Below are positions 1 to 64,000 of a stretch of DNA of 64,000 bases, piece by piece; the stretch's first letter is position 1, and every line of letters begins with the position of its first letter. The stretch lies in the NCBI RefSeq assembly GCF_002233755.1, contig NZ_KZ268704.1, forward strand, positions 178,474 to 242,473, given 5' to 3'. Position numbers and translations under genes: made by a program. Under the pieces are notes generated by a model. That model was not told the DNA's origin, searched no databases, and saw only the letters and a program-made list of their open reading frames with translations. The stretch comes from Acinetobacter piscicola (GTDB lineage: Bacteria; Pseudomonadota; Gammaproteobacteria; Pseudomonadales; Moraxellaceae).

Positions 1-303
1 CGAGTATTTTTTAGGCAATACTAGGCGTGAAATACGAAATTTAGTCATTCTAAATGATGAGAAACACTGTTTCGCAAGGCAACAACGTAGCGTTAAAAAA
101 CACTCTAGTCCCCGCTGCGCCTTGTGCTAAGAACAAAGCAGTGCTTTGTTCTTGCTCAGGTTGTGGCCAAAATTATATTATGGTTTGTACTCATAACATC
201 GATGCAATAAATCAAATCTTAGGTTTAAAAATATTTTTAACACTCATCTCAAAATCAGATAAGCCACCATAGATAATGATGGCTTAGCTTGAATCATTCA
301 TTT
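1..303. other. Intergenic region with a strong inverted repeat
   Basis: No convincing gene is seen here. A 72-codon open frame (54-272) lacks a ribosome binding site and runs through a hairpin, so I do not call it. Positions 129-153 form a perfect inverted repeat: 12-base arms (AAGAACAAAGCA and its complement) around one central base. It may be part of a repeat element that begins before the window. Confidence 0.5.
260..286 (-). terminator. Weak stem-loop after the RND gene
   Basis: Arms at 260-270 and 276-286 pair with one mismatch around a 5-base loop, just past the stop of the RND transporter gene. No clear T-run follows on the minus strand, so termination is uncertain. Confidence 0.3.
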
Positions 304-3300
304 TTATATCACTGATTCTTTCTCTTGGACTATTTTAGATTTGAACAATGAGCGAATCAGAACATACATAAATGGAATAAAAATCAGCACTAAAATTGTT
401 CCGAAAATGACACCACCCAGTACACTTACTCCTATTTCTTGGCGGCTTGCTGCCCCTGCACCCAATGCAAAAACCAACGGAATCACACCTGCACCAAAGG
501 CCAATGAGGTCATTAAAATAGGACGTAAACGTAGCCCTGCCCCTTCTAATGCAGCAGCAACTGCGGTTTGACCTTTTTCTTGGGCAATTGCAGCAAATTC
601 CACGATCAAAATGGCGTTCTTACATGAGAGACCAATAGTAGTCAGCAGTGCAATTTGGAAGTAAATATCATTTGGGAAACCCATTAATTTACTGAAAATG
701 ATATTCCCACCGACGCCCAAAGGAATGGCTGCAATGACCGCTGTCGGAATTGACCAGCTTTCATATAAAGCAGCTAGACATAAGAAGATAAATCCAATTG
801 AAATTAAATAAAGCCATAAAGCTTGACTGCTTGATTTCTGCTCTTCGAAAGATAAGCCACTCCATGCCACATCGATTCCATCATGTTGTGCAATCAGTTT
901 TTCAACATCACGCATAGCCACACCAGAACTGGTATTCTTTGTTGCATCTGCTTCCATTTCCAACGCGGTATAACCTTGGAAACGATTGACCACATCAGGC
1001 CCACCTTCCCAATTGATCGTTGCAAAATTACTAAATGGGATCATTTGATTTTGTGCATTGCGTACTGTCCAATGCTGTAAATCTTCAGGCTTTGAACGGA
1101 ATGCAGCATCGCCTTGTACCATCACGCGTTTAATTCGCCCACGATCAATAAAGTCATTGATATATGAACCACCCCAAGCAGTAGAGAGCGTGTTATTAAT
1201 TTCTGATTGAGATAGACCATTCGCCAATGCGAGTTTTTGGTCAACATTGACTTTTAACTTGGCTTTATCAGGATTCGATTGCTTATCCAAATTCTCAAAA
1301 GTAGTCACTGTCGCAGCTTCATTTTTAAGTAATTCAAATTGTTGATCTAAGTACTTTCGACCTTGACCATTAATATCTCGAATCCAAAACTCTAAGCTAT
1401 TGCTATTCCCTAAGCCATTCACTGAAGAAGGCATCATTACGGTAATATTGGCATTTTTATTATTTTTAAAATACTTCATTGCACGTTCACGGATGGCTTG
1501 AGCCGAATTGGCACTCCCTGCACGTTCATCCCAATGTTTTAGTGCAATAAAGCCTGTTCCTAAGTTCTGCCCTGTCCCAGAGAAGTTACGACCATAACGG
1601 ATGAGTACAATATTGACATTCTGTTTTTCTTTTTCTAGGAAATATTGACGAATTTCTTCCCCAACAATTTGGCTCTTGGAGATGGGTGCACCCTCAGTAA
1701 GGCGGAATTGTACACTCAACATGCCTTGATCTTCACTCGGGATAAAACTTGTCGGCAACACTCGATAAATCAGTGCAAAAATACTGATTAACCCAATAAA
1801 AATAACCAAAACCACCCATTTTAACCGCAAGGTTTTTGCAACAATTTTTAAATATATTTGTCTTAAATGCTCTAATTTCTGATTAAACTTATTTGCCCAA
1901 CGCATGGTTTTTTGATTAGGTTTAAGAATAATTGCACATAAAGCGGGAGTTAAAACCAATGCAACCATTAACGACAAAGCCATTGCTGCAACTAAGGTAA
2001 TCGAAAACTGACGATAAATAACTCCTGTTGACCCTGTAAAGAATGCCATAGGGATAAAAACGGCAGTAAGGACTACAGTGATTCCAATCAAAGCACCTGT
2101 CATTTCTTGCATCGATTCAATTGAAGCTTGTTTAGCACTTAAGCCACGCTCATGCATCAACCGCTCAACATTCTCTACAACCACAATTGCATCATCAACC
2201 AGTAAGCCAATCGCAAGCACGAGTGCAAATAAGGTTAATGTATTAATGCTCATGCCCAATCCAAACAGTACTGCAAATGTACCTAAAATCACAACTGGAA
2301 CGGTAATGGTTGGAATTAAAGTTGCGCGCCAGCTTTGCAAGAAAACAAACATGACAATAACGACAAGGATAATGGCTTCAAATAAGGTTTTTATTACCTC
2401 TTTAATCGATTCTTGAACAAAAGGCGTATTATCACGTGGATAAACGATTTTATAACCTTGTGGTAATTTTTCTGTAATTTGTGCCAATTCAGCCTTAATT
2501 AAAGCAGAAGTCGCTAAGGCATTTGCACCTGAAGATAATGAAATTCCGATACCTGAAGATGGAAAACCATTAATCGTATTAAAGGATTGATAATTCTCAG
2601 CACCTAATTCAACCCGTGCAACATCTTTTAAATAAACATAACCACCATTGGTACTGGATTTGACAATAATATTTTGAAATTCTTCAACTGTTTTTAAGCG
2701 TGAACCTGCTGTAACTTTAGCATTTAAATATTGATCGGAAACTACAGGTAAATCACCTATACCACCAGCAGCAACTTGTGTATTTTGTGCTTCAATCGCA
2801 GCACGAATATCACTCGGCATCAATTGATATTGACGTAATAAATTCGGATTCAACCAAATTCGCATTGCATATTGTGAACCAAAAACGTCCACCTCCCCGA
2901 CACCATCAATACGGGAAAGTTCTTGTTCTATATGATCTGAAAGATAATCTCCCAGTTCAATATTATTACTTTTACCCGTTTCATCGTATAAACCAACCAC
3001 CATGAATGTGTCACCAAGTGATTTATACACATTCACCCCTTGGCGTTGTACATCTTCTGGTAAACGGCTAATTACACCATTAATGCTATTTTGTACTTGA
3101 ACTTGTGCTGTATCCGGGTCTGTTCCATTCTCAAAACTGATATTGATACGTGCACGCCCAGAAGAATCACTACTCGAACTAAAATAGAGTAAATTGTCTA
3201 TCCCTTTGATTTGTTGTTCTAAAACTTGGGTCACACTTTCTTCAACAGTTTCAGCATCTGCACCTGTATATGTTGCTGAAACGGTGATTCTGGGTGGTGC

Positions 3301-3417
3301 AATATCGGGATAACGCTCTACTGGTAAATGAATAAGGGAGAAAATACCTAAAGCCATAACAATAATGGCAAGCACACAAGCAAAAATAGGACGTTGAATA
3401 AAAAATTTTGAAAGCAT
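304..3417 (-). CDS. RND efflux transporter, HAE-1 (AcrB/AdeJ-like) family
   Basis: This is an inner-membrane proton/drug antiporter of the resistance-nodulation-division superfamily, which normally works with a periplasmic adaptor and an outer-membrane channel. The 1037 residues match the family's usual length (about 1030-1050). The N-terminus (FFIQRPIFA) begins TM1, residues 40-330 form the first porter domain, and TM4 carries the proton-relay pair Asp408-Asp409 inside LVDDAIVVVENVER. The TM10 lysine lies in GLSCKNAILIVEF. The start has no strong ribosome binding site. No adaptor gene lies upstream, where these operons normally have one: the 271 bp before the start are non-coding and then a divergent gene begins. 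A partner could lie beyond the left edge or elsewhere. Substrate cannot be told from sequence. The family call is firm; calling it AdeJ or AdeB would not be justified. Confidence 0.93.
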   Translation of the reverse strand: MLSKFFIQRPIFACVLAIIVMALGIFSLIHLPVERYPDIAPPRITVSATYTGADAETVEESVTQVLEQQIKGIDNLLYFSSSSDSSGRARINISFENGTDPDTAQVQVQNSINGVISRLPEDVQRQGVNVYKSLGDTFMVVGLYDETGKSNNIELGDYLSDHIEQELSRIDGVGEVDVFGSQYAMRIWLNPNLLRQYQLMPSDIRAAIEAQNTQVAAGGIGDLPVVSDQYLNAKVTAGSRLKTVEEFQNIIVKSSTNGGYVYLKDVARVELGAENYQSFNTINGFPSSGIGISLSSGANALATSALIKAELAQITEKLPQGYKIVYPRDNTPFVQESIKEVIKTLFEAIILVVIVMFVFLQSWRATLIPTITVPVVILGTFAVLFGLGMSINTLTLFALVLAIGLLVDDAIVVVENVERLMHERGLSAKQASIESMQEMTGALIGITVVLTAVFIPMAFFTGSTGVIYRQFSITLVAAMALSLMVALVLTPALCAIILKPNQKTMRWANKFNQKLEHLRQIYLKIVAKTLRLKWVVLVIFIGLISIFALIYRVLPTSFIPSEDQGMLSVQFRLTEGAPISKSQIVGEEIRQYFLEKEKQNVNIVLIRYGRNFSGTGQNLGTGFIALKHWDERAGSANSAQAIRERAMKYFKNNKNANITVMMPSSVNGLGNSNSLEFWIRDINGQGRKYLDQQFELLKNEAATVTTFENLDKQSNPDKAKLKVNVDQKLALANGLSQSEINNTLSTAWGGSYINDFIDRGRIKRVMVQGDAAFRSKPEDLQHWTVRNAQNQMIPFSNFATINWEGGPDVVNRFQGYTALEMEADATKNTSSGVAMRDVEKLIAQHDGIDVAWSGLSFEEQKSSSQALWLYLISIGFIFLCLAALYESWSIPTAVIAAIPLGVGGNIIFSKLMGFPNDIYFQIALLTTIGLSCKNAILIVEFAAIAQEKGQTAVAAALEGAGLRLRPILMTSLAFGAGVIPLVFALGAGAASRQEIGVSVLGGVIFGTILVLIFIPFMYVLIRSLFKSKIVQEKESVI

Positions 3418-3611
3418 CAGATTAAATTCTGTAGCAGATGAATATTATAAATCTCGTAAAGACAATGAAATTTGCTTTACATGGATATTCTGTGAGTTGA
3501 CCGAAAAACTCAAGAACAAATAACAGAAAACTGAACTTTATTATTAAATATGAAGAAACTATGAAGAACGATCCGAAATTAAAAACATAATGATGAATAA
3601 TTTCATCATTT

Positions 3612-3638
3612 TTTCATATCAGTGTCATCACATTGTCA
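3612..3638 (+). promoter_or_regulatory. Probable Pho box upstream of the glycerophosphodiesterase
   Basis: Three direct repeats sit at exactly 11-bp spacing: TTTCA at 3612, TGTCA at 3623 and TGTCA at 3634. PhoB boxes are built from TGTCA-type half-sites at 11-bp spacing. The site ends 50 bp before the ATG, and a -10-like CATAAT lies at 3671-3676. Phosphate control is inferred and fits a gene that releases glycerol-3-phosphate. Confidence 0.5.
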
Positions 3639-3688
3639 ATTTAACATCTCAAACTCATTCAACTCTCACGCCATAATTTGAGCAGAAC

Positions 3689-4840
3689 ATGATTAAAAGA
3701 ACCTTAATGATGACCAGTATCGTCGCACTTTTAAGCGCTTGCAATGACGATAATGATGATTCAACAACAACGTCAAAACCTGAATATAAAGAACCTAAAA
3801 TTATTATTGTAGGTCATCGTGGTGCCAGTGCATTGCGTCCTGAACATACTTTAGAATCGTATCAAAAAGCGATTGATGATGGTGCAGACTTTATTGAACC
3901 AGATTTGGTTTCAACCAAAGACGGTGTATTGGTCGCACGTCATGAAAATGAAATTGGGGGTACAACCAATATCAGTGAATTGGCGCAATTTGCAGATCGT
4001 AAAAAAACCAAAATCATCGATGGTACTTCACTGACAGGATGGTTTACCGAAGATTTAACATTGAATGAATTGAACCTAATCAAAGCACGTGAACGTATTC
4101 CAAAACTTCGCCCTGAAAATACTCAATACAATGATCAATTCAATATTCCCACACTTGAACAAATTATTGAACTGGCAGAAAAAAATTATAAAAAAACGGG
4201 TAAAATTATTGGCTTATATATCGAAACCAAGCACCCAACTTATTTTCAAAAAAATAATTTAGGATTAGAAGATCCATTGTTAAAAACACTGTCTAAATAT
4301 CAATATACACGCGACATTGCACCGATTTATTTACAGTCATTTGAAGTTAGTAATCTCAAATATATGAAAGATCAACTGACGTTGCACAAGAGCTTAAAGA
4401 ATGCCAAAATCATTCAGCTCTATGATGATAAAACGGTTAGCCCTGCAGATTATGTTGCTCAAGGTATTAAAACAACCTACGGCGAAATGGCAACAGCTCA
4501 AGGTTTAACAGCAGTTGCAAAGTATGCCAATGGTGTAGGTCCATGGAAACCTTATATTTTTAATGAGGCCTTTACAGCACCATCTACATTCGTTAAGGAT
4601 GCTCACGCTGTTGGGTTAAAAGTTCATCCTTATACTTTCCGTCCTGAAAATAACTTTCTTGCAGCTAATCTTAAATGTAGCAGTGCTGAAATAGACGCAG
4701 CAAAACGTTGTGAAACAGGCGCAACCAAAGAATATGAAATGTACTTTAAAGCTGGTGTTGATGGTTTATTTACAGATGATCCTGGTCTAGGTCGCAAAGC
4801 ACTTGATGCTTATTGGAAAGCCAATCCTAGTGCGCGATAA
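3689..4840 (+). CDS. glpQ: Glycerophosphodiester phosphodiesterase, lipoprotein
   Basis: It hydrolyses glycerophosphodiesters to glycerol-3-phosphate and an alcohol, here probably anchored to a membrane facing the periplasm. A lipobox (LSAC, Cys18) follows a short hydrophobic signal, so it is a predicted lipoprotein. The GDPD TIM barrel begins with VGHRGASALRPEHT (His43, Arg44), then the metal/acid residues Glu70 and Asp72, and the second catalytic His85 in ARHENE. The C-terminus has the family's FTDDPG motif. Its 383 residues are close to E. coli GlpQ (358). It is transcribed divergently from the RND pump and followed by a terminator. A PhoB-like direct repeat upstream suggests phosphate-starvation control. 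The function is well supported; the choice of glpQ over ugpQ rests on the export signal and length. Confidence 0.88.
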   Translation: MIKRTLMMTSIVALLSACNDDNDDSTTTSKPEYKEPKIIIVGHRGASALRPEHTLESYQKAIDDGADFIEPDLVSTKDGVLVARHENEIGGTTNISELAQFADRKKTKIIDGTSLTGWFTEDLTLNELNLIKARERIPKLRPENTQYNDQFNIPTLEQIIELAEKNYKKTGKIIGLYIETKHPTYFQKNNLGLEDPLLKTLSKYQYTRDIAPIYLQSFEVSNLKYMKDQLTLHKSLKNAKIIQLYDDKTVSPADYVAQGIKTTYGEMATAQGLTAVAKYANGVGPWKPYIFNEAFTAPSTFVKDAHAVGLKVHPYTFRPENNFLAANLKCSSAEIDAAKRCETGATKEYEMYFKAGVDGLFTDDPGLGRKALDAYWKANPSAR

Positions 4841-4888
4841 ATATCGATCCCTACTTGTACTTGCCACAGAACATAAGTAAGCGCATTA

Positions 4889-4923
4889 ATTAGGCAAGTG
4901 GTTCAATCACTTGTCTAATTTTT
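4889..4923 (+). terminator. Rho-independent terminator after glpQ
   Basis: A 12-bp stem (4889-4900 with 4908-4919, one G-T wobble) encloses a 7-base loop and is followed by a run of T. Confidence 0.8.
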
Positions 4924-5009
4924 CCAGAAAATTGATGTATTTTGCCTAAAATTAATACCTATTTAAGTTTAAAATAATACACTTTCTAAAAATTTAGCTT
5001 CTTTGATTT

Positions 5010-5384
5010 ATGAGTGATTATTCTCCCTTTAAAGGTTCAACAGGTTTAAAACGTATTGTCAATGCCACAGGTTATTCTCTTGCTGGCTTTAAGGCAGCCT
5101 TTCAAAATGAAGCCGCTTTTCGTCAAGTTATTCTGTTAAATGTGATTTTAATTCCAATCACTTTTTTCTTAGATTTGAGTGCTGTTGAACAAGCTTTGAT
5201 GATTGGCGTGTGTTTATTGGCAATTATCGTTGAATTGTTTAATTCTGCCATTGAGGCTGTCGTTGATCGTATTTCTTTAGAACGTCATCCGCTTTCTAAA
5301 AATGCCAAAGATATGGGTAGTGCTGCTCAATTTGTGACTTTAACAATTATTACTGTCACTTGGGCACTGATTTTAATTCGTTAA
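5010..5384 (+). CDS. dgkA: Diacylglycerol kinase, integral membrane type
   Basis: It phosphorylates diacylglycerol to phosphatidic acid in the inner membrane, recycling DAG left by periplasmic glycan and oligosaccharide transfer. The 124 residues match E. coli DgkA (122). The amphipathic N-terminal helix (RIVNATGYSLAGFKAAFQNE) is followed by three membrane helices. The signature ELFNSAIEAVVDRI gives Glu75, Asn78 and the catalytic-base equivalent Glu82, and the cytoplasmic KDMGSAA motif is intact around residues 100-106. It lies 169 bp after glpQ, separated by a terminator, so it is probably a separate unit. No strong ribosome binding site is visible. The same substrate pool is used by the soluble lipid kinase at 15.3-16.2 kb and the wax ester synthase at 51-52.6 kb. 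Confidence 0.95.
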   Translation: MSDYSPFKGSTGLKRIVNATGYSLAGFKAAFQNEAAFRQVILLNVILIPITFFLDLSAVEQALMIGVCLLAIIVELFNSAIEAVVDRISLERHPLSKNAKDMGSAAQFVTLTIITVTWALILIR

Positions 5385-5444
5385 GTACGATATTCATTTA
5401 GAAATTGATTGAAAATCCAAACTAGAATTTATTCATAACATATT

Positions 5445-5476
5445 GATTTGCGAAGCGTATTTCACCTTCGCAAATC
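5445..5476. terminator. Stem-loop between convergent dgkA and receptor gene
   Basis: A perfect 11-bp stem (5445-5455 with 5466-5476) encloses a 10-base loop between convergent stop codons. Neither side has a good T-run, so it may be a bidirectional 3'-end structure, not a classical terminator. Confidence 0.45.
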
Positions 5477-5499
5477 CTTCCATTAAAATAATCTACAAC

Positions 5500-7611
5500 T
5501 TAGTATTTAAACTTCACATTAAAACGAACCATCATTGGATCGCCCCAATTCACCAATTGCGCATTTGGTGTTGTTCCTGCTAAGTATTCTCGATCAAATA
5601 AATTTTTAATGCTTAAACCTGCACCCCATTTTTCCGTTTCATACCCTGCATTCACATCAAATAAAGCATAGCTTGGCAAATCAATATAATCCGTACTACG
5701 TTGCGCAGTGCGTGAACCTTGATAACGAATTCCTGCACCAATATTCCAACCCAATTTATCAGGGCTAAAATAATATTGAGTTGATAGTGTCGCTGCAGTT
5801 TTAGGGACATGATTGGTGCGTTTACCAATTTCACTGGCAGTTAAACTTTCGGTGATTTTTGCTGTTGGAATATAGCTATAGGTTGTCGAAATGTTCCATT
5901 GATCTGTAAGTGCAGCGGCCATTTCGGCTTCAAAGCCTTTAGTCACTTGTTCACCTGTTTGGATAGAGAAATTTCCAGAAGCATCTGCCTCAGTAACGTT
6001 TTTACGCGTTAAATCATAATAAGCAATATAACCTTGCAAACGTTGATCAAAGGCTTGCAGCTTCACTCCAACTTCTGTTTGTTTGCCTTCCTCAGGGTCA
6101 AGTAATAAGCCATTTTCACCTGAATCTGTTACTGGCATAAAAGACGTTGAATAACTGATATAAGGTGCAAACATATCATTCATGCGATACATCACTGAAG
6201 CGCTGCCTGTAAAAGCATTGTCTGAATTTTTGGTGGTTGCATCTTTTAGCACATTATCAATTTCAACTTGTGTCCAATCATGGCGCCCAGATAGCCCAAT
6301 AATCCAATCATCGTCAATTTTAATCGTGTTACGTAAATATAAACCTGTGTATTGGCTATAAGTTATTTCTTCAGAGGGTGTACCTCTTTTTTTAATAATG
6401 ATGTTGCGATAGCTTGGATGATTGGCCTCAAAATCATTAATCGTATCTGTACGACGATAATAATCACTACGCTCACGCATCATGTCTACACCAACCATCA
6501 CATCATAGTTGATATGCCCAAAATTGAAATTACGCTGTAAATTATTATCCAAGGTATAATTCACATCTTGCTTATCTTGATTGTTAATGGCTCGCTTAAT
6601 TGTAGGAAGTACATTTCGACCAGATGCGAGAATCGAATCACCTAATGTCTCAGTTTTAGTTACTGCAAAGTTTTGTTTAAACGTCCAATCATTATCAAAA
6701 TAATGAGCATAATTGGCCCCTAAGCGATACACATCAACATCATAACCATAGTCAGCATCACCAAAGAATAAGCCATGACTATAGTTTTTATATGTTGAAC
6801 TATTTCCATGAGGAATACCCTGCTGACGAAGATATTCACGGCGTTGATAGCTGGCGATTACAGATAAATCGTCTTTTTCACCTAAATCAAAATTATAAGA
6901 TGGTGCAATATAAAAGTTTTTAAAATATACATAATCAGTTGGATCATCCTGATCAGACACTCGCCCGACGACACGGAATGCGCCTTTTTCTGTGTTGTTT
7001 GGTGCATAGTTAAGATCAAAAGTTCCCTCTTTTAAACCATAACTCCCGTAACTTAAGCTGCCTTTAGAAGCGGTTTCAGCTTGCGGGCGTTTTGTGGTTA
7101 AGTTGACTAAGCCCCCTGGTAGCGCTAAGCCAAAACCGACTGATGTTGGGCCTTTGACGACTTCAATTGATTCTAAACCTGAAATATCTTCTGCTCTTAA
7201 AACATTATCTGATGCTTGTACGCGTAAACCGTCAATATAGGTTTGTGAACTCGAAATTTGCCCACGAATAATAAAATCATCCCAGCCACGACGTCCATAT
7301 TGCCCTGAAGTTACACCTGCAACACCTTCAAGTGCTTCTGCTACAGTTTTTGCTTGTTTTTGTTCGATCTGCTGATTGGTGATCACACTAATCGATTGCG
7401 CAGTTTCAAATAATGATGCATCTGAACGAAGTACTGCACTTGCTGTTTTAGCTACATAAGGCTGTTGTTCTTTTTCCGCTTGCACTGTAATTGAAGGAAG
7501 TACCGACGTTGAGATTTGCCCTGCCTTTATATTTAGTTCTGTTTCTGCATAAGTGGTCGATGCCAAAATAACCAGAACTGAAAATGTTAAATAAGATCTG
7601 TTGAATTGCAT
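5500..7611 (-). CDS. TonB-dependent siderophore receptor (FhuA/FpvA-like)
   Basis: This is an outer-membrane beta-barrel that imports a ferric siderophore using TonB-ExbBD energy. A signal peptide (ending near STTYA) precedes a plug domain with the family features LRSDASLFETAQSISVIT, the TVAEALEGVAGV box, FIIRG and IEVVKGPTSVGFG, and the barrel ends with a terminal aromatic (VKFKY). I chose the second ATG (703 residues) because GGTG sits 6 bases before it and the signal peptide then starts at once; an ATG at 7623 would add four residues. A Fur-like site overlaps the upstream region. Architecture is that of hydroxamate/ferrichrome-type receptors, but the ligand cannot be named. No siderophore biosynthesis or ABC import genes are nearby. 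Confidence 0.9.
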   Translation of the reverse strand: MQFNRSYLTFSVLVILASTTYAETELNIKAGQISTSVLPSITVQAEKEQQPYVAKTASAVLRSDASLFETAQSISVITNQQIEQKQAKTVAEALEGVAGVTSGQYGRRGWDDFIIRGQISSSQTYIDGLRVQASDNVLRAEDISGLESIEVVKGPTSVGFGLALPGGLVNLTTKRPQAETASKGSLSYGSYGLKEGTFDLNYAPNNTEKGAFRVVGRVSDQDDPTDYVYFKNFYIAPSYNFDLGEKDDLSVIASYQRREYLRQQGIPHGNSSTYKNYSHGLFFGDADYGYDVDVYRLGANYAHYFDNDWTFKQNFAVTKTETLGDSILASGRNVLPTIKRAINNQDKQDVNYTLDNNLQRNFNFGHINYDVMVGVDMMRERSDYYRRTDTINDFEANHPSYRNIIIKKRGTPSEEITYSQYTGLYLRNTIKIDDDWIIGLSGRHDWTQVEIDNVLKDATTKNSDNAFTGSASVMYRMNDMFAPYISYSTSFMPVTDSGENGLLLDPEEGKQTEVGVKLQAFDQRLQGYIAYYDLTRKNVTEADASGNFSIQTGEQVTKGFEAEMAAALTDQWNISTTYSYIPTAKITESLTASEIGKRTNHVPKTAATLSTQYYFSPDKLGWNIGAGIRYQGSRTAQRSTDYIDLPSYALFDVNAGYETEKWGAGLSIKNLFDREYLAGTTPNAQLVNWGDPMMVRFNVKFKY

Positions 7612-7642
7612 TTGACACACCATTGAAGAAAGTGATGTAAAG

Positions 7643-7661
7643 TATAATCATTTGCATTTAA
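7643..7661 (-). promoter_or_regulatory. Possible Fur box of the siderophore receptor
   Basis: A 19-bp stretch matches the Fur consensus at 11 positions by my count, with its first half (ATAAT) and CATT best conserved. It lies 31-50 bp before the start codon. The match is weak, and the call leans on the regulated gene being an iron receptor. Confidence 0.35.
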
Positions 7662-7818
7662 ATGTATAGGTGTGGCTTTAGAATAATTTATAAAAAGTAT
7701 CTTAACTTTAGAAATTTTAAACAAATTTTATTCATAAAATATGAATATTTATAACTGAATACGATCAAAATCATATGATATTTTTACTTGAAAAAAATAC
7801 AATACATTATCAAATGCA

Positions 7819-7845
7819 AACAGGCTCATATTGAATGAACCTGTT
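7819..7845 (-). terminator. Stem-loop after the small membrane protein gene
   Basis: Ten-base arms (7819-7828 with 7836-7845) pair with one mismatch around a 7-base loop. It lies 20 bp past the stop of the minus-strand gene. No strong T-run follows on that strand. Confidence 0.35.
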
Positions 7846-7864
7846 ATTTTAAATTTTTAAATTC

Positions 7865-8074
7865 TTATTGATTCACTTTAATCGGAATGCAAAGCTCCTC
7901 ATCTTTGGCAAATACAACCGATGTTAAAATCGGAACTGCAAGAATAATGGGAACTGTGAAAATCCAAAGCACAACTGTTAATTCACTCGGAAATAAGGAG
8001 TGAATACCAATAGCAGCCAATATCAAAACTGAAAAAAGAATACTCGCAAAACGAATAACAAATTTGAGTGGCAT
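7865..8074 (-). CDS. Small two-helix membrane protein, unknown function
   Basis: The product has 69 residues. Two hydrophobic segments (about residues 7-28 and 33-55) flank a short polar turn, and a charged tail (AKDEEL) ends the protein, suggesting an inner-membrane hairpin. A strong ribosome binding site (GGGAG, 8 bases before the ATG) supports it as a real gene. It lies between the siderophore receptor and the adhesin, all on the minus strand, but gaps and stem-loops suggest separate transcripts. I do not recognise a family. Confidence 0.65.
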   Translation of the reverse strand: MPLKFVIRFASILFSVLILAAIGIHSLFPSELTVVLWIFTVPIILAVPILTSVVFAKDEELCIPIKVNQ

Positions 8075-8110
8075 AATTTTGCTCCCATAGCATTATAATC
8101 TTTGTCTTTT

Positions 8111-8147
8111 GAGTATATACCCAATATTTTGTTTTGGTTATATACTC
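8111..8147 (-). terminator. Stem-loop after the adhesin gene
   Basis: Nine-base arms GAGTATATA and TATATACTC, extended by a C-C/G-G pair, enclose an AT-rich loop 20 bp past the adhesin stop. It lacks a T-run on the minus strand, so it may be a 3'-end stabiliser or operator. Confidence 0.4.
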
Positions 8148-8166
8148 ATTGTGATTAATTTACTTA

Positions 8167-11100
8167 TTATTTCCCACCAAAAACGTAGGAAACTCCAACT
8201 CTTCCGCCCACTTCGCCACCACCGGCAACACCAAATGCACCACTAAATGATGTACGACCATCTTCAAGCACACTTGTTATGCCTAGAGCACCAGCTGATT
8301 GCCCTTCATAATGCCCCATACCACCAAATACAGCAAATTGGCCTGGCTTCATATTCGGTACAGCCTGTTGAGCCGCAAGTGAGATCGCTACTCCACGATA
8401 CGCATTCGTTTCAATATCATCAAAGCGTCGATTTAAATCTGCAGTGTAAGATCGAAATTGCCCCATATTGACTGCGTCATTATTTGCAACACCGTTGGCA
8501 ACATTAGAGACGACTTTATTTCCTGCATCTACACCCTGTGCAGAGAGCCTTACATCACCAACAGATACCTCGCCTGCTTTTACGGTTGTGGATATAGATG
8601 ATTTCGTTTCTTTACCTGATGCATCTTTTTGGACAATATCTTGGCTCAATAACACTCCAGACACATGATCTACTCGAGTTTCTGTTACAGACTTTACCGA
8701 ACCATCTTTAGCTGTTGAAGTCGCATTACGATTTGAAGTATCTGATTCTAAGATTCCAAATTTATCAACAACTCTCGTATTGGCATTCGCTACTGATGTA
8801 TTGATACCCTCCGAACTAAGAATATTCTCTGAACCGTATACTTTCTCAGTAAAACTTTGATCCGTACGATTCTCAACATCTGAACCTCGAATAATATTTT
8901 GTGCCGTAATTTTACCATCTACTGTTATGGTTTTTTTAGCTTCAGCATATTGACTATTTCTTGTTGAAGAAACAGCTTGCGAAGCTAATAACCCCATATC
9001 AGTATTGTTTACTGTCTCATTCGAAATACTTGATGTTGTATATGTAGAACCTGATTGATCTTTATTGGTTACTTTAGTGTCAGTATTGAACTCAGATATA
9101 ATTTGCTCTGATATTTTTTGATCCGCTTGATAGACCAAATTTTCTAACTTCGTAGTTCCCTTTGTTTCTGTGGTTGACGCATCTAGAACATTTTTATGTG
9201 TATAAGAAGATTCATTTAGCGATGAACTTGATAAAGCATTTTTGCCTTTTTGGTAATCCACAGCAGTTGTTTTGTTGCTTGATGTTGTTTCAATCGTACC
9301 TTTTACGACTGATTCGCCATTTTCATTAAAATCATAAATTTTATTATTCGTACTCACTTCCACTGTCGTGGCTGCATCACGATATTTATCACTTTGATTA
9401 TGATTGTATAAAGTGACATCATTTGTACTTTTTAATTCTGAGCGAGCAACATAACCATCTACGAAGGTATCTTGATTGGTTTGCTGATTTTGTTCAGACT
9501 TTTTATATGCTATAGCACCAGACTGATAAATTTGTTCAGCTACATTTTTACTCTTCGTATTTTGATTAACAACATCTAAATCTGTTGTTTTTAATACTTG
9601 AGTGCTTTTCACTTCTCCCCCACGCTCATCGTATGCTAAGACACCGTTTCGCATTGACAGATCAGTACCATTTTCATCAACACCATAATAAGGTGTAGTC
9701 AAAGTCGATTTCTGACTGCTGAGCACATCTTGAGTAGAGGAAGTATGAGTTGTTCGATCTAAAATATTTTTCCCTTGTGCATATTGCACAATGTCTAAAC
9801 CATTTGATTGATTATCATGGCTTAATACTTTTCCATTCGCATCTGTACTTTTTTGGTTTGATGAAACCTGACTTGAATAGTTCCATACTTTTTCTTGCCC
9901 AGTTTGGTATTGCTGTAATAAAACCTTAGCTGCGGTATCAGATGTATTAATGGTTTTAATAACAACTTGACCTTGCTCATCTAGAACTAAATTACTCGAC
10001 ATATTTTGAGTGTCGTAAGTTTGTTGAATTTCACGATCTAGTGCATTTTTTCCTGCAGAATATAATTTAATGGTTTTATTCTTATCCGATTTATTGGATC
10101 CGTAAATAACCTGACCATCTTTTGATGTTTCAGATTCATCTACATGATCCTGCTCGGTTAAATGATAAGCCAGCTCTTGCCCATAATTAACTTGTTCAGA
10201 TTTATGATTTGAGTTTTTTGCTTTAAAAACAGTATCGACTTGAATGCTTTTATTTTCTGATGCATTTTCTAAAGTCACTTCACTTCGAATGTCTTTCCCT
10301 TCTAAATCAGTCCCAAGAACCACATAATGGCGCTGCTTACCATTTTCATCAATCCAGCTTCGAACATCACTCTCCGTCACATCTTGCCCTGAATTTAAAA
10401 AAATAGGCTGATTAGGATCTAAATAGCCGCCTGACAATGAGCTATAATTACCAATGGTTTTATTAATACTACCCGCTTTAATATTCTGTTGATTTGCTCC
10501 AGATGTATTTTCAGCACTTACAGTCTTGCTTATTAACTGCTGCAGATCAACACTTGATTGCTGACTTATAGCTCGATCAACTTCAATATTTTCCTGCATG
10601 CTCTTTTTATATTCTGCTGAGCCATTTGCTGCTGTTACTACATGCCCGACAAACCCATCAGCATAGTTTTTAACTTCATTATATGTCGCTAATTTGGTTC
10701 TTTTTTGAGTAGCGGTATCCGAATAACGGCTATTTGTACCATTATTAATGATTTCATAATCCTGCCCTTGTTTATCACCAGAGGCATGATGTGTTGCTTG
10801 ATAATTTGCCTGATATAATTCTTCAGAAGATTTATTTTCAATGGTAAATTCACTAATAGGTTGATTATTGGTTAACACCAACTCACCATTTATATTCTTT
10901 TGCAATTGACGATTTGCGTTATGTCGAAGAGTTTTAGAACTTTCTTCTGTACCTATGGGTTGCGCACCATCTTGGTATTTAACATATGTTGTATCCGTAG
11001 AAGTATTATTTATTGCATTAAATTCATCCCATACTGAAGTTCTATTTACTTCATTCAGGTTTGACGACTTTCTACTTTCCTTGATTAAAGATGAATCATC

Positions 11101-12060
11101 GTAAACAATATTATGACTTGAATCTGAATTTTTTCTATTCGTAACTGTAGATTCTTTTTCTAAATATCTTTTATCAGAACTCACTTGAATTGCTACAAAT
11201 TGTCCTTGACCATCAGTTGCATAATCTACATCTGTACTGTTTCCACTTGATGAACGTTCTTGATTGGTTAAAACCTTATTTGGGTCACGGCTAATAATTT
11301 TACCATCTTGGTTAGTCGTAGATTTATATGTCGCATTTTTAGATTGAGATTGGTTAGCTCCACCTTCGGCAATATAAACATGAGCACTACTTTCTATAAC
11401 GGGTTGCCCATTGGCATCGCGTTTTTGAACACTATTAAAATTTGATTGCTGGTACTGCGATTCATTCAGCGTATCTAATGCAACGTTATTTAAGTATTTT
11501 GTATTTGATTGACGACTATAATAGGTACTACTTCTCGCATCTTTAACTTTTGTTAAATCATCCGCAGTAAAATCAAATGATGAATCATTTAAACGACGTT
11601 CTGAATTTGCAATCTCGTTACCACTTGCATCTAATCCGACCTGAGTATTGGCTTTACGTGTAACCGTACCTGTGCTGCTAAAGTTACTATTAATATTATC
11701 ATAATGTGAAATTTCATTTTCACCCACTTGGCTTGATGAATAATATCTATTTCCATATAAATCTGCCCGACGTGTTTCATCATAACTATATTGTTGATAA
11801 TTTTGCCCAGAACTAGACGTTTGACTTCCTTTTATTTTTGTCCCTGTAGATAAAATAGTATTTGAATTTAAACTATCGTTTTGATAATTCTGATCGTACA
11901 TATTAAAATTGGGGTTAAATTGATAACTATTTGTTCCACTGGTTTGTTGATAATTATTTCCTAAGTTTTGATCATAGGCAGTTTGATAAGTAAGGTCTGC
12001 AGCTGCATAACCTGTTATTGAAGATAATGCTAATACGAGTGTAGTTTGTTTTAACTTCAT
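8167..12060 (-). CDS. Trimeric autotransporter adhesin with atypical passenger
   Basis: This is a surface adhesin of the type Vc (YadA) pathway: three chains form one C-terminal beta-barrel that exports the fibre. It has 1297 residues from the ATG at 12060, which has GGGA upstream and begins a clean signal peptide (MKLKQTTLVLALSSITGYAAA). An in-frame TTG at 12075 is less likely. The C-terminus has the neck motif GVANNDAVNMGQ (about residues 1190-1202), a short coiled coil and a roughly 75-residue YadA anchor ending VSYVF. The passenger between about 25 and 1180 shows no canonical YadA-head, Trp-ring or GIN repeats. It is instead rich in Ser, Asn, Gln, Thr and Tyr, apparently lacks Cys, and repeatedly uses turns of the form D/N-x-x-G (DANGKVL, DEQGQVV, DENGTDL, NENGESV) with several Y-x-x-G-K-N-x-L segments. 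Adhesion is inferred from the anchor; the ligand is unknown. Confidence 0.85.
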   Translation of the reverse strand: MKLKQTTLVLALSSITGYAAADLTYQTAYDQNLGNNYQQTSGTNSYQFNPNFNMYDQNYQNDSLNSNTILSTGTKIKGSQTSSSGQNYQQYSYDETRRADLYGNRYYSSSQVGENEISHYDNINSNFSSTGTVTRKANTQVGLDASGNEIANSERRLNDSSFDFTADDLTKVKDARSSTYYSRQSNTKYLNNVALDTLNESQYQQSNFNSVQKRDANGQPVIESSAHVYIAEGGANQSQSKNATYKSTTNQDGKIISRDPNKVLTNQERSSSGNSTDVDYATDGQGQFVAIQVSSDKRYLEKESTVTNRKNSDSSHNIVYDDSSLIKESRKSSNLNEVNRTSVWDEFNAINNTSTDTTYVKYQDGAQPIGTEESSKTLRHNANRQLQKNINGELVLTNNQPISEFTIENKSSEELYQANYQATHHASGDKQGQDYEIINNGTNSRYSDTATQKRTKLATYNEVKNYADGFVGHVVTAANGSAEYKKSMQENIEVDRAISQQSSVDLQQLISKTVSAENTSGANQQNIKAGSINKTIGNYSSLSGGYLDPNQPIFLNSGQDVTESDVRSWIDENGKQRHYVVLGTDLEGKDIRSEVTLENASENKSIQVDTVFKAKNSNHKSEQVNYGQELAYHLTEQDHVDESETSKDGQVIYGSNKSDKNKTIKLYSAGKNALDREIQQTYDTQNMSSNLVLDEQGQVVIKTINTSDTAAKVLLQQYQTGQEKVWNYSSQVSSNQKSTDANGKVLSHDNQSNGLDIVQYAQGKNILDRTTHTSSTQDVLSSQKSTLTTPYYGVDENGTDLSMRNGVLAYDERGGEVKSTQVLKTTDLDVVNQNTKSKNVAEQIYQSGAIAYKKSEQNQQTNQDTFVDGYVARSELKSTNDVTLYNHNQSDKYRDAATTVEVSTNNKIYDFNENGESVVKGTIETTSSNKTTAVDYQKGKNALSSSSLNESSYTHKNVLDASTTETKGTTKLENLVYQADQKISEQIISEFNTDTKVTNKDQSGSTYTTSSISNETVNNTDMGLLASQAVSSTRNSQYAEAKKTITVDGKITAQNIIRGSDVENRTDQSFTEKVYGSENILSSEGINTSVANANTRVVDKFGILESDTSNRNATSTAKDGSVKSVTETRVDHVSGVLLSQDIVQKDASGKETKSSISTTVKAGEVSVGDVRLSAQGVDAGNKVVSNVANGVANNDAVNMGQFRSYTADLNRRFDDIETNAYRGVAISLAAQQAVPNMKPGQFAVFGGMGHYEGQSAGALGITSVLEDGRTSFSGAFGVAGGGEVGGRVGVSYVFGGK

Positions 12061-12241
12061 CAATATAATTCCCAAAGTTTTATCGATTATTAAATTTTTT
12101 GTTTTGTGCCTTTTAAATATAGAAATGACACACTTACTGAATAGTATAAAATACTAGTTTTATTATGTAATTTAATCAATGAATTTCGTTATTTCTTTTC
12201 TAAGAATAAATTTTTAAAGTTCAAGAAATTTAAATATTGAT

Positions 12242-12273
12242 AAAAAAATCCCTGCTAAAAAGCAGGGATTTTT
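12242..12273 (-). terminator. Rho-independent terminator after groL
   Basis: ATCCCTGCT and AGCAGGGAT pair around a 4-base A loop, flanked by A and T runs, so it could work in both directions. It lies just past the groL stop. Confidence 0.85.
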
Positions 12274-12295
12274 ATGAAGCGGAGCTTAGAATGAA

Positions 12296-13969
<1,674 letters not shown>

Positions 13970-13982
13970 TTAAAATAGATTC

Positions 13983-14051
13983 TACTTTTTCATCTTTACT
14001 TTGTTTTCTTTAATGTGGAAAATCAAAGCCATTTAAAAGTATGAAAAAGTA
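13983..14051 (-). repeat. Long-range inverted repeat in the groES-groL gap
   Basis: Eleven-base perfect arms (TACTTTTTCAT at 13983-13993, its complement at 14041-14051) lie 47 bases apart within the intercistronic leader of groL. In mRNA they could fold the gap into a stem, possibly a processing or stability element. The AT-rich context makes chance pairing possible. Confidence 0.4.
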
Positions 14052-14064
14052 ATTCAGGTTTAAA

Positions 14065-14355
14065 TTAACCTTCTAGAACCGCTAAAATATCAGACTCTTT
14101 CATCACAAGAAGTTCTTCACCATTAACTTTAACTTTTGTACCCGCATATGCGCCGAACAATACGTTATCGCCAACTTTTACATCTAATGCACGAACACCA
14201 TTGTCAGTGATTTTACCGTTACCTACAGCAAGGACTTCACCTTGAGCGGGTTGTTCAGCAGCAGAAGTGCTTAGAATCAAACCACCTGCAGTTTTAGTTT
14301 CCTTTTCTACGCGACGAACCACAACGTTATCATGTAAAGGACGAATGTTGCTCAT
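14065..14355 (-). CDS. groES: Co-chaperonin GroES (Hsp10)
   Basis: This is the heptameric lid that caps GroEL. It has 96 residues starting at the ATG at 14355, with GGAG at 6 bases spacing; an open frame of six further codons upstream is not needed. The conserved [17 protein letters not shown] start, the mobile loop ([19 protein letters not shown]), VGDNVLFG and the [14 protein letters not shown] end are all present. It is first in the groES-groL operon. Confidence 0.98.
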
Positions 14356-14449
14356 TTCAAACTCCATAGGCATTTCAAAATGCCATTGATTACTAGATGA
14401 GGATGACTTCTTATTCCTAGGCCATCGACAAAATATTTGTATGTCACTT

Positions 14450-14477
14450 TTGTGGGGATGGAAATATAGGCTTCAAG
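14450..14477 (-). promoter_or_regulatory. Sigma-32 heat-shock promoter of groES-groL
   Basis: On the minus strand CTTGAAG (14471-14477) is followed after exactly 13 bp by CCCCACAA (14450-14457). This closely matches the RpoH consensus CTTGAAA-N13/14-CCCCATnT. The start codon lies about 95 bp downstream. No CIRCE repeat was seen. Confidence 0.8.
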
Positions 14478-14552
14478 GGGAAAGCTTAAAAATATTTTGA
14501 AAATTTGTATTTTTTTTACTCATTCAATTCAAAACTCAGAATATATTGAAAT

Positions 14553-15317
14553 TCATTGTTCTGATTTTGCAATAAATTCTTGCACATGCTCATCAAAAAA
14601 ATAATGTTCAAACCGACCATCGTTATGAATCACATTAAAACTATTTGGAATATTTTTATGCAACCTTTTAGAAACAGCAGTCCCTGCATGCACTTCATAA
14701 ACTGCATGATTTAAGTTTAAAGTAAATTCTTGATTTAAATCATAAACATCAACAAGGTGTAAATGTCCATGTAACAAAGCATAGAGCTGATGCTGCCCCC
14801 ATTCTTTTATGGCAAATTTCCCCAATGCAGGACAATCTTTTAAATGATGATCTTCATTGGAAATGTAAAAAGGTTGGTGACTGACAATGATTTTTAGTTG
14901 ATCAGCTGGTGCAGCTGATAATAGCTGATTCACTTTTTGGATTTGCGCTAAAGAAATATGACCACGAGTATGGTAACGACGCCGAATGGTATTCATTCCA
15001 ATCAAATAGAAATGTTCAGTTTGCAAAGTGCTTTCTAGACTACCAAAAAAAAGTTGATATAAACCAAAAGGTTGAAAAACACGCTTCCATATATGATACA
15101 GCGGAATATCATGATTTCCGGGAACCACAAAATAAGGTATTTTCAAGCTATCTAAGAATTGGCGACAAGCTAAAAACTCTTTAAATTTAGCACGTTGAGT
15201 AAGATCCCCACTCACTACAACGATTTCAGGTTGCCGTTCTGTGCAAAACTTTTGTATGGCTTTGATACAATCTTGACGTTCCGTTCCAAAGTGTAGATCA
15301 GACAGATGCAACAACAT
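14553..15317 (-). CDS. Calcineurin-like metallophosphoesterase
   Basis: This is a binuclear-metal phosphohydrolase, class III phosphodiesterase-like (CpdA/Icc relatives). All metal motifs are visible: Asp7-x-His9 (LSDLHF), Asp38 (SGDLTQ), Asn68-His69-Asp70 (PGNHD), His147 (VSHQP) and the paired His185/His187 (HGHLH). There is no signal peptide, so it is cytoplasmic. Its 254 residues fit the family. Its start overlaps the end of the upstream lipid kinase gene by 20 bp, implying translational coupling and a joint role. The substrate could be a cyclic nucleotide or a phospholipid headgroup; sequence alone does not decide. Confidence 0.85.
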   Translation of the reverse strand: MLLHLSDLHFGTERQDCIKAIQKFCTERQPEIVVVSGDLTQRAKFKEFLACRQFLDSLKIPYFVVPGNHDIPLYHIWKRVFQPFGLYQLFFGSLESTLQTEHFYLIGMNTIRRRYHTRGHISLAQIQKVNQLLSAAPADQLKIIVSHQPFYISNEDHHLKDCPALGKFAIKEWGQHQLYALLHGHLHLVDVYDLNQEFTLNLNHAVYEVHAGTAVSKRLHKNIPNSFNVIHNDGRFEHYFFDEHVQEFIAKSEQ

Positions 15318-16236
15318 ACGGCACCATAATATTTAAAGCATTTTTTTCTACATGAAGTTTTAAAGGCGTATTCATAGACACAATTTCACCATCGACAGCA
15401 ACGGTTAGTTTAGGCTTTTTTGAATAAACAATAACGCTTTGTGCACCAAAACTATACACATCGGAAGCTTGGTCTAATTGCCCTCGTATCGTTTGAACAA
15501 GGGTTTTAAATAAAGTCAGTTTATCTCCTTTCGCAATCACCACTCCTGCGATTTCTCCAAGTTCTGCACATTTGGCAATCTTGAGCTTCATTTCTTTTAG
15601 CTGTAGTTGATTATTACCAAAAAATACTAATGGCGTTTTGACAGGGTATTTTTGACCATCGACCTCAACTTCCAGTTTTAATTCCTTACGATCACGTACC
15701 AATACATCCAACCCCGAAGTGTATGCATTTAAAGGGAAGCGTCCAAATTTACGATTATATTCTTCTCTTTTTTTAATGAATAAAGGATAAAGTCCTAAGC
15801 TGGCATTATTTAAATAAATTTGATCATTAATGCATGCAACATGCGAAGCACGTGGTGTCCCTGTTGCTATGACTTCTGCTGCTTCAAGCAGATCTAACGG
15901 AATATTTAAAACTCTCGCAACATAATTAAACGTCCCCAATGGCAAAATACCCATAGGAATTTTTTGATGTAACATTTGTGAGGCAACAGCATTTAAAGTA
16001 CCGTCCCCTCCTGCTGCGACGATCACACCTTTATGATCATAACGCTGATGTCGTTCAAACACTTTTTTCATTAAAGTTTGAATATTTACTTCTGATCCAA
16101 TATCAAAAACCTGTATTTCAAACCCATAGGCAGACCAAATGGTCATGAGTTGTTCATAGCCGTCTTCTTTATTATTCGCATGAAAACCTGATTTTTCATT
16201 ATAAATCATTGAAAGTGGTTTTAGATCTTTACGCAT
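15298..16236 (-). CDS. Diacylglycerol/lipid kinase catalytic-domain protein (YegS/DagK type)
   Basis: This is a soluble lipid kinase that would phosphorylate diacylglycerol or a related lipid at the membrane surface. The ATP-binding signature GGDGTLNAVAS is at residues 76-86, preceded by the N-terminal nucleotide-binding half, with LPLGTFNYVAR around 100. The beta-sandwich C-terminal half ends in VDGEIV. Its 312 residues are typical of YegS/BmrU/DgkB. The gene overlaps the downstream phosphoesterase, so the two probably act on connected substrates. It is unrelated in fold to the integral DgkA at 5.0 kb, so this genome carries two DAG-kinase types within 11 kb. Confidence 0.85.
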   Translation of the reverse strand: MRKDLKPLSMIYNEKSGFHANNKEDGYEQLMTIWSAYGFEIQVFDIGSEVNIQTLMKKVFERHQRYDHKGVIVAAGGDGTLNAVASQMLHQKIPMGILPLGTFNYVARVLNIPLDLLEAAEVIATGTPRASHVACINDQIYLNNASLGLYPLFIKKREEYNRKFGRFPLNAYTSGLDVLVRDRKELKLEVEVDGQKYPVKTPLVFFGNNQLQLKEMKLKIAKCAELGEIAGVVIAKGDKLTLFKTLVQTIRGQLDQASDVYSFGAQSVIVYSKKPKLTVAVDGEIVSMNTPLKLHVEKNALNIMVPYVVASV

Positions 16237-16604
16237 AGGCTTGATTATTTTGAAGTATTCTTGTTAATTTCGCTTATTTTACAAACAAATAGTAGCACCT
16301 TTATGTAAAATTTAAATCATGAGCATTTATTTAATCAATAATAAAACACAAGAACGATACAAAATTAACTTATTGTATAATATTATTATTTATAATTAAA
16401 ATATCACATATAATAAATCTAAATAACTTAATATTAGCTACTTTTAAGTGTCTTTATTGATCTTAATCAATAATTTAGTAAAAATATTACATTTGGTATC
16501 TTTTACGCCTTTAGTCTTATTTTTTTCATGAATATATGCTTTAATACAGCCACTTTTTTTCATACTTAAATCTGAATGTTGTATCACTACATTTAGATTA
16601 TTAT
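16237..16604. other. AT-rich gap upstream of pckG
   Basis: No gene with a ribosome binding site was found in either direction. A minus-strand open frame at 16444-16626 has no homology that I recognise. The gap presumably holds the divergent promoters of the lipid kinase and pckG. Confidence 0.4.
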
Positions 16605-16623
16605 TTGTACATAAAATTGTACA
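16605..16623 (+). promoter_or_regulatory. Paired TTGTACA motifs before pckG
   Basis: Two identical TTGTACA motifs start at 16605 and 16617, spaced 12 bp. Each contains the self-complementary TGTACA, so the unit reads as both direct and inverted repeat. It ends 20 bp before the start codon, a position suited to an operator. The factor is unknown. Confidence 0.3.
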
Positions 16624-16643
16624 CATTTAAGATAGGCCTCACC

Positions 16644-18476
16644 ATGACCCAAGTGAACGCACCAGAATTCGTTCGTCATCCCAAGCTCATTGCATGGGTT
16701 GAAGAAATTGCTAAATTAACTAAACCTGCAAAAATTGAATGGTGTGACGGAAGCGACGAAGAAAATCAACGTTATATTGATTTGATGATCGCTAACGGCA
16801 CTATGCAAGCTTTGAACCAAGAAAAACATCCTGGTTCTTATTTAGCGAATTCTGACCCGTCTGACGTAGCTCGTGTTGAAGGTCGCACATACATCTGTTC
16901 AGAAAAACAAGAAGATGCTGGTGCGACGAATAACTGGGAAGCACCTGCAGAAATGCGCGTGCGTCTTGATGGTTTATTTGATGGCGCAATGGAAGGTCGT
17001 ACAATGTATGTTGTACCTTTCTCAATGGGGCCTTTAGGTTCTCACATTGCTCACATCGGTATCGAACTTACTGACTCTCCTTATGTAGCAGTTAGCATGT
17101 CTAAAATGGCTCGCATGGGTAAAGCTGTTTATGACGTTCTTGGTACAGATGGCGAATACATCCCTTGCGTACATACAGTTGGCGCGCCGCTTGCTGAAGG
17201 CGAAAAAGACGTTGCATGGCCTTGCAACCCTGAAAAATATATCGTGCATTATCCTGAAACTCGTGAGATCTGGTCTTATGGTTCAGGATACGGCGGTAAC
17301 GCATTATTGGGTAAAAAATGCCTTGCTTTACGTATTGCATCATCTATGGGTCGTCAACAAGGCTGGTTAGCTGAACATATGTTGATCCTTGGCGTGACCA
17401 ATCCACAAGGCGAGAAACACTACATTGCAGCGGCATTCCCATCTGCATGTGGTAAAACCAACTTCGCAATGTTGATTCCACCTGCAGGTTATGAAGGTTG
17501 GAAAATTGAAACTGTAGGTGACGATATTGCTTGGATCAAACCAGGTGAAGATGGTCGCTTATACGCAATCAACCCTGAAGCTGGTTTCTTCGGTGTTGCA
17601 CCAGGTACTAACATCAAAACCAATCCAAACTGTATGGCTACACTTCATAAAGATGTGATCTATACAAACGTTGCCGTAACTGATAATGGCGAAGTTTGGT
17701 GGGAAGGTCTTTCTAAAGAAGCACCAGCTAACCTAACAAACTGGAAAGGTCAACCACACACTGGCGAAGAAAAAGCGGCACATCCAAATGCTCGTTTCAC
17801 CGTTGCTGCTGGTCAATGCCCTTCTATCGATGCTGACTGGGAAAATCCAGCAGGCGTACCGATTTCTGCATTCATTTTCGGTGGTCGTCGCGCAGATACA
17901 GTACCTTTAATCTCAGAAGCATTTGACTGGGTTGATGGCGTGTATAAAGCTGCAACCATGGGTTCTGAAACTACTGCTGCTGCTGTTGGTCAACAAGGTG
18001 TTGTACGTCGTGACCCATTTGCGATGCTTCCATTTGCTGGCTATAACATGGCTGACTATTTCTCTCATTGGTTAGAACTTGGTGAAGAAGTTGCTGCTAA
18101 AGCGAAAGCTGCTGGCAACAAACTTCCTGGTATCTACAATGTGAACTGGTTCCGTCGTGATGCTGAAGGTAATTTCGTATGGCCTGGTTTCGGACAAAAC
18201 ATGCGTGTTCTTGAGTGGATCATTGACCGTTGTGAAGGTCGTGCAACTGCAATCGACACACCAATTGGTCGCGTACCAACTTACGAACAGTTGAACTGGA
18301 CTGGTTCTGACTTTACTAAAGCGCAATTTGACCTTGTAACTGCACAAGACAAAGCGCAATGGATAAAAGAACTTGAAAGCCACACTGAGTTGTTTGATAA
18401 GCTTGGTGAACGCTTACCAGCTGCGCTTAAAACACGCCAAAACGAGCTTTTAGAAGCTGTTCAGAAGTCTGCTTAA
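16644..18476 (+). CDS. pckG: Phosphoenolpyruvate carboxykinase (GTP)
   Basis: It converts oxaloacetate and GTP to PEP, CO2 and GDP, the entry step of gluconeogenesis for a bacterium living on organic acids. It has 610 residues from the ATG at 16644; codons further upstream in frame are not conserved. The GTP-type signature FPSACGKTN (265-273), with the reactive Cys269 in its P-loop, is followed by the kinase-2 motif [10 protein letters not shown] and [11 protein letters not shown]. All are diagnostic of the GTP enzyme, not the ATP-dependent pckA. It is monocistronic: a terminator follows, and the upstream gene is divergent. Confidence 0.97.
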
Positions 18477-18492
18477 AACATAATTAACATAG

Positions 18493-18520
18493 AAAAAAGA
18501 CCGCACATGCGGTCTTTTTT
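18493..18520 (+). terminator. Rho-independent terminator after pckG
   Basis: GACCGCA and TGCGGTC pair around a 2-base gap (effective loop 4 or more), flanked by six A and six T. Confidence 0.9.
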
Positions 18521-18597
18521 CAAAATATCTTAAAAAATTTAATAATTTTTATAACTTTTAACGAACTTTACAACGAAGCACAACAAAGGGGTAATCC

Positions 18598-18972
18598 ATG
18601 CTAAAAACACTAACACTCACTACGACTGTTTGCCTACTCAGCCTATCAAGTATTGCTATGGCGAATACTGAAACAGCAGAACAACAACCTGCTTTGCATA
18701 TCTGTGCAATTAAAGGCACACCTGATTCTAGCCAATTCAAGATCATGAAACGCGTTAAAGTAGCGAAAGGTACTTATGGTAGCGTAGAGGAACTTTATCC
18801 GCGCTTTGCAGAACGCACCCATCAAGTTGGTGGTAATGTAGTCATTAACTACAATGCTAGCCAAAGATTCGGTTTCTGGCCTTGGCGTATTGTACGCCCA
18901 GTAGTTTGGGGTACTGCTGTAAAATGGAATACACCTGTAAACTGCCAACAACTTGGCGGAATCGAAATCTAA
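18598..18972 (+). CDS. Small exported protein, unknown function
   Basis: The product has 124 residues with a clear signal peptide (MLKTLTLTTTVCLLSLSSIAMA), so it is periplasmic or outer. AAGGGG upstream of the ATG gives a strong ribosome binding site. The mature part has two Cys (36 and 116) that could form a disulphide. Its pattern is a short beta segment with KRVKVAKGTYGSVEELYP and an alpha/beta end (GGNVVINYNASQRFGFWPWRIVRPVVWGTAVKW), loosely recalling RcsF/YbjQ-type small domains, but I cannot assign a family. It is a single-gene unit between two terminators. Confidence 0.75.
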   Translation: MLKTLTLTTTVCLLSLSSIAMANTETAEQQPALHICAIKGTPDSSQFKIMKRVKVAKGTYGSVEELYPRFAERTHQVGGNVVINYNASQRFGFWPWRIVRPVVWGTAVKWNTPVNCQQLGGIEI

Positions 18973-18974
18973 AC

Positions 18975-19001
18975 AAAAAAAGCCGCGTAAGCGGCTTTTT
19001 T
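18975..19001 (+). terminator. Rho-independent terminator after the small exported protein
   Basis: AGCCGC and GCGGCT pair around GTAA with flanking A and T runs. It lies directly past the stop. Confidence 0.88.
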
Positions 19002-19133
19002 ATATACTGCGTTCTAGAATAAAGTGAAATAACATTCGAAGTTATCAAACAAACGCCAATCCCCCAACACAGCAACTACAGGCATTTTTTGAAATACAAT
19101 AAGAGCTATATTGCTCTCAATCTTTTATTTTGC

Positions 19134-19166
19134 ACAAAAAAAGAGACCATGCGGTGAGCATGGTCT
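19134..19166 (-). terminator. Terminator of tRNA-Met
   Basis: On the minus strand GACCATGC and GCATGGTC pair around a 5-base loop and are followed by seven T. It begins 8 bp past the tRNA 3' end. Confidence 0.85.
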
Positions 19167-19173
19167 ATAAAAA

Positions 19174-19250
19174 TGGTGGCTATGACGAGACTTGAACTTG
19201 TGACCCCCGCATTATGAGTGCGGTGCTCTAACCAACTGAGCTACATAGCC
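19174..19250 (-). tRNA. tRNA-Met (CAT), elongator type
   Basis: The gene is 77 bases including an encoded CCA. The acceptor stem is GGCTATG/CATAGCC, the D-arm is TAGCTCAGTTGGTTAGAGC, the anticodon stem CCGCA/TGCGG holds loop CTCATAA with anticodon CAT (19214-19216), and the T-arm carries GTTCAAGTC. The acceptor and D-arm closely match elongator tRNA-Met. They differ from the CAT-containing tRNA-Ile2 and from initiator tRNA, which has a C-A mismatch at 1-72. It stands alone with its own terminator. Confidence 0.95.
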
Positions 19251-19512
19251 TTAAACTGTGTGCGCATTATCTAAAGTTCTGCATGCTTCGTCAAGCATTC
19301 AAACTCGCCACTGATCACACTTTAAACAATTGATAATTAAATGTTTAAAATTAATACATATTTATCTATTTTATAAAACAAAATAAATAAAAAGAGCGTT
19401 GAATTTGTAAAAAATGAACAATAAATTTTAGAAATATACAGGTAACAATTTCCAAAATTAAAAACAAAGATTAACTTAATTCAGCTGAATTAAAGAAAAA
19501 ATAGAGAGTGAC
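19251..19512. other. AT-rich spacer
   Basis: Apart from the terminator at its right end I see no gene or motif. The tRNA promoter should lie at its left. Confidence 0.4.
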
Positions 19513-19527
19513 TTACCACTCTCTATT
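19495..19527 (-). terminator. Terminator overlapping the stop of the DUF5713-like gene
   Basis: The 12-bp stem AAATAGAGAGTG with its complement encloses a 6-base loop that contains the stop codon. Six T follow on the minus strand. Confidence 0.85.
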
Positions 19528-19827
19528 TGCAACAAGCTCTTCTATTTCAATTTCGAAATAACCTTGATTTTGAACCACCATCATCATCGCTTCTGCAATG
19601 TAGTCAGCAGCCGTATCATCCAGTGAAGAGTCTAAGTCTTCAAACTGTGGCTTCATTTCATTAATCTCAACCACAGTTAAATTAGCCAAAGAATAAATTT
19701 CAGTATCACTAAAACTGTTCTTAGAAACCTTTTTAGCGAACTTTTCTATCAATTGCTTCACTTCAGCAACAAGAATGTCAGGATAATATTCATCATCGAA
19801 CATTGGGAGGAGTAGATCGTTAAACAT
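19513..19827 (-). CDS. DUF5713-like small acidic protein
   Basis: The product has 104 residues, is strongly acidic and shows no signal peptide or membrane segment. The arrangement MFDDEYYP near the N-terminus, a long helical middle and the ending EELVANREW resembles my memory of the DUF5713 family, whose function is unknown. An AGG ribosome binding site precedes the start, and the stop codon is buried in the loop of a strong terminator, so the gene is a compact single unit. It lies between tRNA-Met and the vWA lipoprotein, neither obviously related. Confidence 0.65.
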   Translation of the reverse strand: MFNDLLLPMFDDEYYPDILVAEVKQLIEKFAKKVSKNSFSDTEIYSLANLTVVEINEMKPQFEDLDSSLDDTAADYIAEAMMMVVQNQGYFEIEIEELVANREW

Positions 19828-20041
19828 AGCAACCTAAAATACAGCATATCAATCAACACGCTTATATAACATAAACAATACAATTCACCAAGTTGATAAA
19901 TCATTAAATTGATTGGATTTACAAATCATATTTACCTGTTCAGCTTATCTGCAATAAAAAAACAAACCAAATCAATAAAATGGAAGCAAATCAAAATTAG
20001 CTAACTGTTGATTGATATTTTAATAGCTACTTATTTATTCT

Positions 20042-20078
20042 AAAAAAATTGGCACTTTTCTTGATAAAAATGCCAATT
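20042..20078 (-). terminator. Rho-independent terminator after the vWA lipoprotein
   Basis: Thirteen-base arms (20047-20059 with 20066-20078, one mismatch) enclose a 6-base loop and are followed by T residues on the minus strand. Confidence 0.85.
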
Positions 20079-20084
20079 ACCACT

Positions 20085-21695
20085 TTAAGCCACCTTGTTG
20101 ATTTGCAGCGCTTTAGTTTGATCACCACTTAGACTTTTCGCCTTTTTAACCAAATCAATAAACTCCGCTTTTAAACCATAAGGATCAGATTGCTTTCCAG
20201 CTTGCGCTAAATTGAGAATGTCATTCCATCCCATTGACGCATTATATTGACCACCTCTTAATTGTTGCCCGTATGCAGCAACAGCGATCGCAAATTTAGT
20301 ATCCACATTTGCTTGGCTCAATGGTCTACTCGCCACTGCAATCGGTTGAGTCATTAAAATACTCTTAGATTGGTTAGGTAATTTATAGCGAATATTTAAA
20401 AATGCATACTCAGAATTTTTCCCTGATTTAGTTTTGTTTTGAGCATATCTTGAATCGTTTAACCAGCCCTTTTGCCCCACTGGAATAATTTCATACAATG
20501 CCGTAACTGTATGCCCTGCTCCAATATCACCCGCATCGACCTTATCATTATTAAAATCCTCCTCATTCAATAGTCGATTTTCATAACCGATCAGACGGTA
20601 CTCTTTCACAGTTTTAGGATTAAATTCCACTTGAAGTTTTACGTCTTGCACAACTGTTGCCAAAGTTGATGATAATTGACGATCTAAAACTTTTTTTGCT
20701 TCATTTTCATTGTCGATATAACTGTAATTTCCATTTCCAGCATCAGCCAATTGCTCCATCAGTTGCTCATCATAATTTCCTGAGCCAAAGCCTAGCGTAG
20801 AAAATGAGACACCTGTTTTACGCTTTTGCTCAACCATTGTTTTCAATGCATCAAAATCTGTAACACCGACATTAAAATCACCATCTGTCGTGATCAAAAT
20901 ACGATTTATCCCCCTCTTAATATAAGCTTTTTCTGCGGCTTGATAAGCCATGTCAATCGCATGTGCACCAGCTGTGCCACCTCCTGCAACCAAATCATCA
21001 ATCGCGTTAAGAATCTTCTGCTTTTGTTCCCCACTGGTCGGCGCTAAGACCATTTTGTCACCATCTGAATAGGTAATTAACGTGACTTTATCTTGAGGGC
21101 GTAATTGCTGAGTGAGTATTGTTAATGTCTTTTTGACCAGTGGTAATTTATTAGGCTCATCCATGCTACCGGAAACATCAACAAGGAAAACCAAATTGGC
21201 TGGTGCTAAATTTTTCTGATCAATATCCTTGGCCTTAATGCCAATTTTGATCACTTTGGCATTCGGTTGCCATGGAGAATCAACTGTTTCTGTACTCACA
21301 GCAAAAGGATGAGCACCACTTACTTGTGGATATTGATAATCAAAATAGTTAATCATCTCCTCCACACGTACAGCATCTGCAGGTGGTAGCATTTTCTCAC
21401 TCAGCAAAAAACGTCGGACATTGGTATAACTTCCTGTATCAACATCGGCACTAAAAGTAGATACAGGTTGCTGAGCTACACTTTTCACAGTATTCGTTTC
21501 AATTTTTTGATAATTCTCAGTATTTCCCTCAGTTCCATAAGCAGGACTTTGTTCCGCAGCAGCATCTGTAACCTGTTGGCTGGAATTACCCATCGGAGCG
21601 TGCATATCACTTGCAGCTTCTTGGGCCTTTTTACTGCAAGCAGTCATCATCACAGCACATAATGATATTGCCAGTATTTTTTGATTGAATTTCAT
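20085..21695 (-). CDS. von Willebrand factor A-domain lipoprotein (YfbK-like)
   Basis: This is a lipoprotein with a vWA metal-ion-dependent adhesion site. It has 536 residues from the ATG at 21695 (GAGG upstream); a GTG one codon earlier is the alternative. The lipobox is MTAC (Cys20). After a low-complexity linker come the conserved N-terminal block FSADVDTGSYTNVRRFL and RVEEMINYFDY, then the vWA domain with MIDAS motif FLVDVSGSMD (Asp173, Ser175, Ser177) and ITTDGDFNVG. The C-terminal DUF3520-type domain ends with YGLKAEFIDLVKKA. This matches E. coli YfbK in order and length. The role is unknown; such proteins are often near ECF sigma factors or proteases, but not here. Confidence 0.88.
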   Translation of the reverse strand: MKFNQKILAISLCAVMMTACSKKAQEAASDMHAPMGNSSQQVTDAAAEQSPAYGTEGNTENYQKIETNTVKSVAQQPVSTFSADVDTGSYTNVRRFLLSEKMLPPADAVRVEEMINYFDYQYPQVSGAHPFAVSTETVDSPWQPNAKVIKIGIKAKDIDQKNLAPANLVFLVDVSGSMDEPNKLPLVKKTLTILTQQLRPQDKVTLITYSDGDKMVLAPTSGEQKQKILNAIDDLVAGGGTAGAHAIDMAYQAAEKAYIKRGINRILITTDGDFNVGVTDFDALKTMVEQKRKTGVSFSTLGFGSGNYDEQLMEQLADAGNGNYSYIDNENEAKKVLDRQLSSTLATVVQDVKLQVEFNPKTVKEYRLIGYENRLLNEEDFNNDKVDAGDIGAGHTVTALYEIIPVGQKGWLNDSRYAQNKTKSGKNSEYAFLNIRYKLPNQSKSILMTQPIAVASRPLSQANVDTKFAIAVAAYGQQLRGGQYNASMGWNDILNLAQAGKQSDPYGLKAEFIDLVKKAKSLSGDQTKALQINKVA

Positions 21696-22126
21696 CACTC
21701 ATTCCTCAAATTATTTTAAGTGTTATTGTTATATCGATATAAGCTAATTGTTATATTATAACGTTTATTATTTTTCACAATTGTATTTTCAAAATGGTTG
21801 ACATGATTTTGTTTATTTTCAGTAAGTTTAAAAGTTATTCTCAATGCTAGAATTCTCTTGAATAGCTCTAGCACTCATTATCGAACTTATTTCATAACTA
21901 AATTCCATACTTAACAATATATCAATAAAAATCAATACATTAAATATGAATTATCTGTTTAAATAATAGATAGATACAGTTGAATAAGCTGGAAAACTGA
22001 TAAATCTACTTCCCATCTTACAAAACAGTTAGCTTTATCACAGCTTCCTTGCCGAATTTTATTTACATGTCGCATATAAAACTTTACATGCTGATGCGAA
22101 CCCTGCCAAAATATTTAACTCATTGA
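21696..22126. other. 431-bp AT-rich gap upstream of the vWA gene
   Basis: No gene is supported. Apart from the palindromes at 21729-21762, the only structure seen is a TCGCAT/ATGCGA stem near 22072-22100, without a T-run. Confidence 0.4.
21729..21762 (-). promoter_or_regulatory. Two adjacent palindromes upstream of the vWA gene
   Basis: A perfect 14-bp palindrome TTATATCGATATAA (21729-21742) and a perfect 13-bp palindrome GTTATATTATAAC (21750-21762) lie 35-67 bp before the start codon. The centre-to-centre distance is about two helical turns, as for paired dimer sites. Operator function is inferred. Confidence 0.35.
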
Positions 22127-22981
22127 CTAAATTGCAGCCTGCATCGCCTGCCATACTTTTATTGCATCGGACATTGCTTTTATATCATGTACACGCACCA
22201 TACAAGCCCCCTGCTGAATACTCAATAAATGCGCTGCAACACTTCCTACAGCACGATTCTGCGCATCTGCACCACCTAGAGCCTCTCCAATAAAACGCTT
22301 ACGTGAGAGTGCCGAAAGGATTGGGTAACCCATCTGATTAAGTTTATAAAACTCATTAAGAAGTTTTAAATTTTGCTGTGCATTTTTAGCAAAACCAAAA
22401 CCCGGATCAATCATAATATTTTCAGGTTTAACACCTGCTTGTAGTGCATCATCCACACGCTGTTGAAGCTCTGTAATAACATTCTGAGTTACATCTTGGT
22501 ATTGATCCAGATTATTCATCGTAGTGGGTTCACCACGCATATGCATAATGATGATAGGAATATTTAATTCAGCTGCTGTCTCTAAGGCATTCGGACGTAC
22601 CAATGCTCTTACATCATTCCAAATATGTGCTCCCGCCTTCACTGCTTCACGTATCACTTCTGGCTGTGAAGTATCAATTGAGATCACCACATCATATTTT
22701 GCTAACTCTACAACAACAGGAATCACACGGCGAATCTCTTCTTGAATCTCTACAGGAGATGCACCGGGGCGAGTTGACTCACCACCAATATCAATCACTG
22801 TTGCACCTTCAGCTATCATTTGTAGTGCATAAGCAACAGCTTGGTCTTTTTGATTATGCTTCCCACCATCGCTAAATGAATCAGGCGTTACATTGAGAAT
22901 ACCCATGACATGCGCTTGCGATAGATCCAAGCTTAAACGCCCACATTGCAAAATTTGCTGAGGAAGTTGCATAAGTTGCAT
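22127..22981 (-). CDS. folP: Dihydropteroate synthase
   Basis: It joins p-aminobenzoate to 6-hydroxymethyl-dihydropterin diphosphate to give dihydropteroate in folate synthesis, and is the sulfonamide target. The 284-residue TIM barrel carries MGILNVTPDSFSDGG (26-40), IDIGGESTRPGA, SIDTSQPEV, WNDVRAL, DPGFGFAKN, SRKRFIG and RVHDI. GGAG lies 7 bases before the chosen ATG. It follows ftsH on the same strand after a terminator, so it probably has its own promoter, though ftsH-folP adjacency is common in gamma-proteobacteria. Confidence 0.97.
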   Translation of the reverse strand: MQLMQLPQQILQCGRLSLDLSQAHVMGILNVTPDSFSDGGKHNQKDQAVAYALQMIAEGATVIDIGGESTRPGASPVEIQEEIRRVIPVVVELAKYDVVISIDTSQPEVIREAVKAGAHIWNDVRALVRPNALETAAELNIPIIIMHMRGEPTTMNNLDQYQDVTQNVITELQQRVDDALQAGVKPENIMIDPGFGFAKNAQQNLKLLNEFYKLNQMGYPILSALSRKRFIGEALGGADAQNRAVGSVAAHLLSIQQGACMVRVHDIKAMSDAIKVWQAMQAAI

Positions 22982-23075
22982 ATCATGTCTCCATTGATAA
23001 TTTGATTCGATGTCAGTTTACCAATTTCAATACTGTGTAAGTTGAAATGTTTTCATAATGGTGTATTTTTTGCAT

Positions 23076-23104
23076 AAAAAAAGAGCCTCTATTGAGACTC
23101 TTTT
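23076..23104 (-). terminator. Rho-independent terminator after ftsH
   Basis: AAGAGTCTC and GAGGCTCTT pair (one wobble) around AATA and are followed by T residues on the minus strand. Confidence 0.85.
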
Positions 23105-23120
23105 AAATTACTTTTAAATA

Positions 23121-25010
23121 TTAAGTCGCTGGTAATGGCGGCGGAGTTGATGGACCATCAGTTGGTGTTACATCCATCACAGGATTTTCAGCAACATAAA
23201 CTTTTGGTGGTTGAGGTTCACGACCTTCCATGATGTCACGGATTTGATCACGATCAATGGTTTCCCATTCCATCAATGCTTTTACCATTGCATGTGCGAT
23301 ATCTTTATTATTTTCCAAGATATCACGAGCAACTCTATACTGTTCATCAAGAATACGACGTACTTCTAAATCGACTTGCTGCTGCGTTGCTTCTGAAATT
23401 GTACGACTACCGACATTCCCAAAGAAACCGTTTTGGTTTTCATCTTCATAGACCATGACGCCCATTTTGTCAGACATACCATACTTAGTCACCATCGCAC
23501 GTGCCATTTTAGTTGCACGCTCAAAGTCATTCGAAGCACCAGTCGACATTTGGTTAATGAACACTTCTTCAGCAATACGACCACCGAATAAGATTGAAAG
23601 TTCATTCAACATTTTCGATTTGTAATGACTGGTTTGGTCGTGTTCAGGCAACTGCCAAGTTACACCAAGTGCCCAACCACGTGGCATAATTGTTACTTTA
23701 TGCACTGGATCTGTTTCAGGAAGAATTTCAGCAACAATCGCATGACCTGCTTCATGATAAGCCGTAGCACGACGCTCTTCTTCACGAATCACCATCGATT
23801 TACGTTCAGGGCCCATATAAATCTTGTCTTTCGCATCTTCAAAATCATGCATATCGACAGTATTCTTATTACGGCGCGCAGCAAATAATGCAGCTTCGTT
23901 TACAAGGTTTGCCAATTGCGCACCTGAGAAGCCCGGTGTACCGCGTGCAAGAACTTTAAGATCCACACCTGTTACTGAAGGTAATTTCTTCAAGTGTACA
24001 TTTAGGATTTGTTCACGACCTTTGATGTCAGGAAGACCAACCATTACTTGGCGGTCAAAACGTCCCGGACGTAATAAAGCTTTATCAAGTACATCTGCAC
24101 GGTTTGTTGCAGCAATAACGATAATACCTTCATTACCTTCAAAACCATCCATCTCTACAAGCATTTGGTTCAAAGTTTGCTCACGCTCATCATGACCACC
24201 ACCTGTACCTGAACCACGGTGACGACCAACTGCATCAATCTCATCAATAAAGATGATACATGGTGCATGGCGTTTTGCCTGTTCGAACATATCACGAACA
24301 CGTGATGCACCAACACCCACAAACATTTCGACAAAGTCAGAACCAGAAATACTAAAGAATGGAACTTTTGCTTCACCTGCAATCGCCTTAGCAAGTAAAG
24401 TTTTACCTGTACCTGGAGGACCTACCATCAATACGCCTTTAGGAATTGTTGCCCCTAAACGTTTGAATTTTGCAGGATCTTTTAAGAAATCAACAATTTC
24501 AACAACTTCTTGCTTCGCTTCATCACAGCCAGCGACATCGGTAAAAGTCACTTTAATTTGGTCTTCTGAAAGCATTTTTGCTTTAGATTTACCAAAACTC
24601 ATTGGGCCATTTTTACCACCTGCACCGCCACCCATGTTACGCATAAAGAACATGAACAATAGGATAATCAGAAGTACAGGGAAACTCGCGATTAAAAGCT
24701 GCATCAATAAACCTTGACGTTGAGGAGCAGTACCTTCAACAACAACGTTATTTTTGATCAGGCTCGGCATCAATTCAGGATCTTGAACCGCTGGGCGAAT
24801 ACTTTCAAAAGGTGTACCGTTTCTTTTTTCGCCACTTATTCTTTCACCATCAATAGTTACTTGCTTAATTTGACCAGCATTCACCGCTACAATGAATTCA
24901 GAATAATTCATCGCAGATGGCTTACTGCGGTCACTGAGATTGCTGAAGATAAGGATCAGCACACCCAATATTACAAGCCACAATACGGCATTTTTGAAGT
25001 AATCGCTCAA
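23121..25010 (-). CDS. ftsH: ATP-dependent zinc metalloprotease FtsH
   Basis: This is the inner-membrane AAA+ hexameric protease for membrane and regulatory proteins. I start it at the TTG at 25008-25010, which has GGGA 8 bases upstream and gives the normal N-terminus ([17 protein letters not shown], first membrane helix) and 629 residues. The open frame extends 27 codons further to an ATG but that part looks non-coding. A second helix is at about 101-122. Walker A GPPGTGKT is 197-204, Walker B IIFIDE 252-257, the second region of homology ends with RPGRFDRQ, and the zinc site is HEAGH (419-423). It lies downstream of rlmE, the conserved rlmE-ftsH heat-shock pair. Confidence 0.96.
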
Positions 25011-25189
25011 AGCTTTATTCCCATATATAACTATTTTGATCAGGCGCAACCTTGCTTGATCGTAACAAAAAGCGAGTAATGAATTTCGCAATAAAGATTA
25101 AAAACGTACAAAATGCACAATTTTTAACAACTTGGCAAGCTTTTGTTGGCAATTCATCACCAACTAAGAACATACCTCATAATTGGTAC

Positions 25190-25840
25190 TTATTGCGAAA
25201 CTTTTTTACGGCCTTGTCCAATTAAAAAAACTTCTTTTGAACGTGCACGTGAAGCAGCGGGTTTTGCTGTTTTTAACACTTCAAAACTATCCACAACTTG
25301 CTTTCGGAACTCATCAAAACCAGTTCCTTGGAAGACTTTAACTAAAAATTGCCCTTTTGGTCCTAAAACCTTGTTGGCAAAATCGAGTGCAAGTTCACAC
25401 AAGTAAATCTGGCGAGGTTGATCTACAGCCTTATTACCTGATGTATTGGGGGCCATATCCGAAATTACAACGTCTACAGTGCGTCCATTTAAAATATTTA
25501 ACAATTTTTCGAAAACTTCTTCTTCACGAAAGTCACCTTGTAAGAAAGTTACATCAGGTAAAGCGTCCATTTCTAAAATATCAGAGGCAATAACTAAACC
25601 TTTGTCACCCACCAACTTTCCAGCAATTTGCGACCAGCTTCCTGGTGCTGCGCCGAGGTCGACAACAATCATGCCCGGTTTAATCATTTTGTATTTTTCT
25701 TGAATTTCAAGCAGCTTGTATGCCGCACGAGCTCGATAACCTTCTTTCTGAGCCTTTTTCACAAAAGGATCATCTAGATGCTCTCGCATCCACACACGAC
25801 TACTTTTAGATAACTTTTGGTTGGTAATGCGAGTAGCCAT
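25190..25840 (-). CDS. rlmE: 23S rRNA (uridine-2'-O-)-methyltransferase RlmE (RrmJ/FtsJ)
   Basis: It methylates the 2'-O of U2552 in the 50S A-loop, a late assembly step. Its 216 residues have the SAM-binding VDLGAAPGSWSQ (60-71). The catalytic tetrad is Lys42, Asp128 (SDMAPN), Lys168 (LVKVFQG) and Glu203 (SKEVFLIG), equivalent to E. coli K38-D124-K164-E199 with a constant offset of four. It stands upstream of ftsH on the same strand (179 bp gap) and divergent from yhbY, an arrangement conserved in gamma-proteobacteria. Confidence 0.97.
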   Translation of the reverse strand: MATRITNQKLSKSSRVWMREHLDDPFVKKAQKEGYRARAAYKLLEIQEKYKMIKPGMIVVDLGAAPGSWSQIAGKLVGDKGLVIASDILEMDALPDVTFLQGDFREEEVFEKLLNILNGRTVDVVISDMAPNTSGNKAVDQPRQIYLCELALDFANKVLGPKGQFLVKVFQGTGFDEFRKQVVDSFEVLKTAKPAASRARSKEVFLIGQGRKKVSQ

Positions 25841-26037
25841 AACTCTCTTAATACAAATTAATCAATCAATATTGATTGTACGTGAAAAACATTCTCATTG
25901 CAGTAGGCATCTGTATCTAAATACATAGATATGACATGATTTTTATGAATCAGCTTGATCGATTATTTCTACAGAATTTACAGCGCAGTGATCAGGCTTT
26001 TGTTATACTAGGTCGTTTTTAGAATTAGGTTATTTTT

Positions 26038-26361
26038 ATGGCGACTCTCTCTATCCAAGAACGTAAACGTTTACGTCAAATCGGACATGCTTTAAATCCA
26101 GTGGTAATGCTTGGCGATAAAGGCTTGACTGAAAGTGTCGTTGAAGAATTAAACCGCGCTTTGAACGATCACGAGCTGATTAAAGTTAAAGTTACAGGTG
26201 AAGATCGCGAAGCTCGTGCTGCAACTATGACTGAAATTGCAGAAACTACAGGTGCTGAAGTTGTACAAACGATTGGTAAAATTGTTTTACTTTACAAAAA
26301 AGCACCGAAACAAAATCCTAAATTATCAAATTTAGTTCGTCACGCTCATCTTTCAAATTAA
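26038..26361 (+). CDS. yhbY: Ribosome assembly RNA-binding protein YhbY (CRM domain)
   Basis: This is a CRS1-YhbY-domain protein that binds pre-50S particles. Of its 107 residues, 1-95 form the domain: LSIQERKRLRQIGHALNPVVMLGDKGLT with the GxxG loop at GDKG, then the basic region LIKVKVTGEDREAR and the ending VVQTIGKIVLLYKK. A short basic tail follows. It is divergent from rlmE, which acts on the same subunit, and 12 bp ahead of the DOMON-like gene, probably co-transcribed. Confidence 0.93.
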   Translation: MATLSIQERKRLRQIGHALNPVVMLGDKGLTESVVEELNRALNDHELIKVKVTGEDREARAATMTEIAETTGAEVVQTIGKIVLLYKKAPKQNPKLSNLVRHAHLSN

Positions 26362-26373
26362 GACTGAATCTTC

Positions 26374-26913
26374 ATGGCAAGTTATGAGTTAAATGCTTTT
26401 GATCGTCGCTTTCAAAGCATTTCCTTGGTTGGCGCAATTGAGCAAAACAGTCCTTATACTTTAAATGTAGGATATTGGCTGCGTGACCCAAATCAATTGA
26501 TTATCTACCCAGACATGGTTGCATCCAACCCACGTGTGGATTTCCTCTGGGAAAAAACTTGTTTTGAGATTTTTATTGGTGTGCAAGGCGAAGATTATTA
26601 TCGTGAGATTAATCTATCCCCTTCTCAAGCATGGCAGGCTTACCAATTTGAAGAATATCGGTATCCTGAAGAAATGCCGCCTAAAGTCGCCTATGATATT
26701 GAGCTGAATCAGTTAAAACGCACACACTATGGCTTAAATGTAAGCTTAGATTTAACTGAATTCATGTTAGCCAATAAGCTGAAATGGTCAGATTTATTTG
26801 TAGGTTTAAGCGCTGTGTTGGATACAACACAAGGACAACAGTTTTTTGCTATGCAACATAGTGGGCAACAAGCTGACTTTCATAATAAGCGTGATTGGCT
26901 ACATGTGTTCTAA
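26374..26913 (+). CDS. DOMON-like (CBM9-type fold) domain protein
   Basis: The 179-residue product has no signal peptide or membrane segment. The blocks DFLWEKTCFEIFIG and YREINLSPSQAWQAYQFEEYR match what I know of the DOMON-like type-9 carbohydrate-binding-module family, often found as lone cytoplasmic proteins in proteobacteria. The ligand is unknown. It lies 12 bp after yhbY and before a terminator, so the two form a likely operon, but no functional link to ribosome assembly is established. Confidence 0.75.
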   Translation: MASYELNAFDRRFQSISLVGAIEQNSPYTLNVGYWLRDPNQLIIYPDMVASNPRVDFLWEKTCFEIFIGVQGEDYYREINLSPSQAWQAYQFEEYRYPEEMPPKVAYDIELNQLKRTHYGLNVSLDLTEFMLANKLKWSDLFVGLSAVLDTTQGQQFFAMQHSGQQADFHNKRDWLHVF

Positions 26914-26952
26914 ATTGTAAATTACATTAAAAATGTATGTAACATGTAAATG

Positions 26953-26979
26953 AGTGAGGCAAATGACCTCACTTTTTTA
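26953..26979 (+). terminator. Terminator of the yhbY operon
   Basis: AGTGAGG and CCTCACT pair around a 7-base loop, followed by six T. Confidence 0.85.
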
Positions 26980-27012
26980 TTGTCTGTGTTTTTATTCATA
27001 TTTTTTATGCAT

Positions 27013-27042
27013 AAAAAAAAGGCAAATCAACAATGACCTGCC
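27013..27042 (-). terminator. Terminator of the phasin-like gene
   Basis: Nine-base arms (27021-27029 with 27034-27042, two G-T wobbles) enclose a 4-base loop, and eight T follow on the minus strand. Confidence 0.8.
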
Positions 27043-27118
27043 CTTCTCTAAAAATCACGATTAACTTAATCTCACAAAACATCAAATGTTCAATGAATAA
27101 AGTTTGTGATTTTGCAAC

Positions 27119-27628
27119 TTAACTTTTTAAAGTTGTATTTTCTTCAACTTTTGCAGAAACTTTTTTCCATGCATCTAAAGTGTGTTCTTTAGAACGTTTT
27201 AAAGTTTCAGTTAACTGCTCTTTGTGCTTAGACGAAATTTGAGTAACGTCTTGACGAATTTCTTTGCCCACTTCAGTTAACTCTTTTACAAGTTGGTTTA
27301 ATTCAGTTTTTAAGAAATCAGCCAATTCAACCAAATCTTTTTGTGAAGTTGAAAATTGAGTTTTAATCACGTCAATACGTTGTACAAGATCTTGTTTAAA
27401 GTTTTGTACTTGGTCTTGAACTTGACCATTCAATTGTTCTGCTTCAACTTCAAGTTTAGCTTTAGTTTCTGCAACAGCTTCAGTTACTTTTTGCTGTGCT
27501 TCTTTACCTAATTTCTCTAAATTTTCAGCTGTTTCAGTTACAACTTCTTTCGCTTCAGTTACAACTTCTTTCAATGCTGCTTTCGCTTTTGGTGCTTTAT
27601 CTAGATCTTTATCTGTAGATGTTGTCAT
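27119..27628 (-). CDS. Phasin-like / apolipoprotein-like helical protein
   Basis: The 169-residue protein is almost entirely helical and highly charged, rich in Lys, Glu, Thr and Val, with no Cys or Trp cluster and no signal peptide. Amphipathic repeats such as EVVTEAKEVVTETAENLEKLGKEAQQ run from about 20 to 80, followed by a helix with hydrophobic face (LVELADFLKTELNQLVKEL). This is what granule-surface phasins and amphipathic lipid-droplet proteins look like. Its ribosome binding site is very strong (GGGGGA), suggesting high expression. An association with storage inclusions would fit a genome encoding wax ester synthase but is inference. Confidence 0.7.
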   Translation of the reverse strand: MTTSTDKDLDKAPKAKAALKEVVTEAKEVVTETAENLEKLGKEAQQKVTEAVAETKAKLEVEAEQLNGQVQDQVQNFKQDLVQRIDVIKTQFSTSQKDLVELADFLKTELNQLVKELTEVGKEIRQDVTQISSKHKEQLTETLKRSKEHTLDAWKKVSAKVEENTTLKS

Positions 27629-27795
27629 TTCGATTCCCCCTGGAATGTGAACCGCAACAATAACGTGAATAGATAAATTTTAAATTCTGATTTGTCTAAC
27701 AATTCTAAAATACTTACAAATTTATGACATTTACTAGAAACAGAATTTATTTTAAATAGCAAGGGATTTATCTTATATATTCATCATAAATAAAA

Positions 27796-27824
27796 TGGAC
27801 TTTGAAAGTATTCATGCGTATAAT
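27796..27824 (+). promoter_or_regulatory. Sigma-70 promoter of carAB
   Basis: The -10 TATAAT (27819-27824) is perfect; 17 bp upstream lies TGGACT (27796-27801), 4 of 6 matches to TTGACA. Transcription should start near 27831, only about 10 bp before the leader hairpin. Confidence 0.65.
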
Positions 27825-27840
27825 GCGCTGTTAAGTTATA

Positions 27841-27906
27841 AGCGAGCAGACATAAGGAGGGTAGGATTTAGTTAGCCTTCCTTTTTTTTCGTCTACTCGC
27901 TTTTTT
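27841..27906 (+). promoter_or_regulatory. Attenuator-like nested hairpins in the carA leader
   Basis: An inner stem (27854-27861 with 27876-27883, one wobble) is followed by a T-run to 27889. An outer stem (27841-27851 with 27891-27901, one mismatch) encloses it and is followed by six T. Both look like intrinsic terminators, yet they lie between the promoter and the carA start. The simplest reading is transcription attenuation of pyrimidine/arginine supply. No leader peptide is visible. Confidence 0.6.
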
Positions 27907-27944
27907 ACAGCCCTATTTTGTGGTTTTAGTTCAGGAGCTATGGT

Positions 27945-29084
27945 TTGAGCACCCCCGCCATTTTAGCCCTTGCTGACGGTACTGTTTTTAAAGGTATATC
28001 GATCGGCGCTACGGGAAGTACGACTGGTGAAGTCGTTTTTAACACTGCCATGACTGGTTATCAGGAGATTTTGACTGATCCGAGTTATGCACAGCAACTT
28101 GTAACTTTAACCTACCCACATATCGGTAATACTGGTTGTAATGATGAAGACGTGGAATCAGGTCGAATTCATAAAGTATGGGCGAATGGCTTAATTATTC
28201 GTGACTTACCGTTATTACACAGTAATTTCCGATCAAATCAATCTCTTGGCGATTATTTACAACAACATAACGTGGTTGCCATTGCAGATATTGATACTCG
28301 TAAATTAACACGTATTCTGCGCGACAAAGGTGCACAAAACGGTTGTATTCTTGCTGGCGAAAATATTACTGCAGAAGAAGCGATTGCTAAAGCTCGTGCT
28401 TTTGGTGGTTTGAATGGCTTAGACCTTGCTAAAGAATGTTGTGACCCTGAAGGTTTTGAATGGACTGAAGGTTCATGGACATTAGGCAAAGGTTTTTCTC
28501 AACCTGAAGCTAAGTTCCATGTTGTTGCATACGATTACGGTGTTAAAACCAACATCTTACGTATGCTTGCAGATCGTGGCTGTAAACTTACAGTTGTTCC
28601 TGCGCAGACTCCTGCTGAAAAAGTCCTTGCTTTAAATCCAGACGGCGTATTCTTATCAAATGGTCCTGGCGATCCAGCAGCATGTGACTATGCGATTGAA
28701 GCAGTTAAAACGATTGTTGAAACAACCAACTTACCTGTATTTGGTATTTGCTTGGGTCATCAAATTTTAGCCCTCGCTTCTGGCGCTCAGACGATGAAAA
28801 TGAATCATGGTCATCACGGCGCAAACCATCCTGTACAAGACCTTGAGAATGGTACTGTGATGATTACTTCTCAAAACCACGGTTTTGCTGTTGACGAAAG
28901 TACCTTACCTGCAAACTTAAAAGTGACATATCGCTCATTGTTTGACGGTACAAACCAAGGTATTCATCGTACTGACAAGCCTGCGTTCAGCTTCCAAGGT
29001 CACCCTGAAGCAAGCCCTGGTCCACATGACTGTGCCCCATTGTTCGATCATTTCATCGAACTTATTGAAGCATCTAAGAAGTAA
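27945..29084 (+). CDS. carA: Carbamoyl-phosphate synthase small subunit
   Basis: This is the glutamine amidotransferase subunit that feeds ammonia to CarB for carbamoyl phosphate, shared by arginine and pyrimidine synthesis. It has 379 residues from a TTG codon: AGGAG lies 7 bases upstream and the sequence [12 protein letters not shown] follows. The nearby ATG at 27940 reads only two codons. The N-terminal CPSase domain has [11 protein letters not shown], and the class-I glutaminase domain has the nucleophile Cys269 in VFGICLGHQ and the histidine in [10 protein letters not shown]. It is 14 bp ahead of carB, and the pair is one operon behind an attenuator-like leader. Confidence 0.97.
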
Positions 29085-29098
29085 TTAAGGAAGCGATC

Positions 29099-32000
29099 AT
29101 GGCTAAACGTACAGACATTAAAAGCATCTTAATTATTGGTGCGGGTCCGATTGTGATCGGTCAAGCATGTGAGTTTGACTACTCAGGTGCACAAGCTTGT
29201 AAAGCGCTTCGTGAAGAAGGCTACCGTGTTATTTTGGTGAACTCTAACCCAGCGACCATTATGACCGACCCTGCAATGGCAGATGCAACGTATATCGAAC
29301 CGATTACTTGGCAGACTGTTGCGCAAATCATTGAGAAAGAACGCCCTGATGCTGTTCTTCCGACAATGGGTGGTCAAACAGCCTTGAACTGTGCACTTGC
29401 ACTTGATGCCAACGGTATTTTAGAAAAATACAATGTTGAGTTGATTGGCGCATCAAAAGAAGCGATTGAAAAAGCAGAAGATCGTAAACTTTTCGATATC
29501 GCAATGCGCAAAATCGGTCTTGAATGTCCAAAAGCAGATATTGCTGAATCAATGGAAGAAGCTTTAGAAATTCAAGCACGCTTCGGCTTCCCTGTAATTA
29601 TCCGTCCATCATTTACGATGGGTGGTTCAGGTGGCGGTATCGCTTATAACAAACAAGAATTTCTTGAAATCTGTGAACGCGGTTTCGATCTTTCGCCAAC
29701 AAAACAATTATTGATTGATGAATCGTTAATTGGTTGGAAAGAATACGAAATGGAAGTTGTTCGCGATAAAAACGACAACTGTATCATCGTATGTGCGATT
29801 GAAAACTTTGACCCAATGGGTGTGCATACAGGTGACTCAATCACTGTTGCTCCTGCACAAACATTGACAGACAAAGAATACCAATTGATGCGTAATGCTT
29901 CTTTAGCAGTACTACGTGAAATTGGTGTAGAAACAGGTGGTTCTAACGTTCAGTTCGGTATTTGCCCGAACACTGGTCGTATGGTTGTGATCGAGATGAA
30001 CCCGCGTGTTTCTCGTTCATCTGCTTTGGCTTCAAAAGCAACAGGTTTCCCGATTGCAAAAATCGCTGCGAAATTAGCTGTTGGTTATACCCTTGATGAA
30101 TTGAAAAATGACATCACTGGTGGTGTAACGCCTGCATCTTTTGAACCTTCAATCGACTACGTTGTAACGAAAATACCTCGTTTCAACTTCGAAAAATTCC
30201 CACAAGCTGACTCAACACTTACAACACAGATGAAATCTGTAGGTGAAGTGATGGCGATTGGTCGTAACTTCCAAGAGTCTTTACAAAAAGCGCTTCGTGG
30301 TCTTGAAGTTGGTGTATGTGGTTTTGATGAAAAGATCGAAGCGGGTACTGAAAACGTTAAAGATAAAATCTTGGTTGAACTTAAAGTTCCTGGCCCAGAA
30401 CGTATTTGGTATGTAGCAGATGCTTTCCGTCATGGCTTCACATTGGATGAAGTTTTTGCTGCAACGAATATCGATAAATGGTTCTTGATCCAAATCGAAG
30501 ACATCATCAAAACTGAAGAACAAATTAAAACTTTAGGCTTTGGTGACTTAAACGCTGACAATATTCGTTTATTCAAACGCAAAGGTTTATCTGACCTTCG
30601 TATTGCGAATTTGATGGGTATTTCACAAAAGCAATTCCGTAAGCATCGTTGGAACTTAGGTGTTTTGCCAGTTTACAAACGTGTAGATACCTGTGCAGCT
30701 GAATTCGAATCAGATACTGCTTACATGTACTCAACTTACGATGAAGAATGCGAAGCGAACCCTTCAGCTAAAGACAAGATCATGGTGATCGGTGGTGGTC
30801 CTAACCGTATTGGTCAGGGTATAGAATTCGATTACTGCTGTGTACACGCAGCACTTGCAATGCGTGAAGACGGCTACGAAACGATCATGGTGAACTGTAA
30901 CCCTGAAACAGTTTCAACAGATTACGACACCTCTGATCGTTTGTACTTCGAACCAATTACTTTAGAAGATGTCCTTGAAATCGTACGTATCGAGAAACCT
31001 AAAGGTATTATCGTTCAGTACGGTGGTCAAACTCCGCTTAAATTGGCACGTGCTTTAGAAGAAGCTGGCGCACCAATTATCGGTACATCGCCAGATGCGA
31101 TTGACCGTGCAGAAGACCGTGAACGTTTCCAACAAATGATTCAACGTTTACAACTTCGTCAACCAAACAACAGCATTGTAAAATCTGCTGAAGAAGGTAT
31201 GGCTGAAGCATCAAAAGTTGGTTATCCATTGGTTGTACGCCCTTCTTATGTATTGGGTGGTCGTGCGATGGAAATCGTATACAACGACGATGAATTGAAA
31301 CGTTATTTACGTGATGCAGTACAAGCTTCGAATGAAGCGCCTGTATTACTTGATCGCTTCTTAGATGATGCCATCGAAGTTGACGTAGACTGCGTATCTG
31401 ACGGTAAAGACGTTGTGATCGGCGGTATTATGCAGCACATTGAACAAGCAGGGATTCACTCAGGTGACTCAGCATGTTCGATTCCTCCATATTCGCTCTC
31501 TGACGAAATTCAAGATGAAATGCGCCGTCAAACTGTTGCAATGGCGAAAGAACTTGGCGTTATTGGTTTAATGAACGTACAGTTTGCAGTTAAAGGCGAA
31601 GACATCTATATTTTAGAAGTCAACCCACGCGCATCACGTACTGTGCCGTTTGTTTCTAAATGTATCGGTGAATCATTAGCGAAAGTTGCAGCACGTTGTA
31701 TGGCGGGTCAATCTTTAGTGTCACAAGGTTTCACTAAAGAAATTATTCCGACTTACTTCTCTGTAAAAGAAGCAGTATTCCCATTCAACAAATTCCCTGG
31801 TGTTGACCCAATTCTTGGCCCTGAGATGAAATCTACAGGCGAAGTGATGGGTGTTGGTAAAACATTCGGTGAAGCATTTTATAAAGCCGTACTAGGTGCA
31901 AATGAACGCTTACCGGGTCTTCCAACCGAAGGTGAAGTGAAGCATGCATTCATCTCCGTTCGTGATTCTGACAAACCTCGCGCTGTAGGTATTGCCAAAC

Positions 32001-32332
32001 AACTTGTAGACTTTGGTTTCAAAGTGATCGCAACTGGCGGTACTTATGATGTCATTAAAGCTGCTGGTATTGAATGTGAACGTGTAAACAAAGTCACTGA
32101 AGGTCGTCCTAATATCGTGGACCGCTTGAAAAATGGCGAGATTCACCTCATTATTAATACAACTGAAGGCAAACAAGCTCAAGAAGATTCATTCTCGATT
32201 CGTCGTTCTGCCCTACAAGGCAAAGTGTATAACACAACGACCTTGAATGGCGCAGATGCTTTATGTCAAGCTTTAGCGATTCAATTGCCGATGGATGTAT
32301 ACCGTTTGCAAGATTTACAAACTGTAGGTTAA
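29099..32332 (+). CDS. carB: Carbamoyl-phosphate synthase large subunit
   Basis: This synthetase subunit makes carbamoyl phosphate from bicarbonate, two ATP and ammonia tunnelled from CarA. The 1077 residues equal the family length. Two homologous ATP-grasp halves are visible: first half with [17 protein letters not shown] and [18 protein letters not shown], second with [21 protein letters not shown] and [18 protein letters not shown]. The C-terminal MGS-like regulatory domain begins near [14 protein letters not shown] and includes [25 protein letters not shown] precedes the ATG. A terminator follows. Confidence 0.98.
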
Positions 32333-32348
32333 TTCGTTTACCGAGAAG

Positions 32349-32379
32349 TCCCGTTACCTCTTGGTAGCGGGATTTTTTT
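32349..32379 (+). terminator. Terminator of carAB
   Basis: TCCCGTTACC and GGTAGCGGGA pair (one wobble) around TCTT, followed by seven T. Confidence 0.88.
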
Positions 32380-32425
32380 ATTTCTAAACCTGTGTTTTAT
32401 TCACTAACATAATTGAGGGACAACA

Positions 32426-32902
32426 ATGCAACGTTATCCTATGACTCCTGAAGGCAAGGTTGCCTTAGAGAAAGAATTACAACAGCTTAAGTCTGTTGAT
32501 CGTCCACGTATCATTGCCGCAATCGCAGAAGCACGTGAACATGGCGATTTAAAAGAAAATGCAGAATACCATGCAGCTCGTGAGCAACAAGGTTTCTGTG
32601 AGGGACGTATTCAAGATATCGAAGGTAAGCTTGGCGCTGTTCAAGAAATTGATGTGAAAGCACTTGAACAAAATGGTCGTGTAGTTTTTGGCGTAACAGT
32701 GACGATTGAAAATATCGACACTGAAGAGCGTAAGACTTATAAAATTGTTGGCGACGATGAAGCTGACTTTAAAATCAATAAAATTTCAGTGAATTCCCCT
32801 ATTGCACGTGGCTTGTTAAGCAAAAGCGAAGGCGATGAAGTGAAAATCGTAACACCTCAAGGCGAAGTGGAATACGAAATTGTAAAAGTTGAATATCTTT
32901 AA
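32426..32902 (+). CDS. greA: Transcription elongation factor GreA
   Basis: It reactivates backtracked RNA polymerase by stimulating cleavage of the 3' RNA end through the secondary channel. Its 158 residues have an N-terminal coiled coil with the acidic tip Asp41 and Glu44 ([13 protein letters not shown]) and a C-terminal FKBP-like domain with [20 protein letters not shown] and [20 protein letters not shown] precedes the ATG. It lies 93 bp after carB, separated by a terminator; carAB-greA order is conserved in many gamma-proteobacteria. Confidence 0.97.
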
Positions 32903-32930
32903 TTTTTTCTGATATTTACGGCTGTAAAAC

Positions 32931-32954
32931 CCCCTCACTTGAGGGGATTTTTTT
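32931..32954 (+). terminator. Terminator after greA
   Basis: CCCCTC and GAGGGG pair around ACTT, followed by seven T after one A. Confidence 0.88.
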
Positions 32955-32975
32955 GTTTTAGAATTTTCCAAAACA

Positions 32976-33190
32976 CCTCTCCCTAATTCTCACCGTATAG
33001 GAGAGAGAAACTTCATTACAAGAATGAGATAGGTTTAAGATATATACAAATCTTCCAACCAAAACCCAAAATTCAATCCACAATGGATGACTCCTTTTCT
33101 CTAAGAAAGAAGGTTGGGGGGAGGATTCAGTAAAGGAATGTTAGATTTAAGCAATCCATTTCCCTCCTCTTTTTCAAAGGAAGTGTTTTA
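32976..33190. repeat. Degenerate palindromic intergenic repeats (three pieces)
   Basis: The gap after greA carries decayed members of a dispersed palindrome family. CTCTCC/GGAGAG arms lie at 32977-33005. A CTCCTTTTCT... AAGAAAGAAGG arm pair followed by GGTTGGGGGGAGGATT lies at 33091-33127. A CCCTCCTCTTTTTCAAAGG unit lies at 33162-33180. They match cleaner copies at 37.46, 45.44 and 52.61 kb. Confidence 0.6.
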
Positions 33191-33229
33191 TTTGTTATAA
33201 TTCCTTTCACTCTGCAACGTTATCATTCT

Positions 33230-33859
33230 ATGTCTGAACCTTTGATCAATTCCCCTGTAAAACATTGGTGCGAGTTTGAATTTATCTCTAAAACTGTGAA
33301 AAATCCAAACATCCACATTAAGGGTAATTATTCTTATTATTCAGCTTATTGGGATCAAGGTTTTGAGCGTTGTGTGGTACGTTATTTACACGATAAACCT
33401 TCTACATCTGAAAAGCCGATTGATCAACTCCACATCGGTAACTTTGTCTGTTTTGGGGCGGAATGTGTGATTATGATGGGCGGAAATCAGTTACATCGTC
33501 CAGATTGGATTTCAACCTTCCCTTTTGATACTCGTAGTTTTTTAGCTGCCGGTGATACTGTAATTGCTGATGGTTGCTGGATTGGTAGCCGTGCCATGAT
33601 TATGCAAGGTGTGACACTTGGTGAAGGTGCTGTGGTTGCAACAGGTGCTGTGGTCACGCAAGATGTGCCACCTTATGCAATTGTCGGCGGTGTCCCTGCT
33701 AAAGTGATTAAGTATCGTTTTCCTGAACAAGACATTGAAAAACTGCTTTCCCTTAAGTTATACGACTTAGATGAAAAGCAGATTTTAAAAATGCGGGAAA
33801 CGTTACAAACGGATGATGTGGATGCTTTGTTAGAATATTTTAAGCATTTGAAAAATTAA
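33230..33859 (+). CDS. CatB-type O-acetyltransferase (left-handed beta-helix)
   Basis: This is a hexapeptide-repeat acyltransferase of the xenobiotic acetyltransferase class, which uses acetyl-CoA on hydroxyl acceptors and includes streptogramin (Vat) and type-B chloramphenicol acetyltransferases. Its 209 residues match. The family block is MGGNQLHRPDWISTFPF with the catalytic His. The hexapeptide coil follows as IADGCWIGSRAMIMQGVTLGEGAVVATGAVVT and VPPYAIVGGVPAKVIKYRF, and the C-terminus is helical. In Vat/CatB the block reads GGNQHR as I remember it, so the extra Leu here is a small departure. The natural substrate is unknown; resistance must not be assumed. There is no clear ribosome binding site, but TATAAT lies about 30 bp upstream. 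Confidence 0.82.
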   Translation: MSEPLINSPVKHWCEFEFISKTVKNPNIHIKGNYSYYSAYWDQGFERCVVRYLHDKPSTSEKPIDQLHIGNFVCFGAECVIMMGGNQLHRPDWISTFPFDTRSFLAAGDTVIADGCWIGSRAMIMQGVTLGEGAVVATGAVVTQDVPPYAIVGGVPAKVIKYRFPEQDIEKLLSLKLYDLDEKQILKMRETLQTDDVDALLEYFKHLKN

Positions 33860-33924
33860 TCATTTTTAAATGAGGAATATCCTGATAAAGCATTGTAAAA
33901 TTTTTACTGCCTCACTCATTCAAA

Positions 33925-34707
33925 TCATTTCTTTTTACTAAAACCAAACGGCATCACCACTTCACGATACTTTTCCACGACTTTATCCTTTTCAGGTTTA
34001 AAAGCCTCCCAAGTGAAGTCTGTATAATTCAAAATCCATTGATAATAGGGCTTTCCTACATCCTTGAATTGAATTGATAAACTCGAACCACTTTCATCAT
34101 GGCAATGTAGCGAAGTTTGATAATCTTTTTCAGAAAAACATGCTCGAATCGTCTCATAAGAATAAAAAGGAACATCTGCCAAAGCCAACTTATATGCCCC
34201 CTTCGGTTCTAACATCACAAAATCTGCAAACTGCTCACCTTTACCACCACCTGAATAACCAGTACCCCAATGCTGAACGATAGCAATTGCAAATTTTTGC
34301 CGATTCAAAGGATAAAATGCAGGGAAAATTTCAGCACCATAATCACCCAACTCACCATCTTCAGAATTTTTACTATGATGCTGATAATTTTTAAAATTCC
34401 ATGCATCAACGACTTTATAACTATTTTTATCTTTAACAAGTTCAATCAATTGAGGAGTAGCATCAATCAAATAAACTTGGCCATCATCCGATGCTTTCTT
34501 TTTCCACAAAGCTAAATCTTCTGAACACATCAAATTCAAATCCGTACAGATCTTTTTGAGTTGTGATGATTCCGTTTTTAATTTAACCAAAGGAACTGCT
34601 TGAATCGTTTCTACAGCAAATGTTTGTGCAGAAAACATAATCATGGGGACAAATAAACCTAAGGGTTTTACAACATTTTTATACCTATTCATTGTAAATA
34701 ACAGCAT
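33925..34707 (-). CDS. Exported hypothetical protein
   Basis: It has 260 residues from the ATG at 34707, with AGGG 5 bases upstream; an in-frame TTG lies five codons earlier. A signal peptide is likely (KNVVKPLGLFVPMIMFSAQTFA), so it is periplasmic. The mature part has four Cys (in KKICTDLNLMCSEDL and ACFSEKDYQTSLHCH), consistent with two disulphides. It also contains a GTGYSGGGKGEQFADFVML segment. I do not recognise a family. It is convergent with the acetyltransferase gene, and a long AT-rich gap precedes it. Confidence 0.7.
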   Translation of the reverse strand: MLLFTMNRYKNVVKPLGLFVPMIMFSAQTFAVETIQAVPLVKLKTESSQLKKICTDLNLMCSEDLALWKKKASDDGQVYLIDATPQLIELVKDKNSYKVVDAWNFKNYQHHSKNSEDGELGDYGAEIFPAFYPLNRQKFAIAIVQHWGTGYSGGGKGEQFADFVMLEPKGAYKLALADVPFYSYETIRACFSEKDYQTSLHCHDESGSSLSIQFKDVGKPYYQWILNYTDFTWEAFKPEKDKVVEKYREVVMPFGFSKKK

Positions 34708-35189
34708 AAGCGCCCTGTTCAATTAAGCTTAGTTTGTATTATCAATATAAACATTACTTGATGAAAATATGTCATAAAAACGATTCAAAATACTCTGTTT
34801 CGAAAATAGACAAAACGAGCCATCCAAAACGATAATTCAATTCATCTGTCGATCAAACATGATTACTCTCATTATTATGTATGGTTTTTGTTCATGTTAG
34901 TCTTAAATATCTCATCATTTAAATCTATTTAGAGCGAATTTTTCATTCACTTCTAGTTAAATACTGAGCTTAATAGCATGATGTTTCTCTAGATTTAAAT
35001 ATCTTGATTTTGATATTACAAGCTATTGACTAATTAAAAATAACTTAAGATATTTCAATAAATTATCTTTATAAAATTACTGGGTTTTATTCTTTTCATA
35101 TTCACGTTATGATCAAAGTGTAAACTGATTTATGTGTTCATTGTTCATCATTCAATTCAGCATTTTTTGTCAAAATAAGGAAATTACTT
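34708..35189. other. 482-bp AT-rich gap between divergent genes
   Basis: No gene is supported. An AATATC/GATATT inverted repeat lies near 34999-35018. It should hold promoters of the exported hypothetical gene and the universal stress protein gene. Confidence 0.4.
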
Positions 35190-35627
35190 ATGGCTTATCA
35201 AAATATTCTTGTCCCTGTTGATGGTTCAGAAACGTCTCTGTCTGTGGTTAAACATGCCGCTGAACTTGCTAAAGCATTTAACAGTAAAATCACGGTTGTA
35301 CAGGTGATGACCTTAGACCCTTATATTGCTTCAGAATATCTTGCACATGGTCAAAGCAATATGTTGATTGAACGTGCTAGAGAGTTTATCCAAGACAATA
35401 TTAATGCAGCAAAGGAACAATTTCTTGCAGAAGGCGTACAAGTCGAAACACGCCTACTTGAAGGCGAAAATATTGCTCGCACCATCAGCCAAGCAACAAT
35501 CGATTTAAAAACTGATTTAGTGATTCTAAGTTCTCATGGACGCACTGGCTTCCAAAAATTGCTCATGGGAAGTGTTGCACAAAGCTTATTAACTGAACTA
35601 CAGATTCCGGTATTGGTGATTAAATAA
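35190..35627 (+). CDS. Universal stress protein, UspA family
   Basis: This single-domain 145-residue Usp is cytoplasmic. The N-terminal ILVPVDGSETS carries the adenine-contact Asp11. The C-terminal ATP-binding signature G-2x-G-9x-GS is exact in SSHGRTGFQKLLMGSVAQ (Gly117, Gly120, then the glycine-serine after six further residues), so it is probably the ATP-binding subgroup. It is monocistronic with AAGGAAA upstream and AT-rich DNA before it. Family function is survival under stress and stasis; the specific role is unknown. Confidence 0.93.
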   Translation: MAYQNILVPVDGSETSLSVVKHAAELAKAFNSKITVVQVMTLDPYIASEYLAHGQSNMLIERAREFIQDNINAAKEQFLAEGVQVETRLLEGENIARTISQATIDLKTDLVILSSHGRTGFQKLLMGSVAQSLLTELQIPVLVIK

Positions 35628-35675
35628 CCTAATCTCAGGATAAGATATGTTTCCAACCATATGATACGCGGAAAC

Positions 35676-35807
35676 GTCAGTCGCATTGTTCGAGGCAGGA
35701 CTACATCTGTAATATACTGTTTTTGCGATATATTAGGTACTAGATAGTATTTGTCGAGTTGGCGACTGACAAATGGTTTTGCCTACTTTTCCCGAAAGAA
35801 AAGTAGG
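35676..35807. repeat. Structured intergenic element with nested inverted repeats
   Basis: Outer arms GTCAGTCGC (35676-35684) and GCGACTGAC (35762-35770) pair perfectly over 77 bases. Just right of them is a perfect 10-bp stem CCTACTTTTC (35782-35791) with GAAAAGTAGG (35798-35807) around CCGAAA. No coding frame is plausible. The compact structure suggests a non-autonomous repeat element or structured RNA, not a simple terminator. Confidence 0.5.
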
Positions 35808-36032
35808 TCGAACCGAAGGTTAATCCTTGTATATGACTTTAAATGGTAGGACTCCGCTGAGTCTATTCTATCTTTTCAATAACTTACATCAGAATTTATC
35901 CCAAACTGACGTTAAACAAGTGTTGTTTTAAGAATCTATTTCAAATATTGATTTTACAGGATCTCATCACAACAATTTAGTTTTTGAGTATTAAAAGTCC
36001 TTATCATAATTCCATGGTAGGGATTTTTAAGC
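35808..36032. other. Intergenic remainder before the alkyltransferase-like gene
   Basis: I see an imperfect TTAAAA-based stem near 36000-36030 past the gene's stop, without a T-run, and nothing else. Confidence 0.35.
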
Positions 36033-36350
36033 TTAAGGCGTCCATTGATATTTTTTTAAATTAATTTTGCCATCAATGACCACAATATTTTCGGATAATA
36101 ATAATGCAGTTTGTATGCAATTACCCTGTTCATCTAATTTATTTAAGCTAATTCTACCTTGTGAATTCACCACTCTAAACCACGGAATTGCATGTCCTTC
36201 TTCCAATTGCCCCAAAACACGACCAACCAAACGGGCATGTTTTGGCAGGCCTGCTAATTTGGCAACCTGCCCATAACTCGCAACTTTTCCTTTGGGTATT
36301 TGCACGATAACATTGAGAATAAGTTGTGCAAGTTCATTATTTTGTGACAT
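36033..36350 (-). CDS. ybaZ: Alkyltransferase-like protein (MGMT fold without active Cys)
   Basis: This DNA-binding protein flags O6-alkylguanine for nucleotide excision repair. Its 105 residues hold only the C-terminal MGMT domain. The helix-turn-helix part IPKGKVASYGQVAKLAGLPKHARLVGRVL is intact. The active-site motif PCHRV of true methyltransferases reads PWFRV (56-60), so the nucleophilic Cys is replaced by Trp, the defining mark of the ATL group. The gene is single, divergent from the lipase gene. Confidence 0.9.
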   Translation of the reverse strand: MSQNNELAQLILNVIVQIPKGKVASYGQVAKLAGLPKHARLVGRVLGQLEEGHAIPWFRVVNSQGRISLNKLDEQGNCIQTALLLSENIVVIDGKINLKKYQWTP

Positions 36351-36458
36351 TAGGACTCATTGACCAATAATTAACAGTTAACTCTTTTTAGGCAAATGTA
36401 TTCTGTTTGCGACTATTCTAATCTTAAATAGACCATCTAAAACAACAAGAGTATATCT

Positions 36459-37424
36459 ATGAAACGGACTTTATCTCAATTATTCCTTGCTTCTGCTATA
36501 GGTTTAGCATCAATCGGCATCATAAACCAAGCGCAAGCTGCACCAGCTATTGATATTCAAAGTGTATTACAACAAGAACGTACTTGGGCAGGTATGGAAA
36601 CTAAGCGCGTTAAAGTCGGTGATATTGATTGGGCGTATAGTGAAGGTGGACAAGCAGGTAAACCAACACTGCTGTTAGTTCATGGCTTGGCAGGTAGTCG
36701 AGATAACTGGAATCGTTTAGCACGTTATTTAACCCCTTATTATCATGTCATTATTCCAGATTTACCTGGTCAAGGCGACAGTAAGGTTCCCAATGATTTT
36801 GATTACTCACTTCCTAATTTAACTGAAAAATTACGTCGTTTTGCTGAAGCCATTAAGGTAGATAATGGTTTGAATATTGCAGGTCATAGCATGGGAGGAT
36901 CGATTGCCCTACTCTATGTTGCACAATATCCTATTGATACTAAGTCATTATTTCTAATTGACAGTGCAGGTGTGTTTAAATCGGCAAATACACCTTATTT
37001 AAAAGATCCAACAACCTTGCGTAATATGCTCGTAAGCAAACCGGGGGATTTTGATCGTTTAATGAAAATCGCCATGAATACTCCACCGTTTATTCCAAAA
37101 GAACTCAAAGATGCGCAAGAAAAACTCATGATCAGCCAGTCTGCAAATACATCGAAATTGGTTGAACAGTTGATTGTCATGTCAAAACTATTTACACCTG
37201 ATTCATTTGCAATTGCTGCACGTTCTATTGACCAACCTGTACTCATTGCATGGGGTGATAAAGACCAAATCATCAATGTAGAAGCAGCCGCAGAATTGAA
37301 AGGCTTACTCAAGAATGCGCAAGAACCTGTGATCTTAAAAGGGATTGGACATATGCCAATTTTGGAACAAGAGCAATTGTTGGTTAAACCTTATTTGGAT
37401 TTTTTAGGTAAACACGCGAAATAA
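36459..37424 (+). CDS. Exported alpha/beta hydrolase, lipase/esterase-like
   Basis: It is a 321-residue serine hydrolase with a Sec signal peptide ending at INQAQAA, so periplasmic or secreted. The oxyanion region is LLVHGLAGSRDNW. The nucleophile elbow is GHSMGG (Ser144), and the triad is completed by Asp267 (AWGDKDQI) and His298 (GIGHMPILE). It resembles the lipases of Moraxellaceae (Psychrobacter/Moraxella type), which are exported alpha/beta hydrolases of about 315 residues. No lipase chaperone (lif) gene is nearby, consistent with this class. Substrate length preference is unknown. Confidence 0.87.
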   Translation: MKRTLSQLFLASAIGLASIGIINQAQAAPAIDIQSVLQQERTWAGMETKRVKVGDIDWAYSEGGQAGKPTLLLVHGLAGSRDNWNRLARYLTPYYHVIIPDLPGQGDSKVPNDFDYSLPNLTEKLRRFAEAIKVDNGLNIAGHSMGGSIALLYVAQYPIDTKSLFLIDSAGVFKSANTPYLKDPTTLRNMLVSKPGDFDRLMKIAMNTPPFIPKELKDAQEKLMISQSANTSKLVEQLIVMSKLFTPDSFAIAARSIDQPVLIAWGDKDQIINVEAAAELKGLLKNAQEPVILKGIGHMPILEQEQLLVKPYLDFLGKHAK

Positions 37425-37459
37425 ATGAATTTAACCTAACGTCGAATCTTCTTGGTACA

Positions 37460-37492
37460 CCCTCCTTTGAACAAGGAGGGTTGGAAGGATTT
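37460..37492. repeat. Dispersed palindromic repeat copy
   Basis: CCCTCCTT and AAGGAGGG pair perfectly around TGAAC (37460-37480), followed by the family tail TTGGAAGGATTT. It lies between convergent genes and may end the lipase transcript. Confidence 0.7.
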
Positions 37493-37552
37493 AAAAATAT
37501 TTGAATGAATAGTATCGGCTTTTTCTACGATCAATCACAACAATATTGACGA

Positions 37553-39052
37553 TTAAAAGTTTGCTGGATTTTCCAAACGTTTTACTTCTTGTGCCTTTTT
37601 AGGATGATGTACCGTCGCTACACCATCGGCAGACTTTTTATCAACCAAAGCTTCAGGGTTATAAATGGTGATGGTTTCGTGACCTTCAGCGTCTTCACCC
37701 ACGATGTATTTAACCCCTTTACGGTTCATTTTATTACACATTTTTTGGTACCAACCTTTAAAGCCAGTCGTTTCCTCATTTGGATTGTAATAAAAAGCAT
37801 TCATCACAGCAGGTAAACCTAAACCACATACAACGCCTGAAAGTAGTACGCTAATAAAGGTATAACCAATCAAGATACTACTATAGTCACGAAGTTCAGG
37901 AACGTTCGCAACGGCAAGAATCAATGCTAAAGAAATACCACCACGTACTCCTCCCCAAGATAAAATAGCTAGACTACCATTATAAATTTTCTGTCTAAAA
38001 CTCGGGAAGAATGCAAATGCAAAGAAATTCGCAGCAAAACGTGAAAGATGTAATGCAAAGAAAGCAAAGATACCGCCTAGAATCAAACTTGTACTCAAAT
38101 CTAGAATGAAAATTTCCAAACCAATTAACGTGAATAAGAATGAATTAATAATTCCTTCTACAGTGTGCCAAAAATGATTAACTTCACGAATTTCACGCTC
38201 TTGTAAAATTTCTTTCCATTTATTACCAACAATGAGACCGCCAATAACGCAAGCAATCGGCGCTGAAGCATGAGCAAATAATGCAACTAAATATGAACCA
38301 CATGCCAATAATGCTGTCGTTAGGATTAAGGATTCCATTTCATGTTTACCACGCAGTAAACGTAAAATACCTAAACCGAATGCCCAACCGATAATCACCG
38401 CAACAACAATTTCATAGAGAAAAGTTTGTAGGGTTGCAACTAAACTAAAATGTTCACCTTCCAATACATTTAATAAGGTCATGAATACTGCAATACACAT
38501 GGCATCATTAAATAAAGATTCGCCTTCAAGTTTAACAATCAAATGATGTGGCGCACGAACTGAGCTCAAGACACCTTTTACGCCAATTGGGTCAGTTGCA
38601 CCTAAAGCAGAACCGAGTAAAAGTAAAACTAAAATAGGGACAGGATTTCCAATTAAATATTGGAAGCCAAAAACCAAACCTGCAAAGAAAACAGCGCAGA
38701 GCAAAAGTGCAATTGTGGCGAGAATACTGATCGGTTTCCAATAAACCTTTAAATCTGACACCTTAAATTTGAGTGCGGATGAAGTTAAAATAAAACAAAT
38801 GACACCATTGACTAAAAAATCATAGAAATCAATATGACGTACTGCTTCTTCAATATTATGAATATTGATTGAGATGAACTGATTGCCATTCAGTAGACTG
38901 GCACCCCATTGCAAAAGAAAGACAAAAATGGCTGAAACAAGAGGTACACCAATAGCTTGAGGAAAACCTAAAATACGCTTATTAAAAATAGTTGTTGCAA
39001 TGGAAAGTGCAAAAACGACCGTAAAAACTTGTAGAAAAAAATAATTACCCAT
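37553..39052 (-). CDS. Na+/H+ antiporter, CPA1 (NhaP/YjcE-like) family
   Basis: This inner-membrane cation/proton exchanger handles pH and sodium or potassium balance. It has 499 residues with about 12 membrane segments up to roughly residue 410. CPA1 signatures are present: the transport-site GATDPIGVKG, the acidic ESLFNDAMCIAVF and the conserved SWGGVRGGISLAL. A hydrophilic cytoplasmic tail of about 85 residues follows, ending in KRLENPANF. Ion preference cannot be read from the sequence. It is monocistronic on the minus strand. Confidence 0.92.
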   Translation of the reverse strand: MGNYFFLQVFTVVFALSIATTIFNKRILGFPQAIGVPLVSAIFVFLLQWGASLLNGNQFISINIHNIEEAVRHIDFYDFLVNGVICFILTSSALKFKVSDLKVYWKPISILATIALLLCAVFFAGLVFGFQYLIGNPVPILVLLLLGSALGATDPIGVKGVLSSVRAPHHLIVKLEGESLFNDAMCIAVFMTLLNVLEGEHFSLVATLQTFLYEIVVAVIIGWAFGLGILRLLRGKHEMESLILTTALLACGSYLVALFAHASAPIACVIGGLIVGNKWKEILQEREIREVNHFWHTVEGIINSFLFTLIGLEIFILDLSTSLILGGIFAFFALHLSRFAANFFAFAFFPSFRQKIYNGSLAILSWGGVRGGISLALILAVANVPELRDYSSILIGYTFISVLLSGVVCGLGLPAVMNAFYYNPNEETTGFKGWYQKMCNKMNRKGVKYIVGEDAEGHETITIYNPEALVDKKSADGVATVHHPKKAQEVKRLENPANF

Positions 39053-39231
39053 GCAAACCCTGTCAGCTATTTTCTAATTTAAGTCAGCATCAAACACTCG
39101 ATCATTTATCAAATAAATACAAAAATAAAAGACTATTTAACAATCTTAATAATTTTACAAAAAAATAAGGATATTGAATGAAATATTTATAATTTTTAAC
39201 ATAAAACTGCTTAGACTAAAAATCACGCAAT

Positions 39232-39256
39232 AAAAAGAGAGCTTTAAAAGCTCTCT
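39232..39256 (-). terminator. Terminator of ypfJ
   Basis: AGAGAGCTTT and AAAGCTCTCT pair and five T follow on the minus strand. Confidence 0.75.
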
Positions 39257-39277
39257 CCTTAAATCTCAATACATCAC

Positions 39278-40168
39278 TTATTTAAAAGTATCACATTGAT
39301 TTATATCACCTGATTTTAAACCGATATTGAACCACTGCATCCGTTGCTGACTTGTTCCATGCGTAAAACTGTCTGGCACAGCATAACCACGTGCTTTCTT
39401 CTGAAGATAATCATCACCAATTTTTTGAGCTGCATCCATCGCTTCTTCAACATCACCTTGTTCTAAGAACTGAGTACGTTGTTGCGTATGATTGGCCCAT
39501 ACACCTGCAAAACAATCTGCTTGTAATTCTAAACGTACAGACAGTTGATTCCCCTGTGCTTCACTCGATTGTTGACGAGCTTTTTGCACTTGAGAGGAAA
39601 TCCCCAAAAGGTTTTGCACATGATGTCCAACCTCATGCGCAATCACATAAGCTTGCGCAAAATCACCTGCTTCATCTTTGGCAGAAAGTTCAGACTGATT
39701 TTGCTCACCTGAAATGCCCATTTGTTGACGCATATCTTTAAAGAATTGAGTATCTATATAAACTTTTTGATCCGCAGGACAGTAAAAAGGCCCCATTGCA
39801 GATTGTGCTGTTCCACAAGCTGAATCTGTACTACCCGTAAAAAGCTTTAATTTAGGTGCTGTATATTGTGCGCCTTGTTGTTGGAAAATCGTTGTCCACG
39901 TATCTTCCGTATCAGCCAACACAGTTCCAACAAAATCTGAGACTTCTTTTTGTTCAGGTGTCAATGAAGTCGGTGCAGAACTTTGCGTTGCTCCAGCAGA
40001 TGCGACTTGTTTGGTTGCTTGATAAGCTTGTTGCGGATCTACGCCAAAAAACTTCCAAGCCACAAAAGCCACGATCAAACCGAGGATACTAATCCCGCCT
40101 GCTTTTACACCGCCTCCACCACGTCGATCTTCGACATTTTCACTGACACGACGTCCTTTCCAACGCAT
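39278..40168 (-). CDS. ypfJ: Neutral zinc metallopeptidase, YpfJ family
   Basis: The 296-residue membrane-anchored protein has a basic N-terminus (MRWKGRRVSENVEDRRGGGG), a single membrane segment at about 24-42, then an outward catalytic domain. The zinc site is HEVGHHVQ (His178, Glu179, His182), with a likely third ligand in LELQADCFAGVWA. Cys at 118 and 130 and others suggest disulphides in the periplasm. AAGGAT precedes the start. It lies 48 bp downstream of yedI on the same strand, so a two-gene operon is possible. The physiological substrate is unknown. Confidence 0.9.
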   Translation of the reverse strand: MRWKGRRVSENVEDRRGGGGVKAGGISILGLIVAFVAWKFFGVDPQQAYQATKQVASAGATQSSAPTSLTPEQKEVSDFVGTVLADTEDTWTTIFQQQGAQYTAPKLKLFTGSTDSACGTAQSAMGPFYCPADQKVYIDTQFFKDMRQQMGISGEQNQSELSAKDEAGDFAQAYVIAHEVGHHVQNLLGISSQVQKARQQSSEAQGNQLSVRLELQADCFAGVWANHTQQRTQFLEQGDVEEAMDAAQKIGDDYLQKKARGYAVPDSFTHGTSQQRMQWFNIGLKSGDINQCDTFK

Positions 40169-40216
40169 AGTCTTATCCTTTTTATTTTAAATTGAAAATA
40201 GTTGATTGCTTCCAAC

Positions 40217-41143
40217 TTATACAGTCGATGATTTGCCACGAATTCTTTGAATTAATCCAATCACAATCACGACGATTAAACCTGCGACAATACCCACTGA
40301 CATATTGATTAAAGTCGGTGTAATTGCACCAACGATATTACCAACTGTAGGAATGTGTTGTGCATGATCAACAGCTTCTTCAGTGAAATGATGTAGTGAA
40401 GAAACCGTATGCGTAATAATCCCGCCACCAACAAGGAACATGGCTATCGTACCTACGATGGTTAGGGTTTTCATAAGTTTAGGAGCAAAAGCCAATAAAC
40501 CACGGCCAATGGCTTGTTTGATATTCGAAGTTTGTTGAGTTAGATACAAACCTAGATCATCAATTTTGACAATCATTGCAACAAAGCCATAAACACCAAC
40601 GGTCATTAAAATTGCAATAACAGACAAAACCATGACTTTGGTACCAAATGTCGCAGCAGCCACCGTACCCAGTGAAATCACCACAATTTCAGCAGAAAGA
40701 ATAAAGTCGGTACGTACAGCACCTTTAATCTTGTCTTTTTCAAAAGTGGCTAAATCTGTCTCAATCTGCTTTATTTCTTCATGCGCTGCTTCTTCTGTTT
40801 TGGCTTTTTTATGTTGTAAGCTATGAATCACTTTCTCTACACCTTCATAGCAAAGAAAAAGACCACCGATCATGAGTAAGGGATTAATTAACCACGGCGC
40901 AACAACACTGATCAATAATGCTAAAGGAACCAAAATCAATTTATTAACAAATGAACCTTTGGCAACACTCCAAACGACAGGTAGCTCTCGTTCAGAACGA
41001 ACTCCACTCACTTGCTGTGCATTTAAAGCTAAATCATCACCCAGAACACCTGCTGTCTTTTTGGCTGCCATTTTACTCATCACAGCTACATCATCGAGAA
41101 CAGTCGCAATGTCGTCTAATAATATTAATAAACTACTCGCCAT
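40217..41143 (-). CDS. yedI: DUF808 family inner-membrane protein YedI
   Basis: The 308-residue multi-pass membrane protein starts with the family motif [40 protein letters not shown], which gives a confident DUF808 call. About six to seven membrane segments follow. A charged cytoplasmic loop lies near 115-140 ([16 protein letters not shown]), and the C-terminus is basic. AGGATAAAAA precedes the ATG. Function is not established. It precedes ypfJ on the same strand and is divergent from trpS. Confidence 0.9.
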
Positions 41144-41258
41144 TTTTTATCCTAAATTTTAGTTATTTCACTATTTTAATTTGAAAATGGTTTTTTCTAT
41201 AGAAAATTTTGCAGATTTTCACATTTATCTATAAAAAGCGGCTCATCGCCAAATTTCA

Positions 41259-41288
41259 CTGACATTTAAATAAATTATCTCGTACAAT
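41259..41288 (+). promoter_or_regulatory. Sigma-70 promoter of trpS
   Basis: CTGACA (41259-41264) and TACAAT (41283-41288), each 5 of 6 matches, are separated by 18 bp. The start codon is about 45 bp past the expected transcription start. Confidence 0.6.
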
Positions 41289-41339
41289 GTGCGCATTCAC
41301 AAAACACGACTGTCCTTTAATCAGACTTTGGAAGCGATA

Positions 41340-42353
41340 ATGACGAATCAAGATAATCGTCCTGTGATTTTGACAGGCGACCGTCCTACTGGACAACTAC
41401 ATTTAGGGCATTTTGTAGGTTCTTTACGCTCACGAGTAGGCTTACAAGATTCTCATCATCAACATTTGCTTCTTGCAGATGCTCAAGCACTGACTGACAA
41501 TGCTGACAACTTTGAAAAAGTACGTCGCAACATTCTAGAAGTAGCAACAGACTACTTAGCTGTTGGAATTGACCCAACAAAAACTACAATCTGTGTTCAA
41601 TCTTGCTTACCTGCACTCAATGAACTCACCATGTTGTATTTAAACTTTGTGACGGTTTCTCGTTTAGAACGTAACCCAACCATCAAAGCTGAAATTCAAT
41701 TACGTGGTTTTGAGCGTGATATTCCAGCAGGTTTTCTTTGCTACCCTGTTGCACAAGCTGCCGATATTACTGCATTTAAAGCGTCTGTTGTTCCTGTTGG
41801 TGAAGATCAAATTCCAATGATCGAACAAACCAATGAAATTGTTCGCCGTTTAAATCGTCAAATTGGGCAAGAAATATTGCCTGAATGTAAGGCACTTTTA
41901 TCTAATATGAGCCGTTTACCTGGTTTTGATGGTAAGGCGAAAATGTCTAAATCTTTAGGCAATACCATTGTTTTAGATGCTTCTGATAAAGACATTAAAA
42001 AAGCTGTAAATGCAATGTATACCGACCCGAACCATCTTCGTATCGAAGACCCAGGTCAGGTTGAAGGTAATATTGTATTTACTTATTTAGATGCTTTTGA
42101 CCCAAATAAAGAAGAAGTTGAAGAATTAAAAGCACACTATCGCCGTGGTGGTTTAGGTGATGGCACTGTGAAAAAACGTCTTGAAGGTGTGCTTAAAGAA
42201 TTGATCACACCGATTCGTGAGCGCCGTATGGAACTCGCAAAAGATCCTGATTACATTATGGATATTTTGAAAACAGGTACAGAAAAGTGCCGTATTATCA
42301 CGCAAAACACCCTTGATGAAGTTAAAAATGGTTTAGGCGTCTTTCATTTTTAA
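41340..42353 (+). CDS. trpS: Tryptophan-tRNA ligase
   Basis: This class-I aminoacyl-tRNA synthetase charges tRNA-Trp. I start it at the ATG at 41340, with GGAAG 6 bases upstream; the frame stays open 17 codons further but that part overlaps the promoter. The 337-residue protein has the HIGH-type motif HLGH (21-24, TGQLHLGHFVG) and KMSKS (201-205). The internal FLCYPVAQAADITAF and VPVGEDQ blocks are typical. A strong terminator and then a candidate small RNA follow. Confidence 0.97.
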   Translation: MTNQDNRPVILTGDRPTGQLHLGHFVGSLRSRVGLQDSHHQHLLLADAQALTDNADNFEKVRRNILEVATDYLAVGIDPTKTTICVQSCLPALNELTMLYLNFVTVSRLERNPTIKAEIQLRGFERDIPAGFLCYPVAQAADITAFKASVVPVGEDQIPMIEQTNEIVRRLNRQIGQEILPECKALLSNMSRLPGFDGKAKMSKSLGNTIVLDASDKDIKKAVNAMYTDPNHLRIEDPGQVEGNIVFTYLDAFDPNKEEVEELKAHYRRGGLGDGTVKKRLEGVLKELITPIRERRMELAKDPDYIMDILKTGTEKCRIITQNTLDEVKNGLGVFHF

Positions 42354-42388
42354 TCATTAGTTAAAAAACTTTTAGTCATCAAATAAAC

Positions 42389-42418
42389 AAAAAAGCCTTT
42401 CAAAAGAAAGGCTTTTTT
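42389..42418 (+). terminator. Terminator of trpS
   Basis: AGCCTTTC and GAAAGGCT pair around AAAA, flanked by A and T runs of six. Confidence 0.9.
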
Positions 42419-42516
42419 GTTTGATGGTGTTCACATTTTAACCTCGCTTACGAGAGTTAACACTTATTTACGTGAATACCAATGAAATTACAGATGAGAA
42501 CATCTACTATCTACTT

Positions 42517-42622
42517 AAGTTATGGATCTTCCCCAAAATTCATAACATTTCTCCTTGACCGAACTGTGAAAGCAGATTCGTTGTTCTACGCAATGATCAC
42601 CCCAATCGTTGCGTATTTTTTT
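42517..42622 (+). ncRNA. Candidate small RNA downstream of trpS (Aar-like position)
   Basis: A strong terminator (stem 42587-42597 with 42605-42615, 7-base loop, then seven T) stands in a 543-bp gap with no open frame. The trpS transcript already ends at 42418, so this needs its own transcript. A promoter fits 42482-42510: ATGAAA, 17 bp, TACTAT, giving about 105 nt. From memory, A. baylyi encodes the Hfq-dependent sRNA Aar between trpS and sucD; here the position after trpS agrees. I cannot compare the sequences. Confidence 0.55.
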
Positions 42623-42896
42623 GTCTTTTGTTTTCATCCGTAAAACAGCTTCATTTATAAGCAATACTTGAATAAAACGCAAGCAATAGTTTTGAATGCA
42701 TTTTTTTAACTTAATTTTTCTTAATAAAATATAACATATTGATTTTAATTATTATAAGCTGATAATTAAATTGCAATCTTTTGATAAAACCGATAATCTT
42801 TATCTATTAATTGAATTAATTAATGATTTTTTTATTATTTAATTCATATTAAAGCGTATTTTTATAAGAAAACTAAACAATATCGGGCACAACAAT
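42623..42896. other. AT-rich region upstream of yqiJ
   Basis: Very AT-rich with no gene; presumably the promoter region of the yqiJ-yqiK operon. Confidence 0.35.
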
Positions 42897-43541
42897 ATGT
42901 GGGAATTATTTACTCATTCGTCCAATCTAGCCTTTAGCGTAAGTTTATGTCTGATGTTTTTGTTAGGTATTTTAGAATGCCTACTATTAATTATTGGTTC
43001 AACCTCACAAGGCTTTCTAGATCAATTCATTCCTGATCAATTACTTGAAACACATCACACTGATCTAGAACTTAATGCAGATAGTAGTGTTTTCGTACAA
43101 TTCTTAGATTGGTTATATTTGGGACGTATTCCTGTCTTGGTCTGGCTAATCATATTTCTTACTGTTTATGCATTATTTGGTTTTACTGCTCAAGGCATTT
43201 CTCACAATTTTACAAACAGCTATTTTCCAATTTGGATTATTGCACCTGCAAGTCTTTTTCTCTGCATGCCAATTGTGCGTATTTGCGCATCGGTCATCGC
43301 AAAAATTCTACCGCAAGATGAAACCACAGCGATTCATAGTGATGAATTGATTGGACGTAAAGCACGGATTATTTTGGGGGAAGCGAAACTCAACTATCCT
43401 GCCCAAGCCAAAGTTATTGATCAATTTGGACAAACGCATTACATCTTAGTTGAACCTGAAACAGATGTTATATTTCAACAAGGTCAAGAAGTCCTTTTAA
43501 CACAAAGAACCAAAGTTGGTTTTCAAGCCATTACCGCTTAA
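42897..43541 (+). CDS. yqiJ: YqiJ-family membrane protein with OB-fold domain
   Basis: The 214-residue NfeD-related membrane protein has a hydrophobic N-terminal helix (about 12-35), further membrane segments around 78-98 and 110-132, and a C-terminal OB-like domain beginning ELIGRKARIILGEAKLNYPAQAKVIDQFGQ. NfeD-type proteins pair with flotillins, and a flotillin gene follows 30 bp later, so they form a two-gene operon acting at the inner membrane. The role is probably organisation or repair of membrane domains; that is inference. Confidence 0.85.
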   Translation: MWELFTHSSNLAFSVSLCLMFLLGILECLLLIIGSTSQGFLDQFIPDQLLETHHTDLELNADSSVFVQFLDWLYLGRIPVLVWLIIFLTVYALFGFTAQGISHNFTNSYFPIWIIAPASLFLCMPIVRICASVIAKILPQDETTAIHSDELIGRKARIILGEAKLNYPAQAKVIDQFGQTHYILVEPETDVIFQQGQEVLLTQRTKVGFQAITA

Positions 43542-43571
43542 TTTTTAAATAACAAACGCAGAGATAATAAA

Positions 43572-45287
43572 ATGTTGACTGAAAACTTATATGAAATACT
43601 TGTTTTAGCAGGAATAATACTGGTGGCATTGATTGTCATTGGGGTGATTATTGCGCGCTTATATAAACGTTCAAGTAAAGAAGTGTCTTTTGTTCGCACA
43701 GGTTTTGGGGGTGAAAAGGTCATTTTGAATGGTGGAGCCATCGTACTCCCTGTTTTGCATGAAGTCATACCAGTCAATATGAACACGCTGCGCCTTGAAG
43801 TAAAACGTGCAACAGATCAAGCCTTGATTACCCGTGATCGTATGCGTGTTGACGTGATGGCTGAGTTCTATGTTCGAGTCAAACCGACTGCTGAATCGAT
43901 TGCCACTGCTGCGCAAACTTTAGGTAAAAAAACCATGTCTCCTCAAGAGCTCAAAGACTTGGTGGAAGGTAAATTTGTCGATTCACTGCGTTCTGTTGCT
44001 GCTGAAATGGCCATGGAAGAATTGCATGAAAAGCGCGTTGATTTCGTTCAAAAAGTTCAACAAGTGGTATCGGAAGATTTATTTAAGAATGGCTTAGAAT
44101 TAGAAACCGTTTCATTAACAGGTTTAGACCAAACCAGTTTTGAGTATTTTAATCCGCAAAATGCCTTTGATGCGGAAGGTTTAACCAAGCTCACTGAAAC
44201 GATTGAAGACCGCCGTAAAAAACGAAATGATATTGAACAAGACAATGACTTAGCCATCAAAGCTAAAAACTTATCAACGGAACAAGCTCGCTTACAAATT
44301 TTACGTGAAGAAGAATACGCTAAACTTCAACAAGAGCGTGAAATTGCGATTCGTAAAGCAGAACAAATGGCTGAAATCGCATCTCAGGAAGCAGCAAAAA
44401 AACGTGAAGCAGAAGAAGCTCGAATTGCTGCTGAACGTGAAATTGAATTAAAACGTATTGCATCTGCACGTGATGTTGAAAATGAAAATATCCAAAAAGC
44501 ACAATTAATTCAAAAGGCGCAGGTTGAACAAAAGAAAACCATTGAATTGGCTGAGCAAGATCGTGCCATCGCAATTGCAGAAAAATCACGTGCTGAATCT
44601 GAAGCCAAAGCACTGGCTGACCAAGCCCGTGCTCAAGCTGTAAAAGCTGAAGAGGAAGTGACGACTGTCCGTGAAACTCAACGTGCTGAGCGTTTAAAAG
44701 CTGTTGAATTGGTTGCAGCAAAACAGGTTGCTGAAACTGATGCAATTGCAATCACAGTTGCTGCTGCAGCATCGAAACAAGCTGCTGCTGATGATGCAGA
44801 AGCCGTACGTATTGCGGCTCAAGCAGAAGCTGAAAAAGTTCGTTTAAAAGCCAAAGGTGAAGCAGATGCAAAAATGCTTCTTGCCGCAGCTCAAGAAAAA
44901 CAATATCAAGTTGATGCTGATGGTACTCGCGCTGTCAATGAAGCCAATAACATCTTGTCTACTGAACAAGTCGAAATGCAAATTCGTTTGGCACTCATGA
45001 AGTATTTACCTGAAATTATTCGTGAAAGCGTTAAACCGATGGAAAATATTGATGATATTAAAATTCTTCAAGTCAATGGTTTAGGTGGCTTCAATAACAC
45101 AACGAGTTCAGGTGAAGCTGCTGAACAAGGTCAAGTTGCCCTTTCAGACCAAGTGGTGAATAGTGCTTTGCGTTACCGTTCTCAAGCACCGCTGATTGAT
45201 AGCTTAATGAATGAGCTAGGTATTAAAGGTGGCGATATTAATGGTTTAACCCAAACATTAAATCCAAGGTCCGAAAAAGAGTCGTGA
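43572..45287 (+). CDS. yqiK: Flotillin-like protein YqiK
   Basis: The 571-residue SPFH/band-7 protein has an N-terminal membrane helix (about 9-29), then the SPFH domain (VSFVRTGFGGEKVILNGGAIVLPVLHEV onward to about 200). A very long Glu/Ala/Lys/Arg-rich coiled coil follows, about 200-470. A conserved C-terminal piece has ALMKYLPEIIRESVKPMENIDDIKILQVNG, typical of flotillin oligomerisation domains. It is co-transcribed with yqiJ. Flotillins mark ordered membrane patches, and the coiled coil allows assembly into large rings or sheets. Confidence 0.92.
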   Translation: MLTENLYEILVLAGIILVALIVIGVIIARLYKRSSKEVSFVRTGFGGEKVILNGGAIVLPVLHEVIPVNMNTLRLEVKRATDQALITRDRMRVDVMAEFYVRVKPTAESIATAAQTLGKKTMSPQELKDLVEGKFVDSLRSVAAEMAMEELHEKRVDFVQKVQQVVSEDLFKNGLELETVSLTGLDQTSFEYFNPQNAFDAEGLTKLTETIEDRRKKRNDIEQDNDLAIKAKNLSTEQARLQILREEEYAKLQQEREIAIRKAEQMAEIASQEAAKKREAEEARIAAEREIELKRIASARDVENENIQKAQLIQKAQVEQKKTIELAEQDRAIAIAEKSRAESEAKALADQARAQAVKAEEEVTTVRETQRAERLKAVELVAAKQVAETDAIAITVAAAASKQAAADDAEAVRIAAQAEAEKVRLKAKGEADAKMLLAAAQEKQYQVDADGTRAVNEANNILSTEQVEMQIRLALMKYLPEIIRESVKPMENIDDIKILQVNGLGGFNNTTSSGEAAEQGQVALSDQVVNSALRYRSQAPLIDSLMNELGIKGGDINGLTQTLNPRSEKES

Positions 45288-45361
45288 TTTACTAAATAAA
45301 GTTCCTATTGAGGTAATACTGATCAGTTAAGCGTAATTTTATTATTACTGATTGATAAATC

Positions 45362-45477
45362 TCCCCTAACCCTGAGCCATTTGTGGCGCAAGGAAAAAGA
45401 GGGGAACACTCGTGAATTCAATGCGGTATTGAATCCAAGATACCCCCTCCTTTTTCAAAGGAGGGTTGGGGAGGATT
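45362..45477. repeat. Dispersed palindromic repeats, two units
   Basis: The first unit has CCCCT and AGGGG arms (45363-45405). The second is a perfect 9-bp stem, CCCTCCTTT with AAAGGAGGG around TTC (45445-45465), with tail TTGGGGAGGATT. Its core is identical to the copy at 52612-52632. The units fill the gap between convergent yqiK and glpD. Confidence 0.75.
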
Positions 45478-45566
45478 AAAGATGCTTAACTGACTGGCAT
45501 TACTTATTTAAAGGCTTTGTTTTATTGCGAGAATCTACAACTAGCTTTCCCTATAGAATCGTTAAA

Positions 45567-47096
45567 CTAAGCCACTTCTTTCTGCATACGACGTTGATGT
45601 AATTCCACTAAATATCCATCTAAAGATTGAACATCATCCTGAGTGAATTCTAAATACAGTTTCGTACGACGTTTTAAAATATCAGTACTTGTGACCGCCC
45701 ATTCTGAATCAACCAAATAATCAACCTCTTGCGCATATAAGCCGTGTCCGAAATGCTGACCAAGCTCATGAACTGATGTTGCATGCTGAACAAAATTCCA
45801 CACGCACATTCCGTATGCACGTGCCCAACGGCTTGCTGTTTCAGTCTCAAGACCTTTAATTTTGTTTTGTATTTCAGTCACTAAATCATCGATAGAGTTT
45901 AAATTTTCTGCACCAGGCAGTAATGCTTTTTCAGTCCATGGCTTCGCCATTTCAGGAAAAAACTTCTTCAAATGATCCATTGCTGATTCAGCAAGCTTAC
46001 GATAAGTCGTTAACTTACCACCAAATACAGAAAGTAAAGGTGCTTCATTCTCTTCATCTTGCGATAAAACCAAAGTGTAGTCACGTGTAATTGCCGCTGG
46101 ATTATCAGATTCGTCATCACACAATGGACGAACCCCTGAGAAAGTTTGAATAATGTCATCTTGCTGCAATGTCTTTTTAAAATGATCATTTGCAACATCT
46201 AAAAGATATTCAATTTCAGACTGGGTAATTTCAACCTGATTTGGATCACTTGTATATTCACGATCCGTCGTACCTATCATGGTGTATTTATCTAAATAAG
46301 GGATTGCAAAAACAATACGTTGATCATCATTTTGCATAATGAAAGCTTTATCACCCTCATAAATTTTAGGCACGATAATATGACTGCCTTGTATCAAACG
46401 AATACCATATTGAGATTCAAGTTTTAGATCTTGTTTTATAAACTGTGCAACCCACGGCCCCGCAGCATTGACTAAAACTTTAGCATGAATTTGATAACGA
46501 CCTTGCTCATTTTCCAGTTCTACGACCCAAAGCCCATTTTCTCGTTTAGCTGATACGCAACGTGTTTGAGTCACAATTTTTGCGCCCTTTTCACGAGCTT
46601 GTATAGCATTCAGAATAACTAAGCGAGAGTCATCAACTGCACAGTCTGAATACTCAAAACCACGGGTGATTTCATCTTTTAATGGACTTGTTTCAGCAAC
46701 AAATTGAACTAAATTTGAGCCAGCAAGTTTTTCTCGTTTTCCCAAATGATCATAGAAGAACAAGCCTGTACGAATCAGCCATGCAGGTCGTAAATGAGGT
46801 TTGTGCGGCATGATAAAACGCATCGGTCGGATAATGTGTGGCGCTTTAGTCAATAAAACTTCTCTTTCTGCCAAAGCTTCACGAACCAATCGAAATTCTT
46901 TATGTTCTAGATAACGCAAGCCACCATGAATCAACTTACTACTTGCAGATGAAGTATGACTAGCTAAATCATCTTTCTCGCATAAAAATACAGATAAGCC
47001 ACGTCCGATCGCATCTGTGGCAATCCCAACACCATTAATTCCACCACCAATTACAGCAATGTCATAACACGTTTGTTGCTCAAGACTTTGATTCAT
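45567..47096 (-). CDS. glpD: Aerobic glycerol-3-phosphate dehydrogenase
   Basis: This FAD enzyme at the inner membrane oxidises sn-glycerol-3-phosphate to dihydroxyacetone phosphate, passing electrons to quinone. It has 509 residues from the ATG at 47096 (AGGTGG 5 bases upstream); a GTG three codons earlier is less likely. The dinucleotide-binding motif IAVIGGGINGVGIATDA is at 13-29. SKLIHGGLRYLE, NAAGPWV and FGGKLTTYR are conserved. The upstream gap carries two GlpR-like sites and then glpR. No glpF or glpK lies in the window. Confidence 0.97.
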   Translation of the reverse strand: MNQSLEQQTCYDIAVIGGGINGVGIATDAIGRGLSVFLCEKDDLASHTSSASSKLIHGGLRYLEHKEFRLVREALAEREVLLTKAPHIIRPMRFIMPHKPHLRPAWLIRTGLFFYDHLGKREKLAGSNLVQFVAETSPLKDEITRGFEYSDCAVDDSRLVILNAIQAREKGAKIVTQTRCVSAKRENGLWVVELENEQGRYQIHAKVLVNAAGPWVAQFIKQDLKLESQYGIRLIQGSHIIVPKIYEGDKAFIMQNDDQRIVFAIPYLDKYTMIGTTDREYTSDPNQVEITQSEIEYLLDVANDHFKKTLQQDDIIQTFSGVRPLCDDESDNPAAITRDYTLVLSQDEENEAPLLSVFGGKLTTYRKLAESAMDHLKKFFPEMAKPWTEKALLPGAENLNSIDDLVTEIQNKIKGLETETASRWARAYGMCVWNFVQHATSVHELGQHFGHGLYAQEVDYLVDSEWAVTSTDILKRRTKLYLEFTQDDVQSLDGYLVELHQRRMQKEVA

Positions 47097-47119
47097 TTCG
47101 ACCACCTATACAATACAAA

Positions 47120-47137
47120 ATTTTCGTTTATTTTCAT
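47120..47137 (-). promoter_or_regulatory. Putative GlpR operator, glpD-proximal
   Basis: This 18-bp site, read on the minus strand, matches E. coli GlpR consensus ATGTTCGATAACGAACAT at 11 positions, with half-site AACGAA conserved. It lies 24-41 bp before the glpD start. Confidence 0.4.
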
Positions 47138-47202
47138 TTAACAAAAATAATAAACAATTAAGCCGATACTGTCTATCAAAAACCGACCAAATTACATTTT
47201 TG

Positions 47203-47220
47203 TTTTTCGTTATTTTTCAT
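47203..47220 (-). promoter_or_regulatory. Putative GlpR operator, glpD-distal
   Basis: Read on the minus strand, it matches the same consensus at 12 of 18 positions (ATGAAAAATAACGAAAAA). It closely resembles the site at 47120-47137, from which it lies 83 bp away. Confidence 0.4.
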
Positions 47221-47344
47221 TAATCACCAATACTTAAAAATAATCGTTCAAATCTTTTCTCTATTACTGCACAATGATTGATTGTTTTAAATACCTAATA
47301 TCAGTGATCAGCACATTTTTATTTGAATGAGAATGTCATATATC

Positions 47345-48106
47345 TTAAGCAATCACCAATGTAACATCTGCTTCTTTAATTTTTTGTAGAAAAGCATCAG
47401 TTGGCTTTTCATTGGTAAAAAGACATTCAATATCAGCCAAACTCCCCAAGCGCATCATGGCATGGCGACCAAATTTACTATGATCCGCCGCAAGAAAAAC
47501 ATGCCTTGCACCTGCAATAATCTCTTGAGAAACAGAAACTTCTTGAAAATCAAAATCAAGCAATGTGCCATCTTCATCGATACCACTAATACCAATGAGC
47601 GCATAATCTACTTTAAACTGTTTGAAAAAATCCGATGTCGCTTGACCAATCACACCACCATCTGGACGAACCTTGCCACTGGCAATCAGAATCTCAAAAT
47701 CTTCTTTCTTACTTAAGATGTTGGCAACATTCAAATTATTGGTAATTACCTTTAAACCTTGATGCTCCATCAATGCATGCGCAATGGCTTCTGTCGTTGT
47801 TCCAATATTAATAAAAATAGATGCATGATCTGGAACAGCATCTGCAATAGCATTTGCAATTCTTTGTTTTTCTTCAAAATTATGATCAATCCGCATACTA
47901 TAATCTGTATTGGATACACTAGAACTAGAATCGATCGCTGCTCCGCCATGATATCGACGTAACAAGCCATCATCAGCCAATTGATTGATATCACGGCGTA
48001 CTGTTTGTGGTGTTACAGAGAAATGCTGCGCTAACTCATCAATACTAATATAACCACGTTCTTTAACCAGTTCTAAAGTCTGTTGTTGGCGGATTGCTAA
48101 ATTCAT
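47345..48106 (-). CDS. glpR: DeoR-family repressor GlpR
   Basis: This transcriptional repressor of glycerol-3-phosphate genes is relieved by glycerol-3-phosphate. Of its 253 residues, the N-terminal winged helix-turn-helix carries the DeoR signature [38 protein letters not shown] (residues 19-55). The sugar-phosphate sensor domain contains [15 protein letters not shown] and [12 protein letters not shown]. It is immediately upstream of glpD on the same strand (248 bp gap), and its own upstream region holds the best operator match, suggesting autoregulation. Confidence 0.92.
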
Positions 48107-48126
48107 TTGATAAACCTTGTTGTTTT

Positions 48127-48144
48127 ATTTTCGAAAACGAACAT
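48127..48144 (-). promoter_or_regulatory. Strong GlpR operator match upstream of glpR
   Basis: The 18 bp agree with the E. coli GlpR consensus ATGTTCGATAACGAACAT at 16 positions (ATTTTCGAAAACGAACAT). It lies 21-38 bp before the glpR start, suggesting autoregulation. Confidence 0.7.
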
Positions 48145-48365
48145 GAGATGAATAAAATATCATAAGTTCAACAGATTAAACCTGCTATCACCTAAAAAGA
48201 ATGGCATTTATTAAACTCATTTGTTCAATTTTGCTATCTTTGACCCTACTCCTACCTTCATGAGAGTTGAAAATCTATGTTTTTCAATGCTCGTTCAATC
48301 ATTCTACTACTCAAATTTTGATGTTGTTGCAACATTTACTTTGGAATTTTCAAGATATTCAAATA

Positions 48366-49100
48366 GATTGAAGATTGAAGATTGAAGATTGAAGATTGAA
48401 GATTGAAGATTGAAGATTGAAGATTGAAGATTGAAGATTGAAGATTGAAGATTGAAGATTGAAGATTGAAGATTGAAGATTGAAGATTGAAGATTGAAGA
48501 TTGAAGATTGAAGATTGAAGATTGAAGATTGAAGATTGAAGATTGAAGATTGAAGATTGAAGATTGAAGATTGAAGATTGAAGATTGAAGATTGAAGATT
48601 GAAGATTGAAGATTGAAGATTGAAGATTGAAGATTGAAGATTGAAGATTGAAGATTGAAGATTGAAGATTGAAGATTGAAGATTGAAGATTGAAGATTGA
48701 AGATTGAAGATTGAAGATTGAAGATTGAAGATTGAAGATTGAAGATTGAAGATTGAAGATTGAAGATTGAAGATTGAAGATTGAAGATTGAAGATTGAAG
48801 ATTGAAGATTGAAGATTGAAGATTGAAGATTGAAGATTGAAGATTGAAGATTGAAGATTGAAGATTGAAGATTGAAGATTGAAGATTGAAGATTGAAGAT
48901 TGAAGATTGAAGATTGAAGATTGAAGATTGAAGATTGAAGATTGAAGATTGAAGATTGAAGATTGAAGATTGAAGATTGAAGATTGAAGATTGAAGATTG
49001 AAGATTGAAGATTGAAGATTGAAGATTGAAGATTGAAGATTGAAGATTGAAGATTGAAGATTGAAGATTGAAGATTGAAGATTGAAGATTGAAGATTGAA
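48366..49100. repeat. Perfect heptanucleotide tandem array, 105 copies of GATTGAA
   Basis: The 735 bp equal exactly 105 units of 7 bp, and I see no interruption by eye. The array lies between the glpR promoter region and the thrH terminator. One strand is 5/7 purine. Three plus-strand frames stop repeatedly (TGA). The minus strand stays open in all three frames because 7 is not a multiple of 3, and each frame gives the same heptapeptide cycle (NLQSSIF). The 263-codon minus-strand frame has only a TTG start, no ribosome binding site, and begins just past a terminator, so I do not call a gene. Confidence 0.95.
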
Positions 49101-49129
49101 AGTAAATTTCACTTTAAAGCAATACAATT

Positions 49130-49156
49130 AAAAAAGACGCATTTAGCGTCTTTTTT
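49130..49156 (-). terminator. Terminator of thrH
   Basis: GACGC and GCGTC pair around ATTTA with six A and six T on either side, so it could work in both directions. Confidence 0.85.
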
Positions 49157-49175
49157 ACATTTACTATTTTACGGA

Positions 49176-49793
49176 TTAAGCTGGAATATCACGTACCGAA
49201 GCGTTACGAATCGCTTCTTTCAAAGCTTCATAGCCATGAATTGGTGGGAATTGTGGAAACTCGCGAATGACATTTTCAGGCGCATCAAATAAGAAACCTT
49301 GATCTGCTTCACCCAACATTGTGGTGTCATTATAAGAATCGCCTGCCGCGATCACACGATAATTTAAACCATGTAATGCTTTTACAGCTTCACGTTTTTG
49401 GTCAGGTTGACGTAATTTATAGGCAGTGATCATACCATTTTCATCTGTTTCTAACTTATGACAGAAAATCGTTGGCCAACCTAATTGCTTCATTAAAGGA
49501 TGAGCAAATTCATAGAATGTATCTGAAAGAATGATCAATTGAAAATGTGTACGAACCCATTCGACAAACTCTTTTGCACCCGGAAATGGCCCCATATCTG
49601 CAATTACAGCTTGAATATCGTTCAAACCCAAACCATGTTGTTTAAGAATATTCAAACGTTGAGTCATCAACACATCGTAGTCTGGAATATCACGCGTTGT
49701 GGCTTCTAATTCTTTGATTCCTGTTTTTTTAGCAAAATTGATCCAGATTTCTGGTACCAATACACCCTCAAGATCAAGACATACGATTTCCAT
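49176..49793 (-). CDS. thrH: ThrH: phosphoserine phosphatase / homoserine phosphotransferase
   Basis: This HAD-superfamily enzyme dephosphorylates phosphoserine and can pass the phosphate to homoserine, linking serine and threonine synthesis. It has 205 residues from the ATG at 49793, GGGAG 5 bases upstream; an in-frame TTG lies four codons earlier. HAD motif I is CLDLEGVLVPEIW with nucleophile Asp7 and acid Glu9 (DxE, as in ThrH, not DxD). Motif II is ILSDTF, and motif IV is AAGDSYNDTTML. The tandem array follows its terminator. Confidence 0.92.
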   Translation of the reverse strand: MEIVCLDLEGVLVPEIWINFAKKTGIKELEATTRDIPDYDVLMTQRLNILKQHGLGLNDIQAVIADMGPFPGAKEFVEWVRTHFQLIILSDTFYEFAHPLMKQLGWPTIFCHKLETDENGMITAYKLRQPDQKREAVKALHGLNYRVIAAGDSYNDTTMLGEADQGFLFDAPENVIREFPQFPPIHGYEALKEAIRNASVRDIPA

Positions 49794-50198
49794 GGGTTCT
49801 CCCAAATGTCGGTTTAAAATTTTGGCGCTATCATAGCATTAAAGTTTTAAAGATGACGGAAAGTTTCTGCGTCAATTCATTTTTCATTACAGATTTACTA
49901 AGACAAGCTCGATTTGGAATAAATTTGAGTGCGATCTATTCAATAGACAGAATATGTAAAAGAAGTTTGTGAATTCAAATCAAATAAATTTTTAGCTATA
50001 TAAATCTATTTTATTCATAAGTATTCTAATTAATCTGCTAAGCAGTTTATTTCATTTACTTTAAAATAAAATTAATTTCAAATGACTATTGCGCCTGATT
50101 CAACCATTTTTAAGCTGATCTATATTTAGACAATGTTTAATTTGCTAGGATTAAAGTCGACATCGAACATAGCTTCAAGCCAACTGCCAGGAGCAGAT
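49794..50198. other. AT-rich gap between divergent thrH and cysH
   Basis: I see no gene. An open frame from an ATG at 50133 runs into cysH without its own ribosome binding site. Promoters for both genes should lie here, including possible sulphur control of cysH, but no clear site was recognised. Confidence 0.4.
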
Positions 50199-50930
50199 AT
50201 GACCACCATTCCAACTATCGATCTTGTTGATGCACTTGCTGCGGAATATGCCGATAAATCTCCATCTGAAATATTAGAACTCGCACTGTCGCAACAAGGT
50301 GAAATTGCAATTTCATTTTCTGGCGCAGAAGATGTTGTGTTGATTGACATGGCGCATAATCTTGGAAAGCCATTCCGTGTATTTAGCTTAGATACAGGGC
50401 GCTTACATCCAGAAACTTACCAATTTCTTGAAACTGTACGTAAACATTACGGCATTCAAATTGAAATCTGTTTCCCAGAAGCTGAAGCTGTGCAGCAACT
50501 CGTGAATGAAAAGGGATTATTTAGTTTTTATCAAGATGATCATAAAGAATGTTGTGGGATTCGCAAAGTACAACCCTTGCGTAAAAAGCTTGCAACATTA
50601 GATGGTTGGGTCACTGGGCAACGTAAAGATCAAAGTCCGGGTACGCGTACGGAAATTCCTGTTATTCAAGCAGATTCAGGATTCTCTGGTGAAGGTAAAC
50701 AGCTTATTAAATATAATCCACTTGCAAATTGGTCTAGTGCAGATGTATGGAACTACATTCGTATGATGGAAATTCCATACAATCCTTTACATGAAAAGGG
50801 CTTTATTTCGATTGGATGTGAACCTTGTACACGTGCCGTTTTGCCAAACCAACATGAACGTGAAGGTCGTTGGTGGTGGGAAGAAGCAACACATAAGGAA
50901 TGTGGTTTACATGCAGGTAACCTAAAATAA
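50199..50930 (+). CDS. cysH: Phosphoadenylyl/adenylyl-sulfate reductase (iron-sulfur type)
   Basis: It reduces activated sulfate to sulfite in assimilation, using thioredoxin. It has 243 residues from the ATG at 50199, with AGGAG 7 bases upstream; an earlier ATG adds 22 unlikely residues. The PP-loop is [13 protein letters not shown]. Four Cys bind a [4Fe-4S] cluster: the pair Cys118-Cys119 (KECCGIRK) and Cys207-x-x-Cys210 (GCEPCT). The catalytic Cys235 is in ECGLH near the C-terminus. The cluster marks the plant/Pseudomonas-like form, which prefers APS, not the cluster-free E. coli PAPS reductase. Confidence 0.93.
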
Positions 50931-50950
50931 TTTAAGCACTTTATTTATTG

Positions 50951-50980
50951 AAAAAAGTCACTACATTTGGTGACTTTTTT
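50951..50980 (+). terminator. Terminator of cysH
   Basis: GTCAC and GTGAC pair within six-A and six-T flanks. Confidence 0.85.
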
Positions 50981-51117
50981 CTAGACCTATCATTCATCGA
51001 AATGCTTGGATTTTAGTATCGAAATCGTTTTATACTTCATGTTAAGTTTTATAATTCTAACAACACAACACTCAGACATGAATTGTTGTATAAATTGCAG
51101 TGAGGCAATCTAAAATT

Positions 51118-52581
51118 ATGCGCCCATTACACCCAATCGATTTTATTTTTCTTAATTTAGAGAAACGGCAGCAACCCATGCATGTTGGTGGGTTATTCTT
51201 ATTTGAAATTCCCGAGCATGCACCTTCTACTTTTATCCAAGACTTAGTAGCAGATATTCGTAATTCAAAAGGTATTCCTGTTCCACCCTTTAACAACCTT
51301 TTAAATGGTTTCTTTTGGGATGAAGATGAAGATTTTGATATCGATCACCATTTCCGCCATATCGCTCTTCCTCATCCGGGGCGAATTCGTGAATTATTGG
51401 TTTATATTTCACAAGAACACAGTGCATTGATTGACCGTGCAAAACCGCTTTGGACGTGTCATATCATTGAAGGTATTGAAGGCAATCGTTTTGCCATGTA
51501 CTTTAAAATTCACCACGCCATGATTGATGGTGTAGCAGGGATGCGCTTAGTAGAAAAATCTTTCTCAAAAGATCCAAATGCTAAAACCATTATTCCACCT
51601 TGGTGTGTGGAAGGTAAACGTTCCCAACGTTTCAAAGAACCTAAACTCGGCAAAGTTAAGAAAATACTCAACACACTGAAAGGGCAAATTGAAGCTGCGC
51701 CTAAAGTGACGCAAGAACTCTTCCAAACTGTTTTTAAAGAAATGGGGAAAAACCCCGATTATGTATCAAGCTTTCAAGCACCAAGTAGTTTGTTTAATCA
51801 ACGCGTAAGTTCTTCACGTCGTTTTGCAGCACAATCTTTTGAACTTGATCGTTTTAGAAATATTTCTAAAGCTTTAGGTGTCACCATTAATGATGTCGTA
51901 CTGGCAGTTTGTTCAGGTGCATTACGTGATTACTTAATTACACAAGATGCTTTACCGAAAAAACCACTAATTGCAATGGTTCCTGCGTCATTACGTGATG
52001 ATGACTCCGATATGAGTAACCGAATCACGATGATTCTCGCGAATTTAGGGACACATAAAGAACACCCTGAAGAGCGTTTAGAAATCATTCGTCGTAGTGT
52101 ACAAAACTCAAAAACTCGCTTCAAACGCATGAATTCAGATCAAATTTTGAATTACAGCGCTTTTGTTTATGGATTAGCTGGTTTAAATATTGCTTCTGGA
52201 ATGATGCCTAAACGCCAAGCATTCAATGTGATTATTTCCAATGTACCGGGGCCTCGTGAACCGCTGTATTGGAATGGTGCAAAGCTTGATGCACTCTACC
52301 CTGCATCTATTGTTCTTGATGGACAAGCACTGAATATTACCATGACCAGTTATTTGGATAAATTAGAAGTCGGTTTAACAGGTTGCCGTAAATCACTACC
52401 TAAATTGCAAAACTTACTGACACATTTAGAAAATGAAATTCAGAAATTTGAACAATTGATTGCTGAAAAAAATCCAGAAACTCGTGATGTTGCAAATGAA
52501 ATTGCGGATGTAAAACCATCAAAAACAACACACTCAAAACCAGTGATTGTAGAATCAACTGAAATACAAAAGCCCGCTTAA
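51118..52581 (+). CDS. atfA: Wax ester synthase / acyl-CoA:diacylglycerol acyltransferase
   Basis: This bifunctional enzyme makes wax esters from fatty alcohols or triacylglycerol from DAG, using acyl-CoA, for storage lipid bodies. It has 487 residues from the ATG at 51118, where the sequence MRPLHPIDFIFLNLEKRQQPMHVGG begins exactly as I remember A. baylyi AtfA; a GTG six codons earlier is the alternative. The catalytic motif HHAMIDG (132-138) carries His133 and Asp137. ITINDVVLAVCSGALR, NRITMILANL and NVPGPREPLYWNGA follow. The C-terminal 40 residues are a polar extension. Confidence 0.95.
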   Translation: MRPLHPIDFIFLNLEKRQQPMHVGGLFLFEIPEHAPSTFIQDLVADIRNSKGIPVPPFNNLLNGFFWDEDEDFDIDHHFRHIALPHPGRIRELLVYISQEHSALIDRAKPLWTCHIIEGIEGNRFAMYFKIHHAMIDGVAGMRLVEKSFSKDPNAKTIIPPWCVEGKRSQRFKEPKLGKVKKILNTLKGQIEAAPKVTQELFQTVFKEMGKNPDYVSSFQAPSSLFNQRVSSSRRFAAQSFELDRFRNISKALGVTINDVVLAVCSGALRDYLITQDALPKKPLIAMVPASLRDDDSDMSNRITMILANLGTHKEHPEERLEIIRRSVQNSKTRFKRMNSDQILNYSAFVYGLAGLNIASGMMPKRQAFNVIISNVPGPREPLYWNGAKLDALYPASIVLDGQALNITMTSYLDKLEVGLTGCRKSLPKLQNLLTHLENEIQKFEQLIAEKNPETRDVANEIADVKPSKTTHSKPVIVESTEIQKPA

Positions 52582-52611
52582 GGGCTCAATGCTTTTCATT
52601 TAAACATTTCA

Positions 52612-52690
52612 CCCTCCTTTTTCAAAGGAGGGTGTGAGTAAAGATTCTAAATTTTTGATAATTCCCCTCTTTTTCAAAGATGAGAAGATT
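52612..52690. repeat. Dispersed palindromic repeats after the wax ester synthase
   Basis: A perfect 9-bp stem (CCCTCCTTT with AAAGGAGGG around TTC, 52612-52632) is followed by GTGTGAGTAAAG-like tail. A degenerate second unit beginning CCCCTCTTTTTCAAAGA lies at 52664-52690. Confidence 0.75.
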
Positions 52691-52766
52691 ACCTTGTAAA
52701 AGAGTAAATTTTTAAATGTGTCATCATTGAAATCAGAAACTTGTTCGATTGAACAACAAGTTTTAT

Positions 52767-52803
52767 AAAAAATTAAGGGGCTTAAATAGGCCCCTTAATT
52801 TTT
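52767..52803 (-). terminator. Bidirectional terminator, overlaps a stop codon
   Basis: AATTAAGGGGC and GCCCCTTAATT pair around an 8-base loop with A and T runs outside. The stop codon of the 57-residue gene lies in the stem. Confidence 0.85.
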
Positions 52804-52968
52804 AACATTACGGCATTGTCTCAGAAGCTGATGGCATACATTCACAACCATATCTTTGGTAATGTTTACTTCTTTACCATCATCATCCAACATTACACAT
52901 GTATTTTTTGGCTGTGACTCTAGTACATGCTTAATACCGCTTTTTATTATTTGTTCACTTACGCTCAT
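52795..52968 (-). CDS. Small hypothetical protein, PA1571-like pattern
   Basis: The 57-residue protein starts at the ATG at 52968 with GAGG 6 bases upstream, a clear ribosome binding site. The longer open frame before it is not needed. The motif TCVMLDDDGKEVNITKDMVVNVCHQLLRQC resembles small Pseudomonas proteins of the PA1571 type, in which an aromatic/acidic-Gly-Arg/Lys-Glu strand precedes IT..M...AC..L; this is from memory and tentative. Three Cys are present. No signal peptide. It stands between the wax ester synthase and rng, with its own terminator. Confidence 0.6.
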   Translation of the reverse strand: MSVSEQIIKSGIKHVLESQPKNTCVMLDDDGKEVNITKDMVVNVCHQLLRQCRNVKN

Positions 52969-53100
52969 TTTAACCTCACTTGCTAAGACTATTTTAAAGG
53001 AAGAAATGTCTTTGGCTACCTTTACGTCTAGTATTGTGAAATCAAAGCACAAAGTAAAATTTCAGATGTAACAACTGTTTAACGATATTCTGTTACAATT

Positions 53101-54555
53101 TTAGCTTAAAATGATATCGTATTGCTCTTGCGTATATAAATTTTCAACTTGGAATTTAATCACGCGATGTACGAAATGCTCTAAATCTGCGACTGCTGGT
53201 GCTTCTGCAGTTAAAAGTCGATCAATCACTGAAGGATGTGCAACGACAGTAAAGCCACTCTGAGATTCAAAAGCACGAGCATATCTTAGGATTTCTCGAA
53301 AAATTTCGTAACATACTGTCTCTGCAGTTTTAATATAACCACGTCCCTGACAAGCAGGACATGACTCACAAAGCAAATGCTCTAGTGACTCACGTGTACG
53401 CTTACGAGTCATTTCAACCAAGCCAAGCTCTGAAACTTGAGTAATCTTCGTTTTGGCATGATCACGTTCAAGCATCTTATCAAACTGATTCATCACTTCT
53501 TCACGATGCTGAACTTCTTGCATATCAATGAAGTCGATAATGATAATACCACCTAAGTTTCGCAACCTAAGTTGGCGAGCGATCACCTGTGTCGCTTCCA
53601 TATTGGTTTTAAATACAGTGTCTTCTAGCGTACGCCCACCCACATAAGAACCTGTATTGACATCAATTGTGGTCATGGCTTCGGTCTGATCAATCATCAA
53701 ATACCCCCCAGACTTCAAAGCAACTCGTGTTTGCAATGCACGTTGAATATCTTCTTCAACATTATACAAATCAAAAATTGGACGCTCACCCGGATAGTGG
53801 ATCAAGCGATTGGTCATACTTGGCACAAATTCACAAACAAACTCTTGCAGCTTGGCATGAATTTCACGTGAATCGACTGAAATTTTAGCAGTATCTTCAT
53901 TTGCCAAATCTCGAATCACACGTTGTGGTAAGGGTAATTCTTCAAAAATTAAAGACGGGACAATTACACTTTTTTGTTTATCTTGAATGTATTGCCATAG
54001 CTTAGCCAAATAAGCCATATCTTGGGCAATCGCTGCTTCTTCAATTCCTTCGGCAGCAGTACGCACAATCACCGAACCTGGTAGCTTATGTTCTGCTTGA
54101 ATGCGTTCAATCATCGAACGTAATCGGTCACGTTCTTCTTCGGACTCAATACGTTGTGAAACCCCAGTATGATGACCATAAGGCATCAATACTAAATAAC
54201 GAGAAGGAATAGAAAGGTCTGTACTTAAACGCGCACCTTTTGTTCCAAGCATGTCTTTCATGACTTGAACAGTGAGAATTTGTCCGGGTTGTAAGAGTTC
54301 AAAGACATTAGGTGTAGGTTGGTTACGTGTCCAAACCATATCATTAATATGTAAAAAAGCAGTACGAGAAAGCCCAATATCTACAAAAGCAGCTTGCATA
54401 CCCGGAAGTACTCGAACCACTTTACCTTTGTAAATATTTCCAACCAACCCACGCTTTACAGTCCGTTCAACAAATAATTCATTGACCGTACCATTTTGAA
54501 TTAAGGCCACACGACATTCCATAGGCGTGACGTTAATCAATAACTCGTCAGACAT
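53101..54555 (-). CDS. rng: Ribonuclease G
   Basis: This single-strand endoribonuclease matures the 5' end of 16S rRNA and degrades some mRNA. It has 484 residues from the ATG at 54555. The N-terminal S1 domain runs about 35-125 (GNIYKGKVVRVLPGMQAAFVDIG). The catalytic Asp298 (MTTIDVNTG) and Asp341 (IIIDFIDM) coordinate magnesium, and the zinc-link Cys cluster is CESCPAC (396-402). There is no long C-terminal scaffold, so it is RNase G and not RNase E. It is the last gene of the mreBCD-maf-rng operon. Confidence 0.97.
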   Translation of the reverse strand: MSDELLINVTPMECRVALIQNGTVNELFVERTVKRGLVGNIYKGKVVRVLPGMQAAFVDIGLSRTAFLHINDMVWTRNQPTPNVFELLQPGQILTVQVMKDMLGTKGARLSTDLSIPSRYLVLMPYGHHTGVSQRIESEEERDRLRSMIERIQAEHKLPGSVIVRTAAEGIEEAAIAQDMAYLAKLWQYIQDKQKSVIVPSLIFEELPLPQRVIRDLANEDTAKISVDSREIHAKLQEFVCEFVPSMTNRLIHYPGERPIFDLYNVEEDIQRALQTRVALKSGGYLMIDQTEAMTTIDVNTGSYVGGRTLEDTVFKTNMEATQVIARQLRLRNLGGIIIIDFIDMQEVQHREEVMNQFDKMLERDHAKTKITQVSELGLVEMTRKRTRESLEHLLCESCPACQGRGYIKTAETVCYEIFREILRYARAFESQSGFTVVAHPSVIDRLLTAEAPAVADLEHFVHRVIKFQVENLYTQEQYDIILS

Positions 54556-54606
54556 AACAAAACTCAAAACATTATAAAAATTCTTTTCAGCAGTTAATTT
54601 AGTGCG

Positions 54607-55173
54607 TCAACTGCCCTGCTCTATTTGATCGAGTAACCGTATTGTTTCATGTAATGGTAGTCCTACAACGTTACTATAGCTACCATTGATATGTTTAACA
54701 TACTTTGCGGCAAAACCTTGGATCGCATATCCGCCTGCTTTACCTATCGGTTCACCTGTCGCCCAATATTCTTCCATATCCTTAGAGGTTAAATATTGGA
54801 ACTCAACTTCAGTACGAACCACAACACTCAATATTTGTTTAGCATTTGCAACACAAACACCTGTGAGCACCTCATGTTTTTGACCTGACAATAATGTCCA
54901 AATATCAAAAGCATGTTGCTTGGATTCAGGTTTACCAATGATTTGATCGGCAAAAACCAAACTTGTATCCGCAGCAATCACCGTACTTTTAGGAAATAAA
55001 TCCAAAACAGCTTGTGCTTTTTGTATCGCTAATCGTTGTACATAATGATCAATTTGTTCATGGCTTAAAACAGATTCATCAATATCTGGACTACAGATCT
55101 CAAAATCCAAACCGACCTGTAATAATAACTCTTTTCGTCGAAGTGAACTCGAAGCTAAAATTAAATGCGCCAT
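54607..55173 (-). CDS. maf: Maf/YhdE nucleoside-triphosphate pyrophosphatase
   Basis: This dTTP/UTP pyrophosphatase removes modified or surplus pyrimidine nucleotides. It has 188 residues starting at the ATG at 55173. The N-terminal signature LILASSSLRRKELL, the SPDIDES segment, the metal-site AADTSLVF and GKPESKQHA, and the C-terminal GSYSNVVGLPLHE are intact. Its start overlaps the mreD end by 13 bp. The order mreD-maf-rng is conserved in gamma-proteobacteria. Confidence 0.95.
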   Translation of the reverse strand: MAHLILASSSLRRKELLLQVGLDFEICSPDIDESVLSHEQIDHYVQRLAIQKAQAVLDLFPKSTVIAADTSLVFADQIIGKPESKQHAFDIWTLLSGQKHEVLTGVCVANAKQILSVVVRTEVEFQYLTSKDMEEYWATGEPIGKAGGYAIQGFAAKYVKHINGSYSNVVGLPLHETIRLLDQIEQGS

Positions 55174-55658
55174 CTTCTCAATAAATAATAGAAAATAGGC
55201 CAGCATAAAATACTAGACACTAAAGGTTGCCAATGTCGTGCAAACGAAAAATGCACACCTGCCATCACTTGTCCCATAAAAGTAAAAACCAAATGAGCCA
55301 ATATAGCAAACATGCTAATAATCCACAGATTACTAAAGGTCAGTACACGTCTTTCACGAATAAAATAACGCGTCAGAAAAGCAATTAACACATAACTTAA
55401 AGCATTCATGCCTAAAGGTGCATCTAATAACAGGTCTGTAAATAGTCCCATCGTAAATGCAAACCAAACCCCACACCATGTTGGCTGACAAAGCACCCAA
55501 AACAACATGATCAAAAACATATACAGTGGTCGCCAACCCGCAAATACATAAGACATCGGATAAACGACTAAAATCGAACAAACAATAATTGAAACGACGA
55601 TAATGAATAATGGGTCTTTGCGCTGTTTTTCTGAGCGTAACTTTTTAGCGATCAACAT
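55161..55658 (-). CDS. mreD: Rod-shape-determining protein MreD
   Basis: This 165-residue inner-membrane protein has about five to six hydrophobic segments and is a core part of the elongasome. Recognisable family parts are the FTMGLFTDLLLDAPLGMNALSYVL region and the ending SSILCWPIFYYLLRRWRI. A basic cytoplasmic N-terminus (KKLRSEKQRKD) precedes the first helix. It overlaps mreC by 14 bp upstream and maf by 13 bp downstream, indicating tight coupling. Confidence 0.93.
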   Translation of the reverse strand: MLIAKKLRSEKQRKDPLFIIVVSIIVCSILVVYPMSYVFAGWRPLYMFLIMLFWVLCQPTWCGVWFAFTMGLFTDLLLDAPLGMNALSYVLIAFLTRYFIRERRVLTFSNLWIISMFAILAHLVFTFMGQVMAGVHFSFARHWQPLVSSILCWPIFYYLLRRWRI

Positions 55659-56502
55659 TTGGCTGCTCCATCGCTAATGAATCAGAAAATAATACCACCA
55701 CATGATGACCACCAGCCAATTGTGCAGCAGGTACGACATCAATTTGAGCGAATTCACCTGTATTATGGCGCATGACTTTAGAAACCGAACCCACCAAATA
55801 ACCCGCTGGAAAATGCTGTCCTAAACCAGAGCTATAGACTTTATCGCCTACTTTTATATTGGCACTGGTTGGGACGTATTCCATTTTCAAACGACCTAAA
55901 TCGCCTGTACCTGTCACAATTGCCCGCATTCCTGAACTTTCTAAACGCACAGATAAAGAATGTTCTTTATCTGAAAGCAACATGATACGGCTACTGTGTG
56001 GATAAACACTGATCACTTGCCCCATAATCCCTTTATCATCCAAAACAGTTTGACCCACTTTGATTTGATTGACAGAACCACGGTTAATAATAATGATATG
56101 ACGCAATGGATCGGCATCTGTACCAATAACTTCTGCAATCTCCATACGTCCATCGATGATTAATGGTGTATCAAGTAAACCACGTAAACGTGTATTTTCA
56201 GCAGAAAGTTCAGACAGTTTTTGCAGACGCACTTGCGCTTGAAGCAGCTCAGCTTGCATCGCTGTATTTTCACGACGCAATTGTGCTTCAGATTTGGTTT
56301 GTTGATTGAGCCATTCTTTCGACAACACTGGATAACTCGCTAAGGCATAAATCGGGTTATACGCCGCATACAAGACATCTCTTGCAGGTTGAATCACTTG
56401 TGGCATGCGCCAGTTAAAAAACAGCACGACCAAACAAGTGACGACCGCAATGATGAACGAGCGAAAAGACGGCGGTTGTCTTGAAAAGAGATTCGGTTGC
56501 AC
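55645..56502 (-). CDS. mreC: Rod-shape-determining protein MreC
   Basis: This 285-residue bitopic inner-membrane protein acts as a periplasmic scaffold linking MreB to penicillin-binding proteins. A membrane helix lies at about 16-33 (FIIAVVTCLVVLFFNW), followed by a coiled coil (EAQLRRENTAMQAELLQAQVRLQKLSEL). The two-barrel MreC core has VIGTDADPLRHIIIINRG, VLDDKGIMGQVI and GDLGRLKMEYVP. It lies 31 bp after mreB. Confidence 0.96.
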   Translation of the reverse strand: MQPNLFSRQPPSFRSFIIAVVTCLVVLFFNWRMPQVIQPARDVLYAAYNPIYALASYPVLSKEWLNQQTKSEAQLRRENTAMQAELLQAQVRLQKLSELSAENTRLRGLLDTPLIIDGRMEIAEVIGTDADPLRHIIIINRGSVNQIKVGQTVLDDKGIMGQVISVYPHSSRIMLLSDKEHSLSVRLESSGMRAIVTGTGDLGRLKMEYVPTSANIKVGDKVYSSGLGQHFPAGYLVGSVSKVMRHNTGEFAQIDVVPAAQLAGGHHVVVLFSDSLAMEQPNVDR

Positions 56503-56533
56503 CGTCTCATCCTTAAACTGAATCTACGAAAGT

Positions 56534-57583
<1,050 letters not shown>

Positions 57584-57708
57584 TCAGTTTAAACTTTATG
57601 TGGACGCAAGATGGCAACTTTAACTAAATGTGATGATTTGAACAAGTCAATCGCTTATTATAACGCACGATATTTTGAATTTTTTTGAAACTAATTAGGT
57701 CAGACATC

Positions 57709-58023
57709 ATGTCAACTTCAGATGCTCAGCACACTGCAGAGTTAAATGCACAAACAGTATCGCAGATTGCCAACCTTGCTCGATTGTCGTTGAATGATAC
57801 GCAATCTGCTGAATATGCTCAAAGTTTAAATAAAATCTTGGGAATGATGGAAACATTAAAAGGTATTGATACCGAAGGTGTTGAGCCACTTAAAAGCCCA
57901 TTTGATCATCCACAGCCACTTCGTCCTGATGTTGTGACTGAAACTAATCATCGCGAACAATATCAAGCGATCGCCCCTGCAACACAAGACGGCTTATACC
58001 TTGTACCTCGTGTGATTGAATAA
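57709..58023 (+). CDS. gatC: Asp/Glu-tRNA amidotransferase subunit C
   Basis: The 104-residue protein stabilises the GatCAB complex that converts mischarged Glu-tRNA(Gln) or Asp-tRNA(Asn). I start it at the ATG at 57709; a TTG eight codons earlier is possible. The family motif VSQIANLARLSLNDTQSAEYAQSLNKIL is at about 17-44, and the ending PLRPDVVTE...APATQDGLYLVPRVIE is typical. First gene of gatCAB; 51 bp to gatA. Confidence 0.95.
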   Translation: MSTSDAQHTAELNAQTVSQIANLARLSLNDTQSAEYAQSLNKILGMMETLKGIDTEGVEPLKSPFDHPQPLRPDVVTETNHREQYQAIAPATQDGLYLVPRVIE

Positions 58024-58074
58024 TATTCAACCAATTAAACCTATTTATAAAATTAATCGTAAAGAATTGTACTC

Positions 58075-59553
58075 ATGACTGATTTACACCGTTTATCGAT
58101 TCGTGAAATGACTGAAGGGTTAAAAACTGCTCAGTTTTCATCTCGTGAATTGACTCAACACTATTTAGACCGTATTGCAAAAATCGATGGTCGTGTTCAA
58201 TCGTATGTGACGGTGACTGCCGAGCAAGCGCTCGCTCAAGCCGATGCTGCGGATCAATTACTTAAATCAGGTACAGCAGGTATATTGACTGGTGTTCCGA
58301 TTGCACATAAAGATATTTTCTGTACGCAAGGAATTCGCACTTCTGCGGGTTCAAAAATGCTGGATAATTTTATCTCACCTTATGATGCAACTGTGGTTGC
58401 CAAAACCAAAGCAGCAGGCTTGGTCACTTTAGGTAAAGTGAACATGGATGAATTCGCAATGGGTTCAACCTCTGAAAGTTCATTCTATGGTGCAACTAAA
58501 AACCCGTGGAACTTAGAACACGTTCCGGGTGGTTCATCTGGTGGTTCTGCGGCTGTGGTTGCTGCGGATTTAGCCCCAATTGCAACAGGTACAGATACGG
58601 GTGGTTCAATTCGCCAACCTGCATCATTCTGTGGTTTAACCGGCTTAAAACCGACTTATGGGCGTGTATCACGTTTCGGGATGATCGCATTTGCATCATC
58701 ACTTGACCAAGGTGGCCCAATGGCACGTTCTGCTGAAGACTGTGCATATTTGATGAACACCATTGCTGGACATGATGCTAAAGACTCTACTTCTGTCAAT
58801 AAAGAAGTAGATGATTATGTTGCAAATTTAAATGCAACAGCAGTAAAAGGCTTACGTATTGGTATTCCTAAACAATACTTTAATGTTCAAGGCTTAGATG
58901 CTGACGTTAAAGCACGTGTTGAAGAATCATTGAAGAAGTTAGAGGACATGGGCGCAACATTGGTTGAGGTTGACCTCAACATGACTGAAGCTTATGTACC
59001 TACCTATTACCTCATTGCTCCTGCTGAAGCATCGTCTAACTTATCACGTTATGATGGCGTTCGTTATGGCTACCGTTGTGAAAACCCTACGGATATTTTA
59101 GACCTATATAAACGTTCTCGTTCAGAAGGTTTTGGCGCAGAAGTGCAACGTCGTATCTTGATTGGTACTTATGCATTATCGGCTGGATACTACGATGCTT
59201 ATTATGTCAAAGCACAGAAAGTACGTCGTTTAATCCAACAAGATTTCTTAAAAGCCTTTGAAAATGTTGATGTGATTGCTGCACCATCTGCTCCAACCAC
59301 AGCTTACAAAATCGGTGCAAACCTTAGCCCGACTGAAATGTATTTAGGCGATATTTATACGCTTGCTGTGAACTTGGCAGGCTTACCAGCGATCAATGCG
59401 CCTGTTGGTTTTGATGCAAATCAGCTCCCTGTAGGTTTACAGTTGATTGGTAACTATTGGTCAGAGTCTCAATTGTTATCTATTGTCCATCAATATCAAC
59501 AAAATACAGATTGGCATACCAAACGTGCGGCAATTGCTGAGGAGAACATCTAA
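58075..59553 (+). CDS. gatA: Asp/Glu-tRNA amidotransferase subunit A
   Basis: This amidase subunit frees ammonia from glutamine and channels it to GatB. It has 492 residues with the amidase-signature triad Lys79 (AHKDIF), cis-Ser154/155 ([10 protein letters not shown]) and Ser178 ([11 protein letters not shown]), matching the standard GatA numbering. Its stop and the gatB start overlap in TAATG, so the two are translationally coupled. Confidence 0.98.
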
Positions 59554-61031
59554 TGGCTCAAGCTCAAAAAGCACCTAAATCAAACTTGATTGATGGATGG
59601 GAAGTCGTTATCGGGATTGAAATCCACACGCAGTTGATGACCAATTCTAAAATTTTCTCAGGTTCTTCAACGACTTTTGGTCAAGACCCAAATACGCAAG
59701 CCAACCTTGTAGATTTGGCAATGCCGGGGGTTCTTCCTGTTTTGAATAAGGAAGTAGTTGATCTTGCGATTCGCTTTGGTTTAGGTATCGATGCGTATAT
59801 CGATCAAGCTTCTGTGTTTGCACGTAAGAACTATTTCTATCCTGATTCGCCTAAAGGCTACCAAATCAGCCAAATGGACAATCCAATTGTTGGCTTGGGT
59901 CATATCGACATTCAGCTTGAAGATGGCACAGTGAAGCGCATAGGCGTAACACGTGCGCATTTAGAAGAAGATGCTGGTAAATCGATCCATGATCAATTTG
60001 AAGGTATGTCGGGTATCGATTTGAACCGTGCAGGTACGCCTTTACTCGAAATCGTCTCTGAGCCTGATATGCGTTCTGTGGAAGAAGCTTTGGCGTATAT
60101 CAAAGCGATTCACACTTTAGTGCGTTGGTTGGGTATTTCTGACGGTAACATGGCAGAAGGTTCTTTCCGTTGTGACTGTAACGTGTCTTTACGTCGTCCG
60201 GGGAATGAATTCGGTACACGTTGTGAATTGAAAAACATCAACTCTTTCCGTTTCATTGAACAAGCGATCAATGTTGAAATTGAACGTCAAATGGACATTT
60301 TGGAAGATGGTGGCAAGATCGACCAAGAAACGCGCTTGTTTGATACGGTGAAGATGGAAACGCGTTCGATGCGTTCTAAAGAAGAAGCGAACGACTATCG
60401 TTACTTCCCTGATCCTGACTTACTTCCTGTTATCATTTCAAATGAACAAGTTGAAATGGCTAAAGCTGCGCTTCCTGAGTTGCCAAAAACACGCCGTGCT
60501 CGTTTTATCGCTGATTTTGGTGTGACTGAGTATGATGCGCATGTACTGACGCTTTCTCGTGAAATGGCTGATTTCTATGAAGCTGTTGTGGTTGCTGCGG
60601 GTGGTGCTGCTCAAGGTAAAGTTGCTGCAAACTGGGTGATGGGTGAGTTCTCTGGTGCTTTAAACAAAGCCAGTTTAGAACTTCAAGACTCGCCTGTTTC
60701 TGCTGAGCAATTGGGTGGCATGATTGCACGTATTGTCGATAACACCATTAACGGTAAGATTGCCAAGCAAGTTTTTGGTTTTATGTGGGAAGCAGAAGGA
60801 AAATCTGCGGATGACATTATTGCTGAGAAAGGCTTAAAGCAAGAAACTGATACAGGTGCCATTGAAGCAATTATCAAAGATGTACTTGCAGCCAATGAAA
60901 AAATGGTCGAAGAGTACAAGTCTGGTAAAGAAAAAGCCTTTAATGGTCTCGTCGGTCAAGTCATGAAAGCTGCAAAAGGTAAAGCCAACCCTGCTCAAGT
61001 GAATGAATTAATGAAGAAATTGATTGGTTAA
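59553..61031 (+). CDS. gatB: Asp/Glu-tRNA amidotransferase subunit B
   Basis: This kinase/amidotransferase subunit binds the mischarged tRNA, phosphorylates the side chain and uses ammonia from GatA. Its 492 residues have the N-terminal [14 protein letters not shown], the catalytic domain motifs [22 protein letters not shown] and [17 protein letters not shown], and the Cys-containing [10 protein letters not shown]. The C-terminal tRNA-binding YqeY-like tail ends [25 protein letters not shown]. Last gene of the operon; a terminator follows. Confidence 0.98.
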
Positions 61032-61047
61032 GGCTGATCTAATTTCA

Positions 61048-61074
61048 AAAAAACCGCTTTAGAGCGGTTTTTTA
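61048..61074. terminator. Bidirectional terminator between gatB and the RelA/SpoT gene
   Basis: ACCGCT and AGCGGT pair around TTAG, flanked by A and T runs. The stop of the minus-strand synthetase gene touches the T-run. Confidence 0.88.
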
Positions 61075-62127
61075 TTCATTAAACAAATCTAAAACCTCAT
61101 AATTATTATTTTTTATAATAGCATCTACTACTTCCCTATCATGTAAACCTAATGTCAATTCCACATCAGATTTATCAATAAAACCACAAATCTCATAAAT
61201 CATTTTAAAGAAAATTTCCAAATTTTCAGCCATAAAAACTCTAAAAAGTGGTGCTGACAAGTATTTAAAGTCTCCTATTACTTTAAATACTTTCTCTTGA
61301 TTATTATTCCAAATTTTATCTAAATCATTAATTGTATATACTTTATAAAATTTCGGCAATTGATAAACAATGTTTTCAGAATCATCAAAATTATCTATAG
61401 AATAGTTCAATGGATTAAAACCTATTTCCTTCAACTTTACATTTAAATAACTAATTAAACTTAACCTATTTATATCTAAGTCCAACAAATCATTCAAATT
61501 AGACGACTTCAACTTATTTTTATAATCTTCTATTTCTGTAGTCAGACGATTAAACTCTAAGTCAGCTGACTCCAACAAACCAGATAGAAGATTAAAGCGT
61601 CGTTTTAAATATTGAGGAAGTTCTCCTCCGAGTTTATAACCACGATCATGTTCAATTTCTGCCCAAGCATGTGATAGTGCAGTTCTAATTTGTATTTCAA
61701 AACATAAATCTTTATAAAGAGTAAATTCTGGAAGTCTCTCTCTTTTCTTACCGAGGTCACATACAAAATGAATTGAACGATAACCGAATTTATCTGTTCC
61801 TAATAAATCAGCTTTATCACCAGAGTCTTCTTCATGCACATTAAAATTTTCAGAAATAATTTTAGATACTTTTTCCAAATCACTTTCGACAAGGGTAATT
61901 ATTCTTAAACCAGCTAAATCGGTCATATCTTTAAAAGAAGTATAATTGCTTTTCTTTTTTAATTTACCTAAGCAACTATCTTTTGTTTTGACTCGATAAG
62001 GAACATCCACATAAGAAATTTTTTCGGCTTTCATAATACTTTTTAAAATTTGCACAACCGACTGTGCTAATGAATCGTAAAGATGTGCATTATCTACATA
62101 CCATTGATCAAAGTTTTTATGATCCAT
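61072..62127 (-). CDS. Stand-alone RelA/SpoT-type nucleotide pyrophosphokinase
   Basis: This 351-residue protein has an N-terminal RelA/SpoT synthetase domain (about 30-190) but no HD hydrolase, TGS or ACT domains. Visible motifs are YRVKTKDSCLGKL (44-56), DLAGLRIITL (70-79), the G-loop-type GYRSIHFVCDL (115-125) and EIQIRTALSHAWAEIEHDRGYK (144-165), covering the substrate-binding Glu/Gln/Arg and His positions. The C-terminal 160 residues have a helical linker and an unassigned domain. It could make (p)ppGpp or another pyrophosphorylated nucleotide, or modify tRNA, as toxic SAS and CapRel-like defence proteins do. No antitoxin gene adjoins. More AT-rich than its neighbours, suggesting acquisition. 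Confidence 0.8.
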   Translation of the reverse strand: MDHKNFDQWYVDNAHLYDSLAQSVVQILKSIMKAEKISYVDVPYRVKTKDSCLGKLKKKSNYTSFKDMTDLAGLRIITLVESDLEKVSKIISENFNVHEEDSGDKADLLGTDKFGYRSIHFVCDLGKKRERLPEFTLYKDLCFEIQIRTALSHAWAEIEHDRGYKLGGELPQYLKRRFNLLSGLLESADLEFNRLTTEIEDYKNKLKSSNLNDLLDLDINRLSLISYLNVKLKEIGFNPLNYSIDNFDDSENIVYQLPKFYKVYTINDLDKIWNNNQEKVFKVIGDFKYLSAPLFRVFMAENLEIFFKMIYEICGFIDKSDVELTLGLHDREVVDAIIKNNNYEVLDLFNE

Positions 62128-62483
62128 ATATTTTCCCTAAAAAAATTTAAATGAACTTATAAAAATAAAAGCTTTCTTTTCTAAATTTAGTATAAAATTT
62201 AGATACAAAATAGTCATTACCAATACTTAAAATATCAGTAATGGCTTTACGACATAGAATCTAATTATTTTAGGAGAGAATAAATATCCATCACTGCCCT
62301 CTTAACAATTTATTTAAATCGACCTAACAAATCATATCATTCAACTCTACATCTGGCTTTTAGTAAATTTCATATCCCCAAACTACACCAATATGTTATT
62401 TTTCACATATCAAAGTTAGCGTATTTTTAAAATTAAAAAAATATTAAATTTTAAAAGCACACTACCTGTCCAATTTATACAAC
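62128..62483. other. AT-rich gap with a decayed gene start
   Basis: There is no gene. The promoter of the synthetase gene should be near 62130-62220. The right half holds the duplicate described at 62389. Confidence 0.4.
62389..62443 (+). repeat. Diverged copy of the upstream region at 63559-63613
   Basis: Without gaps this piece and 63559-63613 share about 80 percent of positions: CAATATGTTATTTTT is identical, then ATC.AAGT.AGCGTATTTT. At 63602 the second copy has ATGAAAAAG, the start of a secreted protein gene. The first copy reads ATTAAAAAA there, so the start codon is lost. This suggests a deleted paralogue. Confidence 0.6.
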
Positions 62484-63257
62484 TCACTTGCCGCTCGTAC
62501 ACTGCTTTAACATCTCTTTTGCACGTAAACCACTATGCCAAGCAATATTGGTAATCGATTTGCCATCCTGTTTAATTTCAAACTTCATTTTATCTTCCAT
62601 ATTCGACAGCAAAGCATCCAAAGTCGGTACAGCGATCGCAATTGCACCATATTCATAATTCGGCAAAGTATAGTTAAACACTTGTACATTCTGCGGTGCT
62701 TCATCATTTTGATATAACGAAATTTTTATCGTTTGTTGCTTTTCAGGCTTTGGAATATTTGGCCCCCAAAAGGTTAGTAATGCACCTTTGTATTCACCAC
62801 CTGGGCCCGACACTCGAATAAAACTATCTTTCTGCCAATATAACGCAGCACAATATTCACCTGCTTTGACTTTTGGGGCATCCTGAAAAAACTCCCAACT
62901 ACCATTTTCATAACTTTGGTAACGTGGGTCATTTTTAACTTGTTCTAATCGAGTGGCATGGTTTGACATAGTATTTGCCACACCACCTGCCGCATTCATG
63001 CGTTGTAATGTTGGGTCATAACCATATGAAGGCTCATGGTGATAATAATATTCATCTTCGGCCTCCATGTCCTCTTGTTGTTGCCAATAATTTGCTTCGG
63101 CAATCGAATGTCCAATATCCATCATATTTTGATGATGCTGTGCATTCATTTCACAAATATTCGGTAAATCTGAACAAGCAAAACTAGGCATTGCACATAC
63201 TGCCAAAGATGTTGCTGCAATCCATTTCAAAATCGTTTGGCGATGTGTCATATCCAT
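62484..63257 (-). CDS. Exported hypothetical protein
   Basis: The 257-residue protein has a signal peptide (ILKWIAATSLAVCAMPSFA) followed by Cys residues (ACSDLPNIC). The middle is rich in His, Gln, Glu and Tyr (EDMEAEDEYYYHHEPSYGYD), which might bind metal. A C-terminal beta-rich half includes FIRVSGPGGEYKGALLTFWGPN. I recognise no family. There is no strong ribosome binding site (GAG close to the ATG). It is divergent from the partial secreted protein gene at the window edge and downstream of which lies the decayed copy. Confidence 0.65.
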   Translation of the reverse strand: MDMTHRQTILKWIAATSLAVCAMPSFACSDLPNICEMNAQHHQNMMDIGHSIAEANYWQQQEDMEAEDEYYYHHEPSYGYDPTLQRMNAAGGVANTMSNHATRLEQVKNDPRYQSYENGSWEFFQDAPKVKAGEYCAALYWQKDSFIRVSGPGGEYKGALLTFWGPNIPKPEKQQTIKISLYQNDEAPQNVQVFNYTLPNYEYGAIAIAVPTLDALLSNMEDKMKFEIKQDGKSITNIAWHSGLRAKEMLKQCTSGK

Positions 63258-63601
63258 TACTCAAAAAGTATTCGTTTTATAAAATATTTTATACTACAAA
63301 TCCCAATCTATACGCTTATCTAAAAAAGCATATTTTGAATTTAATTTAGGCTCAAACTGTAATTTCGCAAAATAATCAATTTTTTCTGAGGGTTTTATAT
63401 CACAGTATTTAAACCAATTCTTCCCTCAATTGATTGATGCGAAAAATACTAAAGTGTAACTGTTTCTTCAATCCTAGTTCTTCAACGATAGCAATCCTAT
63501 TCCAAACCACAACCAAGCCTTTAACAAATTCATCAGCTCGATTTCCCACAAATCTTAACAATATGTTATTTTTAAATCATCGAAGTCAGCGTATTTTAAA
63601 A
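63258..63601. other. 344-bp gap between divergent secreted-protein genes
   Basis: It is AT-rich. Its right 45 bp are the intact version of the duplicated leader seen at 62389-62443. No other gene is visible. Confidence 0.4.
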
Positions 63602-64000
63602 ATGAAAAAGCAAATCATCGGTCTTAGTTTACTGTTATCTTTTTTTGCCACCACTGCACATGCACAGAATGTAGAAACCTTTCAGCCCACTTTTCCAAAG
63701 TTTTCAAACACAGATGCTCAAAGGAAAAAAATCAACCAATTCTACGCTCTCGGACAGGCGACATTTTCAAACCAAGTCAAAATTCCTGCTTACAGCGTAA
63801 CGGTAGAAAACCCTGCTGAGGATGGTTTGCTTAAAAATACTGAGCCTTGTACAAAAAGTAATTGTTCCTTCAATTTTAAACTTGATCCCAGACAGGCTGA
63901 AAAACTCAAACTCGTTGCAATTCCAAGTCTTGGTTATATCCTTGTTCCAAGACATTGGACAGATATCTCAGCGGCAACAGGCGCCAATGGCACAAGCTCA
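63602..64000 (+). CDS. Secreted protein, partial at the window edge (DUF4850-like?)
   Basis: The open frame starts at the ATG at 63602 and has no stop before 64000; 133 codons are visible. A signal peptide (MKKQIIGLSLLLSFFATTAHA) indicates export. Two Cys (EPCTKSNC) may pair. The segment LVAIPSLGYILVPRHWTDISAATGANGTSS recalls the LVP..W...GANG pattern of DUF4850 proteins, common in Acinetobacter; this is from memory and tentative. Its upstream leader is duplicated at 62.4 kb. Confidence 0.7.
   Translation, partial: MKKQIIGLSLLLSFFATTAHAQNVETFQPTFPKFSNTDAQRKKINQFYALGQATFSNQVKIPAYSVTVENPAEDGLLKNTEPCTKSNCSFNFKLDPRQAEKLKLVAIPSLGYILVPRHWTDISAATGANGTSS

Follow-up and report, generated by a model that had tools for sequence, protein, structure and literature searches.

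The window (the whole stretch of DNA analysed, 64,000 nucleotides from Acinetobacter piscicola) harbours a 1297-residue open reading frame, the bounds of which were checked (ATG at 12060, stop at 8167) and which, judging from its neck and YadA anchor, is a trimeric autotransporter (TAA, type Vc). It lies between a gene that we take to be groEL and one that is presumably dgkA-like. The features of the locus are given below, each with the evidence for it in brackets.

8167..12060, minus strand: trimeric autotransporter gene, 1297 aa (ORF list, Pfam)
11998..12060, minus strand: signal-peptide-like start, residues 1-21 (hydrophobic, judged by eye from the sequence)
10801..11952, minus strand: predicted N-terminal strand-rich region, residues 37-420 (AF2 model)
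10261..10797, minus strand: middle region, residues 422-600 (AF2, mostly low pLDDT; conservation windows)
8578..10233, minus strand: predicted C-terminal meander, residues 610-1161, 25 strands (AF2 model)
10039..10062, minus strand: A-turn motif YSAGKNAL, residues 667-674 (motif scan)
9760..9783, minus strand: A-turn motif YAQGKNIL, residues 760-767 (motif scan)
9232..9255, minus strand: A-turn motif YQKGKNAL, residues 936-943 (motif scan)
9589..9696, minus strand: predicted long insert separating two strands at a B-type turn, residues 789-824 (AF2 model)
8410..8511, minus strand: neck (YadA_stalk), residues 1184-1217 (Pfam; PDB matches VompD 4lgo and BadA 3d9x)
8179..8349, minus strand: YadA membrane anchor (YadA_anchor), residues 1238-1294 (Pfam; AtaA 9vnj, E 3.8e-7)
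12296..13942, minus strand: upstream neighbour, presumably groEL (ORF list, locus comparison)
5500..7623, minus strand: TonB-dependent receptor, in this genome between the TAA and dgkA (ORF list, locus comparison)
5010..5384, plus strand: downstream neighbour, which we take to be dgkA-like (ORF list, locus comparison)

The canonical neck and YadA anchor claimed by the first-pass annotation were borne out by Pfam, with YadA_stalk at residues 1184-1217 (E 7.3e-8) and YadA_anchor at residues 1238-1294 (E 5.4e-10). The anchor was matched in all ten family members and the neck recognised in only five; the alignment of the members has the neck deleted in four relatives. Promoter-like and terminator-like sites were no commoner than in shuffles.

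TAA passengers, as described, combine recurring head and stalk domains, none of which was recognised in the ~1150-residue passenger. As the first reading had it, known TAA domains appear to be lacking: upstream of the neck no credible match was found in Pfam, NCBIfam or PDB sequences, and in none of the 10 members did the YadA_head repeats (PF05658; Ylhead) match at E 0.1. The other Pfam matches of the ten members at E 0.1 comprised four families, all at E 0.019 or worse and in one or two members each. PDB sequence matches of the whole protein centre on neck and anchor; BadA (3d9x) aligns with residues 1084-1209 (E 0.017), and with residues 1060-1215 when these are searched alone (E 1.1e-4), the strong part being the neck in both cases, while residues 1060-1169 searched alone gave no TAA match. 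GIN and Trp-ring domains are, according to excerpts of PMC2483945, known to escape sequence comparison.

A profile of the passenger matched 10 of 348 family genomes, all of one genus (which we infer to be Acinetobacter), and only the own genome in the order, class and phylum samples. A match in Wallbacteria (L031; 30% over 135 residues, 28% over 152) was rejected as chance, the surrounding protein being, by eye, unlike the query. Phage or plasmid origin of the passenger was also rejected: tblastn found no match in 50,697 phage records or 72,556 plasmid records, and 0 of 49 pattern matches in viral contigs were confirmed. Two PHROG matches were recorded, each in one of the ten members (E 1.4e-4 and 0.0028).

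In related species the groEL-dgkA locus keeps its flanks and the anchor, and the passenger differs; at one such locus (L055) a different passenger with a YadA_head match is found. This comparison omits 4 of the 42 genomes with anchor matches (G008, G022, G096 and G142), and one passenger cluster in it is meaningless because what was taken for the passenger in L100 (89 aa altogether) belongs to its anchor. At this locus, which offers a comparative system for the replacement of adhesin passengers with the secretion anchor kept, the passenger acts as an exchangeable cassette. Neither the passenger nor a groEL-linked TAA locus was described in open-access titles or abstract openings, among the matches listed.

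The structure of residues 600-1190 was predicted by AF2 with an alignment of 10 sequences (best pLDDT 88.8, pTM 0.73; pLDDT across the five models from 88.8 to 64.7). The model places 25 strands (mean 16.2 residues), with short turns between them, in residues 610-1161, and we read consecutive strands as antiparallel. For the N-terminal part about 17 strands of 8 residues or longer were predicted (not counting two that overlap the C-terminal model), most of them joined by a short turn; in residues 37-420 most long strands span 13-28 residues and pLDDT is mostly 80-98 (66-77 in a few blocks). In these models part of the N-terminal half looks similar to the C-terminal meander. Residues 422-451 and 483-562 are poorly predicted in the N-terminal model, as are residues 596-640, which are largely good in the C-terminal one.

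Successive turns were labelled alternately A and B, independently of motif. The B turn that holds the long insert (788-825) is missing from the turn distance table and loop composition but is included in the near and mid groups. Near A turns the hydrophobic fraction (VILMFYW) is 0.37 and near B turns 0.32, as against 0.14 mid-strand; 0 of 5000 permutations matched the difference between either edge and the middle. Predicted turns in the C-terminal half have a mean centre spacing of 20.9 residues (leaving out one gap of 57.5 across the long insert), which does not agree with the 50-70 residues proposed at first; turns of the same kind, i.e. every second one, are 33-51 residues apart (85 across one insert).

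The several Y-x-x-G-K-N-x-L segments noted earlier are present (three in the passenger), the relaxed form Y-x-x-G-[KQE]-[NE] occurs four times against 0.11 expected, and for both forms 0 of 2000 shuffles reach the count. The claim of more than a dozen D/N-x-x-G turns stood as a number, with 18 ([DN]xxG) counted in residues 24-1150, but the excess is only modestly above chance because 30 of 2000 shuffles (11.1 +/- 3.0) reach 18. Nine relatives hold 13-22 [DN]xxG, 0-5 Y-x-x-G-[KQE]-[NE] and 0-3 Y-x-x-G-K-N-x-L, with neither form of the Y motif present in the relative G107. The placing of the motifs follows the turn labels: 4 of 4 Y-x-x-G-[KQE]-[NE] sit on A turns and 7 of the 8 D/N-x-x-G in residues 610-1161 on or beside B turns, one (DKFG, G1102) being on an A turn. 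The repeat unit is loose: only 4 of 12 A turns carry Y-x-x-G-[KQE]-[NE], and of the 12 B turns only 6 have the strict D/N-x-x-G. Of the 18 glycines in residues 610-1161 that 8 or more of the 10 relatives conserve, 15 lie in predicted loops, which make up 26% of that region. Tyrosines have only a loose link with strand ends, 6 of 23 being no more than one residue away (background 13%).

Internal repeats were detected by profile self-comparison, with a score of 85.1 as opposed to at most 20.8 in 30 column-shuffled self-comparisons, at most 27.4 in 30 comparisons with shuffled columns and 32.1 with the reversed profile. The N-terminal half compared with the C-terminal half scored 37.1, against a maximum of 25.2 among 60 shuffles and 14.5 for the reversed comparison, and a unit HMM built from the C-terminal half had no match in the N-terminal one. 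All six pairs tested, which have members in common, gave a dN/dS ratio of 0.17-0.26. The self-comparison, the comparison of the two halves and the dN/dS estimate used nine sequences, leaving out G107, a relative that is without a block of ~190 residues in mid-passenger, by eye near four hairpin lengths. With repeats present and dN/dS in this range, the passenger does not look like a disordered chain without repeat units, the outcome that the first-pass annotation had set against its own proposal of a fibre built from a distinct beta-hairpin unit. That proposal is supported by the AF2 models, the profile self-comparison and the placing of the motifs, as a reading of single-chain computation.

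AtaA, the TAA of Acinetobacter sp. Tol 5, has Ylhead, Trp-ring, GIN and FGG domains; its anchor is a recognisable relative of the one described here, but the sequence match covers anchor and neck only and leaves the passenger unmatched. The single-layer beta-sheet of Borrelia OspA is polar, antiparallel and exposed on both faces, as the passenger sheet may be, but it is a short segment of a monomeric lipoprotein; OspA was absent from the PDB sequence, Foldseek and VIA results, among the matches listed. The BpaC head is likewise a long TAA beta domain that is polar where a hydrophobic core would be expected, and is described in excerpts of PMC9543794 as a left-handed parallel beta-roll with a hydrophilic core, whereas the long strands of the passenger are read as antiparallel and lack a YadA_head match. 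GIN, a TAA head domain of BadA and Hia, is in excerpts of PMC2483945 a beta-prism whose meanders are non-interleaved and run at right angles to the trimer axis, with a neck coming after it. The passenger shares with it the predicted meander and the neck thereafter, and may share the orientation to the axis; it differs in that GIN packs five strands into 32 residues (435-466), as opposed to 25 predicted strands averaging 16 residues in one half of the passenger, and in that the sequence match is confined to the neck and the stretch before it. We read the passenger as a giant transverse prism in GIN style that falls outside the GIN domain family.

We lean towards the view, probable though far from certain, that the protein is a type Vc autotransporter with a very long, largely polar beta-meander as passenger, exchangeable at the groEL-dgkA locus. 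The position of the neck after the beta region was counted in its favour, since it fits the role described for necks where a wide beta-prism passes into a narrow coil (excerpts of PMC2483945). The main doubt is over-confidence of AF2 on repeats: given perfect repeats, it returns beta-solenoids that are confident yet unrealistic (PMC11795689), and although the repeats of the passenger are much diverged, the warning still applies. Such over-folding of an S/T/N-rich repetitive sequence would leave an extended polar spacer, mostly disordered or with only loose order, a reading that we find unlikely in view of the passenger length (1125-1154 residues in 8 of 9 relatives, with a mean between-clade identity of 35%), the conserved glycines in predicted loops, the repeats and the dN/dS values, even if it agrees with the polar composition (S, N, T and Q make up 40% of residues 24-1150). 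It also agrees with the absence of a cross-strand signal in the predicted register, where paired residues had a hydrophobicity correlation of -0.004 and like charges equalled opposite ones in number; an excess of opposite charges (1.94) came only with a shift of one residue, and 1.88 was likewise reached at -5. Like the cross-strand test, indels lent no support to the meander: they did not gather at predicted turns, 9 of 16 sites lying no more than 2 residues from a loop against a background of 44% (eight relatives, G107 left out).

The negative register test would also suit a trimeric beta fold with interleaved chains, such as a triple beta-helix or a weave like that of the Trp-ring, with neighbouring strands from different chains, the AF2 strands right and their pairing wrong. 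Inter-chain pairing is invisible to single-chain prediction, and the Trp-ring domain of BadA is interleaved, but short turns about every 21 residues favour within-chain hairpins and GIN is a known non-interleaved TAA prism (both domains as given in excerpts of PMC2483945), and we judge the weave quite unlikely. A lipid-facing amphipathic sheet or barrel was brought up by VIA-align, which matched apoB-100 (9coo_A, Z 19.3, 387 residues) and outer-membrane barrels (Z 10-15); the rmsd to apoB-100 is large (9.9), Foldseek against the PDB gave no match at E 0.001 or better (C-terminal model), and the two strand faces are as equally hydrophobic as in shuffles (473 of 2000 reach the observed difference; AF2 strands of 610-1161), making this reading highly improbable. 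These structural matches probably reflect only a long meander. TAA heads were absent among the best 50 of each VIA list, which is no evidence for differing folds, and the N-terminal model was compared by VIA only. Foldseek against predicted viral proteins returned one match (A0A2U7PAL4_2, E 8.4e-4, rmsd 27.6).

On the favoured beta-meander reading, the three chains would be exported through the anchor barrel and then fold outside into a wide fibre. Each chain would form one face, its strands running crosswise to the fibre in the manner of the GIN beta-prism; hydrophobic residues near turns would make contacts between chains, and polar mid-strands would face the solvent. At ~4.8 A per strand, such a fibre would measure ~20 nm in length; a coiled coil made from the same chain would be longer and narrower. 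By analogy with other TAAs, its putative role is most likely surface attachment or self-association. Within the mostly low-pLDDT middle region, residues 578-597 and residues 480-499 rank first and fourth in conservation among the 20-residue windows of the passenger, and would be the first candidates for a putative binding site. A passenger without recognised domains and with a predicted polar sheet devoid of a hydrophobic core would widen the range of fibre architectures and give large single-layer beta structures a natural model. Going further, we tentatively advance a bolder picture, to which we would give somewhat less than an even chance: ~40 long polar strands per chain would make one continuous transverse antiparallel sheet, a giant hydrophilic beta-prism held together by hydrophobic turn edges in place of a hydrophobic core, which would have evolved within Acinetobacter and been inserted, cassette-like, on a conserved anchor at the groEL locus.

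The trimeric autotransporter (TAA) of the window bears a real and conserved passenger class, without recognised domains (about residues 24-1160), on an ordinary TAA anchor. Its parts are:

8167-12060, minus strand: TAA gene, 1297 aa, start ATG at 12060
residues 1184-1217: neck (YadA_stalk, Pfam)
residues 1238-1294: YadA anchor (Pfam)

Besides neck and anchor, two further Pfam families were hit at E 0.19 and 0.72 only, and the NCBIfam search of the protein returned zero matches. Sequence matches in the PDB, among them AtaA, VompD, BadA and Hia, fall chiefly on the neck and anchor; the BadA match extends back to residue 1084 (E 0.017), with the neck as its strong portion, and residues 1060-1169 searched alone gave no TAA match. 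Profiles of the passenger and of residues 600-1190 had zero PDB matches at E 1 and E 10, respectively. In the alignment, four relatives (loci L006-L009) show no neck sequence ahead of the anchor and keep the passenger.

The genus is taken to be Acinetobacter on the evidence of the gene content and of the window's Aar sRNA, a small RNA linked to that genus. A full-protein search of 175 genus genomes recovered, besides the window's own, nine relatives that cover most of the passenger length (four at 45-47% identity, four at 34%, and G107, a genome with a shorter passenger, matched in two pieces). The passenger spans 1125-1154 residues in eight of the nine and 927 in G107, in which a block of roughly 190 residues, as read by eye, is missing from its middle. 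A profile built from the passenger only (A2) matched 10 of 348 family genomes, all within one of 16 genera; beyond the family, among samples drawn evenly from larger groups (390 order, 369 class and 299 phylum genomes), it matched its own genome alone, and phages, plasmids and viral contigs held no passenger match. Passenger dN/dS was 0.17-0.26 in all six pairs (which have members in common), above the 0.00-0.07 of the anchor. Judged by these ratios, purifying selection acts on the passenger, yet it evolves more freely than the anchor.

The passenger is internally repetitive: compared with itself (hhalign), its profile gave off-diagonal scores of 85.1 and 79.3, against maxima of 20.8 in 30 column-shuffled self-comparisons and 27.4 in 30 comparisons of real with shuffled profiles, and 32.1 for the reversed profile. 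The N half (24-515) scored 37.1 against the C half (600-1160), above the maximum of 60 shuffles (25.2; reversed, 14.5), and the halves are therefore related, albeit weakly; a unit HMM made from the C half had no match in the N half. The first-pass annotation had described a passenger lacking known head and stalk repeats, with D/N-x-x-G turns about every 50-70 residues and several Y-x-x-G-K-N-x-L segments. This observation is confirmed, while the motif spacing needs correction and the D/N-x-x-G enrichment is modest (18 versus 11.1 in shuffles; 30 of 2000 shuffles); Y-x-x-G-[KQE]-[NE] is strongly enriched (4 versus 0.11 expected; 0 of 2000).

AF2 modelling of residues 600-1190 from 10 sequences (mean pLDDT 88.8, pTM 0.73; five models at 88.8, 88.8, 79.6, 77.5 and 64.7) predicted 25 strands of mean length 16.2, joined mostly through short turns, from which we infer a probable antiparallel strand order. 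Residues 22-640 were modelled at a mean pLDDT of 72.0 (models spanning 72.0 to 67.9), with long strands of good confidence from about 37 to 420. The stretches 422-451, 483-562 and 596-640 were poorly predicted, although 596-640 is largely well predicted in the 600-1190 run. The poorly predicted middle contains well conserved windows at 480-499 and, at its edge, 578-597. When the turns of the C-terminal meander (610-1161) are labelled A and B by parity along the chain, all four strict Y motifs fall at predicted A turns, and seven of eight D/N-x-x-G motifs lie at or beside predicted B turns, the eighth being at an A turn; the majority of the remaining turns bear looser versions or none. Identity is 0.53 near A turns, versus 0.42 near B turns and 0.35 mid-strand. 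The hydrophobic fraction within 4 residues of turns is 0.37 at A and 0.32 at B, versus 0.14 mid-strand (0 of 5000 permutations for either contrast), with no difference between A and B (0.17).

The hydrophobicity of the two strand faces differs no more than in shuffles (473 of 2000), a result that disfavours both a membrane barrel and a hydrophobic-core sandwich. Structural neighbours are other long meanders, namely apoB-100 (Z 19.3, rmsd 9.9, 387 residues) and outer-membrane barrels, matches that we take to reflect a shared arrangement, not kinship. Tyr placement supports the predicted model weakly; cross-strand pairing on the predicted strands and indel placement relative to the predicted turns lent it no support. 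AF2 is described as turning perfect repeats into confident yet unrealistic solenoids (PMC11795689). The structural reading, based on a model of one chain built with ten sequences, is likely. GIN is described as a non-interleaved five-stranded meander lying perpendicular to the axis, and necks as the transition from wide beta-prisms into the narrow coiled coil (PMC2483945); BpaC illustrates that the core of such a long beta domain in a TAA may be hydrophilic (PMC9543794). The simplest reading of the single-chain model is that the passenger would form a transverse GIN-style prism, its predicted strands far more numerous and longer than the five of GIN, in which turn edges may pack one chain against another.

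The anchor subfamily occurs in 42 of the 175 genus genomes (anchor profile, E 1e-20) and groEL in 174. In 29 of the 38 anchor-bearing genomes whose loci were compared, the TAA and groEL lie on one fetched stretch. Of these 29, 26 also hold a small gene with a weak HTH_3 match, which fell short of the Pfam cut-off in each of the two copies tested; in the loci whose gene order was listed, the small gene sits between groEL and the TAA on the strand opposite the TAA. Two examples are:

L043 6254-6622, minus strand: small gene with weak HTH_3 match
L047 5330-5728, minus strand: small gene with weak HTH_3 match

This candidate regulator of the TAA is lacking in L055, L101 and the window, where its place would be 12076-12295.

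Across the interval between groEL and the dgkA-like gene (window 5010-13942; loci L043-L062 and L093-L109), anchors are related and passengers differ between species. Single-linkage clustering placed the 42 passengers in 11 clusters, nine of them found at groEL (one only as an 89-aa remnant); the window's cluster is at groEL in every one of its ten members. The clusters are not fully separate, as a 260-residue block (67-68%) is common to L055, L057 and L061, members of two clusters. In four different-passenger DNA pairs (L047/L059, L043/L055, L043/L095, L050/L054) groEL is similar throughout, nearly all of the passenger is without similarity, and similarity resumes at the anchor, where 254-326 bases align, with more of it further downstream in three; for L047/L048, a pair with the same passenger, the alignment extends along most of the gene. 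Rounded to the nearest percent, the GroEL proteins of L047 and L059 are identical, and their anchors share 85% identity, with no similarity detected between their passengers; the anchor of L047 is only 66% identical to that of the window, to whose passenger its own is related. Here the anchor follows the chromosome rather than its passenger, the pattern expected if passengers are replaced while the anchor stays fixed. The anchor comparison is less clear elsewhere: the L051 anchor is 96% identical to that of L061, from another cluster, and the window's shares 77% identity with that of L043 and 72-75% with those of L055 and L052.

The L055 passenger contains YadA_head repeats, and this TAA (3209-6748, same locus) also matches Bactofilin (PF04519, E 1.3e-8). 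In L100 (genome G099) the TAA next to groEL has shrunk to an ORF of 89 aa (3378-3647) that contains the anchor and is probably a remnant. Tandem TAA pairs (about 500-540 aa, same anchor type) lie at another place in L060, L108 and L109, with groEL absent from the fetched stretch. A TonB-dependent receptor (window 5500-7623) lies between the TAA and dgkA, and its relatives (75-77%) adjoin TAAs in L057 and L096. The window also encodes an Aar sRNA at 42446-42636 (Rfam RF02375, 137 bits).
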